Shown: positions 1-64,000 of the stretch, one piece after another
How the letters are laid out: each line of letters begins with the position of its first letter
Position numbering within the stretch: the first letter of the stretch is position 1
Assembly (NCBI GenBank): GCA_018651745.1
Contig: JABIDL010000011.1
Location: 1-64,000, forward strand
Direction of reading: 5' to 3'
DNA: 64,000 bases
From: Candidatus Neomarinimicrobiota bacterium
Lineage (GTDB): Bacteria; Fidelibacterota; Marinisomatia; Marinisomatales; TCS55
The notes under the pieces: generated by a model
The model's database searches: none
What the model was told of the DNA's origin: nothing
What the model saw: only the letters and a program-made list of their open reading frames with translations
Translations under genes and position numbers: made by a program

Positions 1-140
1 ATCATTTCATCTAAAGTGTCGAAATAGGCGGTGACTGCTTTTTCAATCAAATAGGTTCGTGTCCTTTCCAAAACACTTCCGTAGTGATCCAAATCAGCCA
101 AAATATTTTCATCCATTCTTATATTGATTAGTTTCTTCAT
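1..140 (-). CDS. Ribbon-helix-helix (CopG-type) regulator, C-terminus cut by window edge
   Basis: The minus-strand frame from ATG at 140 stays open to the window edge, giving 46 residues that begin MKKLINIRMDENILADLDHY. A short basic beta strand (KKLINIRMD) followed by two helices with a turn (LDHYGSVLERTRTYLIEKAV) is the layout of ribbon-helix-helix DNA-binding proteins, often antitoxins or autorepressors. An AAAAGG ribosome site lies 7 bases upstream. A second, broken gene start of the same family lies near 5.7 kb. The downstream partner, possibly a toxin, is outside the window, so an antitoxin role is only a guess. Confidence 0.7.
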   Translation of the reverse strand, partial: MKKLINIRMDENILADLDHYGSVLERTRTYLIEKAVTAYFDTLDEM

Positions 141-155
141 TGTTTACCTTTTGTA

Positions 156-182
156 ATTATATGAATTTACATGTACTTACAA
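156..182 (-). promoter_or_regulatory. Promoter of the ribbon-helix-helix gene with palindrome in the spacer
   Basis: On the minus strand a TTGTAA box (177-182) and a perfect TATAAT box (156-161) are separated by 15 bases. The spacer contains the palindrome TACATGTA (168-175). A dimeric repressor sitting there would block the promoter, as expected of autoregulation. The spacer is a little short, so the -35 assignment is tentative. Confidence 0.4.
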
Positions 183-256
183 CGCACTACAATCAATTAT
201 TGATTAGTCAAAAAAATAATTTCACTTAAAAAGAGACACCAACGGTAAAAAGAGTT

Positions 257-322
257 CTTTGAGTGTAACGTCCACCCCGAAGCAAAAAAGCCCTCTTTCG
301 AGGGCTTTTTAGTTTATATAGA
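257..322. repeat. Copy 1 of a ~65 bp intergenic repeat ending in a hairpin
   Basis: On the plus strand the segment starts CTTTGAGTGTAACGTCC, continues with a CCCG-AG block and ends in the GCCCTC/GAGGGC hairpin and an AT-rich tail. The same order, with an identical 17-base leader, recurs at 3501-3567. Both copies lie just beyond the 3' end of a minus-strand gene. Confidence 0.7.
285..310 (-). terminator. Bidirectional rho-independent terminator
   Basis: An 11-bp perfect stem (AAAAAGCCCTC with GAGGGCTTTTT) encloses a TTTC loop and has T tracts on both strands. It lies 17 bases after the stop of the minus-strand gene that ends at 328 and so closes the TetR/hydrolase operon. Confidence 0.85.
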
Positions 323-327
323 TAAAG

Positions 328-1797
328 CTATTTCATAAGAACCATCTTTTTAACTGAATGAAATTCTCCGGCCGAAATTCGATATAAATACATCCCTGCG
401 CTTACTGGCTGTCCTAAATTGTTGGTGGCATTCCAAACAACTGATTTATAGCCGGCACTTTGTTGATTGTTAACCAATGTTCTCACTTCACGTCCCATAA
501 TATCATATATCATAATAATTACTTGTGAGTTTTCAGGTAAGTCATATCGAAGGGTTGTGGTTGGATTAAATGGATTTGGATAATTTTGTTCTAAAGATAG
601 TTGTGTTGGCAAGATATCAGTTGGTTCATCAACATTCACTTCGGCTTCGGCAAACCAAATTACTGGCGAGGCTGCATAATATGATTCCGGATCATCTATA
701 TTAAGGGCATTTCCCACGGTATCGATACTTTCAGTAACCGTATCATATATTCTCATATGTCCTGGAATTAGTATCATTCCTCCAAAAAGCCATTCGTTAA
801 ATACAACTTTTGTTCCATCTGGTGACCATGATTGACCCATGGCAATAGACGCAAAATTATCACCGCCAAAATAACCAAGATAGGAAGATTCATTGGAAGC
901 AATATCATAAATCCAATGTTCATTACTACCTAGAGTATCACTACAGGTGGTATAAACAAATTTATCTAAATCAGTTTCTTTTGTTTTTAAAATAGATGGT
1001 ATACAATAATAGCCTATTTCACCTGTGCATGGATTATCTGTTAATTGCGTTATATAGCCATAAGTACTGTGTATTCCAAAAAGTTGAGCACAATTATTAT
1101 CATCAAGAAAAGTTAAGTAAATAAAACCATTATCACTCCAAATCGGGTTATTAACCCAAATGCCGTTTCCACTAATAACTAAATAAGGGATTGTGGCTAA
1201 TATGGTTGTTTCACCGCTTTCAATGTCAGCTACAATTACATCAACGTCCATAAAATAATCTTCCGTGTCTTCATCTTCAGTTAGTTTAAAATAGAGTACC
1301 TGTTGTCCGTTCGGTGAAAGTGCCATATTATCAAAAGCGGAACTCAATGAGTCACTTAACATTGTGATTGAACTATCAGCAAAAGAATATTTATATAATT
1401 GCCAATTTGAATATTGAGATCCTTCCATATATAGCACAATATTTTCATCATGGGTAAATCTTGGATTTGTCGGATAAATACCGGTTATTGAACTGATGGT
1501 GTCCGATGTTTCAGTATTGTAAATACTAAAACTCACTGGTCCAAGCTGATCCCAACCCATATTTCCAATTAGTTCATAATTAACGTATAATAATTTGGTA
1601 CCGTCTTCAGAAAGATCGGAATATCGAACGTCTTCTAATATTATTTCATTGACAGATCCATCGGGTGAAATTCTGTTCACGCTAAAATCCATTCCCACAC
1701 CCCATTCGTAGTTCGTCATATTGTTGAAATAAATCCATTCTTCCGATTGCGAAAGACAGAAAGATGTCAGTATTGTGATAAGTAATATATTTTTCAT
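328..1797 (-). CDS. Secreted TolB/PD40-type beta-propeller protein with C-terminal sorting domain
   Basis: A 489-residue exported protein. An N-terminal signal peptide (about 1-18, ending in SQS) is followed by a body with WD40-like/PD40 propeller motifs, for example ALSPNGQQVLYF and SWSPDGTKVVF, the repeat style of TolB-like propellers. The last ~85 residues form a type 9-like sorting domain with NYPNPFNPTTT, a YDIMGREVRTL strand and a KKMVLMK end. It is the last gene of the TetR/polyester-hydrolase operon, 18 bases after the hydrolase, so it may act on or bind the same extracellular substrate; that link is inference. No catalytic motif is visible. Confidence 0.8.
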   Translation of the reverse strand: MKNILLITILTSFCLSQSEEWIYFNNMTNYEWGVGMDFSVNRISPDGSVNEIILEDVRYSDLSEDGTKLLYVNYELIGNMGWDQLGPVSFSIYNTETSDTISSITGIYPTNPRFTHDENIVLYMEGSQYSNWQLYKYSFADSSITMLSDSLSSAFDNMALSPNGQQVLYFKLTEDEDTEDYFMDVDVIVADIESGETTILATIPYLVISGNGIWVNNPIWSDNGFIYLTFLDDNNCAQLFGIHSTYGYITQLTDNPCTGEIGYYCIPSILKTKETDLDKFVYTTCSDTLGSNEHWIYDIASNESSYLGYFGGDNFASIAMGQSWSPDGTKVVFNEWLFGGMILIPGHMRIYDTVTESIDTVGNALNIDDPESYYAASPVIWFAEAEVNVDEPTDILPTQLSLEQNYPNPFNPTTTLRYDLPENSQVIIMIYDIMGREVRTLVNNQQSAGYKSVVWNATNNLGQPVSAGMYLYRISAGEFHSVKKMVLMK

Positions 1798-1815
1798 TTT
1801 ATATCCGATTCCAGT

Positions 1816-2805
1816 TTACAACCCAGCCATAATAAAATTAACCATCGTGGAAACATCCAACATATCGATTGAATCATCACCATTAAAGTCTGCAAGGCCA
1901 TTATAACTTGAACTGTTTATAATTAAATCAACGATCAAGAGAACATCAAAGATATCAATCGATTCATCACTATTTAAATCACCCACAGTTTGGCACTCCA
2001 CATTTGTAGCAAAAATTGAAGCTGATGGCGGAACTTCTAATAACACATCGCAATTGGAGGGATCGTTGCGAACAAAATTTTCGATCCAATACAAGGCTTT
2101 TAAACCCATGTCCACATTATTGTTAGGATTTGTTACAGTCCAATGGCTCCCGCCTGCAATCTCAAATAATAATTTATTTGTTGTTTCTGGGGTGAATGCA
2201 AAAAAGACATTTGTATGCTGAACATTTGGGGCATCTTCATCATTTTCACCACTGATAAATATTACAGGGACATCTATGTTTAAAATCTCAGGTGAAGCAT
2301 ATTCACTTTCTAACCATGGTGCTAAAGCCAATACCGATTTAAGAGATGAATCCAAACTGGCTGCCAACAAAGCTCCACCTCCACCTTGAGACCAACCGCC
2401 AACTGCTATTTGTTCAAGGGCAAGATTGCCAAATAAGGGTGATTCAGTTCTGTCATTTTCTTCTTCAATTGTGACAATCCCATCCAGCAAAGCATACGCT
2501 CTTAGCATTGGGAATTCCCAAATCCAATTCACATTTACAAACATAGTCACAATACCATAAGATGCCAAAAAAGGTCCCCACGTTTCTATAGATGAAATAA
2601 GCCTCATGAAACCGGGGACCATAACAATCGTTGGAAATGGACCTACAGCATCAATTGGATAATAAACAATTCCGCTTTGATAATCAGGCCCATTTCTTAA
2701 TCCGTCCGCTTCTGTAATTATACCCACTGAATATGGCCCATCTGCAAACAAAAATGTTTGAAATAGTAAATATCCCAACATAATAAGATTTTTTTTATGT
2801 CTCAT
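1816..2805 (-). CDS. Secreted PETase/cutinase-type polyester hydrolase with C-terminal dockerin-like domain
   Basis: A 329-residue alpha/beta hydrolase with a signal peptide (1-21). It matches what I know of the bacterial cutinase/IsPETase family in order: YYP near 48-50, VPGF (oxyanion residue F66 where PETase has Tyr), SSIETWGPFLASYG at 71-84, nucleophile S139 in GWSQGGGG, W164 in APW at the PETase W185 position, D189 in GENDEDAP and H221 in GGSH. Cys252 and Cys271 fit the family's conserved C-terminal disulfide; the extra PETase-specific disulfide is absent (Gly186). Residues 274-328 form two dockerin-like calcium repeats (DLNSDESID and DFNGDDSID). It sits 8 bases after a TetR gene. Family is confident; activity on synthetic polyester is unproven and natural polyesters such as cutin-like or storage polyesters are equally possible. 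Confidence 0.85.
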   Translation of the reverse strand: MRHKKNLIMLGYLLFQTFLFADGPYSVGIITEADGLRNGPDYQSGIVYYPIDAVGPFPTIVMVPGFMRLISSIETWGPFLASYGIVTMFVNVNWIWEFPMLRAYALLDGIVTIEEENDRTESPLFGNLALEQIAVGGWSQGGGGALLAASLDSSLKSVLALAPWLESEYASPEILNIDVPVIFISGENDEDAPNVQHTNVFFAFTPETTNKLLFEIAGGSHWTVTNPNNNVDMGLKALYWIENFVRNDPSNCDVLLEVPPSASIFATNVECQTVGDLNSDESIDIFDVLLIVDLIINSSSYNGLADFNGDDSIDMLDVSTMVNFIMAGL

Positions 2806-2813
2806 GAATTAGA

Positions 2814-3404
2814 TTAAATCTGAGCATCCTTTATTAGTCGCTCAAACATAATCCATGCTCTGTTTTCAGCTTGTGGATCATTTAACAAATGGGATGAATA
2901 GTGGTAAGATGGGAAAATAGCCAGAAATTCAAATGCAAATAGATTGATATCCAGATTCTTTCGAAATTGCCTTTCTTCAACTGCTATACCAGCAGCTTTT
3001 TCTATAAAGTTAATCCAATATTTTTGATGGGAGACTAAAAAATTCCTAACGGGACCCGGCCTACCCTCAAATTCAATAGTTGCAGTATGTATCATACAAC
3101 CCCCTGGCATAAATCCTGAATTATCCCAGGTCAGTATATTTTTTGCAAGCGCTCGGATTCTTGGCTCCCCTCTTCGCACCTTTAATGATGGCTCTATAAC
3201 AATTTTCGAAAATTTCTCTACGACAGCTTTTAATAAATCTAATTGCAACTGTTCCTTAGAATTAAAATGTGCAAAAAGTCCACTTTTAGACATACCCACA
3301 GCTTTTGATAATTTTCCAATAGTTAATGCTTCAAACCCTGTTGTACTAGCCATGAAAATGGCTTCATCCAAAATGGTCTCTCGTGTATAATGTCCTTTAT
3401 TCAT
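2814..3404 (-). CDS. TetR/AcrR-family transcriptional regulator
   Basis: A 196-residue protein with the N-terminal TetR helix-turn-helix (about 24-50: LTIGKLSKAVGMSKSGLFAHF) and a ligand-binding helical C-terminal half of a common TetR subgroup with a GGCMIHTA motif near 100. It is the first gene of a three-gene operon with the polyester hydrolase and propeller protein, and a perfect palindrome lies 15 bases before its start. The simplest model is an autorepressor that releases the operon when it binds a substrate-derived ligand; the ligand is unknown. Confidence 0.88.
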   Translation of the reverse strand: MNKGHYTRETILDEAIFMASTTGFEALTIGKLSKAVGMSKSGLFAHFNSKEQLQLDLLKAVVEKFSKIVIEPSLKVRRGEPRIRALAKNILTWDNSGFMPGGCMIHTATIEFEGRPGPVRNFLVSHQKYWINFIEKAAGIAVEERQFRKNLDINLFAFEFLAIFPSYHYSSHLLNDPQAENRAWIMFERLIKDAQI

Positions 3405-3418
3405 GGCGCCATTTTAGT

Positions 3419-3430
3419 ACGAACGTTCGT
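3419..3430. promoter_or_regulatory. Probable TetR operator
   Basis: ACGAACGTTCGT is a perfect 12-bp palindrome between the TetR start codon (3404) and a TATAAA box on the minus strand (3431-3436). TetR-family operators of the form AACG-CGTT are common. Its position directly after the -10 box fits repression of the TetR/hydrolase operon. Confidence 0.7.
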
Positions 3431-3500
3431 TTTATACAATAGTTTTTAAATCATTGGACGAAGAAATATGGATAAATAAATCATTACACCAAAATGGGGG

Positions 3501-3567
3501 CTTTGAGTGTAACGTCCCTCCCGCAGACTAAAAAGCCCTCAATATGAGGGCTTTTTTATTTATAGAA
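3501..3567. repeat. Copy 2 of the ~65 bp intergenic repeat
   Basis: Shares the identical leader CTTTGAGTGTAACGTCC, the CCCG-AG block, the GCCCTC hairpin and the following ATTTATAGA-like tail with the copy at 257-322. It lies between greA and the TetR operon in the same orientation as copy 1. Confidence 0.7.
3530..3557 (-). terminator. Bidirectional terminator downstream of greA
   Basis: AAAAAGCCCTC pairs with GAGGGCTTTTT around a five-base loop; T-rich tracts lie on both sides. It sits 75 bases after the greA stop codon on the minus strand. Confidence 0.8.
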
Positions 3568-3631
3568 TGATAGAGACTTGATAAGTCTTCTCAATACTCT
3601 ACCTATTGTTGTAGCTGTTTAGTTTTGATCA

Positions 3632-4111
3632 TTATCCTGCAGAAATCTTTTCGATTGCAGTAATTGTGAAAATCGTCTCTTTACCCTCGATTTCAAGCGT
3701 AAATTCTTCATCAATCTTTTTCCCAATTATGGCTTGGCCAAAAGGTGAATGGTAGGTTACAACCAATGGATAAAGATCCAATTCGAATTCGATGGGACCT
3801 AATAGGTAATAGTCTTCGGCATCATCCTTGCCCTCTTCACGGATTGTAACCTTATTTCCAAATCTTACCTTGTCGGTTTCAATTTCGCTATACTCGATGA
3901 TCTGGAATGGCGAATGGGTCTGTAGCACTTGTGTCTTACGTACTATCAAACTCTGCTCTTCCCTTGCAGCGTGGTATTCCGCATTTTCCTTAAGATCTCC
4001 ATGACTAGCTGCATCTCTAATCTTTAATGAAGTCTCTTTCTTTAATTTATCAAGATATTCCATTTTCTCTTCCAATGCGCGGTGTGTATCCCGCAAAATC
4101 AAAGTCGCCAT
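3632..4111 (-). CDS. greA: Transcription elongation factor GreA/GreB family
   Basis: A 159-residue protein of normal GreA length. The N-terminal coiled coil carries the family signature SHGDLKENAEYHAAREEQ (about 36-53) with the acidic tip that reaches the RNA polymerase active site and promotes cleavage of backtracked RNA. The C-terminal FKBP-like domain ends with SPFGQAIIGKK, also characteristic. It is a single-gene unit with its own terminator. GreA versus GreB cannot be separated with certainty here. Confidence 0.93.
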   Translation of the reverse strand: MATLILRDTHRALEEKMEYLDKLKKETSLKIRDAASHGDLKENAEYHAAREEQSLIVRKTQVLQTHSPFQIIEYSEIETDKVRFGNKVTIREEGKDDAEDYYLLGPIEFELDLYPLVVTYHSPFGQAIIGKKIDEEFTLEIEGKETIFTITAIEKISAG

Positions 4112-4204
4112 ATTTATATTCCTATTTATTGATTGGATTAATTAAAATGTTTGTGGGTGTAATCCCATTATTTGAAGTAGAAATTTAACCCTCATCACAT
4201 AAAC

Positions 4205-4229
4205 AAAAAAACCCACGAATGTGGAGGTT
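4205..4229 (-). terminator. Weak rho-independent terminator
   Basis: Reading the minus strand, AACCTCCAC, an ATTC loop and GTGGGTT form an imperfect hairpin followed by seven T. It lies about 20 bases after the stop codon of the sorting-domain gene that ends at 4251. Confidence 0.55.
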
Positions 4230-4250
4230 GATGCTTTGAAAGGATAAAAT

Positions 4251-5591
4251 TTATTTCAACAACACCATCTTCCTTATCTGAACAAACTCCCCAACCTGTA
4301 CTTTGTAAAGATACATTCCAGCACTTACGGGTTGACCTAATTCATTCGTAGCATCCCAAATGACAGATTTAAATCCTGCACTTTGTCGATTATTAACCAA
4401 TGTTCTTACCACTCGCCCCATAATATCATAAATCATAATATTTACGTGTGAGTTTTCCGGCAAGTCATATCGAATAGTGGTTGTGGGATTAAATGGATTT
4501 GGATATGCAAATCCTAATACATAATCCTGTGAGCGAAAAAACTCATCCAGACCGAGATATTCACAACTCCCGTCATCCCCTGTAGCGTATGGATTATAGT
4601 TTAACGCATCGGAAGTCGTACACCCAAGTGTATCTGGATAAAAATATAAATGTGCGGAAATATTATTTTTTTCTTCACTCGTCGTAAAATAACCAAATCC
4701 TTGGGGATGCCAAGCAATCGCTTCACCCTGTACTTCCGGAGTATATGGTACAGTTGCTAAATCATGATTAAAAACATCCCATAAGTCCTCATTCGGGTTC
4801 CGTGAAAAATAGAAAACATCCTGATAAGATTTAACAAGTATCTCTAAACCGTCTGCAGAAATGTCGCCCGCGACAATACGATGAATTGACTCATTATTTA
4901 TCCCAGGAAAAAAATCGATATCAATCATCATTTGAGGAGTAACCGTTCCTGTTGTTGCCTGTGGGTAGGCAAGTTGATAAACATTTACGGGCTCTTCTCT
5001 TTTTGAAATGATATAAATATCCTTTGTTAATGGATCAACCATAAGTGTTTCAGCATCGCGGTTTCCATCAGGATATTGAAAAGTAATGATATCCGCACCA
5101 TAAATTGTTTCTGTTACAGGTGATTGACTCGAGCCCACCGTGGGTTCTATCACCCGATAAATATATTTTAGATTATACTCTGCATCATTATCGCCAATAT
5201 TGCCAATATATAAATAAGTTTCACCATCAACGGGCCCCGGCCCTGTGGCCATATCTTCCCAATCCCTTGCGGAACATCCATCCAAATAATAAACGCCAAG
5301 ATGTTTTCCCTCATTATCGAATGCATAAATTCTATTTTCGTCTCCAGAATCGTTGTGCACCCAAAATACATTCTCATTTTTCCGGCTTGCCACAATCCCA
5401 GAAGCTTCATCAATGGGATTATATTCCAACTCTCCCCAATTTTGGCGGTCACCATAATTCTCGGTTTGAGTTTGTCTATTTTCAGACTTATTAGAAGAGA
5501 CTTCCGACACACCAATCTTCTCTTGGGAAAACACTGATGATATTATCAAAAACGACAATAGGGGCAGGCATTTTATTTTGTTTTTCATCAT
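4251..5591 (-). CDS. Secreted propeller-like protein with C-terminal sorting domain
   Basis: The start is placed at the tandem ATG at 5591/5588, because a signal peptide (KCLPLLSFLIISSVFS) and a GAGAGAG ribosome site follow from it; the frame is open 17 codons further upstream without such support. The body (HNDSGDENRIYAFD, WEDMATGPG, YIGNIGDND) looks like a beta-propeller of a family common in Bacteroidota-like genomes for which I know no function. A DALNYNPYATGDDGSCEY motif precedes the C-terminal sorting domain (YPNPFNPTTT), which closely resembles that of the protein at 328-1797. Likely exported and anchored or released by a type 9-like system. Confidence 0.78.
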   Translation of the reverse strand: MMKNKIKCLPLLSFLIISSVFSQEKIGVSEVSSNKSENRQTQTENYGDRQNWGELEYNPIDEASGIVASRKNENVFWVHNDSGDENRIYAFDNEGKHLGVYYLDGCSARDWEDMATGPGPVDGETYLYIGNIGDNDAEYNLKYIYRVIEPTVGSSQSPVTETIYGADIITFQYPDGNRDAETLMVDPLTKDIYIISKREEPVNVYQLAYPQATTGTVTPQMMIDIDFFPGINNESIHRIVAGDISADGLEILVKSYQDVFYFSRNPNEDLWDVFNHDLATVPYTPEVQGEAIAWHPQGFGYFTTSEEKNNISAHLYFYPDTLGCTTSDALNYNPYATGDDGSCEYLGLDEFFRSQDYVLGFAYPNPFNPTTTIRYDLPENSHVNIMIYDIMGRVVRTLVNNRQSAGFKSVIWDATNELGQPVSAGMYLYKVQVGEFVQIRKMVLLK

Positions 5592-5647
5592 GATGCTATT
5601 TCTCTCTCGATGCGATATTACTTCGGCGGATTTTGGTCGCAAGTAAT

Positions 5648-5708
5648 TTTAATGTTCTTGATCAACCAATACAATCTTATCCAATCTTATATTAATAATT
5701 TTTTTCAT
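5648..5708 (-). pseudogene. Truncated ribbon-helix-helix gene start (remnant)
   Basis: An ATG at 5708 with a good AAGGA ribosome site opens a frame reading MKKIINIRLDKIVLVDQEH and then a stop. Eleven of these residues match the start of the ribbon-helix-helix protein at 1-140, and both share TTTACATG upstream. The helix-turn-helix part is missing, so this looks like a decayed copy. An alternative is a short leader peptide for the downstream exported protein, which starts 57 bases later. Confidence 0.5.
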
Positions 5709-5893
5709 AATTATCCTTACCATTTTACATGCATATATTGTGTATCGCCTTTATAATATTTTTTCAGTTTGGATGCTGAAAACCAATTAACGTTTTTTAA
5801 GAAAAACGATCAATTCACAACAATTATAATTGGAAAAATTCACAAACAATCTACGGATTCTATTTTACAAATAATTACCGTAGATTTAATTCT

Positions 5894-7348
5894 ATGCGTC
5901 ACATAATCCTCACCATCCTGTTCTCCTTTAGTTTATCCCATGCTCAAGCAGAGGAATTTACCCCTGATATCCGTCAATTAACCGTATTCAAAACCGTTCT
6001 AAATGACATGTTCCGGGAAATGTTCGAACAAAAAAATGCATCATCCCGTCAAGAAAAAGGTTATATATCAAATATTGAACACGATCAAATCGAAAATCTT
6101 CTTTTTCGATTTCTAATTTGCAGAAGATCTTTATGGGAAATCATCAATAAATACCGCGCATATAACACGTTCACGGATGACCCGGAAGCCAATATGAAAG
6201 CATTTGTAATTGGATATTCAGCGGCACTCACTTTATATCGGTATAGCGGTATTTTGGTTACAACCTACATGGATGATGATCAGATCGTCAATAAATTGAA
6301 TGAATCCTACTATCGGGTCAAAATCCCGGAAGGTACATTCTCTAAAATATTCGACAGTCTCACAAATCCGAAAAATCTTGAAGACCTAGATGTTGCCAGA
6401 GAACTTTTTATACAGGAATTACATACATCGGAAACACCTTTAAATGCGCTTTTGTCAAATCCCGAATTTTCTCCGATGCTTGACGAATTAGAAAACCTGC
6501 ATGAAACCCACATAAAGCTGCGGGATAAGATCCTGAATCATTATGTGTTACTTACACCTGAGCTTACAAATCAACTTCGCCATAGTGAAATTCAGAAAAA
6601 TGTTGAAACCCTAATTGACGATCTTGGAAGCCGATTTCAGGCTATAAAAGCTACGGTATTCACGGGTGTGGGTGATTTGAAATCCCCAACCAGTCAGTCC
6701 ATTCAATTTAGTGAAGGTCAAAAGCTGGAATTGCATTCCCTTCTTAAACCCGGAGATATTATTCTAACCTATTCCGAAGGATACATGAGCAATATCTTTT
6801 TACCGGGTACTTTTAAACACGGAATCATATATACAGGAAAACGGAACGAGTGGAAAACAATTCAACTTGATGAAATGAACCTCCCGGCTCACCAATCAAC
6901 CATGATAAATGAAAACGATGATATGATTGAAGCGGTGTCCGAAGGCGTGGTGTCCAGTTCTATGTATAATATTCTTGACAGACATATCAACCGAATGGTT
7001 GTTTTTCGACCATTGGAAGATCTGAATCAAATCCGAATGGCACTTCAATCCACCCATTCTTTTCTGGGGAATAGTTATGATTTCGAATTTGATTTCAACG
7101 ATGCATCATTTCAAGTCTGCACCGAACTCATTTACCGAGCTTACAATGGAAAAGGAAACATTCAATTCAATTTAACCAAGCGAGCCGGCGTAATGACACT
7201 CAGCGCAGATGATGTTTGCCGTTATGCGTTGGAATCTGACGAAATGGTATTTATAGTTCTCGCTGTGGAAGACAGCAGAAAACCCGGGAAAGCGGATTTA
7301 CTAACCGGCAAGAACGGTTTTTCTGTACTTCGGAGTATGATTGATTAA
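5894..7348 (+). CDS. Exported permuted papain-like (YiiX/C92 type) cysteine hydrolase
   Basis: A 484-residue protein with a signal peptide (about 1-18). The N-terminal 270 residues are helical and unrecognised. From about 290 it follows the YiiX-like permuted NlpC/P60 fold: LKPGDIILTY, then H308 in FKHGIIYTG, an IEAV strand, and Cys about 409 in QVCTELIYRAY. In this circularly permuted group the histidine precedes the cysteine, as here. Such enzymes act on amide or ester bonds in lipids or cell-wall peptides; the substrate is not evident. It is convergent with the FmdB gene. Confidence 0.8.
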   Translation: MRHIILTILFSFSLSHAQAEEFTPDIRQLTVFKTVLNDMFREMFEQKNASSRQEKGYISNIEHDQIENLLFRFLICRRSLWEIINKYRAYNTFTDDPEANMKAFVIGYSAALTLYRYSGILVTTYMDDDQIVNKLNESYYRVKIPEGTFSKIFDSLTNPKNLEDLDVARELFIQELHTSETPLNALLSNPEFSPMLDELENLHETHIKLRDKILNHYVLLTPELTNQLRHSEIQKNVETLIDDLGSRFQAIKATVFTGVGDLKSPTSQSIQFSEGQKLELHSLLKPGDIILTYSEGYMSNIFLPGTFKHGIIYTGKRNEWKTIQLDEMNLPAHQSTMINENDDMIEAVSEGVVSSSMYNILDRHINRMVVFRPLEDLNQIRMALQSTHSFLGNSYDFEFDFNDASFQVCTELIYRAYNGKGNIQFNLTKRAGVMTLSADDVCRYALESDEMVFIVLAVEDSRKPGKADLLTGKNGFSVLRSMID

Positions 7349-7397
7349 TAATCCAGTGAACTTCATTAAAATTCAGATTTCAAAACCAACCCAGATA

Positions 7398-7423
7398 TTT
7401 AATCCCATGACCATGGGATTAAA
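7398..7423. repeat. Perfect 12-bp inverted repeat at a convergent junction
   Basis: TTTAATCCCATG and CATGGGATTAAA are separated by only two bases. It lies between two convergent genes (stops at 7348 and 7428). It could act as a bidirectional terminator, but lacks a proper T run after the stem, so a protein-binding palindrome is also possible. Confidence 0.6.
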
Positions 7424-7427
7424 TTGC

Positions 7428-7631
7428 TCATGAAAACCCGGTTGGGGCTGAGCAACCATTATTTGACGAAACTGAATTACTGTTCGTGGATATGTGCGGC
7501 GCGGAAAGCAATCGCTCAGCGTTTTTTACCTTGCACTTTGGACATTCAATATCCGAATCTAAAGTAGAAAAAGAAACCAATTCATCAAACACATGATTAC
7601 ACAACTTGCACTTGTAATCATACATAGGCAT
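7428..7631 (-). CDS. FmdB-family zinc-ribbon protein
   Basis: A 67-residue protein starting MPMYDYKCKLCNHVFDELV, with a second pair CPKC at about 35-38: the four-cysteine zinc ribbon of the FmdB regulatory-protein family. The tail is Ser/Asn-rich. It is the last gene of the rhodanese operon and starts two bases after the stop of the small membrane gene. Function in this family is mostly unproven. Confidence 0.88.
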   Translation of the reverse strand: MPMYDYKCKLCNHVFDELVSFSTLDSDIECPKCKVKNAERLLSAPHISTNSNSVSSNNGCSAPTGFS

Positions 7632-7633
7632 AG

Positions 7634-7792
7634 TTAGACCTCACTTTTATTTTTATCTTTATCTGGCATTGATTTTTTCTCAACCTGAGGGAAAGGATTA
7701 TGTCAAGTTGGTACACCCATTTTAGGCAATAGTAACCGATTAATAAAAAGCCATACGCCTAAAATAATTATTCCAAGAATGATATCATTCAT
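7634..7792 (-). CDS. Small membrane protein with in-frame TGA, candidate selenoprotein
   Basis: The ATG at 7792 overlaps the DUF302 stop as ATGA. The frame encodes one membrane helix (MNDIILGIIILGVWLFINRL), then LLPKMGVPT, a TGA at 7703-7705, and continues open for 22 more codons (HNPFPQVEKK onwards) to TAA at 7634, two bases before the FmdB start. After the TGA come 17 bases and then a CTCA-GGT-TGAG hairpin, which matches the distance and G-rich loop expected of a bacterial SECIS. Reading TGA as selenocysteine gives 52 residues. Alternatives are a nonsense mutation or a true 29-residue protein ending at 7703. Confidence 0.55.
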
Positions 7793-8175
7793 ACAGCATC
7801 CACGGCAGTCTTTAGCCAGCTATTCACCTGGTTTGCCAGCTCATCCAAATCATCCCGCCCAGTTACGGACAACATTTTTTTAGCATTAATCGCAGACAAC
7901 GTAACTGATCCATCGTCATTTTCCCAAAGGGTTACATTGCAGGGTAGTAATAATCCAATTTCCGGTTCTTCTGACAATGCATGAAATGCTGTGGGCGGAT
8001 GACAAGCGCCTAAAATTTTGTAGCGGCGGAAATCTTCATTCAGTTTGTTCTTTAGTGTTTCGTCAACTGCTATTTCGGTTAATACCCCAAATCCTTGTTC
8101 CTTTAACGTCTCCCTGATGGCAACATCAACTTCATCAAACGATTTATCAATTATTCTTTGATAACCATAATCCAT
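7789..8175 (-). CDS. DUF302 (TT1751-like) protein
   Basis: About 128 residues from the ATG at 8175, chosen because AAGGAA lies just upstream and the product then begins at the domain itself (MDYGYQRIIDKSFDEV). The sequence has the usual DUF302 features: FGVLTEI, the YKILGACHPPTAFHAL segment with the conserved Cys-His, and LLPCNVTLWE. DUF302 proteins are often found with rhodaneses and sulfur or heavy-metal genes, but their biochemical role is unknown. It is translationally coupled to the small membrane gene downstream. Confidence 0.88.
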   Translation of the reverse strand: MDYGYQRIIDKSFDEVDVAIRETLKEQGFGVLTEIAVDETLKNKLNEDFRRYKILGACHPPTAFHALSEEPEIGLLLPCNVTLWENDDGSVTLSAINAKKMLSVTGRDDLDELANQVNSWLKTAVDAV

Positions 8176-8179
8176 TTTA

Positions 8180-8353
8180 TTATTCCTTATCCGTTTTGGT
8201 AGGCCAACTCCAAACCAAACCAACCAATGCGCCATAAACTGTACTATTTATGGGTGATCCTGTAATAGCACAACCATTTTTACACCCGACAAAAACAAAA
8301 TATGCATATCCCAACACAGCACCAATCGCACTAAATAATACTCGTTTATTCAT
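8180..8353 (-). CDS. DUF6132-type small membrane protein
   Basis: A 57-residue protein from the ATG at 8353. A membrane helix (LFSAIGAVLGYAYFVFVG) is followed by GCKNGCAITGSPINSTVYG, the signature of the YtxH-sized DUF6132 family (Gly-Cys..Cys-x-Ile-Thr..Pro), then a second short hydrophobic stretch. The start overlaps the rhodanese stop by 8 bases. Two conserved cysteines suggest a redox or persulfide role next to the rhodanese; this is inference. Confidence 0.75.
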   Translation of the reverse strand: MNKRVLFSAIGAVLGYAYFVFVGCKNGCAITGSPINSTVYGALVGLVWSWPTKTDKE

Positions 8354-8735
8354 TAGATGTAACCGGACCATTCCATCGGATCATTCCTCCCGATAAATTC
8401 ACCGCATCAAATCCATGTTTGTTTAAAATTGTTGTCGCCTTTCCCGATCGGTTCCCGCTGCGGCAGTAAACTACAATCTTTTTATTCCGATACTGTTCCA
8501 ATTCCCCAATTCTGGATTCGAGTTCCTGCACCGGGACAAGCGGTGTATTCGGTATAGCTTTTACATGATGTTCTTTAGCTGTTCTGACATCTAAGAAAAC
8601 ATATTCCCCATTGTCATATAGTTCTACACCTTTTTCCGACGTGATTGCTGTCAAATTAATCTTGTTTCCAAAGAAGGATTTGCAAGCCATGAGACCAAAA
8701 ATTCCAGCAACTATAATAATGATGGTTAATTTCAT
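8346..8735 (-). CDS. Rhodanese-like lipoprotein
   Basis: A 129-residue protein. A short N-terminal membrane segment ends in the lipobox-like LMAC at about 15-18, so it is probably a lipoprotein. The single rhodanese domain has the strand YVFLDVRTAKEHHVKAIPN and active-site loop VVYCRSGNRSGKA (Cys at about 92), compatible with sulfur transfer through a persulfide. It heads the operon with DUF6132, DUF302, the TGA-containing gene and FmdB. Confidence 0.9.
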   Translation of the reverse strand: MKLTIIIIVAGIFGLMACKSFFGNKINLTAITSEKGVELYDNGEYVFLDVRTAKEHHVKAIPNTPLVPVQELESRIGELEQYRNKKIVVYCRSGNRSGKATTILNKHGFDAVNLSGGMIRWNGPVTSNE

Positions 8736-8916
8736 TTTATTCCTTTATTAATGAATTTCAAGCATTGAATTTAAAGAAAGTTCCCGCAGAAAATTAAAAT
8801 TATTCGAATAAAATTATTGAGTTTTTATAGTTGGTAAGATTCTGTAACAGGTTTTACACCATAATGACTTTATTGTTAAGTTCTCCCATTCTAAAAATTA
8901 ATTACAGAGGACAATT

Positions 8917-10194
8917 ATGCAAAAACTAAGTACAGTATTTTTCCTGATTTTTACATTTTTATCTGGTCAAACCACAATTGACAAAGCAACTGCAACGCAC
9001 CTAGAAAGTATTATTGCACTAAGACATCAGATTCATAAGAATCCTGAACTCGGAAACCGTGAATTCAAAACAGCAGAACTTGTCGCCAAGCATTTGAAAA
9101 ACCTCGGGTTTGATGATGTTGAAACCGGCATTGCTTACACGGGTGTTGTCGGTATTTTAAAAGGAGGAAAACCAGGCGGGGTGGTGGCAGTTCGGGCAGA
9201 TATGGACGGGCTACCGGTGACAGAAGATACTGACTTGCCATTTAAATCTACTGTCCGTACAACCTATCTCGATAAAGAAGTCGGAGTGATGCACGCCTGC
9301 GGACATGATATTCATACTTCTGTCCAATTGGGAGTTGCTTCAGTCCTTGCTACCATTCGAGATGAAATTCCAGGTACAATTAAATTTATTTTTCAGCCGG
9401 CGGAAGAAGGCCCACCACCGGGAGAAGAAGGTGGAGCAGGTTTAATGCTGGCGGAGGGTGTTTTTGATGATCCAACACCCAGCGCAATTTTCGGACTTCA
9501 CACCCATTCAGGATTGGAAGTCGGGCAAATCGGTATGACTATCGGCCCATCCATGGCGGCGGTGGATCATTTCACAATTATAATCGAGGGAAAACAGTCC
9601 CATGGTGCTTATCCACATAAATCCGTAGATCCTATTATCATGGCTACCGAAGTCGTGAGCGCGTTCCAGACAATCCGTTCTCGATCTCTCTCTCCTCTTG
9701 AGCCCAGTGTAATTACAGTGGGAATTATCCGCGGTGGAGAGCGTTTCAATATTATTCCTTCGGAAGTGTACATGGAAGGAACGGTGCGCACGTATAATCC
9801 GGGAACGCGGGACAAAGTGGAAAAACGTATGAATGAAATCTTGGAAGGTATTACCAAAGCGTACGGTGGGTCGTTTAAACTCAAATATAATCGCGGTACA
9901 CCGGCGACCATCAATAATCCTGCTTTATCGGAACGAATGATTCCGACTCTCAAGCGGGTTATAGGCGATGACAATGTGCTTATGATGGAGCCTGTGATGG
10001 GCGGTGAAGATTTTGCTTACTTCGCGAATGAAGTTCCCGGTATGTACTATCGCCTCGGTGTTGTTAAACCAGGCACCACTTCGGGTTGGGTGCACACGCC
10101 TACGTTTAGGGCAGATGATAGTTGCCTTGAAGTTGGAATAAGAGCCATGAGTAATTTATTATTGGACTATCTTCAATCTTTAAAGAATCCATAA
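8917..10194 (+). CDS. Exported M20D-family amidohydrolase
   Basis: A 425-residue enzyme with signal peptide (about 1-18, FLIFTFLSGQ) and a strong AGAGGA ribosome site. It carries the M20D motifs of hippurate hydrolases and IAA-amino-acid hydrolases: RHQIHKNPELG, HACGHDIHTS, FIFQPAEEG, GLHTHSGLEVGQIG and MGGEDFAYF, which bind two metal ions. It should cleave N-acyl amino acids or similar amides in the periplasm or outside the cell; the substrate cannot be read from sequence. The next gene starts four bases after its stop. Confidence 0.92.
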   Translation: MQKLSTVFFLIFTFLSGQTTIDKATATHLESIIALRHQIHKNPELGNREFKTAELVAKHLKNLGFDDVETGIAYTGVVGILKGGKPGGVVAVRADMDGLPVTEDTDLPFKSTVRTTYLDKEVGVMHACGHDIHTSVQLGVASVLATIRDEIPGTIKFIFQPAEEGPPPGEEGGAGLMLAEGVFDDPTPSAIFGLHTHSGLEVGQIGMTIGPSMAAVDHFTIIIEGKQSHGAYPHKSVDPIIMATEVVSAFQTIRSRSLSPLEPSVITVGIIRGGERFNIIPSEVYMEGTVRTYNPGTRDKVEKRMNEILEGITKAYGGSFKLKYNRGTPATINNPALSERMIPTLKRVIGDDNVLMMEPVMGGEDFAYFANEVPGMYYRLGVVKPGTTSGWVHTPTFRADDSCLEVGIRAMSNLLLDYLQSLKNP

Positions 10195-10198
10195 GAAA

Positions 10199-11347
10199 AT
10201 GTTAACTAAAAAAAGTATCATAAAAAAATTCTCTTCATTCATATTTGTCATCCTTTTTCCATTATTCGTAAAGGGACAAAATACGGTTTGCTTTACCATC
10301 GAAGATAATCCAAATCCTAACGACCCAGCCTTAGGTGTATTTACAAAATATGTTCGTGTTTTGGATTGTATTGATATTTATGCAGAATCCAATATCACCG
10401 ATGAAAAAGTGTTGCACGTTGCAGCGGTGGCAGCAGAATTATTAGATAATGATGAAGATGGCGTTGTGGACGATCCGCTCATTCAATCGTCCTTAGCAGG
10501 ATTGAATACTGTAATGCCAATTTTTAATTCTGAGAACGGTTCTGCCATTGATCTCTTTTCCGACAATTTTGATGATTGCGCCGGCGCTGTTTTGTTCAGA
10601 AACGAAATTGATCCAAGTGAACCCGGGCACTGGGGAAGTGATGCAACCGTCGAAGAAGTTTTGCACACAATCAATACTTGTGGACATGTAGAAGTGTATC
10701 CTGATTTATATGGTTTGACGCCTAATTCATCTGATTTAACACATGCCATGGACGTGGCTCGAGGTGGACAATTTACGTCGATTCCAAATCCATACCCGAA
10801 TGAAGCTTGGTATCATTATGATGATAATTCCTGTGAATACGATTGCATGGCAATGGAATATCTGTATTGGTGCATTGTAACGAATATGGGAATTCTTGCC
10901 GATGCCCAAACGTGCAACGGCATCGCAAATGAATGGGAACCGTGCACACCAGCTTTATTTGAATCCACAGATACTTTGATGTTTAATTTGGTAACAAATC
11001 CGGACAATATACTTCCCCAACTTGCACCTGATGGAAATTATTGTCCTAGCCAAGTTGGACTTGGAAATGAATTGCCTTACGGTTTTTCATTATTAACAGT
11101 TTATCCAAATCCGTTTAATCCCACAACCACAATCCGGTTTGATATTCCGGTAAAGACGGTTCAGGCAACGTCTTTACACATTTTTGATATCAACGGACGA
11201 TTGGTTGAAACATTGTTTAAAGAAATTACTGAGCCGGGACATCATGAAATCCAATGGAATGCATCAAATCATCCGAGCGGAATTTATTTTCTACAGTTAA
11301 ATTCAGGACGTGATAATGCTTTCCAAAAAATCGTTCTTGTTAAATAA
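10199..11347 (+). CDS. Exported protein of an uncharacterised marine family, with sorting domain
   Basis: A 382-residue protein with a signal peptide (about 10-27). The body contains an EF-hand-like loop DNDEDGVVDD, ATVEEVLHTINTCGH, YPDLYG, AMDVARGG and a Cys-rich YDDNSCEYDCMAMEYLYW block. I have seen this combination as a hypothetical family in marine genomes but know no name or function; the E-E-V-L-H..GH segment could bind metal. The C-terminal ~85 residues are a sorting domain (YPNPFNPTTTIRFDIP). It follows the M20 gene by four bases and the next gene begins inside its 3' end. Confidence 0.72.
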   Translation: MLTKKSIIKKFSSFIFVILFPLFVKGQNTVCFTIEDNPNPNDPALGVFTKYVRVLDCIDIYAESNITDEKVLHVAAVAAELLDNDEDGVVDDPLIQSSLAGLNTVMPIFNSENGSAIDLFSDNFDDCAGAVLFRNEIDPSEPGHWGSDATVEEVLHTINTCGHVEVYPDLYGLTPNSSDLTHAMDVARGGQFTSIPNPYPNEAWYHYDDNSCEYDCMAMEYLYWCIVTNMGILADAQTCNGIANEWEPCTPALFESTDTLMFNLVTNPDNILPQLAPDGNYCPSQVGLGNELPYGFSLLTVYPNPFNPTTTIRFDIPVKTVQATSLHIFDINGRLVETLFKEITEPGHHEIQWNASNHPSGIYFLQLNSGRDNAFQKIVLVK

Positions 11348-12068
11348 ATTATGGGTTGGCTTACTTGCACTGACCAGTGCGCACACCATGGTTAATGGCG
11401 ATCCAGCAAACACCATTTCCTTTGCTGGCGTTGAATTTCGGATTATAAAATCAGGTGAATCTGATCATCGTTTCATTTGGCTTCACGGGGACGAAAAAAC
11501 AGCCGAAATGGCACTGGAATATCATATTCAGCATTATCCCGGTTCTGCATTTTTCATACGATCCGAAGATAGAGAAATTTCGCTAGCCACTACAAAAGTA
11601 GATCCAAACCGACTATTTTCGCGACCTGGGGCAAAAAACACTTTACAAAAATTTAAAACGGATTGGAAAGTGAATAATTTGTCTGATGTTTTAGACCAAT
11701 TGGATTCCACGCGGGAACTTTTTTTGAAAACATTGCTCCCATCTAATGGCGGTTTATTAATTGCAGTTCATAACAATTTCCGTGGTTATAATGTCAGAAT
11801 GGAATTACCTGCAAGCCGACTAAATTCAATCAAACCAAAACAAAATCCGAGAGATTTTATTCTATGCACCAACGAGTCTGATTTCCAAAAACTCGCAGAC
11901 GGACCTTTTAACGTAATTCTTCAAGACAAATTACCTGATCTTGATGACGGCTCTCTATCGTGGGCTGCCTTAAAAAATAAAATACGTTATGTCAATATAG
12001 AAACTCGGCTTGGTTGGCTTAGCCAACAGAAAAAAATGCTGAGATTCGTGGAGGAAACTATAAAGTAA
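11316..12068 (+). CDS. Uncharacterised exported protein
   Basis: About 250 residues. The ATG at 11316 is preferred to the GTG two codons upstream because CAGGA lies 7-8 bases before it; it overlaps the preceding gene by 32 bases in another frame. A hydrophobic N-terminus (KLWVGLLALTSAHTMVNG) suggests export. Conserved-looking segments are FIWLHGDEKTAEMALEYH, LLIAVHNNFRGYN and RYVNIETRLGW. The H..E..A, HNN..GY and N-E-T pattern recalls metal-dependent amidase folds, but I cannot assign a family. Convergent with the DUF4340 gene. Confidence 0.65.
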   Translation: MLSKKSFLLNKLWVGLLALTSAHTMVNGDPANTISFAGVEFRIIKSGESDHRFIWLHGDEKTAEMALEYHIQHYPGSAFFIRSEDREISLATTKVDPNRLFSRPGAKNTLQKFKTDWKVNNLSDVLDQLDSTRELFLKTLLPSNGGLLIAVHNNFRGYNVRMELPASRLNSIKPKQNPRDFILCTNESDFQKLADGPFNVILQDKLPDLDDGSLSWAALKNKIRYVNIETRLGWLSQQKKMLRFVEETIK

Positions 12069-12082
12069 AAGGACAGCCGGGT

Positions 12083-12631
12083 CTAAAATTCATTCGAGGA
12101 TGTATCTATCGAATCAGATACTTGTCCCCAATAAGTCGGATTTGTTTGAAGCTGATAAATAATACTGATGTCCGTCTGGTACACATTCGGATCATCACCA
12201 ATGCGTACATAATTTCGAGAAAAATCCGATTTGGATGTTCCAAATACTGCTGAACCAGCATCCTTTCCGTTTCCATCTAACACACTTAATGTGGTTCCCT
12301 GAATTTCATCCACGGAATAGGTTCCCCATTTTTCCTTTTTTCTTGATATAATGGTTCCACGTTTTACTTTTAAAGTTCGGTCCAGAAAATTATCCATTAC
12401 TTTTTCCTTCACTTCTAAAGAATCATGTTTTGCAATGGTCCAAACGTTCGAAAGAAGTAACGAAAGGCTGTCCCCACCATTAATGATTGTAAATGCAGAA
12501 ATGTTAGATTGATCGACATTGAAAATAATGTGCTTAGGAACGTGTCTGCTTTTTTGTGTATATGAATTCAGGAAATAAGCAGCCAGGATTACAGCCAACC
12601 CAACCAGTAAAATCTTCAAATTATTCGTCAT
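12083..12631 (-). CDS. DUF4340-domain protein of an ABC export system
   Basis: A 182-residue protein with one N-terminal membrane helix (LLVGLAVILAAYFLN) and an extracytoplasmic beta-rich domain resembling DUF4340 (ISAFTIINGGDSLSLLLSN, SDFSRNYVRIGDDPNVYQ). It is shorter than most DUF4340 proteins, which often contain tandem repeats of the unit. It overlaps the end of the GldG-like gene by 11 bases, and this gene order (ATPase, permease, GldG-like, DUF4340) is a recurrent exporter cluster. Confidence 0.78.
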   Translation of the reverse strand: MTNNLKILLVGLAVILAAYFLNSYTQKSRHVPKHIIFNVDQSNISAFTIINGGDSLSLLLSNVWTIAKHDSLEVKEKVMDNFLDRTLKVKRGTIISRKKEKWGTYSVDEIQGTTLSVLDGNGKDAGSAVFGTSKSDFSRNYVRIGDDPNVYQTDISIIYQLQTNPTYWGQVSDSIDTSSNEF

Positions 12632-14132
12632 ACAATTCTTCTAGCCTACGCGCTATGTTTTTTTGTTTTCGATTTCTGAATAATCCAAATCCGATTATAA
12701 GTACAGTTGGCATGAAAATATTCAACCATTTCCAATTGCGTCGTTCTCCATCCGAAAGTTCCTTTAGCGGTCTGCTGGTAATTTGCCTCGAGCGAAGTTC
12801 AATCAACCCGTGATCGCCCATTAGATAATCGACAGAATTCATTAAAAAAATGTGGTTTTCTGCAGATTCAGCGCCTGAACCGTCATCCAAAAACCTTATA
12901 TCAGAAATAAGAATTACCTGACTCAATAGTCCGGTGGATGGATCCACTTTTTCTGATCTCGCCCCAACAATTTTCCCCGGTTTGTTCAGCCTCTGAAAAA
13001 TAGGGTTTGCCTGCGGCTCCGGGCTCAAATTATAAAATCCACTCATAATCGCTGAACCATCAGAACTCGAAAAAAGTGGACGAACCGAAACGTTCGGTAT
13101 TAGAGAATCTATTATGGAAATCTCGCTGGGGAAAAAGAGTAGCATTTGTTCAAGTCCGCTTACGAGTGGTTCATCTTCGTTAAAAGACCTTACCAAAGGC
13201 AAAAATGGATATTCCATTGGAACATTCATTCGAATCATCCCCATATTTCTACCAACATTTACGCGGGAACAAACCCGGTCAAGAACAAGATTATTTTCCA
13301 AATGAAGTCCGTAAGCATCTAAGATTTCAAATATATCCGATTGGATATCTGTCCCTTGCTGTGTGGATAAACTTGCATTCACCCGTGATTGCGCCAATAC
13401 CATATTTCCGCTACGAGCGAGAAAATCTTCAAGATTCGATTTTACCGAATCTGAAAGTGTATCTGTTACACCGCGAACTAAAATTAGATTGATATTAAAT
13501 GGTACCGGATCTGCGAGGTCAATATTACGCACCAAATAGCGTTCAGAAATCAATCGTTGGACGTTTTCAAGTTGATCGCTTTTTCCGTTTAAAGTAGCAA
13601 GTCCAACTGTTTGTTTATTTGTTTCAACCAATTTTTTAATTTTGGTTGTTATATCGTATTCTAAACCGGTGGTGGTTTGGATTACCGGTAATACTTCTCT
13701 CCTATCTTCGTATAAAATGGATAAACCCATAAATACTTTTTTCACTTCAATTTTATCATTCTCAACAACCTGAATCTGGACCGGAATAATTCCGGATTTT
13801 TGTGCATCTTCTTCCAATGCTTCATCCGATTCCGGAGCATAAAATTCAAACCGTACATTATTATTACCATACGCTTCGTACTCTTCGAGAATGTCCTGCA
13901 AATAGCGGCGGGTATTCCCAAGCTCACCCGGAAGATCATCAGAAAAATACACTTTCATTATCAGTAAATCATCTATACTGTCTAGTACATTTCTGCTAGA
14001 TATGGATAAGGTAAACTGATCGTTGTCCGTTAAGTCTAGCCTTGAAAATTTATCACGGGATACAATATTTAGAACGACGAGTGCTGTCGCCAAAATTGCC
14101 GGAGCCAGATAAGCTGATTTTTTCAAATCCAT
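12621..14132 (-). CDS. GldG-like ABC transporter auxiliary protein
   Basis: A 503-residue protein with one membrane helix at each end (APAILATALVVLNIV near 8-22 and WLNIFMPTVLIIGFGLF near 470-486) around a large periplasmic part. It has the layout of the GldG/ABC-2 auxiliary family: DRFSRLDLT-like start, FTLS followed by LIMKVYFSDDLPGEL, a VRFEFYAPE segment and the late VILISDIRFLDDGSG region. Works with the permease and ATPase just upstream. In Bacteroidota GldAFG supports gliding, but close relatives exist in non-gliding bacteria, so the cargo is open. Confidence 0.85.
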   Translation of the reverse strand: MDLKKSAYLAPAILATALVVLNIVSRDKFSRLDLTDNDQFTLSISSRNVLDSIDDLLIMKVYFSDDLPGELGNTRRYLQDILEEYEAYGNNNVRFEFYAPESDEALEEDAQKSGIIPVQIQVVENDKIEVKKVFMGLSILYEDRREVLPVIQTTTGLEYDITTKIKKLVETNKQTVGLATLNGKSDQLENVQRLISERYLVRNIDLADPVPFNINLILVRGVTDTLSDSVKSNLEDFLARSGNMVLAQSRVNASLSTQQGTDIQSDIFEILDAYGLHLENNLVLDRVCSRVNVGRNMGMIRMNVPMEYPFLPLVRSFNEDEPLVSGLEQMLLFFPSEISIIDSLIPNVSVRPLFSSSDGSAIMSGFYNLSPEPQANPIFQRLNKPGKIVGARSEKVDPSTGLLSQVILISDIRFLDDGSGAESAENHIFLMNSVDYLMGDHGLIELRSRQITSRPLKELSDGERRNWKWLNIFMPTVLIIGFGLFRNRKQKNIARRLEELYDE

Positions 14133-14133
14133 C

Positions 14134-14853
14134 TTAACCAGCTTTCCATTTTCTAAGGTCTAACATATGGATTGTTAGATATAAAAAGAATCCAATAATA
14201 GAAAAGAAATAGACAAGATTTCGAGTATCAATAACACCGCGTGAAATATTTGATAAATGATATTCCACCGCAAGGTATTGAACCAAACCTGCTACTGAAG
14301 TGGGAATAAAAATTAGCAATTTGTCCAAAAGCCAAAATGTCAAAACGATAAAAACACCAATAATAAAAGAGACAACTTGATTCTCAGTAACACTACTTGC
14401 AAACGTTCCAATTGAGGTGTACAACGCGCCCACGAGCGCAAGACCAATATAGCCGCTAATGACGGCGCCGGTATCTACATTATCGCCAACCTGAATGAGT
14501 GTGAAAAAATGAATTGATGTTACTGCTAAGGCTACCAAAATCAATGTCAAAGCTGCCAGAAATTTTCCGATGACAAATTCATTAGTCTTCAGCGGGAGTG
14601 TATTCATGATTTCTATGGTTCCGATATTTCGCTCCCGAGCAATAAGTCCCATTGATACAGCAGGAATGAAAAATAAATAAACGAGCGGAATAGTACTAAA
14701 TAACGATCTCAAATCTGACTGCCCGATCAGGAAAAAGGTGTTGGTGAAAAAGTATCCGTTTACAAGTGCAAAAATGGTAAGAAAAATGTAAGCCATCGGA
14801 GTGTTGAAATATCCCCGCACTTCTTTGAGATAAACAGCTTTTATGTTACCCAT
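14134..14853 (-). CDS. ABC-2 type permease, GldF-like
   Basis: About 239 residues from the ATG at 14853, preferred because GAGGGTGG precedes it. It begins MGNIKAVYLKEVRGYFNTPMAYIF, typical of GldF/NosY-type ABC-2 permeases, and has six hydrophobic helices, including VYLFFIPAVSMGLIARER with the conserved RERNIGTIE loop that contacts the ATPase. It overlaps the ATPase stop by 8 bases and is one base from the GldG-like gene, so the three form one complex. Confidence 0.9.
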   Translation of the reverse strand: MGNIKAVYLKEVRGYFNTPMAYIFLTIFALVNGYFFTNTFFLIGQSDLRSLFSTIPLVYLFFIPAVSMGLIARERNIGTIEIMNTLPLKTNEFVIGKFLAALTLILVALAVTSIHFFTLIQVGDNVDTGAVISGYIGLALVGALYTSIGTFASSVTENQVVSFIIGVFIVLTFWLLDKLLIFIPTSVAGLVQYLAVEYHLSNISRGVIDTRNLVYFFSIIGFFLYLTIHMLDLRKWKAG

Positions 14854-15790
14854 TGCCACCCTCAGAATTTGTTAGCGTACGGAATACTTCCTCAAGATTT
14901 GCGGTGTGGGGTGTCATTTTAAAAATTACCCATCCGGATTCAACCGCGTAATGAAACACCGCCTCCCTCGGATCAAATTCTCTCGCATATTCAAAATTAA
15001 ACCGGTGCAAGTCACCTTTTTTCTCAGAGGATAAAAGCGTTAATTCAGGTATTTTTTCACTTATGTCAGCTATACTGTCGTCTTCAGCATTTTTTACTTC
15101 CAAAGTCAGCTTTACATTTCCCATAAAGTTGTTCATCAATTCTTCACTTGTACCGTCCGCGATAATTACACCTTTATCAATAATCAGAATCCGATCAACC
15201 GTCGCTTGGATTTCCTGCAGAATATGGCTCGACATCAGTACCAGCTTTTCCTTACCGAGATCTTTAATAAGCTCGCGAATTTCTACAATTTGGTTTGGAT
15301 CCAAGCCAGTGACCGGCTCATCAAGAATCAGAATATCGGGGTCATGAATCATGGCAGCGGCAAGACCAATCCGCTGGCGGTATCCCTTGGAACAGGATGA
15401 AATGGATTTATGAACTACGCCTTTTAGACCGCACTTTGCTACGACCCGGCGAAGTGCTTTTGTAAAATCTTTTTTCACGATACCCCGAACCTGTGCAATG
15501 AATTCCAGATATTCATGGACAGACATTTCACCGTAAAGCGGATTTGTCTCGGGTAGATAACCAATTTGTCTTTGTATTTCAAGTTGAGACTCACCAATGT
15601 CCATTCCATTTACCTCAACAGATCCTGATGTCGGCGCTAAAAATCCTGTAATCATTTTTAGAGTTGTAGTTTTTCCTGCACCGTTGGCACCAAGGAAACC
15701 CACAATTTCTCCGTCGGAGATATTAAAATTAATGGACTTTACCGCCTCTACATTGCCGTAGTTTTTTGTCAAATTTGTTATTTTTATCAT
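14846..15790 (-). CDS. ABC transporter ATP-binding protein, GldA-like
   Basis: About 314 residues from the ATG at 15790; the frame is open upstream but that part does not resemble the family. Walker A is GANGAGKTT, the Q-loop region GYLPETNPLY, the signature SKGYRQRIGLAAA (degenerate LSGGQ), Walker B DILILDEPVTGLDPNQ and the H-loop SSHIL. The C-terminal ~90 residues are the extension typical of exporter ATPases of the CcmA/GldA type. First gene of the four-gene export operon. Confidence 0.92.
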   Translation of the reverse strand: MIKITNLTKNYGNVEAVKSINFNISDGEIVGFLGANGAGKTTTLKMITGFLAPTSGSVEVNGMDIGESQLEIQRQIGYLPETNPLYGEMSVHEYLEFIAQVRGIVKKDFTKALRRVVAKCGLKGVVHKSISSCSKGYRQRIGLAAAMIHDPDILILDEPVTGLDPNQIVEIRELIKDLGKEKLVLMSSHILQEIQATVDRILIIDKGVIIADGTSEELMNNFMGNVKLTLEVKNAEDDSIADISEKIPELTLLSSEKKGDLHRFNFEYAREFDPREAVFHYAVESGWVIFKMTPHTANLEEVFRTLTNSEGGNG

Positions 15791-15987
15791 ATAATGATCT
15801 ACAATTTCATTAGAATTAACGGGTGCGAAATTAAAAGATTTATAAAATATCCAAAACGATTTCTTCATTTTTATGAAAATTGTAGAAAAGGGAATTGTGC
15901 GATGTATCACCAAAAATAATTCCCTGTTGTTTTCCATTTAGCTAAACTTGTATTTTGGAATATAAATAAACAATAGAAAGGCATATT

Positions 15988-17325
15988 ATGAAACCAATTA
16001 AAATCATTTCAGCCTTGATGCTGACATCACTTTTATTCTGGTCGTGTGAGGAACTCCTTCAGGATGAAGAGTCCATCACGAGCAACCCTGATGAACTTGT
16101 CGGCACATGGGACAGAGACAGTATGGTAGTTTCCATGGAAGCAACAGTGAGTTCGGATCAGGTACTGTATCACTTTTTTGAAGAAGGTACGGGGGCGCTT
16201 ACTATAACCGGCGATCATGCAGCCTCGCTCACTTATCTTTGGCCATTAGCATATTTGAATTCCTTTGATGATTCAGGAGAATGTATAGACGCCAACGGTG
16301 ATTATATTGACGCTGTTGATGAAACTGATTGTATGAATATGGGCGGAACGTGGGTTGATGGATCACAGGACGAGCCAACTTTTATATCGTCTAATATTGA
16401 TATGATTTCTATGTTGAAATCGATTATTGAAGGGAGCTCAACAGAGCAAATAATTACTATATTCGGTATTAGTAACGATGTTGACGGCTCTGGAAATGAT
16501 ACAGAACATGCATTTGTTGAGGTGCTCACAATTCCGATATGGTCTTCATTAGACGACCTTGATACTTTCGACCCTGACTCATTTAGAGTAGCTGAATATG
16601 TGAATGATGAACCGACCTACACGTACGACTCTTCGAATTTTTCAGCAACTGTCTCCGCCATGACTTTGTACAAGGTTACAGAAACAGATTCAACGTGGTC
16701 CGTGGATTCCACAACAACAGTTTCTGTAAGTGGAACACTCGCCCTGACCAACCTCACTATTCCGGCAAACACTCCGACAGAGACTGCATTCATTTTTGAT
16801 CCATCGGAATTTGAAGAAAATGAAGGCGGACCTACACAGCTTACCATTAATGCTGATGGTACGTTTAACGGAATTGATCAGTGGACAGAAGAAGATTCAT
16901 TAGGAAATGAAACAACCACAATTGATACCTTCAGCGGCAATTGGACAGCAGACAGTATAAACATAACTATCATTGAGGATGGGATGGATGACGAAGGAAA
17001 TGCCTATATTGATACATTTTCAATGCGATATTATGTTGTCGGAAACAATGCAACTTTTATCATTGAAGAAAGCCCCTGCGGGGACGATGCCAAGGATGAT
17101 GAAGGGAATCCCATCAGCGAAGATGAATGTTTGGATGAGATGGAAAATGCAATTCTGTTTGATGACGGCAGCCTGACAGCTATGACCATGAAAATGCGCT
17201 TATATTTTCATCGTTCCAGTAGTTCTCGCCCCTTCATTCCGATGTTTGTCCAGGAAAATAAAAGTCAAAAGATTAATTATAATCGCTTGGCTATCCAATC
17301 ATGGAAAAAGCTGATTTCTCGATGA
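15988..17325 (+). CDS. Acidic lipoprotein of unknown function
   Basis: A 445-residue protein beginning with a lipoprotein signal (ISALMLTSLLFWSC, lipidated Cys at about 20) after an AGAAAGG ribosome site. The mature part is rich in Asp, Glu, Thr and Ser, with ELVGTWDRDSM near the start and two related GTLALT/TFNGIDQW-type lipocalin-like strands, a pattern seen in secreted lipoproteins of this phylum. The last ~45 residues turn strongly basic (KMRLYFHRSSSSRPF), unlike the rest, which may reflect a frameshift near 17190. No function assigned. Confidence 0.75.
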   Translation: MKPIKIISALMLTSLLFWSCEELLQDEESITSNPDELVGTWDRDSMVVSMEATVSSDQVLYHFFEEGTGALTITGDHAASLTYLWPLAYLNSFDDSGECIDANGDYIDAVDETDCMNMGGTWVDGSQDEPTFISSNIDMISMLKSIIEGSSTEQIITIFGISNDVDGSGNDTEHAFVEVLTIPIWSSLDDLDTFDPDSFRVAEYVNDEPTYTYDSSNFSATVSAMTLYKVTETDSTWSVDSTTTVSVSGTLALTNLTIPANTPTETAFIFDPSEFEENEGGPTQLTINADGTFNGIDQWTEEDSLGNETTTIDTFSGNWTADSINITIIEDGMDDEGNAYIDTFSMRYYVVGNNATFIIEESPCGDDAKDDEGNPISEDECLDEMENAILFDDGSLTAMTMKMRLYFHRSSSSRPFIPMFVQENKSQKINYNRLAIQSWKKLISR

Positions 17326-17350
17326 TGAGGTAATTCGAACAATGGATTAA

Positions 17351-17383
17351 AAAACGCCCCGACCTTTTTGGCTGGGGCGTTTT
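17351..17383 (+). terminator. Rho-independent terminator
   Basis: AAAACGCCCC pairs with GGGGCGTTTT around a 13-base loop whose inner CC/GG can also pair. It lies 25 bases after the lipoprotein stop codon and has T and A tracts on the two sides. Confidence 0.85.
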
Positions 17384-17574
17384 AGTTTAAGCTAAAATTG
17401 AGCTCACTAAAATTGAAACTAATATGCTTTAAGATTAGATGAATGCGCCCTTTTTAAAGAACAATTTATATTAACCTCACTATCATTATCCCCTATGACA
17501 GGGAAAAGAAAACTGAGCAATTACAATAATGCACTTTATATGCGATAGTGCGGGCAGCAAAGGGTCTGTTAGGT

Positions 17575-18552
17575 TTACGGAAGTGTCGTCTGGTAAATAT
17601 CGTGAATTCGGAGCAAACCTGTACAAAGTCCGTTTTCGTTCATCACCGGTAAAACAGAAATTTGCGACGTTCTGTCTTCCATGAGACTGACTGCATCACT
17701 AAGTGGTAACGTATCCAAAACGGACACCGGATTCTTTGTCATCACTTCTTCAGCAGAAAGTTGATCAATGTCGCCATTTTCAGCGAGGCATCGCCTGAGG
17801 TCGCCTTCGGTCACGATTCCAGAAAGGGATTGATTTTCATTCAGAACAAGAGCCGCGCCTTGCGGTTTTTCTGTCATTTGGATAACGACATTCCTCAATT
17901 TTTCATCAGAATTTACAACAGCACAATCTTCCAACGGCTGCATGATATCCTGAATATGTAATCTTAATTTTTTTCCAAGGTCACCACCCGGATGATATCG
18001 AGCGAAATCGTCGTGCTTAAAACCGTTTGCGCTCATCAAAACCGCAGCCAGCGCATCGCCAACCGCTAACGTAAGTGTTGTGCTGGATGTTGGAACAATT
18101 CCGAGCGGATCGGCTTCTCTGCTTACAGAAGCATCCAATACAATATCTACTTTTTCTGCAAGCCTAGAATTTGAATTTCCAATGATTCCTATTAATGGTG
18201 ATTGGAATTCCCTCAATATGGGAACAAGCCTCAGAATTTCATCTGTACTACCGCTTTTGGATATAAGGATAGTTGGATCGCCAGGATGGTAAATCCCAAG
18301 ATCGCCATGAAGCGCTTCTGCAGCATGTAAAAATACTGCTTGGGTTCCGGTGCTGCAAAATGTGGCAACTATTTTCTGAGCAATGAGTCCAGATTTCCCA
18401 AGACCACACACAACTACTTTCCCGTCGTGATTCTGAATTAAATCTGCCGCTTTTACAACATCGGAAGGAATCCGGGCAGAAGCTTTAATTAATTCTTCAG
18501 CTTCGACTGTAAATATTTGCTTGGCAACGTTGGCTAAATCTGTTTTATTCAT
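17575..18552 (-). CDS. kdsD: Arabinose-5-phosphate isomerase (KdsD/KpsF/GutQ family)
   Basis: A 325-residue enzyme of standard length. The N-terminal SIS domain (about 35-185) has GLGKSGLIAQKIVATFCSTGT and LISKSGSTDEI, and two CBS domains follow (about 205-325: TEKPQGAALVL, VTEGDLRR, VMTKNP). It converts ribulose-5-phosphate to arabinose-5-phosphate, the first step toward KDO for lipopolysaccharide. Its presence implies an LPS-type outer membrane. It lies downstream of the PAP2 and GlmU-like genes on the same strand. Confidence 0.93.
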   Translation of the reverse strand: MNKTDLANVAKQIFTVEAEELIKASARIPSDVVKAADLIQNHDGKVVVCGLGKSGLIAQKIVATFCSTGTQAVFLHAAEALHGDLGIYHPGDPTILISKSGSTDEILRLVPILREFQSPLIGIIGNSNSRLAEKVDIVLDASVSREADPLGIVPTSSTTLTLAVGDALAAVLMSANGFKHDDFARYHPGGDLGKKLRLHIQDIMQPLEDCAVVNSDEKLRNVVIQMTEKPQGAALVLNENQSLSGIVTEGDLRRCLAENGDIDQLSAEEVMTKNPVSVLDTLPLSDAVSLMEDRTSQISVLPVMNENGLCTGLLRIHDIYQTTLP

Positions 18553-18605
18553 ATGTTTTTCTCATGATTTGATTCACATCTACAAGAAAATAAACCCAAT
18601 TTAAC

Positions 18606-19319
18606 TTAAAACCGAACCGACATTTTTATCTTTCCGTCCAAAGTTGGCTGAAAGGATGCTGCGATTGTCTCTTTTTTATAAACCATTCCGAATCCCCGTC
18701 CAATGACGGTTCCAAGCCCGGCGCCAAACATCACATCGCTTAGATAATGTTTATTATCTTGAATTCTGCTCAAGCCAACAACGAAAGCCATTGTGTAAGC
18801 AGCCACACCAATTTTGAATCCGAATAATTCCTGCGAAACCGCAGCAATCGTGAAGCTGTGGGATGTATGTCCCGATGGAAAAGAACGGCTATTTGATAGA
18901 TTTGGTCTTTCACGCGCGACGCCATATTTCAATCCGTATGTTAAAACAGTTGACGTCGCCATTGAGGTAAATGCATATTTAAATTTTCTATGAAGATCTA
19001 ATTTTGAGTTATCGGATAAAAAATGCTCAGCAATAATGCCTCCGGTAAGAATTCCGATAGACCAACCATCCATAACGAAATCATCTGCAAAATTTGCCGT
19101 GGACTCAGACATGAGCCCTTGGCGTTGGGCGTAGGATTGAAGGTTTGTATCATATTGGTAAGCAATCACAGCACCGAGAATAGTTGAACCAATGATAATT
19201 TTATTAGATTTACCACTATATGATTCATGAATTCCTGCTTTTATATAGTCGGGAATTTTTTGATCCTTTGGAAACAAAATATTTATTCCCAAGATTAAAA
19301 GGATTAGCGATCGACGCAT
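18606..19319 (-). CDS. PAP2-family membrane phosphatase
   Basis: A 237-residue protein with signal sequence (LILLILGINILFP) and several hydrophobic helices. The three phosphatase motifs are present in order: KYGVARERPN (about 132), SFPSGHTSHS (about 150) and SRIQDNKHYLSDV (about 188). Family members remove phosphate from lipid phosphates such as undecaprenyl pyrophosphate or lipid A precursors. It starts directly after the stop of the GlmU-like gene, in keeping with an envelope role. Confidence 0.9.
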   Translation of the reverse strand: MRRSLILLILGINILFPKDQKIPDYIKAGIHESYSGKSNKIIIGSTILGAVIAYQYDTNLQSYAQRQGLMSESTANFADDFVMDGWSIGILTGGIIAEHFLSDNSKLDLHRKFKYAFTSMATSTVLTYGLKYGVARERPNLSNSRSFPSGHTSHSFTIAAVSQELFGFKIGVAAYTMAFVVGLSRIQDNKHYLSDVMFGAGLGTVIGRGFGMVYKKETIAASFQPTLDGKIKMSVRF

Positions 19320-20537
19320 TTAAGAGAATATGGTTCGTTCTTCTGCTGTAGAATCAAAAACGGTTTGCATCATAACTTTATCATCTGCTGTCATTTGCAC
19401 ACCCCTTCTATCCATGACTTTTTCTGCAACATGAATAGCCTTATCCAATCGATATTCCGTATAATTTGTGTCCGGTCCTCCCCAAGTAAACGATGGAATA
19501 TGATTTGGGTGAAACCCGTTCCCAAACATATTACAGGATGATCCCACAGTTGTGCCCGTGTTGAGCATCGTGTTAATTCCAGTTTTCGAATGGTCTCCCA
19601 TGATAAGCCCAACATGCATCATTCCGGTGTCAACCATTTTACCATCGCAAATCATGCTTACATTTCCGTAATCATTTTTCAAATCACTCGTGTTTGTATT
19701 GGCTCCAAGATTCACCCAAGAACCCAAATAAGAATGGCCCAAAAAACCATCGTGTTGTTTATTGGAATAAGAATGAATGATGGATTCTTCAACCTCACCG
19801 CCGACTTTGCATTTTTCTCCAACAGATGTTCCTGAAAGTATTCTTGCACCAGCTTTTACAATCGTGTTCTTTCCGATAAACACCGGACCTTCAATAAATG
19901 TATTCGGCATTATAATGGCATTCTCATCCACAAAGACAGATCCATTTTTAGCATTGATTACAACACCGGGTTGAACATCGGCTCCAGCAGATATATGAAT
20001 ATTGTCTGAATGAATGAAATGCGCTTCAGCAGAAATGTTTCCAATTAAAGAAGGATTTCCTTGCGTAAGAATTTTGAAATCTGATTCAATTTGGACCCCA
20101 TTCATGGCAATTAATTCCCAGATGTAATTGACCAACAATGCATCGTATTTTACTGAATCGGAAGAATCAAAATTATTAAGATCGAAGGAATCTGCATTCT
20201 TTCGAGCCGCCACAACATCACCATTACAGCTAAGAATCTGCCCGGAAGCTAAACTATGGATTTCTTTCCGGATTGCATTATCTATCACGAGTCGACCGTT
20301 AATGAAAAGCGTTTCCTCATCTGAATTCGTTGTATTTACAGATGATTCAGGATTGGATGCCTGAACGGATGCCGCAATTGTTTTCCGGACTAAATAGGAA
20401 ACTTTCGCATCCGGGAAGGCGGATGTTATTTTTTCCCGAATTAATAGCGATCCCGCCCGTAAATCAAATACGGGTCGGAAATTCACCATCGGGCTTAAGG
20501 TTTTTACAGCCTCGTCTTCAAATATGCATATATTCAT
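19320..20537 (-). CDS. GlmU-like sugar-1-phosphate nucleotidyltransferase/acyltransferase
   Basis: A 405-residue protein of the alternative GlmU family. It starts MNICIFEDEAVKTLSPMVNF rather than with the LAAGxGTRM loop of classic GlmU, and ends in a left-handed beta helix (about 185-375) built of hexapeptides such as IMPNTFIEGPVFIGKNTIVKAG, VNLGANTNTSDLKNDYG and GDHSKTGINTML. These resemble the GlmU acetyltransferase core including the conserved N-x-D-G-like region. Predicted to supply UDP-GlcNAc for cell wall and LPS; the acceptor sugar cannot be proven from sequence. Confidence 0.82.
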   Translation of the reverse strand: MNICIFEDEAVKTLSPMVNFRPVFDLRAGSLLIREKITSAFPDAKVSYLVRKTIAASVQASNPESSVNTTNSDEETLFINGRLVIDNAIRKEIHSLASGQILSCNGDVVAARKNADSFDLNNFDSSDSVKYDALLVNYIWELIAMNGVQIESDFKILTQGNPSLIGNISAEAHFIHSDNIHISAGADVQPGVVINAKNGSVFVDENAIIMPNTFIEGPVFIGKNTIVKAGARILSGTSVGEKCKVGGEVEESIIHSYSNKQHDGFLGHSYLGSWVNLGANTNTSDLKNDYGNVSMICDGKMVDTGMMHVGLIMGDHSKTGINTMLNTGTTVGSSCNMFGNGFHPNHIPSFTWGGPDTNYTEYRLDKAIHVAEKVMDRRGVQMTADDKVMMQTVFDSTAEERTIFS

Positions 20538-20630
20538 GATAATTTAATCCGTAGTCTTCCAATCTAATTTTATAGTTGGTTAATAAAAATAGAAAACCCA
20601 CCATTAGTTAGCATTAGATTTATTCCATAA

Positions 20631-22991
20631 TTGTATTCAAAAATTACAAAAATCGTGCATAATATACCCCTATCCTTAACAGAAGCAGCATTTTCCAAAA
20701 AACAAGGATTCAAATCTCAAGCTACTAAGATTCCTTATATTTTGGTAGATAGTTTTCCGGAACTTGGCTTACTGACTGCTCTGCGATTTTTAGAATGGGT
20801 TTCAGAAAATCCTAAGGGCATCATCAGTCTTCCCACCGGAAAAACGCCGGAATATTTTATAAAGTGGACACATCATTTATTAACAAACTGGAATGATAAA
20901 AAATTGACTTCAATGAGAAATAATTATGGATTAAATCTGAAAGAAAAACCTGATCTATCTTGTCTAACCTTCGTTCAAATTGATGAGTTTTATCCAATAA
21001 ATCCAAAACAGCATAATAGTTTCAACCATTATATAAAAAAATATTATCTAAATGGTATGGGAATACCGGAGGAAAAAGCTGTGTTAATTAATTGTGACCA
21101 AATTTCACTTTTTAAGAACAAACCTTGGTCTGAGGTTTTTCCGGATGGGTTGGTGGATCTTTCGTTACGGTATAAAGACCCTAAATCCAATACAGAAAAA
21201 GAACAGCAACGTTCCATTTTTTTAATTGACCAATGGTGTTCAGAGTATGAAAACAAAATTAATAATCTCGGCGGAATTGGATTCTTCCTCGGAGGAATTG
21301 GTCCGGATGGTCATATCGCTTTTAATGTCAGAGGGTCAGATCATAATTCTACCACTCGGCTTATGGAAACCAATTTTGAAACTCAAGCTGCTGCAGCCAC
21401 AGACTTGGGTGGAATTGAAATCAGTAAAAATAGGTTGGTTATTACCATCGGCCTCGGAACAATTACGACAAATAAAAATGCTGTTGCAATTATTACAGCA
21501 GCCGGGGAAGCAAAGGCTACAATTGTAAAGAAATCCCTCGAAAATGCTCCCGATGTAATTTATCCGGCAAGCGTTTTGCAAACCTTAAAAAATAGCAGAT
21601 TTTATTTAACCAAAGGTGCGGGAAAACATTTAAAGGATGTAGAAAATATATACTGGAAAAATGCAGAGTGGAGCGAATCAAAAAAACAACGTGCCTTGCT
21701 TCAATTGGCGCACTCGTCGAATACATTTGGAAAAAAATTAACTGTTACCGATCTTAAAAATGATCCAATTTGCAAACATATTCCAAATCTAAATAAAACA
21801 TCTGTGGAAGAAATTATTGCAAACATTGATGCCAAAATTCAAAAAGGGATAAAGGACGAAGAAAATCAAGTCTTTTATCATACGGGTCCACATCATGATG
21901 ATATTATGCTAGGGATGATGCCACACATCATTCATCTCATGCGGTCATCCACCAATTCACATCATTTCGCCAATATGACTTCCGGGTTTACTTCCGTAAC
22001 AAATGGCTTCATTACCGAAATTTTAAAAAATGCAATCCAATTATTATCAATTGGAAAAATACAAATGGTAGAATTTGCAGATTTTTTCTCTGATGGTTTT
22101 AAACGTAAATGGGACAAGGATGTTTTCCATTATCTTGATAAAATAGCTCAGAATAGACCGAAAGGACAAATACGAGGAATGGTTCATAGGGTGATCCGTT
22201 GTGTCGTAAAAATTTATAAAATCAAAAATAAAATTGAATTAAAGAACCAAATATTATTAATCATAAATGAACTAAGTAAATGCTATGATGGTGAAAATAA
22301 TTCTCTAGAAATCCAAAAATTGAAAGGGATGGTTAGAGAATATGAAGAAGAACTAGTTTGGGCAAATTATGGTGTTAGGGTACAGGATATTCATCATTTA
22401 AGATTAGGATTTTACACTGGTGAAATTTTTACCGAATCGCCGGAACAGTCTCGAGATGTAGTACCAATTTTGGATCAACTAAAGGAAATAAATCCAACCG
22501 TAATATCTTTAGCATTTGATCCCGAAGGCAGTGGGCCGGATACTCATTACAAAGTCCTTCAGTCAATTGCAGACGCAGTTCGTCAATGGAAAAATGAGAA
22601 AGATCTTTCCCAATTGCGAATTTGGGGATATCGAAATGTATGGTACCGATTCTCTTTGGATGAAGCAGATTTAATAGTACCTGTCACTTTGAATTCATTA
22701 GCCATTTTAAATTCAACGTTTATGAATTGTTATCTTAGTCAAAAAAATGCATCTTTCCCAAGTTATGAATTAAATGGTCCGTTTTGCGATCTGACTCAAA
22801 AAATCTGGGTTGAACAACATCAAGATTTACAACTTTTACTGGGACGGGATTATTGGTATCAAAATAATAATCCTCAGCTTAGAGCAGTGCATGGCGCTAT
22901 TTACTTAAAAGAAATGAACGTGGAAGAATTTCTAGCCTCAGCACGGAAATTAGAGGAATCTATTGAAAGGCCTACTCTGAATTTAAACTAG
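20631..22991 (+). CDS. NagB-like glucosamine-6-phosphate deaminase fused to PIG-L/LmbE deacetylase domain
   Basis: A 786-residue fusion. Residues 1-340 resemble glucosamine-6-phosphate deaminase: SLPTGKTPEYF (about 64), QIDEFYPI (about 115) and FLGGIGPDGHIAFN (about 218-231). Residues ~410-780 are a PIG-L/LmbE-type zinc deacetylase: YHTGPHHDDIMLG (about 416) and PEGSGPDTHYKVL (about 630). Together they could deacetylate an N-acetylglucosamine compound and then deaminate GlcN-6-P to fructose-6-P. The start is uncertain: no ATG exists upstream, so TTG at 20631 (directly after a stop) or GTG at 20655. It diverges from the GlmU-like gene, opposing synthesis and breakdown of the same sugar. Confidence 0.85.
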   Translation: MYSKITKIVHNIPLSLTEAAFSKKQGFKSQATKIPYILVDSFPELGLLTALRFLEWVSENPKGIISLPTGKTPEYFIKWTHHLLTNWNDKKLTSMRNNYGLNLKEKPDLSCLTFVQIDEFYPINPKQHNSFNHYIKKYYLNGMGIPEEKAVLINCDQISLFKNKPWSEVFPDGLVDLSLRYKDPKSNTEKEQQRSIFLIDQWCSEYENKINNLGGIGFFLGGIGPDGHIAFNVRGSDHNSTTRLMETNFETQAAAATDLGGIEISKNRLVITIGLGTITTNKNAVAIITAAGEAKATIVKKSLENAPDVIYPASVLQTLKNSRFYLTKGAGKHLKDVENIYWKNAEWSESKKQRALLQLAHSSNTFGKKLTVTDLKNDPICKHIPNLNKTSVEEIIANIDAKIQKGIKDEENQVFYHTGPHHDDIMLGMMPHIIHLMRSSTNSHHFANMTSGFTSVTNGFITEILKNAIQLLSIGKIQMVEFADFFSDGFKRKWDKDVFHYLDKIAQNRPKGQIRGMVHRVIRCVVKIYKIKNKIELKNQILLIINELSKCYDGENNSLEIQKLKGMVREYEEELVWANYGVRVQDIHHLRLGFYTGEIFTESPEQSRDVVPILDQLKEINPTVISLAFDPEGSGPDTHYKVLQSIADAVRQWKNEKDLSQLRIWGYRNVWYRFSLDEADLIVPVTLNSLAILNSTFMNCYLSQKNASFPSYELNGPFCDLTQKIWVEQHQDLQLLLGRDYWYQNNNPQLRAVHGAIYLKEMNVEEFLASARKLEESIERPTLNLN

Positions 22992-23845
22992 TTATTCTTA
23001 CCTAATGGCTCAAACCTATAGATGAATAGACCATCAAATAATGGGCCTGACTCCCGAAAATAATAATCCATAAAATCGACATTTACTGTTTGACCATATT
23101 CTGAAGACGCATGGTTTAGATTCTTATTATTAATTAAAATTCCTTCGTGAGCAATGACAATCCCTGACTTGAAATAGTCTTTTTTCACAAAAGCTATTCC
23201 ACATACATCTGGTAGTTTTGATAACAGCTTTTTATTGATATTATTATTGGGGATATAGAGCAACGTTGATTCCTTTTTCCAATCTAAGTCAAGAAATTCA
23301 CTTCCATCCAATTTTTGATTCAATACAATATCTATTATTTCAAGTTCGCCTTGACTCAATAGTTCGGTAGTAATATCAACCGTTGACGGGTGGAATGAAA
23401 TTCTGTCCGACGTATAATGCCAACGCGTTTTATAAGTTGGAGTACCGTCCTTGTAATGGATAGCAATCATTTTCCGACGAGCTTCATTCCAAGATTTACT
23501 TTGTGTGAAAGCAAGACTCGTGAGTACATGAACTGTACAATCTGAAACATCCAACCGTATGATGGGATCCAAATCGGGTTCTGCTTCCTCGCCTAGTTTA
23601 AAAATATCATAAGGTGTCCCAACTCGCCATATTGCAAAGGCTTTAAGACGATCATAAAAATCCGGGAATCGCTTATAAAACTCAGGTAAAATCTTTGATA
23701 CTTCTTTGTTTGATAATGTCCATGGTTTTGGAAGTGAATTCACCCAATCATAATTATTAGAACAGGCAAACACTACCATTAGGAACAAAAGTAGAAAAAT
23801 TGACTTTTTAATTCTTCCGTTTTCTTTCTTCCTTATCATTCCCAT
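22988..23845 (-). CDS. DUF1460 amidase-like lipoprotein
   Basis: A 285-residue protein with a lipoprotein signal (FLLLFLMVVFACS). The core matches DUF1460, a papain-fold N-acetylmuramoyl-L-alanine amidase-like group: LDVSDCTVHVLTSLAF (catalytic Cys), RWHYTSDRI, VIAHEGILI (His) and NHASSEYG. It would cleave the peptide from muropeptides. Its start overlaps the stop of the NagZ/beta-lactamase fusion by 10 bases, so both are made together, which fits a periplasmic wall-recycling role. Confidence 0.84.
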   Translation of the reverse strand: MGMIRKKENGRIKKSIFLLLFLMVVFACSNNYDWVNSLPKPWTLSNKEVSKILPEFYKRFPDFYDRLKAFAIWRVGTPYDIFKLGEEAEPDLDPIIRLDVSDCTVHVLTSLAFTQSKSWNEARRKMIAIHYKDGTPTYKTRWHYTSDRISFHPSTVDITTELLSQGELEIIDIVLNQKLDGSEFLDLDWKKESTLLYIPNNNINKKLLSKLPDVCGIAFVKKDYFKSGIVIAHEGILINNKNLNHASSEYGQTVNVDFMDYYFRESGPLFDGLFIYRFEPLGKNN

Positions 23846-26724
23846 CTTTTCCTCTTTAGCAAATTTGGATTTAGTTTGTTCAAACCTACTGCCTCGTAAG
23901 CAGCGGAATTAATTCTTTGCTGCCATTCATAATACTTCGGTTTTTTCCAAGAGCGATGAGGATGTACAGCATTTGTAAGCAGAACGACAATCATTTTATT
24001 TTCCGGATCAATCCACAGTGACGTTCCCGTGAATCCGGTGTGACCAAAACTTGAGTCGCTTAAGAATACGCCTCCGCTGGATGAATCCGAAGGGCTGTCC
24101 CAACCCAAACATCTGGAACTTCCCGGAAAAATATCTGCTTTCTTTGTAAAATTTTTGATTGTTTCTTCTTTAAAAACTCTTTTCCAGCCAAATAGTCCAC
24201 CATTCAGAAGTGTTTGTGATAAAATCGCTAATTCACGAGCAGTCGAGAATATTCCAGCATGTCCACTCACTCCACCAAAATAGCGAGCATTTTCATCATG
24301 CACAACACCATGCAATGGATTTCCGTTTGCATCTAATTCCGTTGGAAGAGTTCGGTGCATTTTGATTTCAGGAAGATTAAAACCCGTTTCTGATAATCCA
24401 ATGGGGTCAAACACTTCTTCTTTTAAATATATATCCAAAGATTTTCCTGATACTTTTTCTACAATATTTCCTAAAATCATAAATCCAATATCAGAATATT
24501 TATAGTCCGTTCCGGGGTTAAAAATTAATTCTGTTTTCAACACATCGTCCCAATTTGCATCTGTTTTATAAAAAAGTTCGAAAGGCGGTAAACCTGAAGT
24601 ATGAGATAATAAGTGCCTAATTGTGATTTCTGATTTTTTATCCCCTTTAAAATTGGATTCATATTTCATTACGGCATCAATCAATTGAATTTTTCCATTA
24701 TCAAATAAATGCATGATAGCCATGGTAGTACCTACAACTTTTGTCAATGAAGCCAAATCAAAAATATCCGATGGTTGGACTCGTTTTTTCTTATCGTATG
24801 TATGAAACCCAAACCCTTCGTGAAAAAAAATAGTTCCATTTTTTGCTGCCAACATAACAGCACCCGGCCAAGCTGAATCTGCGACTGCTGCATTCATCAA
24901 AATTTGCAGGTCCGAAACATCTGCATTTATTTCATATGGCATCGAACGCTTCAGTAATTTCCCAGGTTTACCAGAACTACCCACGGGTTTTTGTTTCAAC
25001 ACTTCTGTTTGAATACCAAAACCCAATTCTGCTACTTCCGGAATCGAGATCGGCAAAGTGCCGGTAAAAGCGATTCGTCCCAAAATTGCTTTGGCAGCAG
25101 CTTTTTGCAAGATGGAATTTCCTTTGTAAGCACATACATAAACAGGTAGATCCTGAAAATCTTGGATGAGATAAGGATTTCCAAAGCTGATTATTACCAG
25201 CTTATCTGTTTTTTTGGCAAGACTTTTCACGAAATCAGCTTCATGGACCGGAAGTCCAATTCTGTCCTTCCATGCTTTTGGACTGGCAAAAACATTTACA
25301 ACAATAGTTGTATTTGGTTCGATCTGATTCAAAACAGATGCGTGATAATCCGAACTATCGGATTCATCTATTTGAAATGGGATGATTTTTTTTCCAGATT
25401 TCAATAGAAGCTGGGTCATTAAACTTTTTGAATGATTATTTGGCGAATCATATAAATCGATAACTATCCAATTTTCATCAGACGTAACATCCAACGGAAG
25501 AACGCCACCTTCATTTTTTACCAAAGTCAATGATTTCTCGGCGATCAACGATGCGGTTTTTTTATTGGATGCTAACCCAAGAGTTCGTTGGACATATTCC
25601 AGATTAATTAAGCGGTTTCGATTCAACCCAATTTTTTCTTTCATAGTAAGCATTTTGAGTGCGGATTTAGTTATTCGCGATTCCATAATTGTTCCATTAA
25701 GAACGGCTGCTTCTACAACATCAATAGCATTTTTTACACTTTGCGCCTGAATGATAAAATCGCATCCGGCATTGATAGTTTTAATTAGTGCAAAATCATC
25801 CGAATAATTTTTTGTAATACCGCCCATGCTCATCGCATCTGTTACCACAACACCATCAAATCCTAATTCGCCTTTTAATACATCTGTAACCCAATATTTG
25901 GAAAGAGTTGCCGGCAATTCAGCATTGGGTTGATAATCCGGCGAGGTAACATGCGCAACCATGACTGCATCGACACCTTTGGAAATTGCATGGCGGAAAG
26001 GTTCAATTTCCATAGACCAAATTCGTGCAGAGTCACTCGGAATTTGAGCTAAATTTGAATGTGAATCCGTTTCGGTATCTCCGTGCCCCGGGAAATGTTT
26101 GGCAGTTGCCAACATGCCGAAATCCTGCAAACCGCGAATGTATTCCTCCGAGAACCTGTTAACGATTTCAGGCGTTTCGCCAAAAGATCGCGTATTGATA
26201 ATCGGATTTGCAGGATTATTATTTACATCTATTACCGGAGAGAAATTCCAATGAATCCCTACAGCGCGAGCCTCAGTCGCAGATATTCTGGCGACTTCGT
26301 ACGCAAATTTTGGATTGCCTGTAGCCGCAATAGCCATTAGCGGTGGCAAATCAGTTCCGGCTTTAAATCTTTGGTTTAACCCATATTCAATGTCGGCATC
26401 TACCAAAATAGGGATTTTCGACAATTTTTGGATTTCATTCAGAATAGTTAAAGACGAACCGGCATCTCCATACCAAATATGAATACCACCAACACCATCC
26501 GTTCCTATAATTGATTTCAATTCTTTCCACTTCGAATTTTCATTATTCATAAATTTCATATTCATTCGAACAAGCATCATTTGACCGATTTTTTCGCGTA
26601 AAGTGAGTTTCTTTATTGTTTGCTCTGCCCATGTTCCTCGGTACATAATACCTCCCGGACCGGTACAACCTGACAGGATGAAAATGAGAACAACGTTAAG
26701 AATGAATGAATTTGTTTTTTTCAT
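23836..26724 (-). CDS. GH3 beta-N-acetylhexosaminidase (NagZ-type) fused to serine beta-lactamase-like domain
   Basis: A 962-residue lipoprotein (signal ending LSGC). Residues ~35-370 are a GH3 glycosidase with TAKHFPGHGDTETDSH (about 205-220, the His-Asp general-acid dyad typical of NagZ) and nucleophile Asp in VVVTDAMSMGG (about 296); a GH3 C-terminal domain follows to ~590. Residues ~600-950 are a class C beta-lactamase/serine hydrolase domain: SLTK (about 658), YSD (about 742) and HTG (about 894). This fusion is known in Bacteroidota-like genomes. It should release GlcNAc from wall fragments; the second domain may be a peptidase or esterase rather than a resistance enzyme. Confidence 0.9.
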   Translation of the reverse strand: MKKTNSFILNVVLIFILSGCTGPGGIMYRGTWAEQTIKKLTLREKIGQMMLVRMNMKFMNNENSKWKELKSIIGTDGVGGIHIWYGDAGSSLTILNEIQKLSKIPILVDADIEYGLNQRFKAGTDLPPLMAIAATGNPKFAYEVARISATEARAVGIHWNFSPVIDVNNNPANPIINTRSFGETPEIVNRFSEEYIRGLQDFGMLATAKHFPGHGDTETDSHSNLAQIPSDSARIWSMEIEPFRHAISKGVDAVMVAHVTSPDYQPNAELPATLSKYWVTDVLKGELGFDGVVVTDAMSMGGITKNYSDDFALIKTINAGCDFIIQAQSVKNAIDVVEAAVLNGTIMESRITKSALKMLTMKEKIGLNRNRLINLEYVQRTLGLASNKKTASLIAEKSLTLVKNEGGVLPLDVTSDENWIVIDLYDSPNNHSKSLMTQLLLKSGKKIIPFQIDESDSSDYHASVLNQIEPNTTIVVNVFASPKAWKDRIGLPVHEADFVKSLAKKTDKLVIISFGNPYLIQDFQDLPVYVCAYKGNSILQKAAAKAILGRIAFTGTLPISIPEVAELGFGIQTEVLKQKPVGSSGKPGKLLKRSMPYEINADVSDLQILMNAAVADSAWPGAVMLAAKNGTIFFHEGFGFHTYDKKKRVQPSDIFDLASLTKVVGTTMAIMHLFDNGKIQLIDAVMKYESNFKGDKKSEITIRHLLSHTSGLPPFELFYKTDANWDDVLKTELIFNPGTDYKYSDIGFMILGNIVEKVSGKSLDIYLKEEVFDPIGLSETGFNLPEIKMHRTLPTELDANGNPLHGVVHDENARYFGGVSGHAGIFSTARELAILSQTLLNGGLFGWKRVFKEETIKNFTKKADIFPGSSRCLGWDSPSDSSSGGVFLSDSSFGHTGFTGTSLWIDPENKMIVVLLTNAVHPHRSWKKPKYYEWQQRINSAAYEAVGLNKLNPNLLKRKRWE

Positions 26725-26766
26725 GAAGGGTTGAATTTAAAATAACAATTCTTCTATCTTGATGAT

Positions 26767-26812
26767 TTCTTTGGTCTGAATCTTATCCACAGATTTTATG
26801 CTTACCAAAGAA
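26767..26812. repeat. Inverted repeat enclosing a consensus DnaA box
   Basis: TTCTTTGGT (26767-26775) and ACCAAAGAA (26804-26812) are perfect 9-bp arms. Between them lies TTATCCACA (26783-26791), a perfect DnaA-box consensus. The element is in the 127-bp gap upstream of the GH3 fusion gene. It may be a regulatory site or a weak hairpin terminator for the esterase gene. Confidence 0.4.
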
Positions 26813-26851
26813 GTGTAGATTTAGACCATGGTTTAAAAAAATTGAAAAAAG

Positions 26852-27673
26852 CTAATGATCCATAAAAACCTGATTAAAAAATATCAAATGGTCATCCAAA
26901 ATATTCACCCAGTAATCCCAAGAATGGCCACCCGGTTTTTCAGAATAATTATGTGGAATATTTAATTTCAACAATTGTTTATGTAACAATCGGTTACTTT
27001 CAATAAACGCATCATCAACACCACAATCAATGATTAACTGAGTTTTTGTTTCTTTGAATTTTATCACATTAGAGTTGATTGAATACTGTACCCATCGATC
27101 CGGGAAATTATCAAAAGACCCGATTTTCTCACCCAATTCATTTTTCTTTGTAGTGAATTTTAAATCAACCACACCGCTCATACTCCCTGCAGATCCAAAA
27201 TTATTCGAGAACTCCAAGGCAAGATATAAAGCACCATGTCCGCCCATACTCAATCCAGTAATCGCCCGGTGTTCCCGCCTGGGAATCGTTCGGTAGTTTA
27301 GATCAATATATTGAACCAGCTCCTTCCCGACAAAGGTCCTGTATTGGCTGTTGGCATCCATTGGACTATCCAAATACCAGCTATTATAACCACCTTCAGG
27401 GCAAATAAGGATCATTTTATGCCTGTCAGCATAGTTCCCTAGATCGGTGTGTTCTGACCAATTATTATAATTACCGCTATAACCATGAAGCAAAAACACA
27501 ACAGGAAATCGGAGAGCAGAATCTTTATATTCATCCGGGAGGATAATTAAACATGGAAGGTCTTTGTCCATGGACTCGCTGTAAATGGATACGGTATTTT
27601 GAACTGCTCCGAATAGCAACCGAATACAAATAATAGCACCAATAATGGTAAATGATTGTTTATTTACTTTCAT
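26852..27673 (-). CDS. Exported esterase of the esterase-D/acetyl-xylan-esterase family
   Basis: A 273-residue alpha/beta hydrolase with an N-terminal hydrophobic signal. FPVVFLLHGYSGNYNNW precedes the nucleophile in GLSMGGHGAL (Ser about 142), an Asp in DCGVDDAF (about 221) and the His in PGGHSWDYW (about 249), so the triad is complete. Relatives remove acetyl or feruloyl groups from sugars or hydrolyse S-formylglutathione; the signal peptide favours an extracytoplasmic carbohydrate ester. Transcribed toward the GH3 fusion. Confidence 0.87.
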   Translation of the reverse strand: MKVNKQSFTIIGAIICIRLLFGAVQNTVSIYSESMDKDLPCLIILPDEYKDSALRFPVVFLLHGYSGNYNNWSEHTDLGNYADRHKMILICPEGGYNSWYLDSPMDANSQYRTFVGKELVQYIDLNYRTIPRREHRAITGLSMGGHGALYLALEFSNNFGSAGSMSGVVDLKFTTKKNELGEKIGSFDNFPDRWVQYSINSNVIKFKETKTQLIIDCGVDDAFIESNRLLHKQLLKLNIPHNYSEKPGGHSWDYWVNILDDHLIFFNQVFMDH

Positions 27674-27750
27674 GATGAAAAAAGTTACATGAACTATGAA
27701 ATAATTTGCATTAGTTTTAGAACTCTAATAAAATCATTAAATTATTAACT

Positions 27751-29277
27751 ATGAATATTTTCTTCACGATACCTAGCCCAAAGACTCAATCCATTTCAGA
27801 TGTCCGGGATACGGTCAATTCTGTTCTTAACCAATCAACAGAACCTAATCAGATATTCGCTGTGGGAGAGCCCTTTGACGGCGTTGATTCTTCTATTCAA
27901 TTTTTATCAATTCAAAACACAAATGCTGCAGCTGTTTTGAATCAAGCAATTAACCAATCTGATGAACCATTCTTTTTACTGATTAATAACCTAAGCGCAC
28001 CGGTCTATTTGAATACGTCAACTATTGATATTTGCAACCTAACCATGATACGTAATCCAAATGCTGCTATGATTTATTCCGATTATGATTTAGACAATAA
28101 TGGTGAAATTCAAGAAATTCACTTGCTTCATCACCACGAAGGGCGCATCAGGGATAATCAAGATTACGGACTAGTGTTTTGTGTCCGAAAATCAGCTTTT
28201 CAACAATGTGGTGGATTTGATGAATCGCTAAAACATCAAACAATGTATGATTTACGTGTAAAATTATCAGAACATGGGGATTTGATACGTATTGCCAACC
28301 GTTACAGCGGAAGTCTTTACACAGTTAAAGCACAAAAAAAATCGGCAAATGTGTTTGATTATCTTATGGAAAGCAAAGATAGCCAATTGGAATCAGAAAA
28401 AATTTGCACAAATCATTTAAAGCGTATTGACGCTTATCTTTCTCCTAATGACTTTTATGAACCAAGACCCAAACCAAAGCATGATCCATCATTGAAAGCA
28501 ACCATCATTATTCCTGTCAATGAACGCCCGGAATTCATTGGGTCAGCATTAGAAAGCTGTTTTCAGCAAACTGTACAGAATATTGAAATAATTGTCGTGG
28601 TGAACGGTGGAGAAAGCGATACCACTATTCCGGAAGTAAAACGATATATGTCTGACGGTGATAAATATAATGAGGACTTTCCACAAGTTCGATTGCTTGT
28701 ATTGGATATTAACAATATCGGGTATTGCCTTAATTCAGGCGTGAAGGTAGCGCGCGGAGAATTCTATGTTCAATTGGATTCGGACGATCGATTGAAACCC
28801 AAAGCTGTGGAAAAATTATTGAAAATTTTCGACTCCGACCCGAAAATTGGTTTAGTGATTGGCAGTTACGATGTTTGGGAATTACAAAAAGATGGTACTC
28901 TGAAACGTAAAGAAGACATCCCCACGGTGACACATGACGAATGGACAGATGACAACGGGCGGAATAATTTACTTCGTATTGGTGGTGCCGGTGCGCCAAG
29001 ATGTATGTCCATTCAAGTCATAAAAGATGTGGGATATTTCGGAATGAACGATGATCCGTACAGTCGTAATTATGCCGAAGATTATGAATTGGTCATGCGC
29101 ATTAGCGAAAAATATAAAATGGGTCGAATTTATGACGCCATTTATGATGTGGTCCGTCACCCCGGAGGAACGGATCATTCGATTGATGAAATAACCGTTA
29201 ATCGGAACGATAATGCAAAAGATTATATGCGTTTAAAAGCCATACACAGGCGGCAAACCCTGAATCAATCAACATGA
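27751..29277 (+). CDS. Family 2 glycosyltransferase with extra N-terminal GT-like domain
   Basis: A 508-residue protein. The C-terminal half (about 245-500) is a GT-A glycosyltransferase: LKATIIIPVNERPEF, NIEIIVVVNGG, GVKVARGEFYVQLDSDDRL (DSDD metal site near 341) and YAEDYELVMRI (the ED of the acceptor region). The first 230 residues repeat the same fold in weaker form (IYSDYDLDNNGE, GGFDESLKHQTMYDLRVKL), so this may be a tandem enzyme with one degenerate site. It lacks membrane helices. Its stop overlaps the kinase start as ATGA. Confidence 0.86.
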   Translation: MNIFFTIPSPKTQSISDVRDTVNSVLNQSTEPNQIFAVGEPFDGVDSSIQFLSIQNTNAAAVLNQAINQSDEPFFLLINNLSAPVYLNTSTIDICNLTMIRNPNAAMIYSDYDLDNNGEIQEIHLLHHHEGRIRDNQDYGLVFCVRKSAFQQCGGFDESLKHQTMYDLRVKLSEHGDLIRIANRYSGSLYTVKAQKKSANVFDYLMESKDSQLESEKICTNHLKRIDAYLSPNDFYEPRPKPKHDPSLKATIIIPVNERPEFIGSALESCFQQTVQNIEIIVVVNGGESDTTIPEVKRYMSDGDKYNEDFPQVRLLVLDINNIGYCLNSGVKVARGEFYVQLDSDDRLKPKAVEKLLKIFDSDPKIGLVIGSYDVWELQKDGTLKRKEDIPTVTHDEWTDDNGRNNLLRIGGAGAPRCMSIQVIKDVGYFGMNDDPYSRNYAEDYELVMRISEKYKMGRIYDAIYDVVRHPGGTDHSIDEITVNRNDNAKDYMRLKAIHRRQTLNQST

Positions 29278-30446
29278 TGAACAATCCAGCAATTATCGGA
29301 ATTGACGGAGGGGCCACAAAAGTCAGCGCCTCGCGGATTAAACAATCTTCCGCCGGTTTTACGCTGGGACGAGATCAATCACAAAAAATATATTCTGATT
29401 TTCCGGGTTTCGATCCCGGTTTTACACCGGTGAATATTGATTCCCAACTCAAAGAAATGTATTCCGGCATAATATTAACCGATGCGGAACAGATTCAAGA
29501 AAAGGCGATTATCGGTACATTCGTTGAAACAATTTCAGAAATTAACATTGGGGAACAAATTATTATCGGTATCGGAATGCCCGGGTTGAAAACAGTGGAC
29601 GTTCGTGGGATCGCTGCCATGGCCAATGGTCCCAGAATGCCCCATTTTTGCGACAATTTAGAACAAATACTTTCTCAAAAAGGACTACAATTAGCAAAGC
29701 CCATTCACCATTTGGGCAGTGATGCTGATTACTGCGGTTTGGGCGAAGAGTTTGCCGCGGATGGTTTATTCAAAGCTGTTACCAATGGATACTATCTTGG
29801 CGGGGGAACAGGCACTGCGGATGCATTAAAACTTAAGGGCAAACTGGTGCCGTTCGACGACACAAAAGCATGGCTTCTTAAATCGTGGGAAATGATGAAC
29901 CAAGACCAAATTGAAATGGAACAGTTTGCATCTACCGGCGGGATTCAATCCATTTACAGTACCTATTCCGGCATTTCAATTGAATCGCTCAATGCCGATG
30001 GCATTAATGCTGACGTTATTTTGAAGCGTGCTATTCAAAAGGAAGAGCCAGCCTTGAAAACGTTTGCCGATGTCAGCTTCAATTTGGCGGATTTGTTATT
30101 CGAACGCATAGAAACCATTTATTCCGGGTGGGAAGGTCGTTATGGTTTCGTTGATCCGAATCGAGGGACGCCATCATCTAAACATCCATATTTAGGGATA
30201 ATTTTGGATCGCATTATTATCGGCCAGCGCTTGGGGGCTTTGCTTGAATCTTCCAAAGGGTACGGTATTTTATGGGAACCATTGATTCATCAATTGAGAA
30301 ACCTGATCAAAAAATCCGATCGGCTTCACACAGATGCAAAAGCAGTTTATTTAGACAACCTTCAAATAAATCCCGAGCTGGTTAAAATTTCAACACTTAG
30401 GAAAGCGCCAATTATCGGTGCCGGGATAGATGCCGCTCAAACCTAG
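29274..30446 (+). CDS. ROK/ASKHA-fold sugar kinase-like protein
   Basis: A 390-residue protein. IIGIDGGATKVSAS (about 7-20) is the phosphate-1 loop of the ASKHA fold and GYYLGGGTGTADAL (about 170-183) the second phosphate-binding motif; IIGIGMPGLKTVDVRG resembles the ROK sugar-binding strand. The sequence departs from canonical ROK (no CxCGxxGC zinc motif), so the sugar is not predictable, but glucosamine, N-acetylglucosamine or muramic sugars fit the neighbours. Start overlaps the glycosyltransferase stop. Confidence 0.78.
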   Translation: MMNNPAIIGIDGGATKVSASRIKQSSAGFTLGRDQSQKIYSDFPGFDPGFTPVNIDSQLKEMYSGIILTDAEQIQEKAIIGTFVETISEINIGEQIIIGIGMPGLKTVDVRGIAAMANGPRMPHFCDNLEQILSQKGLQLAKPIHHLGSDADYCGLGEEFAADGLFKAVTNGYYLGGGTGTADALKLKGKLVPFDDTKAWLLKSWEMMNQDQIEMEQFASTGGIQSIYSTYSGISIESLNADGINADVILKRAIQKEEPALKTFADVSFNLADLLFERIETIYSGWEGRYGFVDPNRGTPSSKHPYLGIILDRIIIGQRLGALLESSKGYGILWEPLIHQLRNLIKKSDRLHTDAKAVYLDNLQINPELVKISTLRKAPIIGAGIDAAQT

Positions 30447-30476
30447 TCAATTGGCCAAAAAGTTCACTGAGGTAAA

Positions 30477-31703
30477 ATGAACAGTTCCTCAAATAATTTT
30501 CCACAATCTGAAACATTGTTTCGAATCGGCATCATTCTCCCAATTGATAAACAAAAAGAAATTGAATTATCATTTTCTGATCCTAATTGCTACATAATCG
30601 AATCAGAAAATAAACATTTCCTTTTTAGTGAGACTCCCGGTTCATTCGTGTCTTCAATAAAGGACGGGAATTTTACAATAAAAAAAACATCCTCTGATTT
30701 TGAGGAGCATGGCATTACTGTACATCATGTCCCCGCTGGACGTGGGTTCCATTGGAAAAAATTAATAAATGTTACACTTCCGGGGAATATAGAAATCAGG
30801 AAATCGGGCGATTCACTCATTGTCATTAATATTATTTCTTTGGAACAATATCTTGCCTGTGTCGCAGTGTCTGAAATGAATGCTAAATGCCCTTCTTCCT
30901 TTTTGGAAGCACAAATGATAACAGCACGTTCTTGGGTGCTGGCGAACCGAGGGAAGAAACATCCAAAACTTACGATTGATGTGTGTAATGATGACTGCTG
31001 TCAGCGGTATCAGGGAATAGCGGGACTGTCTGAACATGCAAAATCGGCATCTCATAAATCGGCTGGAAAAATACTTACTGTTGGAGACAGTATTTGTGAT
31101 GCTCGATATTCCAAATCATGTGGAGGAATTTCAGAAATTGGGAGCAATGTTTGGCCCAATGAACCCATTTTGGAATATCTTGAATCTGTTGTAGATGGTT
31201 CACCATCTTATTGCGGTCCGGACTTTATTCCGGAATTCAAATTACAGAGATACCTCGGAAATGTGGATGAAAATCATTCCTATTTCAAATGGGATTATGA
31301 AATCTCACAGGAAGAACTAATTGCGCAAGTGAATGAATTATACAGGTTGAATATTTCTGCTGTCATTGGCTTGGAAAAAGAACGCCGAGGACCATCAGGA
31401 AGAATTCTTTCTTGCAGTCTTGTATGCTTAGATTCTAACAACAAGCAACAGCACCACATCCTTGAAACTGAATATGAAATCCGTCAAACTCTATCCCCAA
31501 CATTTCTTTACAGCTCTGCTTTCAAAATGAAACCAAATCGAATTTCAAATGGGGTTCCCGGTTCATTTTCATTAAAAGGAAAAGGTTGGGGGCACGGCGC
31601 AGGGATGTGCCAGATCGGCGCGCTAGGGATGACTCTTTCGGGAAAATCTTCTGATGAAATTTTGAAACATTATTTTCCAAGAGCCAAGTTGAAAACACTC
31701 TAA
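30477..31703 (+). CDS. SpoIID/LytB-domain protein
   Basis: A 408-residue protein with the SpoIID domain in its second half: ISLEQYLACVAVSEM (catalytic Glu-type start), SFLEAQMITARSWVLAN, CQRYQGI, SKSCGGISEIG and the closing GKGWGHGAGMCQIGALGMTLSG. SpoIID proteins are lytic transglycosylases that cut denuded glycan strands; many bacteria outside Firmicutes carry them. No signal peptide is obvious, which is odd for a wall enzyme. It is in the plus-strand run with the sugar kinase and symporter. Confidence 0.9.
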   Translation: MNSSSNNFPQSETLFRIGIILPIDKQKEIELSFSDPNCYIIESENKHFLFSETPGSFVSSIKDGNFTIKKTSSDFEEHGITVHHVPAGRGFHWKKLINVTLPGNIEIRKSGDSLIVINIISLEQYLACVAVSEMNAKCPSSFLEAQMITARSWVLANRGKKHPKLTIDVCNDDCCQRYQGIAGLSEHAKSASHKSAGKILTVGDSICDARYSKSCGGISEIGSNVWPNEPILEYLESVVDGSPSYCGPDFIPEFKLQRYLGNVDENHSYFKWDYEISQEELIAQVNELYRLNISAVIGLEKERRGPSGRILSCSLVCLDSNNKQQHHILETEYEIRQTLSPTFLYSSAFKMKPNRISNGVPGSFSLKGKGWGHGAGMCQIGALGMTLSGKSSDEILKHYFPRAKLKTL

Positions 31704-31710
31704 AATTATT

Positions 31711-33528
31711 ATGGCATTACACACAATAGATTGGATCATCATTTGCGGATACATTCTTTTTTCCCTTGGAGTCGGCGTATATTTCTCAAGGCGAGCGGGG
31801 AAAAGCACAGAAGAATATTTTCTATCCGGAAGGTCTCTCCCATGGTGGATTGTCGGAACGTCCATGGTGGCAACCACATTTGCCGCTGATACTCCCTTAG
31901 CAATTACCGAATTTGTCCGCGGACAAGGTATTTGGCAAAATTGGTTTTGGTGGAATCTCTTACTTTCAGGATTATTAGGTGCGCTACTATTTTCGCGCCT
32001 TTGGCGCAGAGCTGAAGTCTTAACAGACAACGAATTGTTGGAAGTTCGTTATAGCGGAAAACCGGCAGCTATTTTACGGGCATTCAAAGCAGGGTATTTT
32101 AGCATTCTTTACAATTTCATTGTAATGGGCTGGGTGATTAACGCCATGGCTTCCGTCACTGCGGTTATGCTAAATATTGACAGATGGACAGCAGTTTGGG
32201 CGTGTGTTATCATTGCTTTGATTTACGCATTGCTCTCCGGTTTTTGGGGCGTGGTGATGACGGATTTAGTCCAATTCGTCATAGCAATGGCAGGTTCAAT
32301 TATCCTTGCAATCATCGCCGTAAATGCAGTTGGAGGAATGGATTTACTTTTAGAAAAACTGCAAGCATTAACAAGTTCGGGAGTTGTTCATGAGAATACA
32401 TTAAAATTTATTCCTCCTATTCCGAATGCTGATATTTCCTCTCTTACCTTTTGGGAATCTCCTTTCTCAAAATTTCTCATTTTCATCACCATAATGTGGT
32501 GGTCGCATCACGGAACAGATGGTGGTGGATATATCATTCAGCGGATGTCGTCTGCAAAAAATGAAAAACACGCTTTGGCAGCAACCCTCTGGTTCAATAT
32601 CGCTCATTATGCACTCCGCGTTTGGCCTTGGATTGCCGTTGCGCTGGTTAGTATGGTTGTTTTTCCGATTATCCCGGAATCTTATTCTGAATTGGGAACG
32701 AAGGCAGGTTATCCTCTCATTATGAATGAATTTTTGGGCGCCGGACTCAAAGGTCTTTTGGTTGTTTCATTTCTTGCGGCATTTATGTCAACAATTGATA
32801 CTCACCTGAATTGGGGAGCTTCTTATTTGGTACATGATATTTATAAACGATTTATCAAAAAAGATGCCAATCAGCAGCATTATGTTTTGGTGAGCAGAAT
32901 TATTACTGTAATACTTATGATTTGCTCAGCATTTGTTGCTATCAACATGCAAAGTATTAGCAAGGCTTGGGAGTTCATTTTTTCTATGGGTGCTGGAATT
33001 GGTCTTGTACTCATTTTAAGATGGTTTTGGTGGCGCATTAATGCCTGGACGGAAATTTCTGCTCTTCTTACCTCCATAATTATAACCATTGTCCTAGAAA
33101 TTATTGCCTGGAACCAAACCATTTCTGCGGGATTGGAGTACACACTTTTTGATAAATCACCCATTCTGTTCGGCGTAACTATTCAAGTTCATCATAAATT
33201 AATGATTATTGTTCCGGTGGCTGTCATAGTCTGGATTATTGTCACATTCATAACCAAACCTGAATCCGAAAAAACATTAACGACTTTTTACCAAAAAGTT
33301 CAGCCGGGTGGATGGTGGGGGTCTTATGCCAAAGGGGCCACACTGCAACCAGTAACTCAAGGGTTTTTCTTTAATTGGATCGCCGGCATTGGGTTAATCT
33401 ATGGATTGAATTTTGCTATCGGAAATTGGATGTTTGGGAATACAGGATATGCTATAAGTTTATTCTTCATCTCAGGAATTGGTTTCTGGTGGCTCTGGAA
33501 TAATTTATTAGGAAAAATAGACTCTTGA
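31711..33528 (+). CDS. Sodium:solute symporter (SSS family)
   Basis: A 605-residue membrane protein with about 13-14 hydrophobic helices. It starts TIDWIIICGYILFSLGVGVYFSRRA and has the SSS hallmarks EEYFLSGRSLPWWIVGTSMVATTFAADTPLA and FLAAFMSTIDTHLNWGASYLVHD. It lies seven bases after the SpoIID gene and overlaps the NagX-like gene, so it probably imports a wall-derived or amino sugar with sodium; the substrate is inferred only from context. Confidence 0.92.
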   Translation: MALHTIDWIIICGYILFSLGVGVYFSRRAGKSTEEYFLSGRSLPWWIVGTSMVATTFAADTPLAITEFVRGQGIWQNWFWWNLLLSGLLGALLFSRLWRRAEVLTDNELLEVRYSGKPAAILRAFKAGYFSILYNFIVMGWVINAMASVTAVMLNIDRWTAVWACVIIALIYALLSGFWGVVMTDLVQFVIAMAGSIILAIIAVNAVGGMDLLLEKLQALTSSGVVHENTLKFIPPIPNADISSLTFWESPFSKFLIFITIMWWSHHGTDGGGYIIQRMSSAKNEKHALAATLWFNIAHYALRVWPWIAVALVSMVVFPIIPESYSELGTKAGYPLIMNEFLGAGLKGLLVVSFLAAFMSTIDTHLNWGASYLVHDIYKRFIKKDANQQHYVLVSRIITVILMICSAFVAINMQSISKAWEFIFSMGAGIGLVLILRWFWWRINAWTEISALLTSIIITIVLEIIAWNQTISAGLEYTLFDKSPILFGVTIQVHHKLMIIVPVAVIVWIIVTFITKPESEKTLTTFYQKVQPGGWWGSYAKGATLQPVTQGFFFNWIAGIGLIYGLNFAIGNWMFGNTGYAISLFFISGIGFWWLWNNLLGKIDS

Positions 33529-34637
33529 ATTCATCTCAAAGAATTCTCGCCTTAGATGTCTTCCGCGGCATGACCATTTCGCTCATGATCCTCGTAAATA
33601 ATCCTGGAACATGGGCTCACGTTTATGCGCCGTTTCGTCATGCAAAATGGCACGGTTGTACACTTACTGATCTCGTTTTTCCATTCTTCCTATTTATCGC
33701 GGGGACCGCAATGCGTTTTTCTTTGGGAAAGGTAAAATTTTGCCGGTGTAAAGATGTATACGTCAAGATTTTTTGGAGAGCCGTTACCATTTTTGCATTT
33801 GGAATTTTATTGAATGCGTTTCCTTTCATACGACAGGATTGGGATTGGTCTCATTTTCGGATAATGGGAGTGTTGCAACGTATCGGAATTGCCTATGGAA
33901 TTGGTGCTTTCCTTGTCCTTCGATTCTCGTTTAAGCAGCTGTGGGGAGTCATTTTTTCTACCTTGGTTGGATATTGGATTATTCTATGGGGATTCGGAGG
34001 TCCTGCGCCATTTTCACTTGAAAATAATATGGTTAGAATGATTGACTTAACAATTTTGGGTGAATCTCATTTATGGACTGGAACCAGAATTCCATTCGAT
34101 CCGGAAGGATTGTTTAGTACGCTTCCGGCAATCGCAACCCTGTTGATGGGATATATGGCAGGTGTCATGATTCATACCGCTGTTGACATGAATGAAAATG
34201 TAAAAAAAATGTTCATTTCTGGTGGAATTCAGATTGTTGCCGGACTTGTTTGGAGTCTGGCGTTTCCGTTAAATAAATCACTTTGGACCAGTTCCTATGT
34301 TTTATTCACAGCCGGCCTTGCATCCATTATTCTTGCCGGTCTTATTTGGTGCATTGATCTAAAAGGAATAAAAAAAATCTTTTGGCCATTTGTAGTGTAT
34401 GGAACCAATTCAATTTTTCTGTTCGTTGGTTCAGGTCTTTGGACTAAAACCATTCTTAAAGTCAAGTTTAGTCTTGATGAACAATCTATTTCAGGATATT
34501 CCTATTTATACAAAACCATTTTCCAGCCATTGGCAGGTGATTTGAACGGCTCTATCCTGTTTGCCCTTTTCCATGTGATAATGTGGTGGCTGATTTTGCT
34601 GTGGCTTTATAGACAAAAGATATTCATTAAAATTTGA
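33525..34637 (+). CDS. HGSNAT/NagX-like membrane acyltransferase (DUF5009 type)
   Basis: A 370-residue membrane protein. LALDVFRGMTISLMILVNNPG, APFRHAKWHGCTLTDLVFPFFLFIAG and an AFPFIRQDWDWSHFRIMGVLQRIG segment are diagnostic of the heparan-alpha-glucosaminide N-acetyltransferase family, whose bacterial members (NagX-type) acetylate amino sugars across the membrane using acetyl-CoA. About ten helices. Translation starts at a TTG that overlaps the symporter stop as TTGA, implying coupling. Confidence 0.87.
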   Translation: MNSSQRILALDVFRGMTISLMILVNNPGTWAHVYAPFRHAKWHGCTLTDLVFPFFLFIAGTAMRFSLGKVKFCRCKDVYVKIFWRAVTIFAFGILLNAFPFIRQDWDWSHFRIMGVLQRIGIAYGIGAFLVLRFSFKQLWGVIFSTLVGYWIILWGFGGPAPFSLENNMVRMIDLTILGESHLWTGTRIPFDPEGLFSTLPAIATLLMGYMAGVMIHTAVDMNENVKKMFISGGIQIVAGLVWSLAFPLNKSLWTSSYVLFTAGLASIILAGLIWCIDLKGIKKIFWPFVVYGTNSIFLFVGSGLWTKTILKVKFSLDEQSISGYSYLYKTIFQPLAGDLNGSILFALFHVIMWWLILLWLYRQKIFIKI

Positions 34638-35386
34638 ATTCATCTTCACAAAAAGTTTTCATTACCGGCGCCAGCAGTGGAATTGGTGAATCGCTTGCTT
34701 ATTATTATGCAAAACTGGGCGCCACGGTTGGCATTGCTGCCCGCAGAAAAGATCGGCTAATTGCAGTAGGAACAAAAATCAAGGATCTTGGCGGAACGCC
34801 AATCGTCTTACAATTGGATGTTTCCGAACAAGATTCCTGCAAACAAGTGATCGATCGATTTCTAAATGAAGCCGGTAGCGTTGATATTGTAATCGCAAAT
34901 GCCGGCGTGGGCGGATCCGATAAACTTTCATCCGGTGATGCATCTGCAATAAACAAAATTTTATCCGTGAATATCTTGGGCGTTACCAATACAATCATTC
35001 CCTTCATCCCAACGCTAAAAGAACAGAAATCAGGGCGGATATGCATTATCAGTTCAATAGCCGGCACTCGCGGAATGGTTGGCCACGGTGGATATTCCGG
35101 GTCAAAAGCAGCTGTGCGGGTTTTGGGCGATAGTTGGGATTACAGTCTTCGCCTCCACAATATATCAACTACAGTTGTTTTCCCTGGCTGGATTGCCACC
35201 GAAATGACGGAAGATCACTCATTCAAAATGTTTTTCCTGATGGATTCCAATACAGCCGCCTGTAAAATTTCCAACGCGATAGCCAAAGGTAAACGTAGAT
35301 ATACTCTTCCTTGGCAATGGAACATTATTGTCCCACTTTTTCGGATGTTGCCGAGATGGGTATTGGAGTTACTTTCTACTAAATGA
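34634..35386 (+). CDS. Short-chain dehydrogenase/reductase
   Basis: A 250-residue SDR: GASSGIGES cofactor loop (about 12-20), NAGVGG (about 89), catalytic Ser in IISSIAG and YSGSK (YxxxK, about 155-159). The GAARRKDR region suggests NADP preference. Starts at a TTG overlapping the preceding stop (TTGA), with the same first bases (TTGAATTCATCT) as the preceding gene. A hydrophobic C-terminus (NIIVPLFRMLPRWVLELL) suggests membrane association, as in lipid-modifying SDRs. Confidence 0.9.
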   Translation: MNSSSQKVFITGASSGIGESLAYYYAKLGATVGIAARRKDRLIAVGTKIKDLGGTPIVLQLDVSEQDSCKQVIDRFLNEAGSVDIVIANAGVGGSDKLSSGDASAINKILSVNILGVTNTIIPFIPTLKEQKSGRICIISSIAGTRGMVGHGGYSGSKAAVRVLGDSWDYSLRLHNISTTVVFPGWIATEMTEDHSFKMFFLMDSNTAACKISNAIAKGKRRYTLPWQWNIIVPLFRMLPRWVLELLSTK

Positions 35387-35922
35387 TTAATTTTCTACCC
35401 CAAGTAATGCTTTCTGCGGCATTCATATTGCTACTGCCGCTGTTGGCAATGCAGATTACAGACGAAGTAAACTGGGACGTTGCTGATTTCGCAATCGCCT
35501 GGATTCTATTAGTCAGCACGGGTTTCACGTATAAGTTGGCAACGATTAAAGTAGGCAATACCGTGTACAGATTAGCTGTAGGTCTTGCGCTCACCGGCGC
35601 ATTCATTCTCTTCTGGGTTAACGGTGCCGTTGGCAACATCGGGAGTGAAAATAACGACACCAATCTGATGTATGGCGGCGTGCTCGCCGTTGGAATCATC
35701 GGGACCATTATCGTGCGATTGAATCCACGGGGAATGTCACGGACGATGTTCGCAATGGCCGTCGCACAAACGTTGGTCACCATAATTGCTTTGATCGCTG
35801 GGATGCATCAGGGTCCTGAAATCTCCATGGTCGAGATCTTGATCTTGAATGGATTCTTTGTCGCGCTATTTGCGGGATCGGCTTGGCTGTTTCGCCATGC
35901 CGCACACAAATCGAACCCATAA
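35383..35922 (+). CDS. Uncharacterised membrane protein, unusually GC-rich
   Basis: A 179-residue protein with about five hydrophobic helices (VMLSAAFILLLPLLAMQ, FAIAWILLVSTGFTY, LAVGLALTGAFILFWVNG, GVLAVGIIGTIIV, FAMAVAQTLVTIIALIAG). No catalytic motif seen and no named family recognised. Its codons are visibly richer in G and C than the neighbours. Start overlaps the SDR stop as ATGA, so it is cotranscribed with the sugar genes despite its different composition. Confidence 0.78.
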   Translation: MINFLPQVMLSAAFILLLPLLAMQITDEVNWDVADFAIAWILLVSTGFTYKLATIKVGNTVYRLAVGLALTGAFILFWVNGAVGNIGSENNDTNLMYGGVLAVGIIGTIIVRLNPRGMSRTMFAMAVAQTLVTIIALIAGMHQGPEISMVEILILNGFFVALFAGSAWLFRHAAHKSNP

Positions 35923-35931
35923 GAAGCAGCA

Positions 35932-37104
35932 ATGAAATTTAATTATTTATTTGTTATCCTAATCGCTATTACAACGTCAATGTCTCAAAGTTTAAGCGAT
36001 CTGTCATTTGGAACGGATGATACTTTTGAAGTGATGACCTGGAATATAGAATGGTTCCCAAAAAATGGACAAACTACTGTTGATTCCGTGTCTGCAATAA
36101 TACAGTCCTTAGATATTGATTTGTATGCATTTCAGGAAATAACAGACACAACTTTGTTTAAACAAATGATTTACGATATTGATGATTATGAATACTATTT
36201 TCAGTCAAGTTGGTTTGGCGGCTTGGCATTTGTTTATAAAACGAGTGTGATTGAAATTGACAGCATGTATGAAATTTATACAGAAGAGCCCTATTGGCGT
36301 CCATTTCCCCGCTCGCCTATGGTGATGGATATGAATTATCAGGATCAGAAATATTATATTATTAATAATCATTTCAAATGTTGCGGTAATGGTACTATGG
36401 ATCTCTCTGATTCCTGGGATGAAGAAACACGGCGGTTTGACGCTAGTAATCTTCTAAAGGATTATATTGATGTGAATTTGCCTGATGAAAATGTTATTGT
36501 ATTAGGTGATCTCAACGATATTTTAACGGATGCATCGGCACAAAATGTGTTTCAAACCATTCTTGATGATGACGGGAATTATCTTTTTGCCGATATTGAT
36601 ATTGCAAATGGTCCAAGTTCGGGATGGTCTTATCCAAGTTGGCCTTCTCATATTGATCATATCTTTATCACAAATGAACTATTTGATGGTTTTGGAAATA
36701 CCAGTTCCCTTATACAAACGATAGCAATCGATGAAAACATGGCAGGCGGATTCGATGCATACGATGAAAATTTTTCGGATCATCGTCCGGTTGCGCTAAA
36801 ACTAGGACATGATTTGGCCATAAATGACGCTGTAGTAATTTCACAAAAATATTATGTAATGAATTATCCCAATCCTTTTAATCCTACTACGACGATTTCT
36901 TATGAAGTATTTGAACCCGGATTCATAAACATTTCGATTTACAATTTGAATGGCCAGTTAGTTAAGATTTTAGTAAATGATAGAAAAACCAAAGGATTAC
37001 AGTCATCTATTTGGAATGCAAGAAATGTTAGTTCGGGTTTGTATTTTTACACCTTAACTTATGGGAATAAAACAGTTACAAAGAAAATGTTGTTGCTTAA
37101 ATAA
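35932..37104 (+). CDS. Secreted endonuclease/exonuclease/phosphatase-family protein with sorting domain
   Basis: A 390-residue protein: signal peptide (LFVILIAITTSMSQS), then the DNase I-like fold with MTWNIEWFP (about 38), AFQEITD, NNHFKCCGNG, VLGDLNDIL, SHIDHIFIT and FSDHRPVAL, i.e. the complete metal/His catalytic set. The C-terminal sorting domain (YPNPFNPTTTISYEV) points to secretion. It probably degrades extracellular DNA or another phosphodiester, giving nutrients. Confidence 0.9.
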   Translation: MKFNYLFVILIAITTSMSQSLSDLSFGTDDTFEVMTWNIEWFPKNGQTTVDSVSAIIQSLDIDLYAFQEITDTTLFKQMIYDIDDYEYYFQSSWFGGLAFVYKTSVIEIDSMYEIYTEEPYWRPFPRSPMVMDMNYQDQKYYIINNHFKCCGNGTMDLSDSWDEETRRFDASNLLKDYIDVNLPDENVIVLGDLNDILTDASAQNVFQTILDDDGNYLFADIDIANGPSSGWSYPSWPSHIDHIFITNELFDGFGNTSSLIQTIAIDENMAGGFDAYDENFSDHRPVALKLGHDLAINDAVVISQKYYVMNYPNPFNPTTTISYEVFEPGFINISIYNLNGQLVKILVNDRKTKGLQSSIWNARNVSSGLYFYTLTYGNKTVTKKMLLLK

Positions 37105-37145
37105 TGACCATTTAAGAGAGGTTGGTTACCGGGTGATCTCTGAGT

Positions 37146-37171
37146 TTATTTGTAAGCCAATCACAAAATAA
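37146..37171. promoter_or_regulatory. Imperfect inverted repeat upstream of bioY
   Basis: TTATTTGT (37146-37153) and ACAAAATAA (37163-37171) are near-complementary arms, 18 bases before the bioY start. The left arm continues TTGTAAGCC, close to a BirA half-site (TTGTAAACC), but no matching right half-site is present. Could be an operator for biotin control; weak evidence. Confidence 0.3.
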
Positions 37172-37188
37172 TTCAATAAATTAAGATT

Positions 37189-37758
37189 ATGAAAATAACT
37201 ACAATACCAATGAAACAAACGGGGATCATTTCGTTCGACACGCCAATAGCGCGTATTATTGCTGTGTTGTTGGGATCCCTTATCATTGCCGCACTTGCGC
37301 AGATTTCCATTCCGGTTCCGTTTGGTCCCGTTCCCATAACAGGGCAGACAATTGGCGTTATTTTGGTTGGAGGTTTGCTTGGATCTAAGCGCGGTGCATT
37401 CGCGGTGATGGCGTATTTGGCTGAGGGTGCATCCGGACTTCCGGTCTTCGCTGAATTTAAAGCCGGCGCTCACGTTTTAGTAGGACCGACTGCTGGATAT
37501 TTATGGGCGTTTATTCCCGCTGCATTTTTAACAGGTTACTTTGCAGAAAAGGGATTTACGCTAAAACCGATCCCTAGTTTTCTAACCTGTTTTAGTTCTA
37601 CAACCTTCATTCTTTTTTCAGGGACAGCTTTCCTTACCTTATTCAATTTCGGATTTAACGAAGCCTTGGTGATAGGCTTCTATCCTTTTCTAGTCGGCGA
37701 TATTGTAAAGTCAATTGTTTGTGCAGCAATGCTGACGGGCGTTAGAAAAGTCAGTTAA
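37189..37758 (+). CDS. bioY: BioY biotin transporter substrate-binding subunit
   Basis: A 189-residue membrane protein of the BioY family: ISIPVPFGPVPITGQTIGVILVGGLLGSKRG, YLAEGASGLPVFAEFKAG and GPTAGYLWAF are the family signature segments, spread over about six helices. It is the S component for biotin uptake, working alone or with a shared ECF energising module that is not in this window. Flanked by a clear terminator, so it is a single-gene unit. Confidence 0.93.
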   Translation: MKITTIPMKQTGIISFDTPIARIIAVLLGSLIIAALAQISIPVPFGPVPITGQTIGVILVGGLLGSKRGAFAVMAYLAEGASGLPVFAEFKAGAHVLVGPTAGYLWAFIPAAFLTGYFAEKGFTLKPIPSFLTCFSSTTFILFSGTAFLTLFNFGFNEALVIGFYPFLVGDIVKSIVCAAMLTGVRKVS

Positions 37759-37782
37759 CGAAACTTAAATATCAAAATGTAG

Positions 37783-37807
37783 AGGGTTCACCGGAAACCC
37801 TTTTTTT
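37783..37807 (+). terminator. Rho-independent terminator of bioY
   Basis: AGGGTT pairs with AACCCT around a CACCGGA loop and is followed by seven T. It lies 24 bases after the bioY stop codon and just before the convergent pterin dehydratase gene. Confidence 0.8.
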
Positions 37808-37816
37808 GTCGTTCAT

Positions 37817-38101
37817 CTATTCCTTCTTAAGTAATTCGGCAATCTCTGCCATGCCAAAACACGCCGAAGTTACTCCACCTTGATCATGCGATGTAAATGC
37901 GAGGTCAATCCTGCACCAGCCTACAACCATATCCGGATGATGATTGGTTTCTTCTGCCTTTTCTGCTAACCGATTAATGAAGTCTATGCTTTCCATGTAG
38001 AACTTAAATGTGAATGTTTTCTTGATGGCATTATCTTTGAATTCCCAGCCATATAAACTAGATAGTTTTTCCTGAATTTCGATATCAGTTAACCGACTCA
38101 T
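37817..38101 (-). CDS. phhB: Pterin-4a-carbinolamine dehydratase
   Basis: A 94-residue protein of the PCD/DCoH family. GWEFKDNAIKKTFTFKFY and the active-site segment EETNHHPDMVVGW with LAFTSHDQGGVT match the family, including the His-His-Pro and following His residues. It recycles tetrahydropterin for aromatic amino acid hydroxylases; no hydroxylase is seen nearby. Its start overlaps the MATE stop by 4 bases. Confidence 0.92.
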   Translation of the reverse strand: MSRLTDIEIQEKLSSLYGWEFKDNAIKKTFTFKFYMESIDFINRLAEKAEETNHHPDMVVGWCRIDLAFTSHDQGGVTSACFGMAEIAELLKKE

Positions 38102-39495
38102 CGAATATCCTTATAAATACGATTTAATGCATTCAATTCTACTCTAACCCAACTCACAGCAATTGTAAATGCAACAGCTGTAGAAATCATCATTGCATAC
38201 CAGATCCAAACGACAGGTTTATCTAATACAAACTTGAAATAGGTTGCCAATGCCGCACTCACAACCAGTACACGAATAGTGGTAATGACCAAAACTGGAA
38301 TTCCTTTCCCCAGCCCTTGCATGATTCGTCCGGAAGAAATGGCAATAGCTACAAACGGATACATGAGACACATTAATCTCAAATAGCCAACAGCAACATC
38401 AATAATTTCTTGATCTTTAGTAAACATGGAAGAAAATATTTCTGCAAAATAATAAACAAATATGGATGAAACGATGGTAATAATAAAAACCCGTGAAATT
38501 CCATATTTTACAATTTGATTTAAAGCGTCAATTCTACTCGCACCATAAAACATTCCAACGAGTGTAGTTAATCCGCCTGCGATAGCAAATATGGGCAATA
38601 AAATAAGCATGTCCAACCGCCCAGCGACCTGATATGCTGCAACTGTTTGAGGTGAATAATGGATGAGGATTTTATTAAAGACTCCCTGTCCAACTGCCAT
38701 TATTATCATGGACATGGATGCAGGCAATCCCACCTTTACAATATCCCATAGAATCACTTTTGAAGGTGAAAAATCTTTTAACCGAAATGTGATATAAGCA
38801 TGTTTTTTAACAAAAAGCATAAAAATAAAAATAACAAAAACAACGCATTGTGAAATGATCGTTGCCATGGCAGCGCCTTTCACGCCTAAACCTAAACCAA
38901 ATCCACCGTAATTATTTAAATCAAAAATGAAAATTGGATCTAAAATGATATTCAATATTGTTCCCAGTCCTGCAACCAGCATAGGAAATTTCATATCACC
39001 TTCCCCGGCTAAAATAGATCTAAAAAATCCGGAAAAAATCATGAAAGGTAATCCAAGAATTATGATATGAAGATAATCCCACGCTAAAGATAAAATTTCA
39101 TTTTCCGCACCGAGGATGATTAAAACTTTATGTCCAAAAAGTAAACCTGAAATAGTAAAAATTGTAGCAATCACAGCCGCCATTGCCAAAGCATGTTCTG
39201 CGCTATTGTCTGCATTCCTTTTATTATTTTTCCCAATAAATCTTGCAATAGAAGCGGTTACACCGGAGCCCAATCCCATGGTGAGTCCGAGAACTAGAAA
39301 AAATACCGGCATATTAAAGGCAACGCCTGCAATAGCATTTCCACCTAATCTCCCAATAAACATCATATCAACAATGTTATAGAGCGTATGGATTCCCATA
39401 CCAAGCATAATGGGAATGGCCAATGTCCAAAGTGCTTTTTGTGGATTATCTAGAAAAAGTGTGAGGCGTGAATTGCGGTCATTTAGTTCGGACAT
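38098..39495 (-). CDS. MATE-family efflux transporter
   Basis: A 465-residue protein with 12 predicted helices in two repeated halves. The start (PQKALWTLAIPIMLGMGIHTLYNIVDMMFIGRLGG) and AGLGTILNIILDPIFIFD, plus GLPASMSMIIMAVGQGVFN at the second half, are typical MATE segments. It exports drugs or metabolites using a sodium or proton gradient. Overlaps the pterin dehydratase by 4 bases. Confidence 0.92.
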   Translation of the reverse strand: MSELNDRNSRLTLFLDNPQKALWTLAIPIMLGMGIHTLYNIVDMMFIGRLGGNAIAGVAFNMPVFFLVLGLTMGLGSGVTASIARFIGKNNKRNADNSAEHALAMAAVIATIFTISGLLFGHKVLIILGAENEILSLAWDYLHIIILGLPFMIFSGFFRSILAGEGDMKFPMLVAGLGTILNIILDPIFIFDLNNYGGFGLGLGVKGAAMATIISQCVVFVIFIFMLFVKKHAYITFRLKDFSPSKVILWDIVKVGLPASMSMIIMAVGQGVFNKILIHYSPQTVAAYQVAGRLDMLILLPIFAIAGGLTTLVGMFYGASRIDALNQIVKYGISRVFIITIVSSIFVYYFAEIFSSMFTKDQEIIDVAVGYLRLMCLMYPFVAIAISSGRIMQGLGKGIPVLVITTIRVLVVSAALATYFKFVLDKPVVWIWYAMMISTAVAFTIAVSWVRVELNALNRIYKDIR

Positions 39496-39554
39496 AAGCT
39501 GTTAATTTACGATCACCAATCACCTGTAATAAAGTAATGATTAGGTTCAGGTAT

Positions 39555-41357
39555 TTATCCAATTACTGTAAACGGCCATAAGATGGGAATCAGGAAAGAT
39601 GCCAAAAGCCAAAGTGCAATGGCAAGCGGAAGTCCGACAGTTAGATAATCTTTATACTTGTAACCTCCGGGGCCATAAACCATCAAATTTGTTTGGTATC
39701 CAATGGGTGTAATAAAAGAAGCAGATGCAGCAAAACACACTGCAAAAATGAATGGACGAGGATCATATCCAAGCTTTGCCGCCAATGCCAATGCAATTGG
39801 GCTCATGATAATTGCTGTTGCAGCATTGGATGACACTTCTGTTAAAATGACAGTAATTAGATATATGAGAGATAAAAGAATGTACGGCTGCCAAGCTTCC
39901 TCAAAAGACATCGAGAAGTTAAATAGAGAATTGCTGATCCAATCTGCAGTCCCACTGGTTTGAATTACAATACCAAGTGGAATGAGAGCTGCTATTAAAA
40001 TAATCACATTCCACTGAACGGATTGGTAAGATTCATTTGGTGTAATAACTTTTAAAAGTAACAGAACAACCCATCCGATTAATGCCGCTATCATTATAGG
40101 CATAATTCCGAGAGCAGCAACCGTTACAACACCGATAACGGTAACAATACTCGCCCACCAGAACCGGCTTTTTTTCATAGTTGCTTCTATTTCCTCCAGA
40201 ACAATAAAATTGTTCGAGTCCGCCAATTCCTGAATTTTATCACGAGGACCATAAACTAGGAGGGTGTCAAAAGCATGTAAAATCACCTTTGCGATTTTTT
40301 CCCGGAGAATGGACCCTTCGCGCCTAATCGCCAAAACAAAACTACCATACCTGCGTCTAAAATTTGATCCAAGTAAATTGAGTCCGATCAAGTCAGATTT
40401 CTCTGTTAGCAAAGCTTCCACCAAAATATTGTTTTCTTGTTGAAGTTCGAACTGTGTCAATTTTTCGTCGGTTAGCAAATTAACTTTTTCCACCTCTTTC
40501 ATTCTTAAAAAGTTGTCAACTGAACCGCGTACAAATAAAATATCGTTATCCAATAAAATTGTATTTCTGATATTGGATGTTATCATAGATCCTTCGCGTA
40601 AAATATCAATCACAGTCACATCATAATTTTGGTTAATGGCGCGAGCGAGAATTGTTTTTCCAACTAAAGGTGAATCTTTACCAATTTTCATTTCCGTTAA
40701 AAATCCGCCCATATGATAACTTTTAGTCAAACTAGATGTTACAGTACGAGATGGTAAAATTTTATATCCAATTGCAATCATATACCCTAAACCGACTAAT
40801 AAAAGAATTGAACCATATTTGGTGAATTCAAACATCCCTAACGGTTCGTTCCCCGATGCAGTGAGAATAGAATTCACAAGAAGATTTGTAGAAGTGCCAA
40901 CTAAGGTCAATGTGCCACCCATAATCGCAGCGTAGCTTAGCGGAATTAACACTTTTGAAGGGCTGATTTTGTATTGATGAGCCATTCTGATTGTAATTGG
41001 CATGAAAATTGCCACGATGGCAGTATTGTTTACAAAAGCAGATAAGATAGCAATACTAAAGAGGTATGCGGAAAGTCCCAACGAAAATGACCGGCTGGCG
41101 ATGGTATTTATTCTTGCAACCAAGTATTCGAGTACCCCGGTTTTTTGAATAGCATGGCTTAAAATGAAAAGACAAGCAATCGTAATAACTGCCGGGTTGG
41201 CCAACCCGGACACCGCTTCTGAAGGGCTCAGGAAATCAAAAAGAATTAATATGCATAGGATTGCCAATGCCGATACTTCTAAGGCAAACACCTCGGTTAC
41301 AAACAGGATAAACATGAGGATTATTATCCCTATGACAATTGGTATTTCGAAACTCAT
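39555..41357 (-). CDS. SLC13/DASS-type anion permease with two TrkA-C domains
   Basis: A 600-residue membrane protein. N-terminal helices include AILSAFVNNTAIVAIFMPI and YAAIMGGTLTLVGTSTNLLVN; the C-terminal half has TEVSSNAATAIIMSPIA and ASASFITPIGYQTNLMVYGPGGY, the paired SNT-like motifs of DASS transporters. Between them (about 205-390) lie two TrkA-C/RCK_C regulatory domains (MKIGKDSPLVGKTILARAI and ALLTEKSDLIGLNLLGSNF). Substrates in this subgroup are sulfate or dicarboxylates. Confidence 0.9.
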   Translation of the reverse strand: MSFEIPIVIGIIILMFILFVTEVFALEVSALAILCILILFDFLSPSEAVSGLANPAVITIACLFILSHAIQKTGVLEYLVARINTIASRSFSLGLSAYLFSIAILSAFVNNTAIVAIFMPITIRMAHQYKISPSKVLIPLSYAAIMGGTLTLVGTSTNLLVNSILTASGNEPLGMFEFTKYGSILLLVGLGYMIAIGYKILPSRTVTSSLTKSYHMGGFLTEMKIGKDSPLVGKTILARAINQNYDVTVIDILREGSMITSNIRNTILLDNDILFVRGSVDNFLRMKEVEKVNLLTDEKLTQFELQQENNILVEALLTEKSDLIGLNLLGSNFRRRYGSFVLAIRREGSILREKIAKVILHAFDTLLVYGPRDKIQELADSNNFIVLEEIEATMKKSRFWWASIVTVIGVVTVAALGIMPIMIAALIGWVVLLLLKVITPNESYQSVQWNVIILIAALIPLGIVIQTSGTADWISNSLFNFSMSFEEAWQPYILLSLIYLITVILTEVSSNAATAIIMSPIALALAAKLGYDPRPFIFAVCFAASASFITPIGYQTNLMVYGPGGYKYKDYLTVGLPLAIALWLLASFLIPILWPFTVIG

Positions 41358-41394
41358 TTTACCTTAAGTTATTGAATAACCTCTTTGGATGTTT

Positions 41395-43077
41395 TCAATC
41401 AACATCAAGTTGGTGTTCAGCAAGATACTCTTTTGCATACGATTCCCAAATTCGTTCTTTGGTAAAGAGATCGTAAAGAAAAGGGTCTAGATGAGAATCA
41501 TTTCGCATAAAACCCATAATCCGAAGACTTTCAGAAACAGTTTTGCCCTTTTTATAGGGACGATCACTGGCAGTCAACGCTTCAAACACATCTGCAATAG
41601 CAACAATTCTTGGCTGAATTGGTAAATCCTCAGCAGTCAATCCCTGTGGATATCCTGTGCCGTCGAGTTTTTCGTGATGTGCAGCGGCCCAGCCAGGAAC
41701 ATTGGATAGTTTTTTAGGCCATGGTAGTTTTTCCAGCATATTGATTGTATGGATCGTATGGTCGTTTATTATTTGCCTGTCTTCTGCCGTTAGAGTTCCG
41801 CGGGATATGGAAAGATTGTACACTTCGTCATCAGAAATAATTGGTTTTCTCTCTTTTCCATCTTTCCATTTTCGCTTGGCGATTGATTTGATTCTTTTCG
41901 CTTTCTCCGGCGAAAGATATTCACCGCCGATGTTTACAGAATTGATGAAATCCTGATCATCGGCAATCTGTTTAAGATTTGAACGATACAATTTTCTCAA
42001 TTCTTTCATTTCATCTGTTTTTCCTGCTTGTTCTAATTTTAACTGTTTCTTAAGGAATTTAATTTCCTCATCTCTCCTGATAATCTCAAATCGTGTATTC
42101 ACCAAATGGATTCTATCTAAGATGGTTTCTAGTTTGGTGGATTTATCCACAATATGAGGCGGTGTGGCCACTTTTCCCGTATCATGAAGCCATGCAGCCA
42201 CCAATAATTCCCGCATGCCATCTTCATCAAAATACACATCTGCCAGTGCGCCGGTTTTACATTCATTAATTGCATTAGCAATCGTTTCAGTCAAGACGGG
42301 AATCCGCTGACAATGCCCGCCTGTATATTTTGATTTAGCATCAATGGCAGCGGCCAACACCTGAATGAAAGAATCAAATAGTTCTTCCAAATCTTTAATT
42401 AAGTTTTTATTCGTAATAGCAACCGCAGCTTGGCTAGATAATGCTTCTACCAAATCCTGTACCTTTTCAGTGAATGCAATGACATCGCCGGTTTTCCGAT
42501 CTTGCGCGTTTAAAAGTTGGAGCACGCCGATAATTTCATTTTCATGATCACGTAATGGAACCGTTAAAAAAGATTGGGATCTGTAACCGGTTTTTTCATC
42601 AAAAGCACGTGTGCCGGAAAAATCAAAACCTTCCGCTTTATACGCATCCGGGATATTTACGGTTTCACCCGAAAGACCAACATAGGCTGCAATCATATTA
42701 TTATTTGGTTTTCCATCATCCAAATATAGTTTAATTGGATAAAAGGGAATATCCACACCAGATGTGCCACCCATATGAAAATCAAGCGAATCCGTCTTCA
42801 TTATTTTGAATGCTAACCGATTATCATTTGTCCTCATATACAGAGTGCCACCGTCAGAATTTGCGATACGCTTCGCTTCCAACAAGATCATTTCCAAAAG
42901 AATATCCATATTCTTTTCCTTCGAAAGAGCAAAGCCAATTTGGCTCATCCGGGAAATTTGTTCTTCCAAATCGTTCACATACGATTGAATTTTCTTCGGA
43001 GTATCTTTCATTAATATGTTTACCTCACTCATCGAGTAAACATTGGGCTTGGCTTTAGCAGAATTTTTCTGTGTCAT
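41395..43077 (-). CDS. GAF and HD-GYP domain protein, putative cyclic-di-GMP phosphodiesterase
   Basis: A 560-residue cytoplasmic protein. Residues ~45-220 form a GAF sensor (ANSDGGTLYMRTNDNRL, SFLTVPLRDHENEIIGVLQLLNAQ). The C-terminal HD-GYP domain has HCQRIPVLTETIA (about 256), WLHDTGKVATPPHI (about 295) and AAHHEKLDGTGYPQGL with IVAIADVFEALTASDRPY (about 470-510). A ~120-residue insertion between the HD and GYP parts (ETILDRIHLVNTRFEI to GTLTAEDRQII) is common in a subgroup of these enzymes. Predicted to degrade cyclic-di-GMP in response to the GAF ligand. Confidence 0.92.
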   Translation of the reverse strand: MTQKNSAKAKPNVYSMSEVNILMKDTPKKIQSYVNDLEEQISRMSQIGFALSKEKNMDILLEMILLEAKRIANSDGGTLYMRTNDNRLAFKIMKTDSLDFHMGGTSGVDIPFYPIKLYLDDGKPNNNMIAAYVGLSGETVNIPDAYKAEGFDFSGTRAFDEKTGYRSQSFLTVPLRDHENEIIGVLQLLNAQDRKTGDVIAFTEKVQDLVEALSSQAAVAITNKNLIKDLEELFDSFIQVLAAAIDAKSKYTGGHCQRIPVLTETIANAINECKTGALADVYFDEDGMRELLVAAWLHDTGKVATPPHIVDKSTKLETILDRIHLVNTRFEIIRRDEEIKFLKKQLKLEQAGKTDEMKELRKLYRSNLKQIADDQDFINSVNIGGEYLSPEKAKRIKSIAKRKWKDGKERKPIISDDEVYNLSISRGTLTAEDRQIINDHTIHTINMLEKLPWPKKLSNVPGWAAAHHEKLDGTGYPQGLTAEDLPIQPRIVAIADVFEALTASDRPYKKGKTVSESLRIMGFMRNDSHLDPFLYDLFTKERIWESYAKEYLAEHQLDVD

Positions 43078-43161
43078 AATTTTTCCTTAAAGATTATTTC
43101 ACCAGAAACTTACAGCACCCTGTTCCAAAGGACAAATGGTAACTCCAATTTTTATAAACTG

Positions 43162-43190
43162 TTGACAGAATTTGTTTCCATTACAAATAA
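43162..43190 (+). promoter_or_regulatory. Possible promoter for the ligase/GNAT gene
   Basis: TTGACA (43162-43167) followed after 17 bases by AAATAA (43185-43190) in the 215-bp gap between divergent genes. The -35 box is perfect, the -10 box weak. It would give a leader of about 95 bases, which contains a 25-codon open frame (43197-43274). Confidence 0.35.
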
Positions 43191-43292
43191 CGAACTATGG
43201 CAAAAAATGACAATATGTCTCTATTCAGAAATTTTATTCGTTTGCACTTGAAAAATTTCATACTGTGGAATTAATTATTCTAAATTCCGCTC

Positions 43293-46200
43293 GTGAAGTT
43301 AACCCCCGAATCCACTCCTAGATTCCTTGAAAAGGTTGAATTAGGTGAAATATCTGCGTCTGAACTTTTGGAAATAGCCCAATCCATAAACGAAGATGTA
43401 GCCAACCATCAATCTATTCATGCATTTTTAGATGTAGCTGCCCATCCTTATTTCCAACATTGCATTTCTGAGAATGATTGTATTGACCCATGGCTAAAGG
43501 AACTCGTTCGGCTGATGGAACTCTCAGGATACCACATAGGTCATGTGATTGAAGACAGAGCAAAACGCTACGGCGATAAAACCGTATTTCAAATCATTCA
43601 ACCCGATGAAATAGTAAAAATTTCGTTTAAACAACTTTTGAAATACATACGTCGAACAGGGCAGGGAATTTTTGCATTAACAAAAGGCAAAGAGCCCACT
43701 ATTGGAATTTTAACACCCAACACTTTCAAAGGAACTCTTGTGGATCTCGCCTGTCTTTCATTTGGATTTAACGTTGTTCCTCTTCCGCTGAATTCCACTT
43801 CAGAAGATTTAAAATATATCATTGAACATAGCGGTATAACGCACATTTTTTCTGGGGGACAGCGGGCAGCCGGACTCCTTGCTGCTGCCGTGAATCCTAC
43901 TTCAGATATTCGAACTATTCAGCTTCGTACAAAAGATCTAACAACAGCTTCCCAAATTGGCTGGGACGCCTTCCTTGCGAATGGGGCAGACATTCAACAG
44001 TCAGATTTGTTAGACCGTCGGGATCAATTAGATATCAACGGCATCGCTACCATCATGTACACGTCAGGAACTACCGCTCATCCCAAAGGAATTGTTTTTA
44101 CCCCATTAAATATAATTTCAAAACGATTCGCAAGAGCTTTGGCCTTACCGGGGATCGGACCGGATGATATTTTCCTTTCATTCCTACCACTTTATCACAC
44201 ATTTGGGCGATATCTTGAAATGCTCGGAAGTATTTTCTTAGGAGCAACCTACACTTTTGCCAGATCTCCCCAATTTCAAAGTCTTCTTTCAGATTTTAAA
44301 ATTATCCGGCCAACCGTGTTTATCAGCGTACCAAAACGATGGAATCAGATTTATGAATTATGCGACGGAGGATCTCCGGATACAATCACAGGTGGACGCT
44401 TAAAATGGGGATTGTCAGCCGCCGGATATCTTGAACCGGCAGTATTCAAGTTTTTCCAAAAAAACAATGTCAGCCTTATGAGCGGATACGGGATGACTGA
44501 GGCAACAGGCGGAATTACAATGACACCACCAGCAGATTACAAACCGGATTCTGTTGGTAAATCCCTACCCGGCATTGAACTATTGATTGCAGAAGATGGG
44601 GAACTGCTAATTCGAGGTGCCTATGTATCACCGGGATATTTGGGTGAACAACAAAAAGTAATTCAACGAGATTCATCCTGGTTTCATACAGGAGATATTT
44701 TTAAAGAAACGAACAAACATTTTACGATAGTTGACAGGAAAAAAGAAATTTATAAAAATAGTCGGGGGCAAACAATCGCGCCACAAAAAATAGAAAATCT
44801 GTTTAAGGATTTTGATTCTATCCATTCTGTTTTCCTAATTGGTGACGGAATGGAATACAATTGTATATTGATTTATCCGGATCAGACATTTACCGAATTA
44901 AAATCGACTGCCGATACTAAAGAAATACAGAACCATTTTTCCACCATCGTCAATTCTGTAAACAGTTTTCTACCACCTCATGAGCGACTTGTCAACTTTG
45001 CTTTAATACCACGGGCGTTCAGTTCTGAACATGGAGAACTCACCAAAAAAGGGACGGTTAAACGGAAAGCTATTATTAAGAATTTTTCCTCAGTTATAGA
45101 ACCAATGTATAAACGTTCGAGCGTCAGTTTCATTAAAGATGAAATTGAATTGAGAATCCCAAATTGGATTATAAGAGAAAAAGGAATTTTGTCCTCAAAT
45201 GTTGAATGGAACGGTAAAAAACTAACTATAAAGGGAAAACCCGTACTTACTTTACTATCTTGCGAAAAAGGGTTTCAGGTAGGCGATTTTGTTTACATTC
45301 TACCCAAGCCAACGTTTGATCTAGAAATGTATTTGAGGTCGCCCGAACTTTGGCTCGGCAATATTGAATTTGTAAATTTTTTAAGAGACATCCCCTTTCG
45401 CCTTAGTGAATTTAATCCATCATCTGAAATTGACCTTTACGCTTCGCATGTTCCTCTTTTGAAAAATACTCGCCATGAAGCAGTTCCTTTCCCTGATGAG
45501 GATGGAAAAACTGAAGATTTTCTTAAATTCCTCCACAACCAAGCTATTGTACTTCGGAGCAATTCGTCTACGAAAATTATTTCGGCCGTTGCAAAATTTG
45601 AGTCTATGACCCAGCAACCCGGAAGTATATGGAATCACATTATTCCATCCATCCTATTGCGACTAAATACGCATCCAAAAATAAAATGCCGATCTGCCAT
45701 GTTGAATCTTGCGGTTTCCTTATTGAAAGCGGATGTATTTGCCAAAATAATACGCGACAGTCTAGAACACGCATATAACTTAGAAGATTTAAACGCTGTC
45801 TCTTTTGATTCGGGCAAACTGGTTAATGACCATATTAAATCTTTCTTAAATCAATTAAATGAATACAAAATTCAACCGGATTCCTGCACAGGATTTTCTA
45901 CAGAACTTATCAAAAAAGTATTCATTTGGATGGTGGACTTTGCCAAGGACAAACCTAAATATTTTCTACCCTTAAGAACTGAATTTTCCAGTTGGAACCA
46001 ACCTTTTTTTCCGGTGGGGATTCAGAAAAATGCTGATAAAGCATTTCAAAAATTAGAAAGTAACTTTAGGACAAACCTTATACATGATTCAACTAAACCC
46101 TATCGGGAAAAAATAATTGATTTGCCTGATTGGAAAGATGTTATTTCCTTTGACCCGAGTATTGATGAGGCCCTTCAAATTCACATAATAAATGCAATTG

Positions 46201-47852
46201 AAAATACTCCATTGCTAAATGAAGCTCTCGTTTTAGCTGGTAGAGAAATTATCACGTTAAATAATATTCCGATTGATGGTATTTGGATTAGTGCTTACCA
46301 TTCAGAATCATTGGGTCGTGCATTCAGACTACTAGTTAGACCAAAAAACGATGCATCATTTAACCTCATTCTAAATAGTTATAATTCAACTGAGGAGCAA
46401 AATGTCAATAATCAGGTGAAAATATTGACATTAGCAGGACCAACATTTAACACTGATGCATGTAGCAATTTACTATTTGGGCATTATCCTAAATTTAATC
46501 TTTATACTGAAGCTTTTTCAATACATTCATCTGTAGAAGATTTACTTAACCGACACCGCGAGGATATTGAATCAGGATTGGCGATTGATCGATGGCAAAT
46601 GCGTTGGTTTCATTACATTTGGACTAGCGCTCAGTTATCTTTGGAATTATGGAAAAGAACCGGTTGCCAAAAAGGATTATCAGATCCTGATCCATCTCAA
46701 TTTTGTATTCCGGAACATGATTTCTCAGATGGTGGATATATCACTTCTATATTTTTTCTAAGAGAAACACAATCGCTTCTTATACTTATTCAGCGATTTG
46801 CCAATAGTTTCATTTCTAGGACCGAAGCTAGGTATAAAGAATTAAGCATGATGTCAGGATGGGAAGTTATCCTTACCGTTGTCTTGGAAGTCTTTGGGAT
46901 TAGACAAGGTCTTGTTATGCTTCGATCTGCACGTGATGAGATGAAAGACGATGTAGATTATGGACTTTCTCAAGAAACTATTTCCAGTTTCATTTCGGAA
47001 GTTGAATCAGATGGAATCCTCCCGAAAAAACTGGTATTTGCCACCATAAGATATGAGCGATGGAGTCAGTTGAATCCGAACGCAACTGTAGATGCAAAAA
47101 GTGAAATCATTTTCGATCTTTATCAAGATTATCGTCTAGCTCATTTATTGCAAATTGATCCAAGTATCCGACTACAATTCTTTTTGATGACTTGCTTTAA
47201 AGATAGCCACGAACAACTTCGTATTCAGCTTGAGCAAATGGTTCTCGAGACAAGGAAAGGGATCATTTCTGAAACTGAATTAACCGACAAACTTCAGATT
47301 ATTCATAAAACAAGTTTGGCAAATAATGATGACAAATTTTTTCTTACACGTTTGATTTACGAGCATGTTGGTTCTGCAGATTTTGCCGAACTAGTGGCGC
47401 ACGAAGGAGAGTCATCTGGGCATCTTGATCTTATTTATTTAATTCATGATAAGGATGGGTTGCAATACACAGTTCGGCCACCTTCACGCCCAAAGGATAT
47501 TGCACAATTTAATTCTCTATTGGAAAAGGCTGATTTTTTTATTTCAATTAAACAAGAACATGAATTTATGCTCTTATTTACAGAAGATGATGATTTAGTA
47601 GGTGGTATAATTTGGCGAGAAACCAGAAAAAATATTGCTCATTTAGAAAAAGTTGTAATAGCATCTGCATTTCGAAATAAAGGTCTCAGTATTCCTCTAA
47701 TCAACGAACTCGTTTTTCGACTCCATAGCAGATCTTATTCCCATTTGACAGTTAACTTTATTCATTCTGATCTCTTTTACAAAATCGGCTTTAAAATTGA
47801 TAATCGTTTTGGCGGTCTTGTTCTTCCAATAAAAGAAAAAATGTCGCCTTAA
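43293..47852 (+). CDS. Large acyl-adenylate ligase with unknown middle region and C-terminal GNAT domain
   Basis: A 1519-residue protein starting at GTG. Residues ~70-600 are an AMP-forming acyl-CoA synthetase/long-chain acyl ligase: IMYTSGTTAHPKG (about 254), SGYGMTEATGG (about 396), HTGDIF (about 466) and IVDRKKEIYKNSRGQ (about 477). Residues ~1420-1515 resemble a GNAT acetyltransferase (LVGGIIWRETRKNIAHLEKVVIASAFRNKG). The ~800 residues between match nothing I recognise and contain no membrane helix. The architecture suggests activation of an acyl group and transfer to an amine, but this is inference. Single gene, divergent from the HD-GYP gene and convergent with an O-methyltransferase. 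Confidence 0.8.
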   Translation: MKLTPESTPRFLEKVELGEISASELLEIAQSINEDVANHQSIHAFLDVAAHPYFQHCISENDCIDPWLKELVRLMELSGYHIGHVIEDRAKRYGDKTVFQIIQPDEIVKISFKQLLKYIRRTGQGIFALTKGKEPTIGILTPNTFKGTLVDLACLSFGFNVVPLPLNSTSEDLKYIIEHSGITHIFSGGQRAAGLLAAAVNPTSDIRTIQLRTKDLTTASQIGWDAFLANGADIQQSDLLDRRDQLDINGIATIMYTSGTTAHPKGIVFTPLNIISKRFARALALPGIGPDDIFLSFLPLYHTFGRYLEMLGSIFLGATYTFARSPQFQSLLSDFKIIRPTVFISVPKRWNQIYELCDGGSPDTITGGRLKWGLSAAGYLEPAVFKFFQKNNVSLMSGYGMTEATGGITMTPPADYKPDSVGKSLPGIELLIAEDGELLIRGAYVSPGYLGEQQKVIQRDSSWFHTGDIFKETNKHFTIVDRKKEIYKNSRGQTIAPQKIENLFKDFDSIHSVFLIGDGMEYNCILIYPDQTFTELKSTADTKEIQNHFSTIVNSVNSFLPPHERLVNFALIPRAFSSEHGELTKKGTVKRKAIIKNFSSVIEPMYKRSSVSFIKDEIELRIPNWIIREKGILSSNVEWNGKKLTIKGKPVLTLLSCEKGFQVGDFVYILPKPTFDLEMYLRSPELWLGNIEFVNFLRDIPFRLSEFNPSSEIDLYASHVPLLKNTRHEAVPFPDEDGKTEDFLKFLHNQAIVLRSNSSTKIISAVAKFESMTQQPGSIWNHIIPSILLRLNTHPKIKCRSAMLNLAVSLLKADVFAKIIRDSLEHAYNLEDLNAVSFDSGKLVNDHIKSFLNQLNEYKIQPDSCTGFSTELIKKVFIWMVDFAKDKPKYFLPLRTEFSSWNQPFFPVGIQKNADKAFQKLESNFRTNLIHDSTKPYREKIIDLPDWKDVISFDPSIDEALQIHIINAIENTPLLNEALVLAGREIITLNNIPIDGIWISAYHSESLGRAFRLLVRPKNDASFNLILNSYNSTEEQNVNNQVKILTLAGPTFNTDACSNLLFGHYPKFNLYTEAFSIHSSVEDLLNRHREDIESGLAIDRWQMRWFHYIWTSAQLSLELWKRTGCQKGLSDPDPSQFCIPEHDFSDGGYITSIFFLRETQSLLILIQRFANSFISRTEARYKELSMMSGWEVILTVVLEVFGIRQGLVMLRSARDEMKDDVDYGLSQETISSFISEVESDGILPKKLVFATIRYERWSQLNPNATVDAKSEIIFDLYQDYRLAHLLQIDPSIRLQFFLMTCFKDSHEQLRIQLEQMVLETRKGIISETELTDKLQIIHKTSLANNDDKFFLTRLIYEHVGSADFAELVAHEGESSGHLDLIYLIHDKDGLQYTVRPPSRPKDIAQFNSLLEKADFFISIKQEHEFMLLFTEDDDLVGGIIWRETRKNIAHLEKVVIASAFRNKGLSIPLINELVFRLHSRSYSHLTVNFIHSDLFYKIGFKIDNRFGGLVLPIKEKMSP

Positions 47853-47858
47853 CGTATA

Positions 47859-48485
47859 CTATAATTTTTGCGCAATCATAAGACCATCACGTATGGGTAG
47901 CAGTTGATTCGTCACTCTTTCATCTGCCCGAATAAATAAATTCATGGCATTTAACGCCCTTGAATCTTTGTCCATTGGATTAAGCACATCTCCATTCCAG
48001 AGCATATTGTCCAATACAATCACTCCGCCTTGCCTAAGCAATTCCATAGAACAATTATAATAATTTCCGTAGTTGATTTTATCCGCATCAATAAAGACCA
48101 AATCTACTGAATCCGATAATTCGGCTAGAGATTCCAAAGCAGCACCAATCTTTAATTCTACTCGATTCCCAAATGGTGCCTCTGCGATATATTTTTTCGC
48201 CAATTCTCTTTCATTAGTATCATAGGTTTTGACAATTCCGTCATCCTGGATTACCTCAGCCATTTTGAGTGCGGAATATCCGGTAAAAGTCCCGATATCA
48301 AGTGCCAGCTTTGGATTTAGCAACCGTACCAATAATTGCAATAGGTTTCCAACCATCGGACCTGACAGCATTCTTGGGACATCTTCTTTATCGTAAGTAT
48401 CTTTTGTAAGTCTTTTGAAAAAGTCCGATTCATTTTCTGAATGCTCAAGGCAATATTGCTCGATTTCTTTAGGAAGAAAATCCAT
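47859..48485 (-). CDS. SAM-dependent O-methyltransferase (caffeoyl-CoA type)
   Basis: A 208-residue class I methyltransferase of the metal-dependent catechol/caffeoyl-CoA O-methyltransferase group: LALDIGTFTGYSALKMAEVI (motif I), VDLVFIDADKINYGNYY (metal-binding DADK) and GGVIVLDNMLWNGDV. It sits directly after the DUF420 gene at the end of the first oxidase operon, one base apart, so it is probably cotranscribed although its substrate is unrelated to respiration as far as can be seen. Confidence 0.9.
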   Translation of the reverse strand: MDFLPKEIEQYCLEHSENESDFFKRLTKDTYDKEDVPRMLSGPMVGNLLQLLVRLLNPKLALDIGTFTGYSALKMAEVIQDDGIVKTYDTNERELAKKYIAEAPFGNRVELKIGAALESLAELSDSVDLVFIDADKINYGNYYNCSMELLRQGGVIVLDNMLWNGDVLNPMDKDSRALNAMNLFIRADERVTNQLLPIRDGLMIAQKL

Positions 48486-48486
48486 T

Positions 48487-49014
48487 TTACAAATAAAGCA
48501 TTCCGTAAATCAGCACGCCCGTCACAGAAACATACAACCATATCGGAAGGGTTATTTTTGCAATTTTTTTATGTTTCGGAAGCTGAGATGTCCAACCGCG
48601 ATATAAGGTAAAAAGTGCCAAAGGAACAATGACCGTAGCCATAATAATGTGTGTAATCAGGATAAAATAATATACTTCACTCCAACCGCCGTCGTACATC
48701 TTTGGTCCGATTTTAAACCAATGGTAAATCACATATGTCACAAGAAAAGCGAAGGAAAAGGCAAATGCGGTTAGCATTATTTTTTTATGTATTTCCCGTT
48801 TCCCTTTTTTTATCATTATCCAACCGTTCGCTAATAATACGGATGTTGCAAAATTTAATGTCGCATTCACTAAAGGGAGCCCGGAAACATCCAGCATTCC
48901 TTTCATTCCATCCGGCCTAGGTCCGAGGAATAGAAACGCTATAGCAAAAACAATAATAGTTGAAACAATATATATAATGCGATTCCAAAATGAATCAGTT
49001 TTTACTTTATTCAT
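48487..49014 (-). CDS. DUF420-domain membrane protein (CtaM-like)
   Basis: A 175-residue protein with four to five helices (IVSTIIVFAIAFLFLG, ATLNFATSVLLANGWIMI, AFAFSFAFLVTYVIYHWF, FILITHIIMATVIVPLALFTLY) and the HxxM-type His in ITHIIMA. This matches DUF420, a family found with cytochrome oxidase assembly genes and including CtaM, needed for aa3-oxidase activity in some Gram-positive bacteria. It follows the Sco gene by 8 bases. Confidence 0.86.
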   Translation of the reverse strand: MNKVKTDSFWNRIIYIVSTIIVFAIAFLFLGPRPDGMKGMLDVSGLPLVNATLNFATSVLLANGWIMIKKGKREIHKKIMLTAFAFSFAFLVTYVIYHWFKIGPKMYDGGWSEVYYFILITHIIMATVIVPLALFTLYRGWTSQLPKHKKIAKITLPIWLYVSVTGVLIYGMLYL

Positions 49015-49022
49015 TCTGAAAA

Positions 49023-49598
49023 TTATTGGACTAAGCGAACAATATCTTTTATCAATTTTTCCATTTCATCCGTTTCTGTTCCTGTATAATAACCACGAAT
49101 CCGAGACTCCTGATCCACCAAGGCAAAGCGAGTACTGTGGAAAACAATATCCTCTGTATCTCCCATTTTAAACCCGTTTGCGACGAGAGATTGAATCGCT
49201 TCATAGGATCCGGTTAAAAAATACCATAGATCTGTCCGAGCTTTATACTGTTTCGCATAATTTGTCAATACTTCCGGAGTATCATAATCCGGATTAACCG
49301 TAATTGATACCATCCGAATTCTTTCATCGTCTTTGAATTCGTCATGAAGTCTTGACATGTGCATACTCATCACCGGGCAGGGACCTGCACACGTGGTAAA
49401 AATAAAATCAGCGACCCAAACTTTTCCTCTTAATTCATCTAATCCGATTTGCACTCCATTTGAATTCGTTAATGAAAAGTTGGGGATTGTACCTAAAATT
49501 GGGAGAGGCTTTGATTTAGAAATGAAATCGCATCCGCCTGCAAGGAAAATAATTATCCCAAAAATGATAAATGTATAATTTTTGAATCCGTGTGTCAT
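49023..49598 (-). CDS. SCO1/SenC copper-delivery protein
   Basis: A 191-residue thioredoxin-fold protein anchored by an N-terminal helix (IFGIIIFLAGGC, possibly lipidated). The copper site is complete: TTCAGPCPVMSMHMSRL (CxxxC) and the distal His in DIVFHSTRFALVD. It inserts copper into the CuA centre of oxidase subunit II. Its start overlaps the CtaB stop by 4 bases. Confidence 0.92.
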   Translation of the reverse strand: MTHGFKNYTFIIFGIIIFLAGGCDFISKSKPLPILGTIPNFSLTNSNGVQIGLDELRGKVWVADFIFTTCAGPCPVMSMHMSRLHDEFKDDERIRMVSITVNPDYDTPEVLTNYAKQYKARTDLWYFLTGSYEAIQSLVANGFKMGDTEDIVFHSTRFALVDQESRIRGYYTGTETDEMEKLIKDIVRLVQ

Positions 49599-50482
49599 AA
49601 TAACAGAGCCCTATCAATTATCATCAGCAAAAGAAGTGCCGGCAAATAATACACGGATGCTTTCAATAGCAACAGCGCCGCTTCATCCGATAAAGACCTT
49701 CCAAGGGGAATGGCAGATGCTAAAAATCCGAATGCAAGGCATAGAACTCCGATTGCATAAACACCTCCCATCATCCCGATGATGTATGGAAGGAAAGAAA
49801 TTGGAATTAATAATAATAAATGCCAAAAAACTTGACGAATGGTTCTACTTCCGTTTGGTTCAATCACTGGAAGCATTTTAAAACCTGCTTTTTTATAATC
49901 ATCACGACACATCCAGGCAATTGCATAAAAATGTGGATGCTGCCATAAGTATAAAATCCCGAATAAAATCCAAGCGCCTAAATCCAATGATCCGGTTGTT
50001 GCTGCCCAACCTCCTAACGGAGGGATTGCGCCGGGAATGGAGCCGATCGATGTATTAAGCCACGTTATCCTCTTCATAGGAGTATAAACCAGAATGTACA
50101 AAAAAGCTGTTAGAAGAGAAATAAATCCGGTAAGTACATTAATTTTAATTACCAAACCCGCACTTCCAACAAGAACCAAAATAATGCCAAACATTAATGC
50201 CTCACCCGGAGTAAGAATTCCAGAAGGAATTGGACGGTTTTTCGTTCGATCCATTAACATATCATAATTGCGTTCAAGATAATGATTTAACGCTCCGGCA
50301 CCTGCGGCGGTTAATCCGGTACCAATTAAAGTCCATAACAATCGTATCCAATCCAAATCAGTCGTCGAACCCATCACAAATCCAATTATCGTCGAAACCA
50401 GAACCATTGTCAGAATACGCAGTTTGGACAGTTCAAGATACGCTCCTATTTTATTTTTTGCCGGTTGAGGGTGTTTCTTCAT
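49595..50482 (-). CDS. ctaB: Protoheme IX farnesyltransferase
   Basis: A 295-residue UbiA-family membrane enzyme. ALNHYLERNYDMLMDRTKNRPIPSG is the diagnostic NxxxDxxxD region and the second Asp-rich loop is YAIAWMCRDDYKKAGFKMLPV. It makes heme O from heme B, the first step toward heme A for aa3 oxidases. Located between the heme A synthase and Sco genes with 4-base overlaps on both sides. Confidence 0.95.
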   Translation of the reverse strand: MKKHPQPAKNKIGAYLELSKLRILTMVLVSTIIGFVMGSTTDLDWIRLLWTLIGTGLTAAGAGALNHYLERNYDMLMDRTKNRPIPSGILTPGEALMFGIILVLVGSAGLVIKINVLTGFISLLTAFLYILVYTPMKRITWLNTSIGSIPGAIPPLGGWAATTGSLDLGAWILFGILYLWQHPHFYAIAWMCRDDYKKAGFKMLPVIEPNGSRTIRQVFWHLLLLIPISFLPYIIGMMGGVYAIGVLCLAFGFLASAIPLGRSLSDEAALLLLKASVYYLPALLLLMIIDRALLL

Positions 50483-51450
50483 GATAATTTAATCGGAATA
50501 ACTCTGAGAATGGTTAGGGAAACCATTGCTAAAAATCCAGCACCGGTAACAACGTGCAAACTTGTGATGATTGGATCCCTGAAGGTCCAAATGGAAGTTG
50601 CACCTAACGTAATTTGGATAATCAATAATATCAAAAGTCTAATTCCACTGGGTTTAACATTAGATATATTACCTTTAAAAACCTTAGTTACAAAATACAC
50701 CGTTATTAAGGTAACTGCCAACGCACCTAATCGGTGAATATAATGAATCCAAATCTGAATTATGGAAACTGATTCCATATCGTTTTCGTACATAATATCG
50801 TTGATATGACCTAAAAAATAATCATTAAATATTGGGAGCCACCCTCCTCCGATGGTTGGGAAATCTGGAATCGCCAAACCTGAGCCGGTGTGTCGCATGA
50901 GCGCTCCGAGAAATAATTGTACCACTACTGCAATCAAAAGAATAAATGCTGGACGAATCAATTGCTTATTTTCTTCACCGTTGTTTGATTCTCTATTTTC
51001 TCCTTCTTTGGAAAGTGAATATCCAATGATGATGGTCATTATTAAAAATCCCTGCGCGAGCATTCCGTGGAATATCGAAATTATCGGCGGTAAAAAATAG
51101 AGAACCGTAATTCCACCGAGCATTCCTTGAAGAATAACTACACCTAAAGCAGAGTAACCCATTTTTTTTATCCAAGACGGGCGATTCGACAAACCGAGCC
51201 CAACAACCAACACGATTGTCAATATTCCAATGGTGGTCGCAATTAACCGATGCAAATGTTCATAAAAAATGCCACCAACCATTTCAGAAAATGGGAAAGT
51301 GAACATATGTTTTCCGTAGGTTGTAGGCCAATCGGGGACAGAAAGGCCAACTTCATGACTTTTGACAAGAGCGCCGGCAAAAATTAGACCGAGCGTTGAA
51401 ATTATGACCAGTTTAGAAAACCAGCGTAGCCAAGGTTGGCTAAGATTCAT
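50479..51450 (-). CDS. ctaA: Heme A synthase (CtaA/COX15)
   Basis: A 323-residue protein with eight helices in two related halves. The conserved axial His pairs are FYEHLHRLIA (first half) and IHYIHRLGALAV (second half); GLSVPDWPTTYG and GLAIPDFPTIGG are the repeated loops typical of the family. It oxidises heme O to heme A. Overlaps ctaB by 4 bases and follows the subunit II gene by 27 bases. Confidence 0.94.
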   Translation of the reverse strand: MNLSQPWLRWFSKLVIISTLGLIFAGALVKSHEVGLSVPDWPTTYGKHMFTFPFSEMVGGIFYEHLHRLIATTIGILTIVLVVGLGLSNRPSWIKKMGYSALGVVILQGMLGGITVLYFLPPIISIFHGMLAQGFLIMTIIIGYSLSKEGENRESNNGEENKQLIRPAFILLIAVVVQLFLGALMRHTGSGLAIPDFPTIGGGWLPIFNDYFLGHINDIMYENDMESVSIIQIWIHYIHRLGALAVTLITVYFVTKVFKGNISNVKPSGIRLLILLIIQITLGATSIWTFRDPIITSLHVVTGAGFLAMVSLTILRVIPIKLS

Positions 51451-51477
51451 CAGAGTTTAGAAAAAAAAGATAAAATT

Positions 51478-52317
51478 CTACCAATCCTCATCGTCACTTT
51501 CTTCTTCAAAATATTCTGCTTGTTCATCTAGCCAAGCTTGATATCCGGCTTTATCGTGAACCGTTAAATATCCTTTCATGCGGTAATGACCAAGTCCGCA
51601 GAGTTGAGCGCAGGCGATTTGGAAACCTTTTTCAACTTCAGGTAGTGTGTCCCGAGTGGTTCCATTGAGAGATTCAATAAATTCTTTAGAGGTCATCGAT
51701 GCTTCAAACCACACAGGAATACTCATTCCCGGTACCGCATCTTGTTTTACTCTGAATTCAGGAAGAAAAAAGCTATGAATCACGTCCTTAGATGAAAGAT
51801 CAATACGAATAGGTTTATTAACGGGGATATGAAGTTGATTCACCATCACAAAATCATCAGCAGCGTTGGGATCTTCTCTATCAATCCCAATTGGGTTTTC
51901 TGCTTCGTCAACTAATGTGATATCCCGATTCCCAAATTTTCCATCTTCTCCAGGATAATGGATATTCCAAGCAAACTGCTGAGCGATTACTCTTATTTCT
52001 TCTGCGCCTGATGCGCTATTAGGAACATCATTTACACGAGTTGCCCAAATTGGGATTGCGAATCCAATTAAAATAACAAATTCAATAACTGCTACAGCCA
52101 CTTCCAACCCAGAAGAAAGATGGCTTTGCACACCTGTATAATCAGCTTTGGGATTTCTTGATTTTCTAAATCGAATTAAGGTATAGATAAAGAAGAGCCC
52201 CCACCCTACAAACAGAAATAGCATAAGCCAGTGAAATAAAACCATAACTTCATCTATTGATCCCCCATGAGATGATGCATTTATGGGTAATCCATATTTT
52301 CTTAAAAGATCTAACAC
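51478..52317 (-). CDS. coxB: Cytochrome c oxidase subunit II (first operon)
   Basis: A 279-residue protein with two N-terminal helices and a CuA cupredoxin domain: His in DVIHSFFLPEFRVKQDAVPGM, then CAQLCGLGHYRM (C-x3-C-x3-H-x2-M), so all CuA ligands are present. A 15-residue insertion (ESLNGTTRDTLPEVEK) precedes the Cys motif, and the C-terminus is acidic (FEEESDDEDW). There is no CXXCH, so it is not a cytochrome c-fused caa3 type. Confidence 0.93.
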   Translation of the reverse strand: MLDLLRKYGLPINASSHGGSIDEVMVLFHWLMLFLFVGWGLFFIYTLIRFRKSRNPKADYTGVQSHLSSGLEVAVAVIEFVILIGFAIPIWATRVNDVPNSASGAEEIRVIAQQFAWNIHYPGEDGKFGNRDITLVDEAENPIGIDREDPNAADDFVMVNQLHIPVNKPIRIDLSSKDVIHSFFLPEFRVKQDAVPGMSIPVWFEASMTSKEFIESLNGTTRDTLPEVEKGFQIACAQLCGLGHYRMKGYLTVHDKAGYQAWLDEQAEYFEEESDDEDW

Positions 52318-52329
52318 AAGTTTTCCCTC

Positions 52330-52563
52330 CTAAATATCTTTCTTTTGTGCTTTGAATTTCTTTGCCCTGTTTTTCAATCGAATCATAACAGTAGCAACAC
52401 TTCCAAGCATTGTTCCAGTAACGCCCAGCAATGTCATAATTGCCCAGTTCATTCCAATAGTCGCGGGGTCATCAGACGCGCCATAACAGGTTGCACATGC
52501 AAATGTAATATGTGGGAATAAAAAAAGGCCGGTTATTATCATTAATCGAAGCATATCAACCAA
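52330..52563 (-). CDS. Small CxxC membrane protein of the oxidase operon
   Basis: A 77-residue protein with a signal-like helix, then ACATCYGASDDPATIG and a second helix (WAIMTLLGVTGTMLGSVAT) and a basic tail. The CxxC motif just outside the first helix followed by Gly-Ala-Ser-Asp is shared with the small protein at 56012-56191 in the second oxidase operon. Perhaps involved in copper or cytochrome assembly; I know no name for it. Confidence 0.75.
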   Translation of the reverse strand: MVDMLRLMIITGLFLFPHITFACATCYGASDDPATIGMNWAIMTLLGVTGTMLGSVATVMIRLKNRAKKFKAQKKDI

Positions 52564-52564
52564 A

Positions 52565-52762
52565 TTAAATGGTTTTGAATTTCTTAATCATTTTTTGAAG
52601 ATAAATGATAAGCCCAGAGCCACTTATTAATCCAAGAACTCCAAAAACTGTAGAAAAACTCACATAATTTGACAGATTCTGAAGTTGCCAAAATCCATAT
52701 CCTAGGGTAACTACAATTGAAATAGAAATAAAAAATATGTGAAACGATTTTAAACTTAGCAT
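52565..52762 (-). CDS. Small two-helix membrane protein
   Basis: A 65-residue protein of two helices (IFFISISIVVTLGYGFW and VFGVLGLISGSGLIIYL) with a basic end (QKMIKKFKTI). It sits one base from the CxxC protein and two bases from subunit IV, so it is surely translated with the operon. No family recognised; probably an accessory or small structural subunit. Confidence 0.65.
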   Translation of the reverse strand: MLSLKSFHIFFISISIVVTLGYGFWQLQNLSNYVSFSTVFGVLGLISGSGLIIYLQKMIKKFKTI

Positions 52763-52764
52763 CT

Positions 52765-53070
52765 TTAAATCACCGCTTGATCTGTAAAAGCTATATAAGG
52801 CAAAAACATAATTGTAATTAAAAAGAAGAATGTCAATCCTAAAACTGCTAAGACCGTTGTTCTTTCAGAAAACAAATGCATAAAATACCCTGCTACAAGC
52901 GTTCCTTTAACGGTAGCAATGATAATGGCGAGAAAAAAGGATTCTCCCGAACTTAAATCAAGATAAGATGCCGCAACGGTTACAACTGTTAAAACAGCTA
53001 AAGCTGCAAAAACACCTATATAAATTTTGACACTTTTTTTTATGTCTTCTGTACTATGTCCACTCATCAT
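52765..53070 (-). CDS. Cytochrome c oxidase subunit IV (prokaryotic type)
   Basis: A 101-residue protein with three helices (VYIGVFAALAVLTVVTVAA, FLAIIIATVKGTLVAGYFMHL, LGLTFFFLITIMFLPYIAF). The KGTLVAGYFMHLFSE segment is the family hallmark. It stabilises the aa3 oxidase. Located seven bases after the subunit III gene. Confidence 0.88.
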   Translation of the reverse strand: MMSGHSTEDIKKSVKIYIGVFAALAVLTVVTVAASYLDLSSGESFFLAIIIATVKGTLVAGYFMHLFSERTTVLAVLGLTFFFLITIMFLPYIAFTDQAVI

Positions 53071-53076
53071 TATCTC

Positions 53077-53673
53077 CTAAAGTAAGTAAAGTACCGGGAA
53101 AAGAAAAATCCAGACTAAATCAACAAAATGCCAATATAGTCCGACAATTTCAATTCTATTAGTAAATCGTTCTGACTCAGTTCTTATCATTTTAGACCCG
53201 GGAAATAAAAAATAGAAAATGACAATCATCCCTCCAATTATATGAAGCATATGAAGTCCAGTTAAGGTGAAATAAATAGCAAAAAAGGTGGATGTTTCAG
53301 GGAAAATTCCATGATGAAATTTCGCAGTATATTCAAAATACTTTACAACTAAAAACACTCCTGCTAATAACAGTGTGGTTCCTAGGTAGATTTTGAATTT
53401 CTTCTGTTCATCCAATTTTAGTGAAACCCACGACATGATCATGGTTACACTGGATGAAATCAAAACTAAGGTGTTAAACGTAGCTAATGGGATATTTAAT
53501 TCGCTAGATCCACTAATAAATGCGCCAGTCACATCTCCCATTCTCAGAAAAACATAGGCAGAAAACAAGCCACCAAATAACATGACTTCCGAGGCCAAAA
53601 AAAGCCAAATACCCAGTTTGGCATTAAACATGCCAGTATCTTGTCTTTCTTCTACATTATATGGAATCTCCAT
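53077..53673 (-). CDS. coxC: Cytochrome c oxidase subunit III (first operon)
   Basis: A 198-residue protein with about five helices: KLGIWLFLASEVMLFGGLFSAYVFLRM, ATFNTLVLISSSVTMIMSW, FFAIYFTLTGLHMLHIIGG and GLYWHFVDLVWIFLFPVLYLL, the last two being the classic COX3 signature with the E-V-M-L-F and H-F-V-D-L-V-W motifs. Sits between subunits I and IV. Confidence 0.93.
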   Translation of the reverse strand: MEIPYNVEERQDTGMFNAKLGIWLFLASEVMLFGGLFSAYVFLRMGDVTGAFISGSSELNIPLATFNTLVLISSSVTMIMSWVSLKLDEQKKFKIYLGTTLLLAGVFLVVKYFEYTAKFHHGIFPETSTFFAIYFTLTGLHMLHIIGGMIVIFYFLFPGSKMIRTESERFTNRIEIVGLYWHFVDLVWIFLFPVLYLL

Positions 53674-53685
53674 TAAAATCCTTTC

Positions 53686-55407
53686 TTACGCTTCAGATTG
53701 TGGGGTAAAATCTTTATCAGCCCCCGGGACACTATACTCATAAGGTCCACGATGAACTTCTGGAATAACTTCAAAATTTCGATGAGGCAACGGAGGTGAA
53801 GGTGCATCTGTCCATTCCAAAGTTGTGGCTTCCCAGTGATTACTTTCTGCTTTCTCGCCCGACTTCATACTTTTGATTAAATTATAGATAAACGGGATTT
53901 GTGCTAAGCCCAATAACCATGCGGATGCTGACATTACTTCATTTAGCCAAAGAGTGTCGGTTGCGTGTGCGTAGGTAACGCCGCCATCCCACAATCTCCG
54001 TGAAATTCCAGCCAATCCTTGAACAAACATTGGCATAAATATACCATTAATAAATAGCATTGAAAGCCAAAAGTGAATTTTCCCCAACGTTTCATTCAAT
54101 AGTTTACCAGTCATTTTTGGAAACCAGTAATATACGCCTGCAAATAGCGCAAAGATGGTTCCAGGTGCAACAACATAATGAAAATGACCAATTACATAAT
54201 AAGTATCATGAAGATGAATGTCCGAAGCTGCAATTCCTAAAGGTAACCCCGTTAGCCCACCAATACCAAACATTGGAAGGAAACCCAATGCGAAAAGCAT
54301 GGCCGAATTATATCGAATGGATGCCCCCCAAAGAGAAATAAACATCGCGGTTAAAATAACTACCGAAGGAACAGAAATGATCATTGTTGTGGTTTGAAAA
54401 AAAGCACTAATGGTAGCACCCATTCCTGTCATGAACATATGATGCGCCCAAACAATAAAGGACATGAATCCTAAAAAGACTGAAGCATAAACAATTGATC
54501 TATATCCCCAAAGTGGTTTCCTTGTGTTATTTGCTAATACCTCTGCGACAATTCCCATTGCGGGCAGAATAAGTACATATACTTCTGGGTGGGCAAGAAA
54601 CCAAAACATATGCTGCCATAATAATGGACTACCGCCACCACGATCAACCAATACTTCGCCGGAAACAACCAAACCCGATGGTAGAAAAAAGCTTGTATCC
54701 AAAAGGCGATCCATTAATTGAAGTACGCCGGCTGCTTCTAAAGGTGGGAAAGCCAAAAGCAAAAGAAATCCTGTTACAAACTGGGCCCATACAAAGAATG
54801 GCAATCTCATCCATGTAAGGCCTTTGGCCCGCAGTTGAACAATAGTTGTTATTGTATTTACAGAACCCAACAGAGATGATGTAATCAGTAGAACCATTCC
54901 AAAAAGCCAAACTGTTTGGCCTGTGGTGGCAATAACAGCCAATGGCGGGTAGGACGTCCAACCAGAATTTGCTGCACCACCGGGGACAAAGAAACCAACC
55001 ATCATCACAACCCCACCTGCGAAATAACACCAAAAACTTGTCATATTTAATTTGGGAAAAGCCATATCCGGTGCCCCAATTTGAAGGGGAACAAAATAGT
55101 TGCCAAATGCGCCTACTGCGAGTGGGACAACACCTAAAAATATCATGATAGTACCATGCATGGCACCTAATGAATTATACATTTCAGGCAGGATAATTCC
55201 GTTATCACCAAAAAGCCACCCGAACCAAGGTATGGGTTGTTCTGGATATGCCAACTGCCATCTCATCATCATCATGAGACAAAATCCAAAAAACAAAAAA
55301 ATCAATGCTGTAATGCCGTATTGCAGACCGATAACTTTATGGTCTATAGAGAAAATATATTTTCTCCAAAATGACTCTTCGTGAGTCGTATCTGAATGTC
55401 CGCTCAT
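53686..55407 (-). CDS. coxA: Cytochrome c oxidase subunit I (first operon)
   Basis: A 573-residue heme-copper oxidase catalytic subunit with 12 helices. Heme and CuB ligands are present: the first His in NSLGAMHGTIMIFLG, LAHPEVYVLILP (CuB His with cross-linked Tyr), VWAHHMFMTG and YYVIGHFHYVVAPG. The Glu of HPEV marks an A1-type oxidase. The gene opens the first operon: I, III, IV, two small proteins, II, ctaA, ctaB, sco, DUF420. The final ~40 residues are a soluble tail. Confidence 0.95.
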   Translation of the reverse strand: MSGHSDTTHEESFWRKYIFSIDHKVIGLQYGITALIFLFFGFCLMMMMRWQLAYPEQPIPWFGWLFGDNGIILPEMYNSLGAMHGTIMIFLGVVPLAVGAFGNYFVPLQIGAPDMAFPKLNMTSFWCYFAGGVVMMVGFFVPGGAANSGWTSYPPLAVIATTGQTVWLFGMVLLITSSLLGSVNTITTIVQLRAKGLTWMRLPFFVWAQFVTGFLLLLAFPPLEAAGVLQLMDRLLDTSFFLPSGLVVSGEVLVDRGGGSPLLWQHMFWFLAHPEVYVLILPAMGIVAEVLANNTRKPLWGYRSIVYASVFLGFMSFIVWAHHMFMTGMGATISAFFQTTTMIISVPSVVILTAMFISLWGASIRYNSAMLFALGFLPMFGIGGLTGLPLGIAASDIHLHDTYYVIGHFHYVVAPGTIFALFAGVYYWFPKMTGKLLNETLGKIHFWLSMLFINGIFMPMFVQGLAGISRRLWDGGVTYAHATDTLWLNEVMSASAWLLGLAQIPFIYNLIKSMKSGEKAESNHWEATTLEWTDAPSPPLPHRNFEVIPEVHRGPYEYSVPGADKDFTPQSEA

Positions 55408-55452
55408 AAAATTCCTTTTAGCTTAGTCTTTTTTCGGATATGTTGAATAAAA

Positions 55453-55465
55453 TCGTTAAAAACGA
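55453..55465. promoter_or_regulatory. Short inverted repeat upstream of the first oxidase operon
   Basis: TCGTTAAAAACGA has perfect 5-bp arms around AAA, in the 127-bp gap between the Rrf2 gene and coxA, 46 bases before the coxA start. It could be an operator, possibly for the neighbouring Rrf2 protein, but it does not resemble a known IscR or NsrR site closely. Confidence 0.3.
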
Positions 55466-55534
55466 GATAACAAATATAAATCAGTAAAATTGGTTCCTAC
55501 AAACGGTTATTATATATTCGTGGCTTCCCCTAAA

Positions 55535-55987
55535 TCATCCATTCATTAATTTACGTTTTTTAATTACATTTTTCGCTAAAACATCGAGTGGCTCAGATGA
55601 CATTAATTCTCGAAGTTTACTACGAATTGGTTTCCACTGATCATGGAGAGGGCACGGAGCATCATCTGTGCAAAGATCCAAACCAACAATACACTGTTCT
55701 TTTTCAGGAGGAAGTCCATCAATTGCATAAACGATATCATTCAAGAAAATCTTTTTGGGATCTTTTGCCAGTAATACACCTCCAGTTCTACCACGAACTG
55801 CTTTTATTAATCTCTGCTTCACCAATGTTTGCATGATTTTCGCTAAAAAATGGTATGGGATATTATACTCTGCAGCAATTTTTCGAATCATAACCGGTTT
55901 CTCGGGTTTTGTTTCCGCAAGATAAATCATTGCTTGAATCGCGTACTCTGCTGATTTAGAATAAAGCATAGTGTTGTATTTTACCAT
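55535..55987 (-). CDS. Rrf2-family transcriptional regulator, probably Fe-S
   Basis: A 150-residue regulator with a winged helix at the N-terminus (SAEYAIQAMIYLAE, PYHFLAKIMQTLVKQRLI, VRGRTGGVLLAK) and three cysteines at 99, 106 and 112 (CIVGLDLCTDDAPC), close to the spacing that holds the iron-sulfur cluster in IscR, NsrR and RsrR. ATG at 55969 is an equally possible start. Placed between two oxidase operons, it probably switches between them in response to nitric oxide, oxygen or iron; this is inference. Confidence 0.88.
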   Translation of the reverse strand: MVKYNTMLYSKSAEYAIQAMIYLAETKPEKPVMIRKIAAEYNIPYHFLAKIMQTLVKQRLIKAVRGRTGGVLLAKDPKKIFLNDIVYAIDGLPPEKEQCIVGLDLCTDDAPCPLHDQWKPIRSKLRELMSSEPLDVLAKNVIKKRKLMNG

Positions 55988-56011
55988 AATTATTTCAATC
56001 CTTCAATAAAC

Positions 56012-56191
56012 TTATTTTTGCCTTTTCACATACATAATGAAAAACCCTGATATAATAAACGGGCTAATAATAATACCTAACAAGGGAATATATGCTGAAA
56101 TTGAACTTCCTATCGTATCACCAGCTGCGCAATAAGGGCAGGACAATACCTTCTCAAAAAATAATAGAAATCCGAATGATTTTACATTCAT
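56012..56191 (-). CDS. Small CxxC membrane protein of the second oxidase operon
   Basis: A 59-residue frame from ATG at 56191, three bases after the subunit IV stop. It reads a short hydrophobic start (FGFLLFFEKVLS), then CPYCAAGDTIGSS, a helix (IPLLGIIISPFIISGFFIMY) and a basic end (VKRQK). Layout and the CxxC-[GA]A-[GS]D motif parallel the 77-residue protein at 52330-52563. Short, but position, motif and helix support a real gene. Confidence 0.62.
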   Translation of the reverse strand: MNVKSFGFLLFFEKVLSCPYCAAGDTIGSSISAYIPLLGIIISPFIISGFFIMYVKRQK

Positions 56192-56194
56192 GAT

Positions 56195-56479
56195 TTACAT
56201 TGTCCAGGAATAAGCCAAATCATACATCACTCCCCAAAGGAAATACAACGCAAGTGGAATTGGAAGCGCTATGAGACGACGCAATGTTTTGGTTTCATAT
56301 CTCAAATGCATATATACTAATGCAACCAGCATAATTTTTGTAACAGTGATTGAGAGTAATAACGCAATAAGCCCCATTCTCGGCAATCCTAACCCAATTA
56401 CCCAAACTTCAATCACTGTCAAAATAGCCAGTCCGATGGCATTCCATAAATAGGTTTTTTTATGATCTTCCATTGTCAC
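56195..56479 (-). CDS. Cytochrome c oxidase subunit IV (prokaryotic type, second operon)
   Basis: A 94-residue protein with three helices, starting DHKKTYLWNAIGLAILTVIEVWVIG and containing ITVTKIMLVALVYMHLRYE, the same K-x-x-L-V-A-x-x-x-M-H-L hallmark as the first operon's subunit IV. It ends MYDLAYSWTM. Four bases downstream of subunit III. Confidence 0.86.
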   Translation of the reverse strand: MTMEDHKKTYLWNAIGLAILTVIEVWVIGLGLPRMGLIALLLSITVTKIMLVALVYMHLRYETKTLRRLIALPIPLALYFLWGVMYDLAYSWTM

Positions 56480-56483
56480 TCCT

Positions 56484-57116
56484 TTAAATGAGGTAAATTA
56501 TTGTGAATACAAGAATCCAAACGAGATCTATAAAATGCCAAAACAATCCGGCAATCTCAACACGGTCATAATTATCAGCAGAAAACTTTTGTTTTAATGC
56601 CATTGATAGAATAACAGATAAATAAATTACTCCAGATAAAACATGAAGACCATGAAACATGGTTGTTACATAAAATACAGATCCATAAATGCCTGTAGTT
56701 GGCAAAAATTGATCTCCAGGAATCCCGACTGCCGCTAAGAGATTTCCTAAATGTTCACCACCCATAATAAAATGGGAATATTCCCAAACTTGAATACCAA
56801 GAAACATGACACCACCTGCAATAGTAAAAGCTAAATATTTGATTAACCCATTTTGGTCATCTTTAAGAATAGAGTTCAATGCCATTACCATGGTAAAACT
56901 GCTGCAAATTAAAAGGAAAGTATTAAAAGCGGTCAGTGGTACGTTTAAAACAGACCCAGCGATAGGCCAAGTTTCTGTTGATATTCTTAAGCCGAGTCCG
57001 CCGATTATAATCGCTCCAAAGGTTAATCCATCCATTACGATAAATAACCACATCCCCAATTTTCCGGTGGTGGCTTTTCCAAAAAAAGATTTATTCATTG
57101 GTATTGCTTGATCCAT
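56484..57116 (-). CDS. Cytochrome c oxidase subunit III (second operon)
   Basis: About 210 residues from the ATG at 57116, chosen for the AAGGAA ribosome site; the upstream open part overlaps the preceding gene. KLGMWLFIVMDGLTFGAIIIGGLGL, AFNTFLLICSSFTMVMALN, FYVTTMFHGLHVLSGVIYL and GLFWHFIDLVWILVFTIIYLI follow COX3 order. One of two COX3-like genes in this operon. Confidence 0.9.
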   Translation of the reverse strand: MDQAIPMNKSFFGKATTGKLGMWLFIVMDGLTFGAIIIGGLGLRISTETWPIAGSVLNVPLTAFNTFLLICSSFTMVMALNSILKDDQNGLIKYLAFTIAGGVMFLGIQVWEYSHFIMGGEHLGNLLAAVGIPGDQFLPTTGIYGSVFYVTTMFHGLHVLSGVIYLSVILSMALKQKFSADNYDRVEIAGLFWHFIDLVWILVFTIIYLI

Positions 57117-57126
57117 TGTATTCCTT

Positions 57127-57711
57127 TCATAATATGATGATAAAAAACACGAAGATAATACACCACAAAACAGTGAGGAAATGCCAAAACCATCCAATCA
57201 TTTGATATCGAACGGATTTCACTTGGCGGTTATTTTTAAGTTGATACCCTAACCAGCATAAAATTGATAAACCTACAATTAGATGAACCGCGTGGACAGC
57301 GCCAATCAAATAAACCATTCCTGCAAGAACATTACCATTGCTTGTAAATCCTATGCCAACTAACATTAGCCATAATTTAATTTGGCCGAATAAGAATACA
57401 ATTCCAAAGAAGGCGCTGGCGTACAAATAGTTGAAATTTGTCGTCCCATTTCTCACATTCCATCGGTTATAAGATGAATGAAACATTAAACTACTCAAAA
57501 TCAAAAGAAGGGTGGTTACGCCGGCCACTATAATTGTGTCCCCATTTAGGTTAATGGTTGCCAATTCCTTAGCCACCATTGCAGAAAATGTTGCTAGAAA
57601 AGTAACAAAGAGCATTATAATTCCACCCAAAGAAACAAGAACCCCCATTTTAGATGTGTCCATATCACATTCTATTCGAAGCGAATCAGCAGACTGTACT
57701 TGTGGACTCAT
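57127..57711 (-). CDS. Second COX3-like subunit, possibly divergent
   Basis: A 194-residue protein with five helices. It shares the subunit III plan (VGLSILCWLGYQL, MIGWFWHFLTVLWCIIFVFFIIIL) but lacks the usual HVxDxVW residues in the last helix (WHFLTVLWC). Overlaps the coxA stop as ATGA. A pair of different COX3-like proteins in one operon is also known for some bo3/aa3 enzymes, where one takes the place of subunit III's N-terminal half. Confidence 0.8.
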   Translation of the reverse strand: MSPQVQSADSLRIECDMDTSKMGVLVSLGGIIMLFVTFLATFSAMVAKELATINLNGDTIIVAGVTTLLLILSSLMFHSSYNRWNVRNGTTNFNYLYASAFFGIVFLFGQIKLWLMLVGIGFTSNGNVLAGMVYLIGAVHAVHLIVGLSILCWLGYQLKNNRQVKSVRYQMIGWFWHFLTVLWCIIFVFFIIIL

Positions 57712-59420
57712 GATTCATTTCCAATTTTGACAGTTTGACAAACCCAATCTGCGTCTTTCACATTGGGATTACTGTACTCATGCGGACCGTTAACCACCTG
57801 AGGGGCTGTGCTAAAATTTCCATGAGCAATGGGATAGTCCATTGTCCATTCTAATGTATTCGATTTCCATGGATTATTTTCTGCCACTTTTCCTTTTACC
57901 ATTGAATGAATAAAATTATATAAAAACAAGATTTGGAAAGCACCAAGTATAAATGCCGAAATTGTTATAAAAATATTGATATCTGCCAATGGCTTTAGGA
58001 ATTCAAATTCACCCGGATTATATAATCTACGGTGCTGACCCGCATACCCAGTAGCCATCATGTTAAAGAAGACTAGATTAATCGATATAAATGTTCCCCA
58101 GAAATGAATTTTACTTAGAAGAGGGTTCAGCATTCGACCAAACATCCTTGGATACCAGTAAGCAATTGCAGCATATCCACCAAATAATACAGATGCAGCC
58201 ATGGTGTAATGGAAGTGACCCACAACAAACATGGTATCGTGAAGATAAATATCAGCTGTAACTGTCGCATTATAAAGTCCTGTAAGCCCACCTATAGCAA
58301 ATACCCAAATCACGGCCATAGTATGCAACATCGGGGGGTCAAAATGAAGGGACCCACGCCAAAGTGTTGCTAACCAGTTGAAAAAGAAAATAGAGGATGG
58401 AATGCTAATTAGAAGCGTTAGAAACATAAAAGTTTTCCCCAACAAAGGACTCATCCCCGTGGTGTACATATGATGCCCCCAAACGACTGAACTTAGGACC
58501 ACGATCGTACTCATACATATAACTGTAATTTTAGCACCAAATGCCGGTTTCCTTGAAAAAACCGAGAGTAATTCAGATACAATCCCCCATACGGGCAAAA
58601 TCAAGATATACACTTCTGGATGTCCAAAAATCCAGAATACATGCTGGAATAATAAAGGATCACCGCCGCCGCCTGCGGCTAAACGCCCTGCCAAAAAGAA
58701 TTGAGTTCCCAGTAATTGGTCAGTCAATAACATAATCAATCCAGCAGCAATGACCGGGACAAAAATGACATTTAAAATGGATGCAAGCCACAATCCCCAC
58801 ACAGACAGGGGCATGCGAAAATAGGTCATTCCCGGTGCTCGGAGCCTGATGACTGTAATGACATAATTAATGGCACCCATCATTGTGGCCACACCCATGA
58901 GTGTAATGGACAACGTCCAGAAAGCCTGACCCAAACCAGGTATCCCCCCTGCCGGTAAACTCAGGGGTGGATAGGAAGTCCAACCACCCGAAGCTACACC
59001 CAACGGTAAAAAATATGAAACCAATAACACCACTCCCGAAAGAAAGAATGTCCAAAATGAGAGCATATTCAATGTTGGGAAAGCCATATCCTTGGCACCA
59101 ATCTGAAGCGGAATCACAAAATTCCCGAAAGCACCGATTAATAATGGCGTTATTGCCCAGAATATCATAATGGTACCATGCATAGTAAATAATTGATTAT
59201 AAACATCAGGAGTGATCATTCCCGCTTCTCCATTCACTATAGATCCAAATAGCCACCATGGAACCGGCTGCTCCGGGTATGCCAACTGCCACCGGATAAG
59301 CATGGCCTGGAATCCACCGAAAAGTAGAAAAAATATTCCGAGAAATAAAAATTGTTTACCAATCGTTTTATGATCGGTCGAAAAAATATGGGTACTCATA
59401 ATCGATTTTGAACTGCTCAT
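57708..59420 (-). CDS. Cytochrome c oxidase subunit I (second operon)
   Basis: About 570 residues from the ATG at 59420, chosen because it overlaps the subunit II stop (ATGA) and has GGAATT upstream. Ligands: TMHGTIMIFWA, IFGHPEVYILILP (CuB His, Tyr, Glu), VWGHHMYTTG and FVVGHFHYTMA. It has the same length and topology as the first coxA but clearly different sequence, so it is an old paralogue rather than a recent duplicate. Confidence 0.95.
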   Translation of the reverse strand: MSSSKSIMSTHIFSTDHKTIGKQFLFLGIFFLLFGGFQAMLIRWQLAYPEQPVPWWLFGSIVNGEAGMITPDVYNQLFTMHGTIMIFWAITPLLIGAFGNFVIPLQIGAKDMAFPTLNMLSFWTFFLSGVVLLVSYFLPLGVASGGWTSYPPLSLPAGGIPGLGQAFWTLSITLMGVATMMGAINYVITVIRLRAPGMTYFRMPLSVWGLWLASILNVIFVPVIAAGLIMLLTDQLLGTQFFLAGRLAAGGGGDPLLFQHVFWIFGHPEVYILILPVWGIVSELLSVFSRKPAFGAKITVICMSTIVVLSSVVWGHHMYTTGMSPLLGKTFMFLTLLISIPSSIFFFNWLATLWRGSLHFDPPMLHTMAVIWVFAIGGLTGLYNATVTADIYLHDTMFVVGHFHYTMAASVLFGGYAAIAYWYPRMFGRMLNPLLSKIHFWGTFISINLVFFNMMATGYAGQHRRLYNPGEFEFLKPLADINIFITISAFILGAFQILFLYNFIHSMVKGKVAENNPWKSNTLEWTMDYPIAHGNFSTAPQVVNGPHEYSNPNVKDADWVCQTVKIGNES

Positions 59421-60223
59421 TTTAATTCCTTCCATTGCCATCCCCATTTTGTTGGAACACCTTCATCCTCTTCCTCAAATCCCCAATCGTCGTCGTCGTC
59501 AGTCACTTCCGGTTCCTGAGCGACAATCCAATTATCAAATTCATCTTTTGACTCTACAGTAAGAAAACCCTTCATTTTAAAATGGCTATTCCCACATAAT
59601 TCAGCACAGGCAAATTCATAATCTCCTGTCTCTTTTGCCTGAAACCACATGGCCGTAACCATCCCCGGTGTTGCATCTTGCTTATACCTGAAATTGGGTA
59701 GATAAAACGAATGAATGACATCGTAGGTAGTCAGTTGGACCACAATGGGCGTATTCACAGGAATATGTAAAATGTTTTGTGGAGGCACAATATCATCGTT
59801 TGTACCAAAAATATCATCATCCCCAGGATAACGAATATTCCAAGCATACTGTTGTGGCATAATTTCTATCCTGACAACATCTTCTCCTTTGGGAAATTTC
59901 CAGAATGCTTCTTTTAAATCTTTAAATGCCATGGATTCAATCACCACATCGATTGAGAAAAATACTAAAAGACCCATAGCGACTGTCAAATAACGGTGTT
60001 TTTTAGTATTACCTAAATCATAAACTGCATGAGGGTGTTTACGTGCATTATAACGCCAAATAAAAAATATGAGTGACACAACCACAATACCAAAATAAAG
60101 CGTAATAACAAAATCTGTGTATTGGATGACATTATCGATTCTATACCCATTCAAAGAAATATCTTTAGGTGGATCCACTAACCATATTCCCCCTGTCATT
60201 GTTTTTATTATTTTTTTCATCAT
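59417..60223 (-). CDS. Cytochrome c oxidase subunit II (second operon)
   Basis: A 268-residue protein with two N-terminal helices and a complete CuA site: DVIHSFYLPNFRYKQDATPGM and CAELCGNSHFKM. The C-terminal tail is very acidic (DDDDDWGFEEEDEG) and then ends WGWQWKELK, resembling the shorter acidic tail of the first operon's subunit II. No cytochrome c domain. First core subunit of this operon. Confidence 0.93.
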   Translation of the reverse strand: MMKKIIKTMTGGIWLVDPPKDISLNGYRIDNVIQYTDFVITLYFGIVVVSLIFFIWRYNARKHPHAVYDLGNTKKHRYLTVAMGLLVFFSIDVVIESMAFKDLKEAFWKFPKGEDVVRIEIMPQQYAWNIRYPGDDDIFGTNDDIVPPQNILHIPVNTPIVVQLTTYDVIHSFYLPNFRYKQDATPGMVTAMWFQAKETGDYEFACAELCGNSHFKMKGFLTVESKDEFDNWIVAQEPEVTDDDDDWGFEEEDEGVPTKWGWQWKELK

Positions 60224-60258
60224 TCTGTACTCCTTACAAACTTTAAATCAAATTAATT

Positions 60259-60711
60259 TTAAAATGATTCCCCCAATTGTTCTCTAATATTGCTTCCCTT
60301 CGATCGTACTCTATCCCATAATTGTAAAAAGATGAAACCGAGCGAAACCATTTGTAGAACTGATGCCCAAAAAGCCATAACTAACAGCGTACCGTCAACT
60401 TGATATCCGGCAAGGACCTCTGTGAAAAATCGCCCGATGGTCGCCGTGGCCAATACCCAATACAAAGCCCAGATGAACTTTGGGTTGTAATACTTATATC
60501 CTTTTTTTGAACGTGGAAAAAACCACGTAGCTACACCAATAATCATATTCATCACACCTCCGATTAGAATAATATGTGTATGAGCCATAATGAGTGTTGA
60601 TGGTGCCAACCAACCAAATACAAAGTGGCCATATTGCCAAAACCCCGTTGCCAACCCCAGCCCAAAGCAAAGGAAGGATGTTTTAATGAAGTATCTCGAA
60701 GTTTTAGTCAT
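60259..60711 (-). CDS. Small membrane protein resembling a heme-copper oxidase subunit I segment
   Basis: A 150-residue protein with four helices. AHTHIILIGGVMNMIIGVATWFFPR looks like the H-x-H-x9-GGVxxxIxG stretch of NorB/cbb3-type subunit I proteins, but it is far too short for an oxidase. Similar stand-alone proteins occur beside oxidase operons in this and related phyla. It could bind heme through the His residues; role unknown. Confidence 0.72.
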   Translation of the reverse strand: MTKTSRYFIKTSFLCFGLGLATGFWQYGHFVFGWLAPSTLIMAHTHIILIGGVMNMIIGVATWFFPRSKKGYKYYNPKFIWALYWVLATATIGRFFTEVLAGYQVDGTLLVMAFWASVLQMVSLGFIFLQLWDRVRSKGSNIREQLGESF

Positions 60712-60741
60712 TAATATTTTTTATCTAAAATATGCTGTTGG

Positions 60742-61305
60742 TTAATTATTTACTAATTCCTGCAATTCATTTGGACAAAAACAACAATAACCGATTTCAT
60801 CACATTTAATTTTCATTTTGTCCCATTGGGAATCTTCTGTGATTGCCTGTAATGCCATGGGATATAAAATGTGATTTTCTTTATGAATATGCTGTCGAAG
60901 TGTGTCGCACAATTCAATAATTAAATAAGAGAGTGAATTGACCTGTTCTTTCCAGTTATTTCCAAATTCAACTGTTTCCTTTTTTAATTGATGTTTCATA
61001 TTTCGAATTAGCCCATGTTCTTGCCTCATGACTTGTGGCGGACCAATTATTCCCAATAATTCAAGTGCCGGAAAAAGAACATCTTCTTCCCGTTGGTGAT
61101 GGGGTTCAGCGGAAATTAATTGAAGTGAAAATTGATTTATTTGGGGTAACAGTTTTTCATTATTTGAATGATCCTGTGATGATAATTGCTCTCTTAAAAT
61201 TTGCAGTTCATCCAAAATAGTTAAAATATGTTCATGTTCTGTAAACATGGTTTTTATTACATGACCGTCGTTTAATTCTTTAAACATATCTAATCCTTTA
61301 AGCAT
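60742..61305 (-). CDS. Hemerythrin-domain protein
   Basis: A 187-residue four-helix-bundle protein. Iron ligands are spread as in HHE-type hemerythrins: TEHEHILTIL (about 20), HHQREEDVLFPALE (about 76), QEHGLIRNMKHQ and HIHKENHILYPMAL (about 140). The C-terminus has CCFCPNEL, an extra Cys cluster. Such proteins (like the Ric/YtfE group) deal with nitric oxide or oxygen damage, fitting its place before an oxidase operon with an Rrf2 regulator. Confidence 0.88.
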   Translation of the reverse strand: MLKGLDMFKELNDGHVIKTMFTEHEHILTILDELQILREQLSSQDHSNNEKLLPQINQFSLQLISAEPHHQREEDVLFPALELLGIIGPPQVMRQEHGLIRNMKHQLKKETVEFGNNWKEQVNSLSYLIIELCDTLRQHIHKENHILYPMALQAITEDSQWDKMKIKCDEIGYCCFCPNELQELVNN

Positions 61306-61376
61306 TGTTTAATTTGATGGTAATTTTTATTATTTTCATAATCTTGTCACATAAATATCATTGGGTAAAAAACTTT

Positions 61377-62639
61377 TTATCCATAAGCTAAACTCATACC
61401 AAGATTATCTTTATTACATTGAGCAACATCAAGTAAAAATTTATCTATCAATTGCCAGTTTACGTGTTCCATGACAACAATCTTCCACCACTTGGGCTGG
61501 CCTTTATGCGTATCAGGTACCAAAGTATATTTTTCACAGATTCTCATTGGAATATCTTCCGAAGGAATTGTCACAATATTCATGAATTCATTCCTGAAAA
61601 ACTGAACATCTAATTCAGATAAAGATTTACAAATAAAGTCCGATTTTATTATTAATTGTTCCATATGATCCATGAGACCTTTTGATCCATGCATATTTAA
61701 AATCATCCAAGTGGCAATTGCATTGGCTCCGGAACGGGAACCGCAAAGCGTATGGTCCAGTCCTTCTATATAACTGGCCTCTTCAGTCAAAACATTATCA
61801 ATCAACCCTTTTCTTATAAGGAATATCCCTGTACCATAAGGCGCCTGCAGCATTTTATGCCCATCAACTGATATTGAATCCACATTTGGGTTCTCAAAAT
61901 TGAAGACATTATTGGGATTGGTAAATGGGTAAATAAAACCTCCGAATGCAGCATCAACATGTATTTTAAATTGAATGTTATGAGATTTATATAAATGAGT
62001 AATCGAATCAATATCGTCAATAGATCCAAACATGGTTGTGCCCATATTCAATACTGTGATAAAATATTTAACACCATCCGCTTTCAGTTCGCTCAATAAA
62101 TTATCAAGTTTTTCAAAATCAATTTCTCTGCTATTGAAATCAACGTTCAGTAATTTGAAATTCAATTGTAAAATATTACAAACTTTAAAAAGAGAATAAT
62201 GAGTATCCTCCGAGAATAATACAATTATTTCATCATTTTTCGCATCTAAAACATTTTTATAATATTCACGGTAAATCCAAACAGCTTGCATATTGCATTC
62301 GGTGCCGCCAGAAGCAACATACCCGTCATAGTTGTTGGGTACTGCTTTAAATATCTCTTCTGCACATATCCGGAGTAAATCTAATTCAAGTTTTTGTGTA
62401 CCCTGAAATGATGAAATTGATTTTTCATAGGTATGGAGTCCAATATGATTTGGGTTTTCTATAAAGGATTTAATGAATGGTGCATTTTCAAGAAAATCCG
62501 CATCCGCAGGAAACATTTTTGGATCAAGATATGTTGCTGGTAATCCCATTATATTATGGTCATAATAACTGGCATTATGCTCCAATGCATTAAATACAAA
62601 GGTTTTTAATTCATCAAAAGAATATACGGGCCAAAACAT
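61377..62639 (-). CDS. Pyridoxal-phosphate-dependent decarboxylase (group II)
   Basis: A 420-residue enzyme of the aromatic/histidine/glutamate decarboxylase superfamily. YVASGGTECNMQAVWIYREY binds the cofactor phosphate, HVDAAFGGFIYPF (about 228) supplies the Asp, and SVDGHKMLQAPYGTGIFLIRKG (Lys about 261) forms the Schiff base. The substrate amino acid cannot be told. It is unexpected between a respiratory chaperone and the hemerythrin gene and may belong to either unit. Confidence 0.88.
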   Translation of the reverse strand: MFWPVYSFDELKTFVFNALEHNASYYDHNIMGLPATYLDPKMFPADADFLENAPFIKSFIENPNHIGLHTYEKSISSFQGTQKLELDLLRICAEEIFKAVPNNYDGYVASGGTECNMQAVWIYREYYKNVLDAKNDEIIVLFSEDTHYSLFKVCNILQLNFKLLNVDFNSREIDFEKLDNLLSELKADGVKYFITVLNMGTTMFGSIDDIDSITHLYKSHNIQFKIHVDAAFGGFIYPFTNPNNVFNFENPNVDSISVDGHKMLQAPYGTGIFLIRKGLIDNVLTEEASYIEGLDHTLCGSRSGANAIATWMILNMHGSKGLMDHMEQLIIKSDFICKSLSELDVQFFRNEFMNIVTIPSEDIPMRICEKYTLVPDTHKGQPKWWKIVVMEHVNWQLIDKFLLDVAQCNKDNLGMSLAYG

Positions 62640-62660
62640 CTTTTAATCTTTCACATATTT

Positions 62661-63335
62661 TTAATTAATCGTGGCTTTTGATATTTTTTCACAATCAATA
62701 AAAGTGTGTAAAAACTTTCCACTCAAATTGTAAAAGTCACCATTAATTTTATCAGCCAGATTTCCAGCAAACATTTTGGCCCAATCTGAAAAATGATTTT
62801 GATTGAAATCAATAAATGCTGTTTCGCAAATCTCTTTTTCTTCATCTAATTCATTTGTTAGAGCTAACAACTCTTTTAGCAATAGGAAAGAAAGAAACTC
62901 GGTTTGAGTAGAAATATGATCGGCTCTTTCGATGGACTCCACTTCCATCCCGAATGCTTTATAAAATCCATTCAAGTCAGCCAGTTTCTGGGTGCGAAAA
63001 AACACATCGGAATTTTTTAAATGCTCCAATGCATAAGGAGCAATCTGCTTGGACAGGGTATGGCCAAATACATTCACAAATTCATTCCTGATATTTTCTT
63101 TTTTCTTTTCATCCAATTTTGACATCAACATTTGGAAAGATTTTGACAAGGTGGTTTCTTCACTATGCTCCAACTCTTCTATTTGGAAACAGGCATCCAG
63201 AACACAGCCTTGGATTTTGGGTGTGAACAACATGGCAAATTTTTCACTTTCGGGATCTGAAAACAGTGCAGACACAGTACCATAAAGAGTTGAACGTATT
63301 TCTAACAGATGGCTTTGTTTTGTTAATGTATCCAT
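62661..63335 (-). CDS. NarJ/TorD/DmsD-family molybdoenzyme chaperone
   Basis: About 224 residues from the ATG at 63335, one base after the stop of the iron-sulfur subunit gene; the longer frame overlaps that gene. All-helical, with LRSTLYGTVSALFSD near the start and FYKAFGMEVESIERADHISTQTEFLSFLLL, close to the YxAFG..ERxDHLxxELEFM motif of the NarJ/TorD family. It helps insert the molybdenum cofactor and gates Tat export of the catalytic subunit. Confidence 0.82.
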   Translation of the reverse strand: MDTLTKQSHLLEIRSTLYGTVSALFSDPESEKFAMLFTPKIQGCVLDACFQIEELEHSEETTLSKSFQMLMSKLDEKKKENIRNEFVNVFGHTLSKQIAPYALEHLKNSDVFFRTQKLADLNGFYKAFGMEVESIERADHISTQTEFLSFLLLKELLALTNELDEEKEICETAFIDFNQNHFSDWAKMFAGNLADKINGDFYNLSGKFLHTFIDCEKISKATIN

Positions 63336-63336
63336 A

Positions 63337-64000
63337 TCAAATTGAATTAAAATGAATGCCCGGCCGTTCATACATGGGTTCTTCCACTGTGGTGCGAACG
63401 CATTCTTTACCCTGTTCATTGTAACCGATCACCGTATCGTTGTATATATTTAATATCTTTTGTGAACCGTCTGAAAGTGTGACTTCTTTTTCATAAATCT
63501 TGGGACCTTTTTTAATTTGGTATTTATAGATCACTTCTCGTTGGGCACGGAAAAGTTGCAAAATCGCCATGAGTTCACGGGATGGCGCCGTGTAACGATC
63601 GATAGCTTGTTCCACTCCCGGGCCAAACATTTGGGTCAAATAAGCTCTGGGCGCCCATCTTGGCGGGATGTAAAAAATATTCGGTTCAGTCCCAAATTGT
63701 GGATAGAGCGGCAGGGCGACTTTTTCCTTTTGGATCATCCAGTATAATGGATTTTCTTCATCTTTTGTCCACAATCCATCTTGATTCATTTTCACTAAAC
63801 CCTGCATTCGGATTTTCCCCACACAAGATGCCATACATCGTGTTTCTACCGAAACACCATCGGGTGTAATATGGTCATCCTGACCTTCCAATCTGGGATA
63901 ACAAGCAATGCATTTTTCCGAAATTTTTGTCTGACCATTATACATGGCTTTCTTGTACGGACATGCTTCCACACATTTTCGATAACCGCGACACCGTTCC
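63337..64000 (-). CDS. Iron-sulfur beta subunit of a type II DMSO-reductase-family enzyme, N-terminus outside window
   Basis: The frame is open to the right edge, so only the C-terminal 220 residues are visible. CRGYRKCVEACPYKKAMYN, EKCIACYPRLEG and TRCMASCVGKIRMQG are the ferredoxin-like cluster motifs of NarH, NxrB, EbdB and SerB-type subunits. LPLYPQFGTEPNIFYIPPRW and QMFGPGVEQAIDRY are typical of type II subunits. The enzyme could be a nitrate reductase, nitrite oxidoreductase or another oxyanion or hydrocarbon enzyme; the alpha subunit is needed to tell. Confidence 0.87.
   Translation of the reverse strand, partial: ERCRGYRKCVEACPYKKAMYNGQTKISEKCIACYPRLEGQDDHITPDGVSVETRCMASCVGKIRMQGLVKMNQDGLWTKDEENPLYWMIQKEKVALPLYPQFGTEPNIFYIPPRWAPRAYLTQMFGPGVEQAIDRYTAPSRELMAILQLFRAQREVIYKYQIKKGPKIYEKEVTLSDGSQKILNIYNDTVIGYNEQGKECVRTTVEEPMYERPGIHFNSI

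Follow-up and report, generated by a model that had tools for sequence, protein, structure and literature searches.

The window (the whole 64,000-nt stretch of DNA analysed here) covers the initial 64 kb of a contig 96.6 kb long, part of a 1.86-Mb genome that is 95.8% complete. Near its left end, genes for a TetR-family regulator, a PETase-family secreted hydrolase and a surface beta-propeller-like protein lie head to tail on the minus strand with gaps of 8 nt (TetR/PETase) and 18 nt (PETase/propeller), and terminator hairpins flank the three-gene unit on both sides (Table 1). These genes form one operon in the window and are presumably co-transcribed. An earlier note on this DNA had described a unit of two genes; the 8-nt spacing of TetR and PETase given there is right, but the propeller gene, which follows the PETase gene after 18 bases, belongs to the unit as well. 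A contig-edge fragment at positions 3-140 (minus strand; MKKLINIRMDENILADLDHYGS...) adjoins the cassette and, judged by eye, resembles a ribbon-helix-helix (CopG-type) antitoxin.

Table 1. Positions and basis of assignment of the features of the TetR-PETase-propeller locus.
Feature	Position	Strand	Basis
TetR-family regulator (TetR_N + TetR_C_13), 196 aa; first gene of the operon	2814-3404	-	ORF list + Pfam
Secreted alpha/beta hydrolase of the PETase family (PF12740), 329 aa, with a dockerin at its C terminus	1816-2805	-	ORF + Pfam + alignment + model
PETase parts: signal peptide; catalytic domain; Cys pair; dockerin	residues ~1-21; 22-250; C252/C271; ~273-329		signal peptide by inspection
Dockerin type I tail of PETase, two F-hand repeats, DLNSDESIDIFD and DFNGDDSIDMLD	1819-1989	-	Pfam; helices 285-296 and 315-326 in model
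Third gene of the operon: beta-propeller-like surface protein carrying a T9SS sorting domain at its C terminus	328-1797	-	ORF + Pfam
Operator (perfect palindrome of 12 bp, ACGAACGTTCGT), located at -26 relative to the TetR start	3419-3430	.	upstream-region alignment
Putative promoter: TTGTAT (3439-3434), 17 nt holding the operator, TAAAAT (3416-3411)	3411-3439	-	upstream-region alignment; inference
Direct repeat, left copy (core TTTGAGTGTAACGTCC at 258-273), with terminator hairpin 285-310	247-313	+	
Direct repeat, right copy (core at 3502-3517), with terminator hairpin 3530-3556	3491-3556	+	

The hydrolase matches the Pfam profile PF12740 with 138.3 bits (gathering cut-off 28), and in a PDB sequence search its closest solved chain is 7PZJ (E 4.7e-64), which is PET30 of Kaistella jeonii (PMC8767016). 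Its AlphaFold model, made from an alignment of 21 sequences (the window protein and relatives), has a pLDDT of 91 and superposes in VIA-align on PET30 with Z 40.2 and an rmsd of 1.6 Å over 253 residues and on IsPETase with Z 37, a cutinase-type alpha/beta fold. Alignment and model place the triad S139-D189-H221 in a G-W-S-x-G context; Ser139 and His221 do not vary across 20 relatives, Asp189 is retained across the entire nearest clade, and the C252/C271 pair is invariant in the alignment. The earlier note's assignment to the PETase/cutinase-like hydrolases is borne out by the profile match, the triad and the fold comparison, the last of which it had proposed as a check (a structure lacking the cutinase cleft would have spoken against the assignment, and the model has the cutinase-type fold); its residue numbers (S139, D189, H221, F66 and Q140) are exact and the conserved C-terminal Cys pair that it described is present. 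Identity as a BHET hydrolase (NCBIfam NF051441) was considered and rejected (89 bits against a curated cut-off of 520).

The further claim, that the triad sits in the exact PETase sequence context, stands for the triad but not for its surroundings. The contact residues Y87, M161, I208 and S238 of IsPETase correspond to F66, Q140, D191 and W222 in the window enzyme, and the second disulfide C203-C239, found in the IsPETase lineage only, is absent, its positions being taken by Gly186 and Thr223; IsPETase W185 and W159 are preserved as W164 and W138. Where type I/II PET hydrolases have the Tyr-Met-Trp substrate motif (as defined in PMC8767016), the window PETase has Phe66-Gln140-Trp164. At the position of Q140 the relatives compared have Met (20), Ile (7), Thr (5) or Leu (1), so that Gln is unique to the window protein; Q140, W222 and D191 were none of them seen at these positions in the aligned close relatives, and no paper using the term M161Q came up when the literature was searched for a Gln in place of M161 of IsPETase. 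A sequencing error as the source of Gln140 was rejected because CAA and ATG differ at all three codon positions. Q140, W222 and D191 may narrow or redirect the cleft, which we count against the explanation preferred below.

Among characterized enzymes, the window PETase is closest to PET30 (PDB 7PZJ; 43% identical) and PET27, bacteroidetal PET-active esterases (PMC8767016) with which it shares the fold, the triad, the C-terminal Cys pair, the absence of a second disulfide, secretion and a C-terminal accessory tail. In PET30 and PET27, however, that tail is of the T9SS/PorC kind and the motif is F-M-Y or F-M-W, whereas the window enzyme carries a dockerin, has F-Q-W and a Trp after the catalytic His, and sits in a TetR operon. 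IsPETase, LCC and Cut190 (type I/II PET hydrolases, cutinases) have the same fold, triad and equivalents of W159 and W185; relative to IsPETase and LCC (about 31-33% identity) the window protein shows Y87F, M161Q, I208D and S238W, lacks C203-C239 and has the extra dockerin. The PETase-like proteins of five Neomarinimicrobiota genomes (G168, G170, G147, G155 and G090) are 47-54% identical and have the same dockerin-type tail but, unlike the window, Met at the Q140 position and no adjacent TetR gene. A maximum-likelihood tree pairs the window PETase with that of genome G075 (support 100/99), places both inside a Neomarinimicrobiota clade with those five (100/99) and separates this clade from PET30 and other solved enzymes. 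Homologues at E <= 1e-45 are present in 19 of 245 genomes of the phylum, and none was found at that threshold in the 39 other members searched of the window's family (f1). The PETase type is not new in this phylum, since 47 Marinimicrobia homologues of PET27/PET30 were reported already in 2022 (PMC8767016). The TetR-less PETase-like genes of G168, G155, G170 and G147 (loci L041-L045) lie amid other dockerin-tailed secreted proteins, and in the last three of these genomes a tandem GAPDH-like pair adjoins the PETase-like gene.

The cassette of G075 (contig C46, JABIHN010000007.1, MAG SI053_bin69) repeats the order TetR, 8 nt, PETase, with an identical operator and a propeller downstream, and was the sole find of a peptide-pattern scan of further genomes. 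It differs from the window in its W-M-Y motif, Ser at 222, an additional Fib_succ_major gene that separates PETase from propeller, and other flanks. Identity between the two PETases is 82% for the whole protein and 84% within the catalytic domain; their dN of 0.11 and dS of 0.47 indicate purifying selection over the whole gene. Five contacts were defined as the non-catalytic residues matching the substrate contacts listed in PMC8767016; four of them differ (window/G075 F/W, Q/M, W/Y and D/E) and W138 is common to both, compared with 32 changes over the 224 other positions (Fisher p 0.0023), and with position 222 added the count is five of six (p 0.0004), both values coming from one pair of sequences. 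The changes at contact residues suggest an altered substrate specificity, to the extent that a single pair of sequences can.

The regulator matches the TetR_N HTH profile with 38.3 bits and the C-terminal ligand domain TetR_C_13 with 80.2 bits (Pfam). It has orthologues, 63-73% identical, in G075, G140, G125 and the same-genus genome G001, and a 44%-identical relative in G049. The window, G075, G140 and G001 all have the palindrome ACGAACGTTCGT exactly 26 bp before the start codon, and G125 has it with two mismatches, while the upstream DNA around it is mostly dissimilar between the genomes aligned; with one mismatch allowed, the copy upstream of the window's TetR gene is the only one in its genome. 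A TetR gene 8 bases before PETase with its own palindrome is thus present as the earlier note had stated, and TetR control of the cassette is likely. In the aligned upstream regions the operator is followed by 2 nt, a TAnnnT-type hexamer, 6 nt and ATG. A -10 hexamer ending 6 nt before the ATG would imply a leaderless mRNA, and the simplest reading of the arrangement would be a repressor that occludes its own promoter, with a leaderless transcript. The term "dedicated" applied to this regulator has to be given up, because in other genomes the orthologue and the same operator (near-identical in G125) head other cargo, the propeller directly and no PETase in G140 and G125 and a SnoaL-like gene in G001, and because the operon in the window has three genes. 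The TetR is a local and probably autoregulatory regulator with varying cargo. At the G049 locus (L068:4793-6329) the 44%-identical TetR gene is followed by another alpha/beta hydrolase gene, and an operator-like site (two mismatches) is present near its start. A Fib_succ_major-domain gene with a dockerin-like N-terminal repeat also occurs inside TetR cassettes (L040:7223-7972 and L065:1528-1842), complete in G075 and as a shortened relative in G140.

The window genome and G075 belong to different GTDB families, and dS between them is 0.47 for PETase and 0.49 for the propeller; for four other reciprocal-best genes it is 1.5, 2.1 and, in two cases, saturated, in a comparison covering about 9% of the window's own genome and 12% of G075 that gave 12 pairs, some of them not orthologues. 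The genes flanking the G075 cassette are unlike those in the window, and G001 keeps the GreA-like neighbour with no cassette beside it. The three genes are bracketed by a direct repeat of 60-70 nt that consists of a 16-nt core, TTTGAGTGTAACGTCC, and a terminator hairpin; no third copy of the core was found in the 1.86-Mb genome at 0-1 mismatch, and recombination between repeated terminators is one possible mechanism. Because of the low dS of PETase and propeller, the missing PETase in the rest of the family, the unrelated flanks and the bracketing repeat, the three-gene operon looks horizontally acquired and is probably mobile. Its parts do not have a single history, since TetR has a dS of 1.07 between the window and G075, and G075 has more TetR identity with G140 (78%) than with the window (73%); the operon is a mosaic, and this counts against our best explanation. 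A phage origin was rejected, as PETase gave no tblastn match in the phage collection.

The tail of the PETase matches Dockerin_1 with 27.9 bits in the protein and 31.6 bits in the frame (cut-off 22.9, Pfam) and contains two helices in the model, so that the two-repeat dockerin-type tail of the earlier note is real. No Por_Secre_tail match, and thus no T9SS sorting domain, was found in the PETase (Pfam); the downstream propeller has one. As regards passage of the enzyme through the outer membrane, the missing T9SS tail counts against the explanation preferred below. By inspection, positions 10-11 of the repeats are Ile-Phe and Met-Leu and not the clostridial Ser-Thr, another point against the best explanation, and these positions are hydrophobic in most other dockerin tails compared. 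The same note considered such a module unusual in a pelagic lineage, a view that finds no support in view of dockerin matches in 124 of 200 Neomarinimicrobiota genomes (at least 30 per genome in most of family f16); dockerin-tailed PETase-family proteins are common and normal in the phylum, and dockerin-tailed exoenzymes are routine there. Cohesin matches number 1-9 per genome. Over the 200 genomes, 98 have both domains, 26 dockerin only, 33 cohesin only and 43 neither, which gives a co-occurrence odds ratio of 4.9 with shared ancestry not controlled; in family f1, among the matches listed, long cohesin ORFs occur only in dockerin-bearing genomes.

The window's own genome (G000) has six dockerin matches, four of them above the cut-off (PETase, a C25 peptidase, a PAD-family protein and an Fn3-type protein) and two, an esterase and a subtilase (S8), below it. 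The search for cohesin domains proposed in the earlier note turned up a single protein of 1129 aa that combines five cohesin-like modules with a T9SS tail (Por_Secre_tail; L047:14364-17753, equal to G000:C11:78364-81753), about 76 kb from the PETase gene on the same contig. Modelled with a pLDDT of 87, the first two of these modules each reach a TM of about 0.78 against cellulosomal cohesins; this likeness came from a fold search, the PDB sequence search with the protein having returned FlgD alone, for its tail. No carbohydrate-binding module was found on this protein and no glycosidases among the dockerin proteins scanned (Pfam). The closest published parallel is Ca. Stygibacter (Cloacimonadota), for which a cellulosome-like complex of C25/S8 dockerin enzymes and a cohesin scaffold with a T9SS-type tail has been proposed (PMC8542988). 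Dockerin C25/S8 proteases and a multi-cohesin T9SS-tailed protein are common to both, but the Stygibacter scaffold has CBMs and is accompanied by dockerin glycosidases, neither of which was found in the window genome, where an esterase is among the cargo. Literature searches found no paper naming both Marinimicrobia and dockerin, nor both SAR406 and type IX secretion.

On balance we slightly favour the explanation that the locus is a horizontally acquired three-gene exoenzyme operon, switched by TetR, whose esterase is held at the cell surface by its dockerin. The TetR-family repressor would bind the single operator in the spacer that separates the -35 hexamer of its own leaderless promoter from the -10 hexamer, and an effector would free it, so that TetR, the PETase-family serine esterase and the surface propeller would be made together. 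Exported by its signal peptide, the esterase would cleave esters by means of Ser139-Asp189-His221 in an open cutinase-type cleft, the likely targets being particle-borne natural polyesters, cutin-like material or lipid esters in preference to synthetic PET. The calcium-stabilised dockerin tail would then hold the enzyme at the surface, probably docked to the genome's one multi-cohesin T9SS-tailed protein beside other dockerin-tailed hydrolases. Assembly of the PETase on a cohesin scaffold is thus a plausible candidate arrangement, and the 33 of 200 relatives that have cohesin without dockerin and the 26 with the reverse count against it.

It is a serious contender, though somewhat short of an even chance, that the dockerin-type tail is instead a generic sorting or calcium-stalk module of the phylum, interchangeable with a T9SS tail and docking to no cohesin. 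Such exchange is seen in the propeller, whose tail is T9SS in G000 and G075 and dockerin in G140 and G125, and in the PETase family, where the tail is dockerin in most genomes and T9SS in G093 and G078; dockerins at 30 or more per genome against 1-9 cohesin matches, the 26 genomes with dockerin and no cohesin match, and the hydrophobic positions 10-11 in most tails fit this reading too. The associated presence of the two domains (relatedness not controlled), the five-cohesin T9SS protein in the window's own genome and the distribution of long cohesin ORFs among the f1 matches listed argue the other way. Since tails are swapped, dockerins outnumber cohesins and the recognition positions are hydrophobic, we regard a plain sorting or stalk role as about as likely as scaffold docking. 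Rather less probable is that the PETase acts on soluble or lipid esters as a promiscuous carboxylesterase and has no useful activity on polymers: the bacteroidetal relatives PET38, 53, 57, 58 and 59 (motifs F-M-A, F-M-W, F-M-Y and W-M-Y) are inactive on PET (PMC8767016), and Q140 and the bulky W222 change the cleft, yet PET30, the nearest solved relative, acts on polycaprolactone and PET foil (PMC8767016), and the cutinase-type fold, secretion and surface tail suit a polymeric substrate.

The favoured three-gene operon is compatible with a further reading, to which we give nearly even weight, in which TetR and the surface propeller are the core and PETase is replaceable cargo inserted between them. 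In the cassettes of G140 and G125 the propeller comes directly after TetR, only those of G000 and G075 include PETase, and the dS of 0.47-0.49 is common to PETase and propeller while that of TetR is 1.07; against this, four such cassettes are known, and loss of PETase from the other two is equally possible. The interpretation first put on the locus, namely a polyester-degradation system that has a dedicated ligand switch and is unusual in this lineage, now appears improbable. The PETase fold and the TetR gene 8 nt upstream with its own operator agree with it, but G140, G125 and G001 have this TetR and operator type unaccompanied by PETase, the dockerin-tailed PETase-family genes of G168, G155, G170, G147 and G090 lack the TetR, and Marinimicrobia homologues had been published (PMC8767016). 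The enzyme type is therefore already on record for the phylum; the TetR cassette and the altered active site are new details, and we found no earlier description of this probably mobile TetR operon.

A bolder combination of these elements, which we think unlikely as a whole, would be a mobile, repeat-bracketed exoenzyme cassette with a conserved TetR-operator head and exchangeable surface cargo and tails, one cargo being a PETase whose contact residues have been replaced far faster than the rest and which is displayed on a non-cellulosic cohesin scaffold carrying proteases and esterases for particle degradation. In abundant marine bacteria that have not been cultured, enzymes of the PETase family are candidates for natural polyester degradation, and the cassette offers a testable switch of one operator and one TetR. 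The window and G075 proteins constitute a natural, 82%-identical enzyme pair differing at four of five substrate-contact positions, and the five-cohesin T9SS-tailed protein is a defined candidate scaffold. The first two cohesin modules of that protein are 36-73% identical in relatives.
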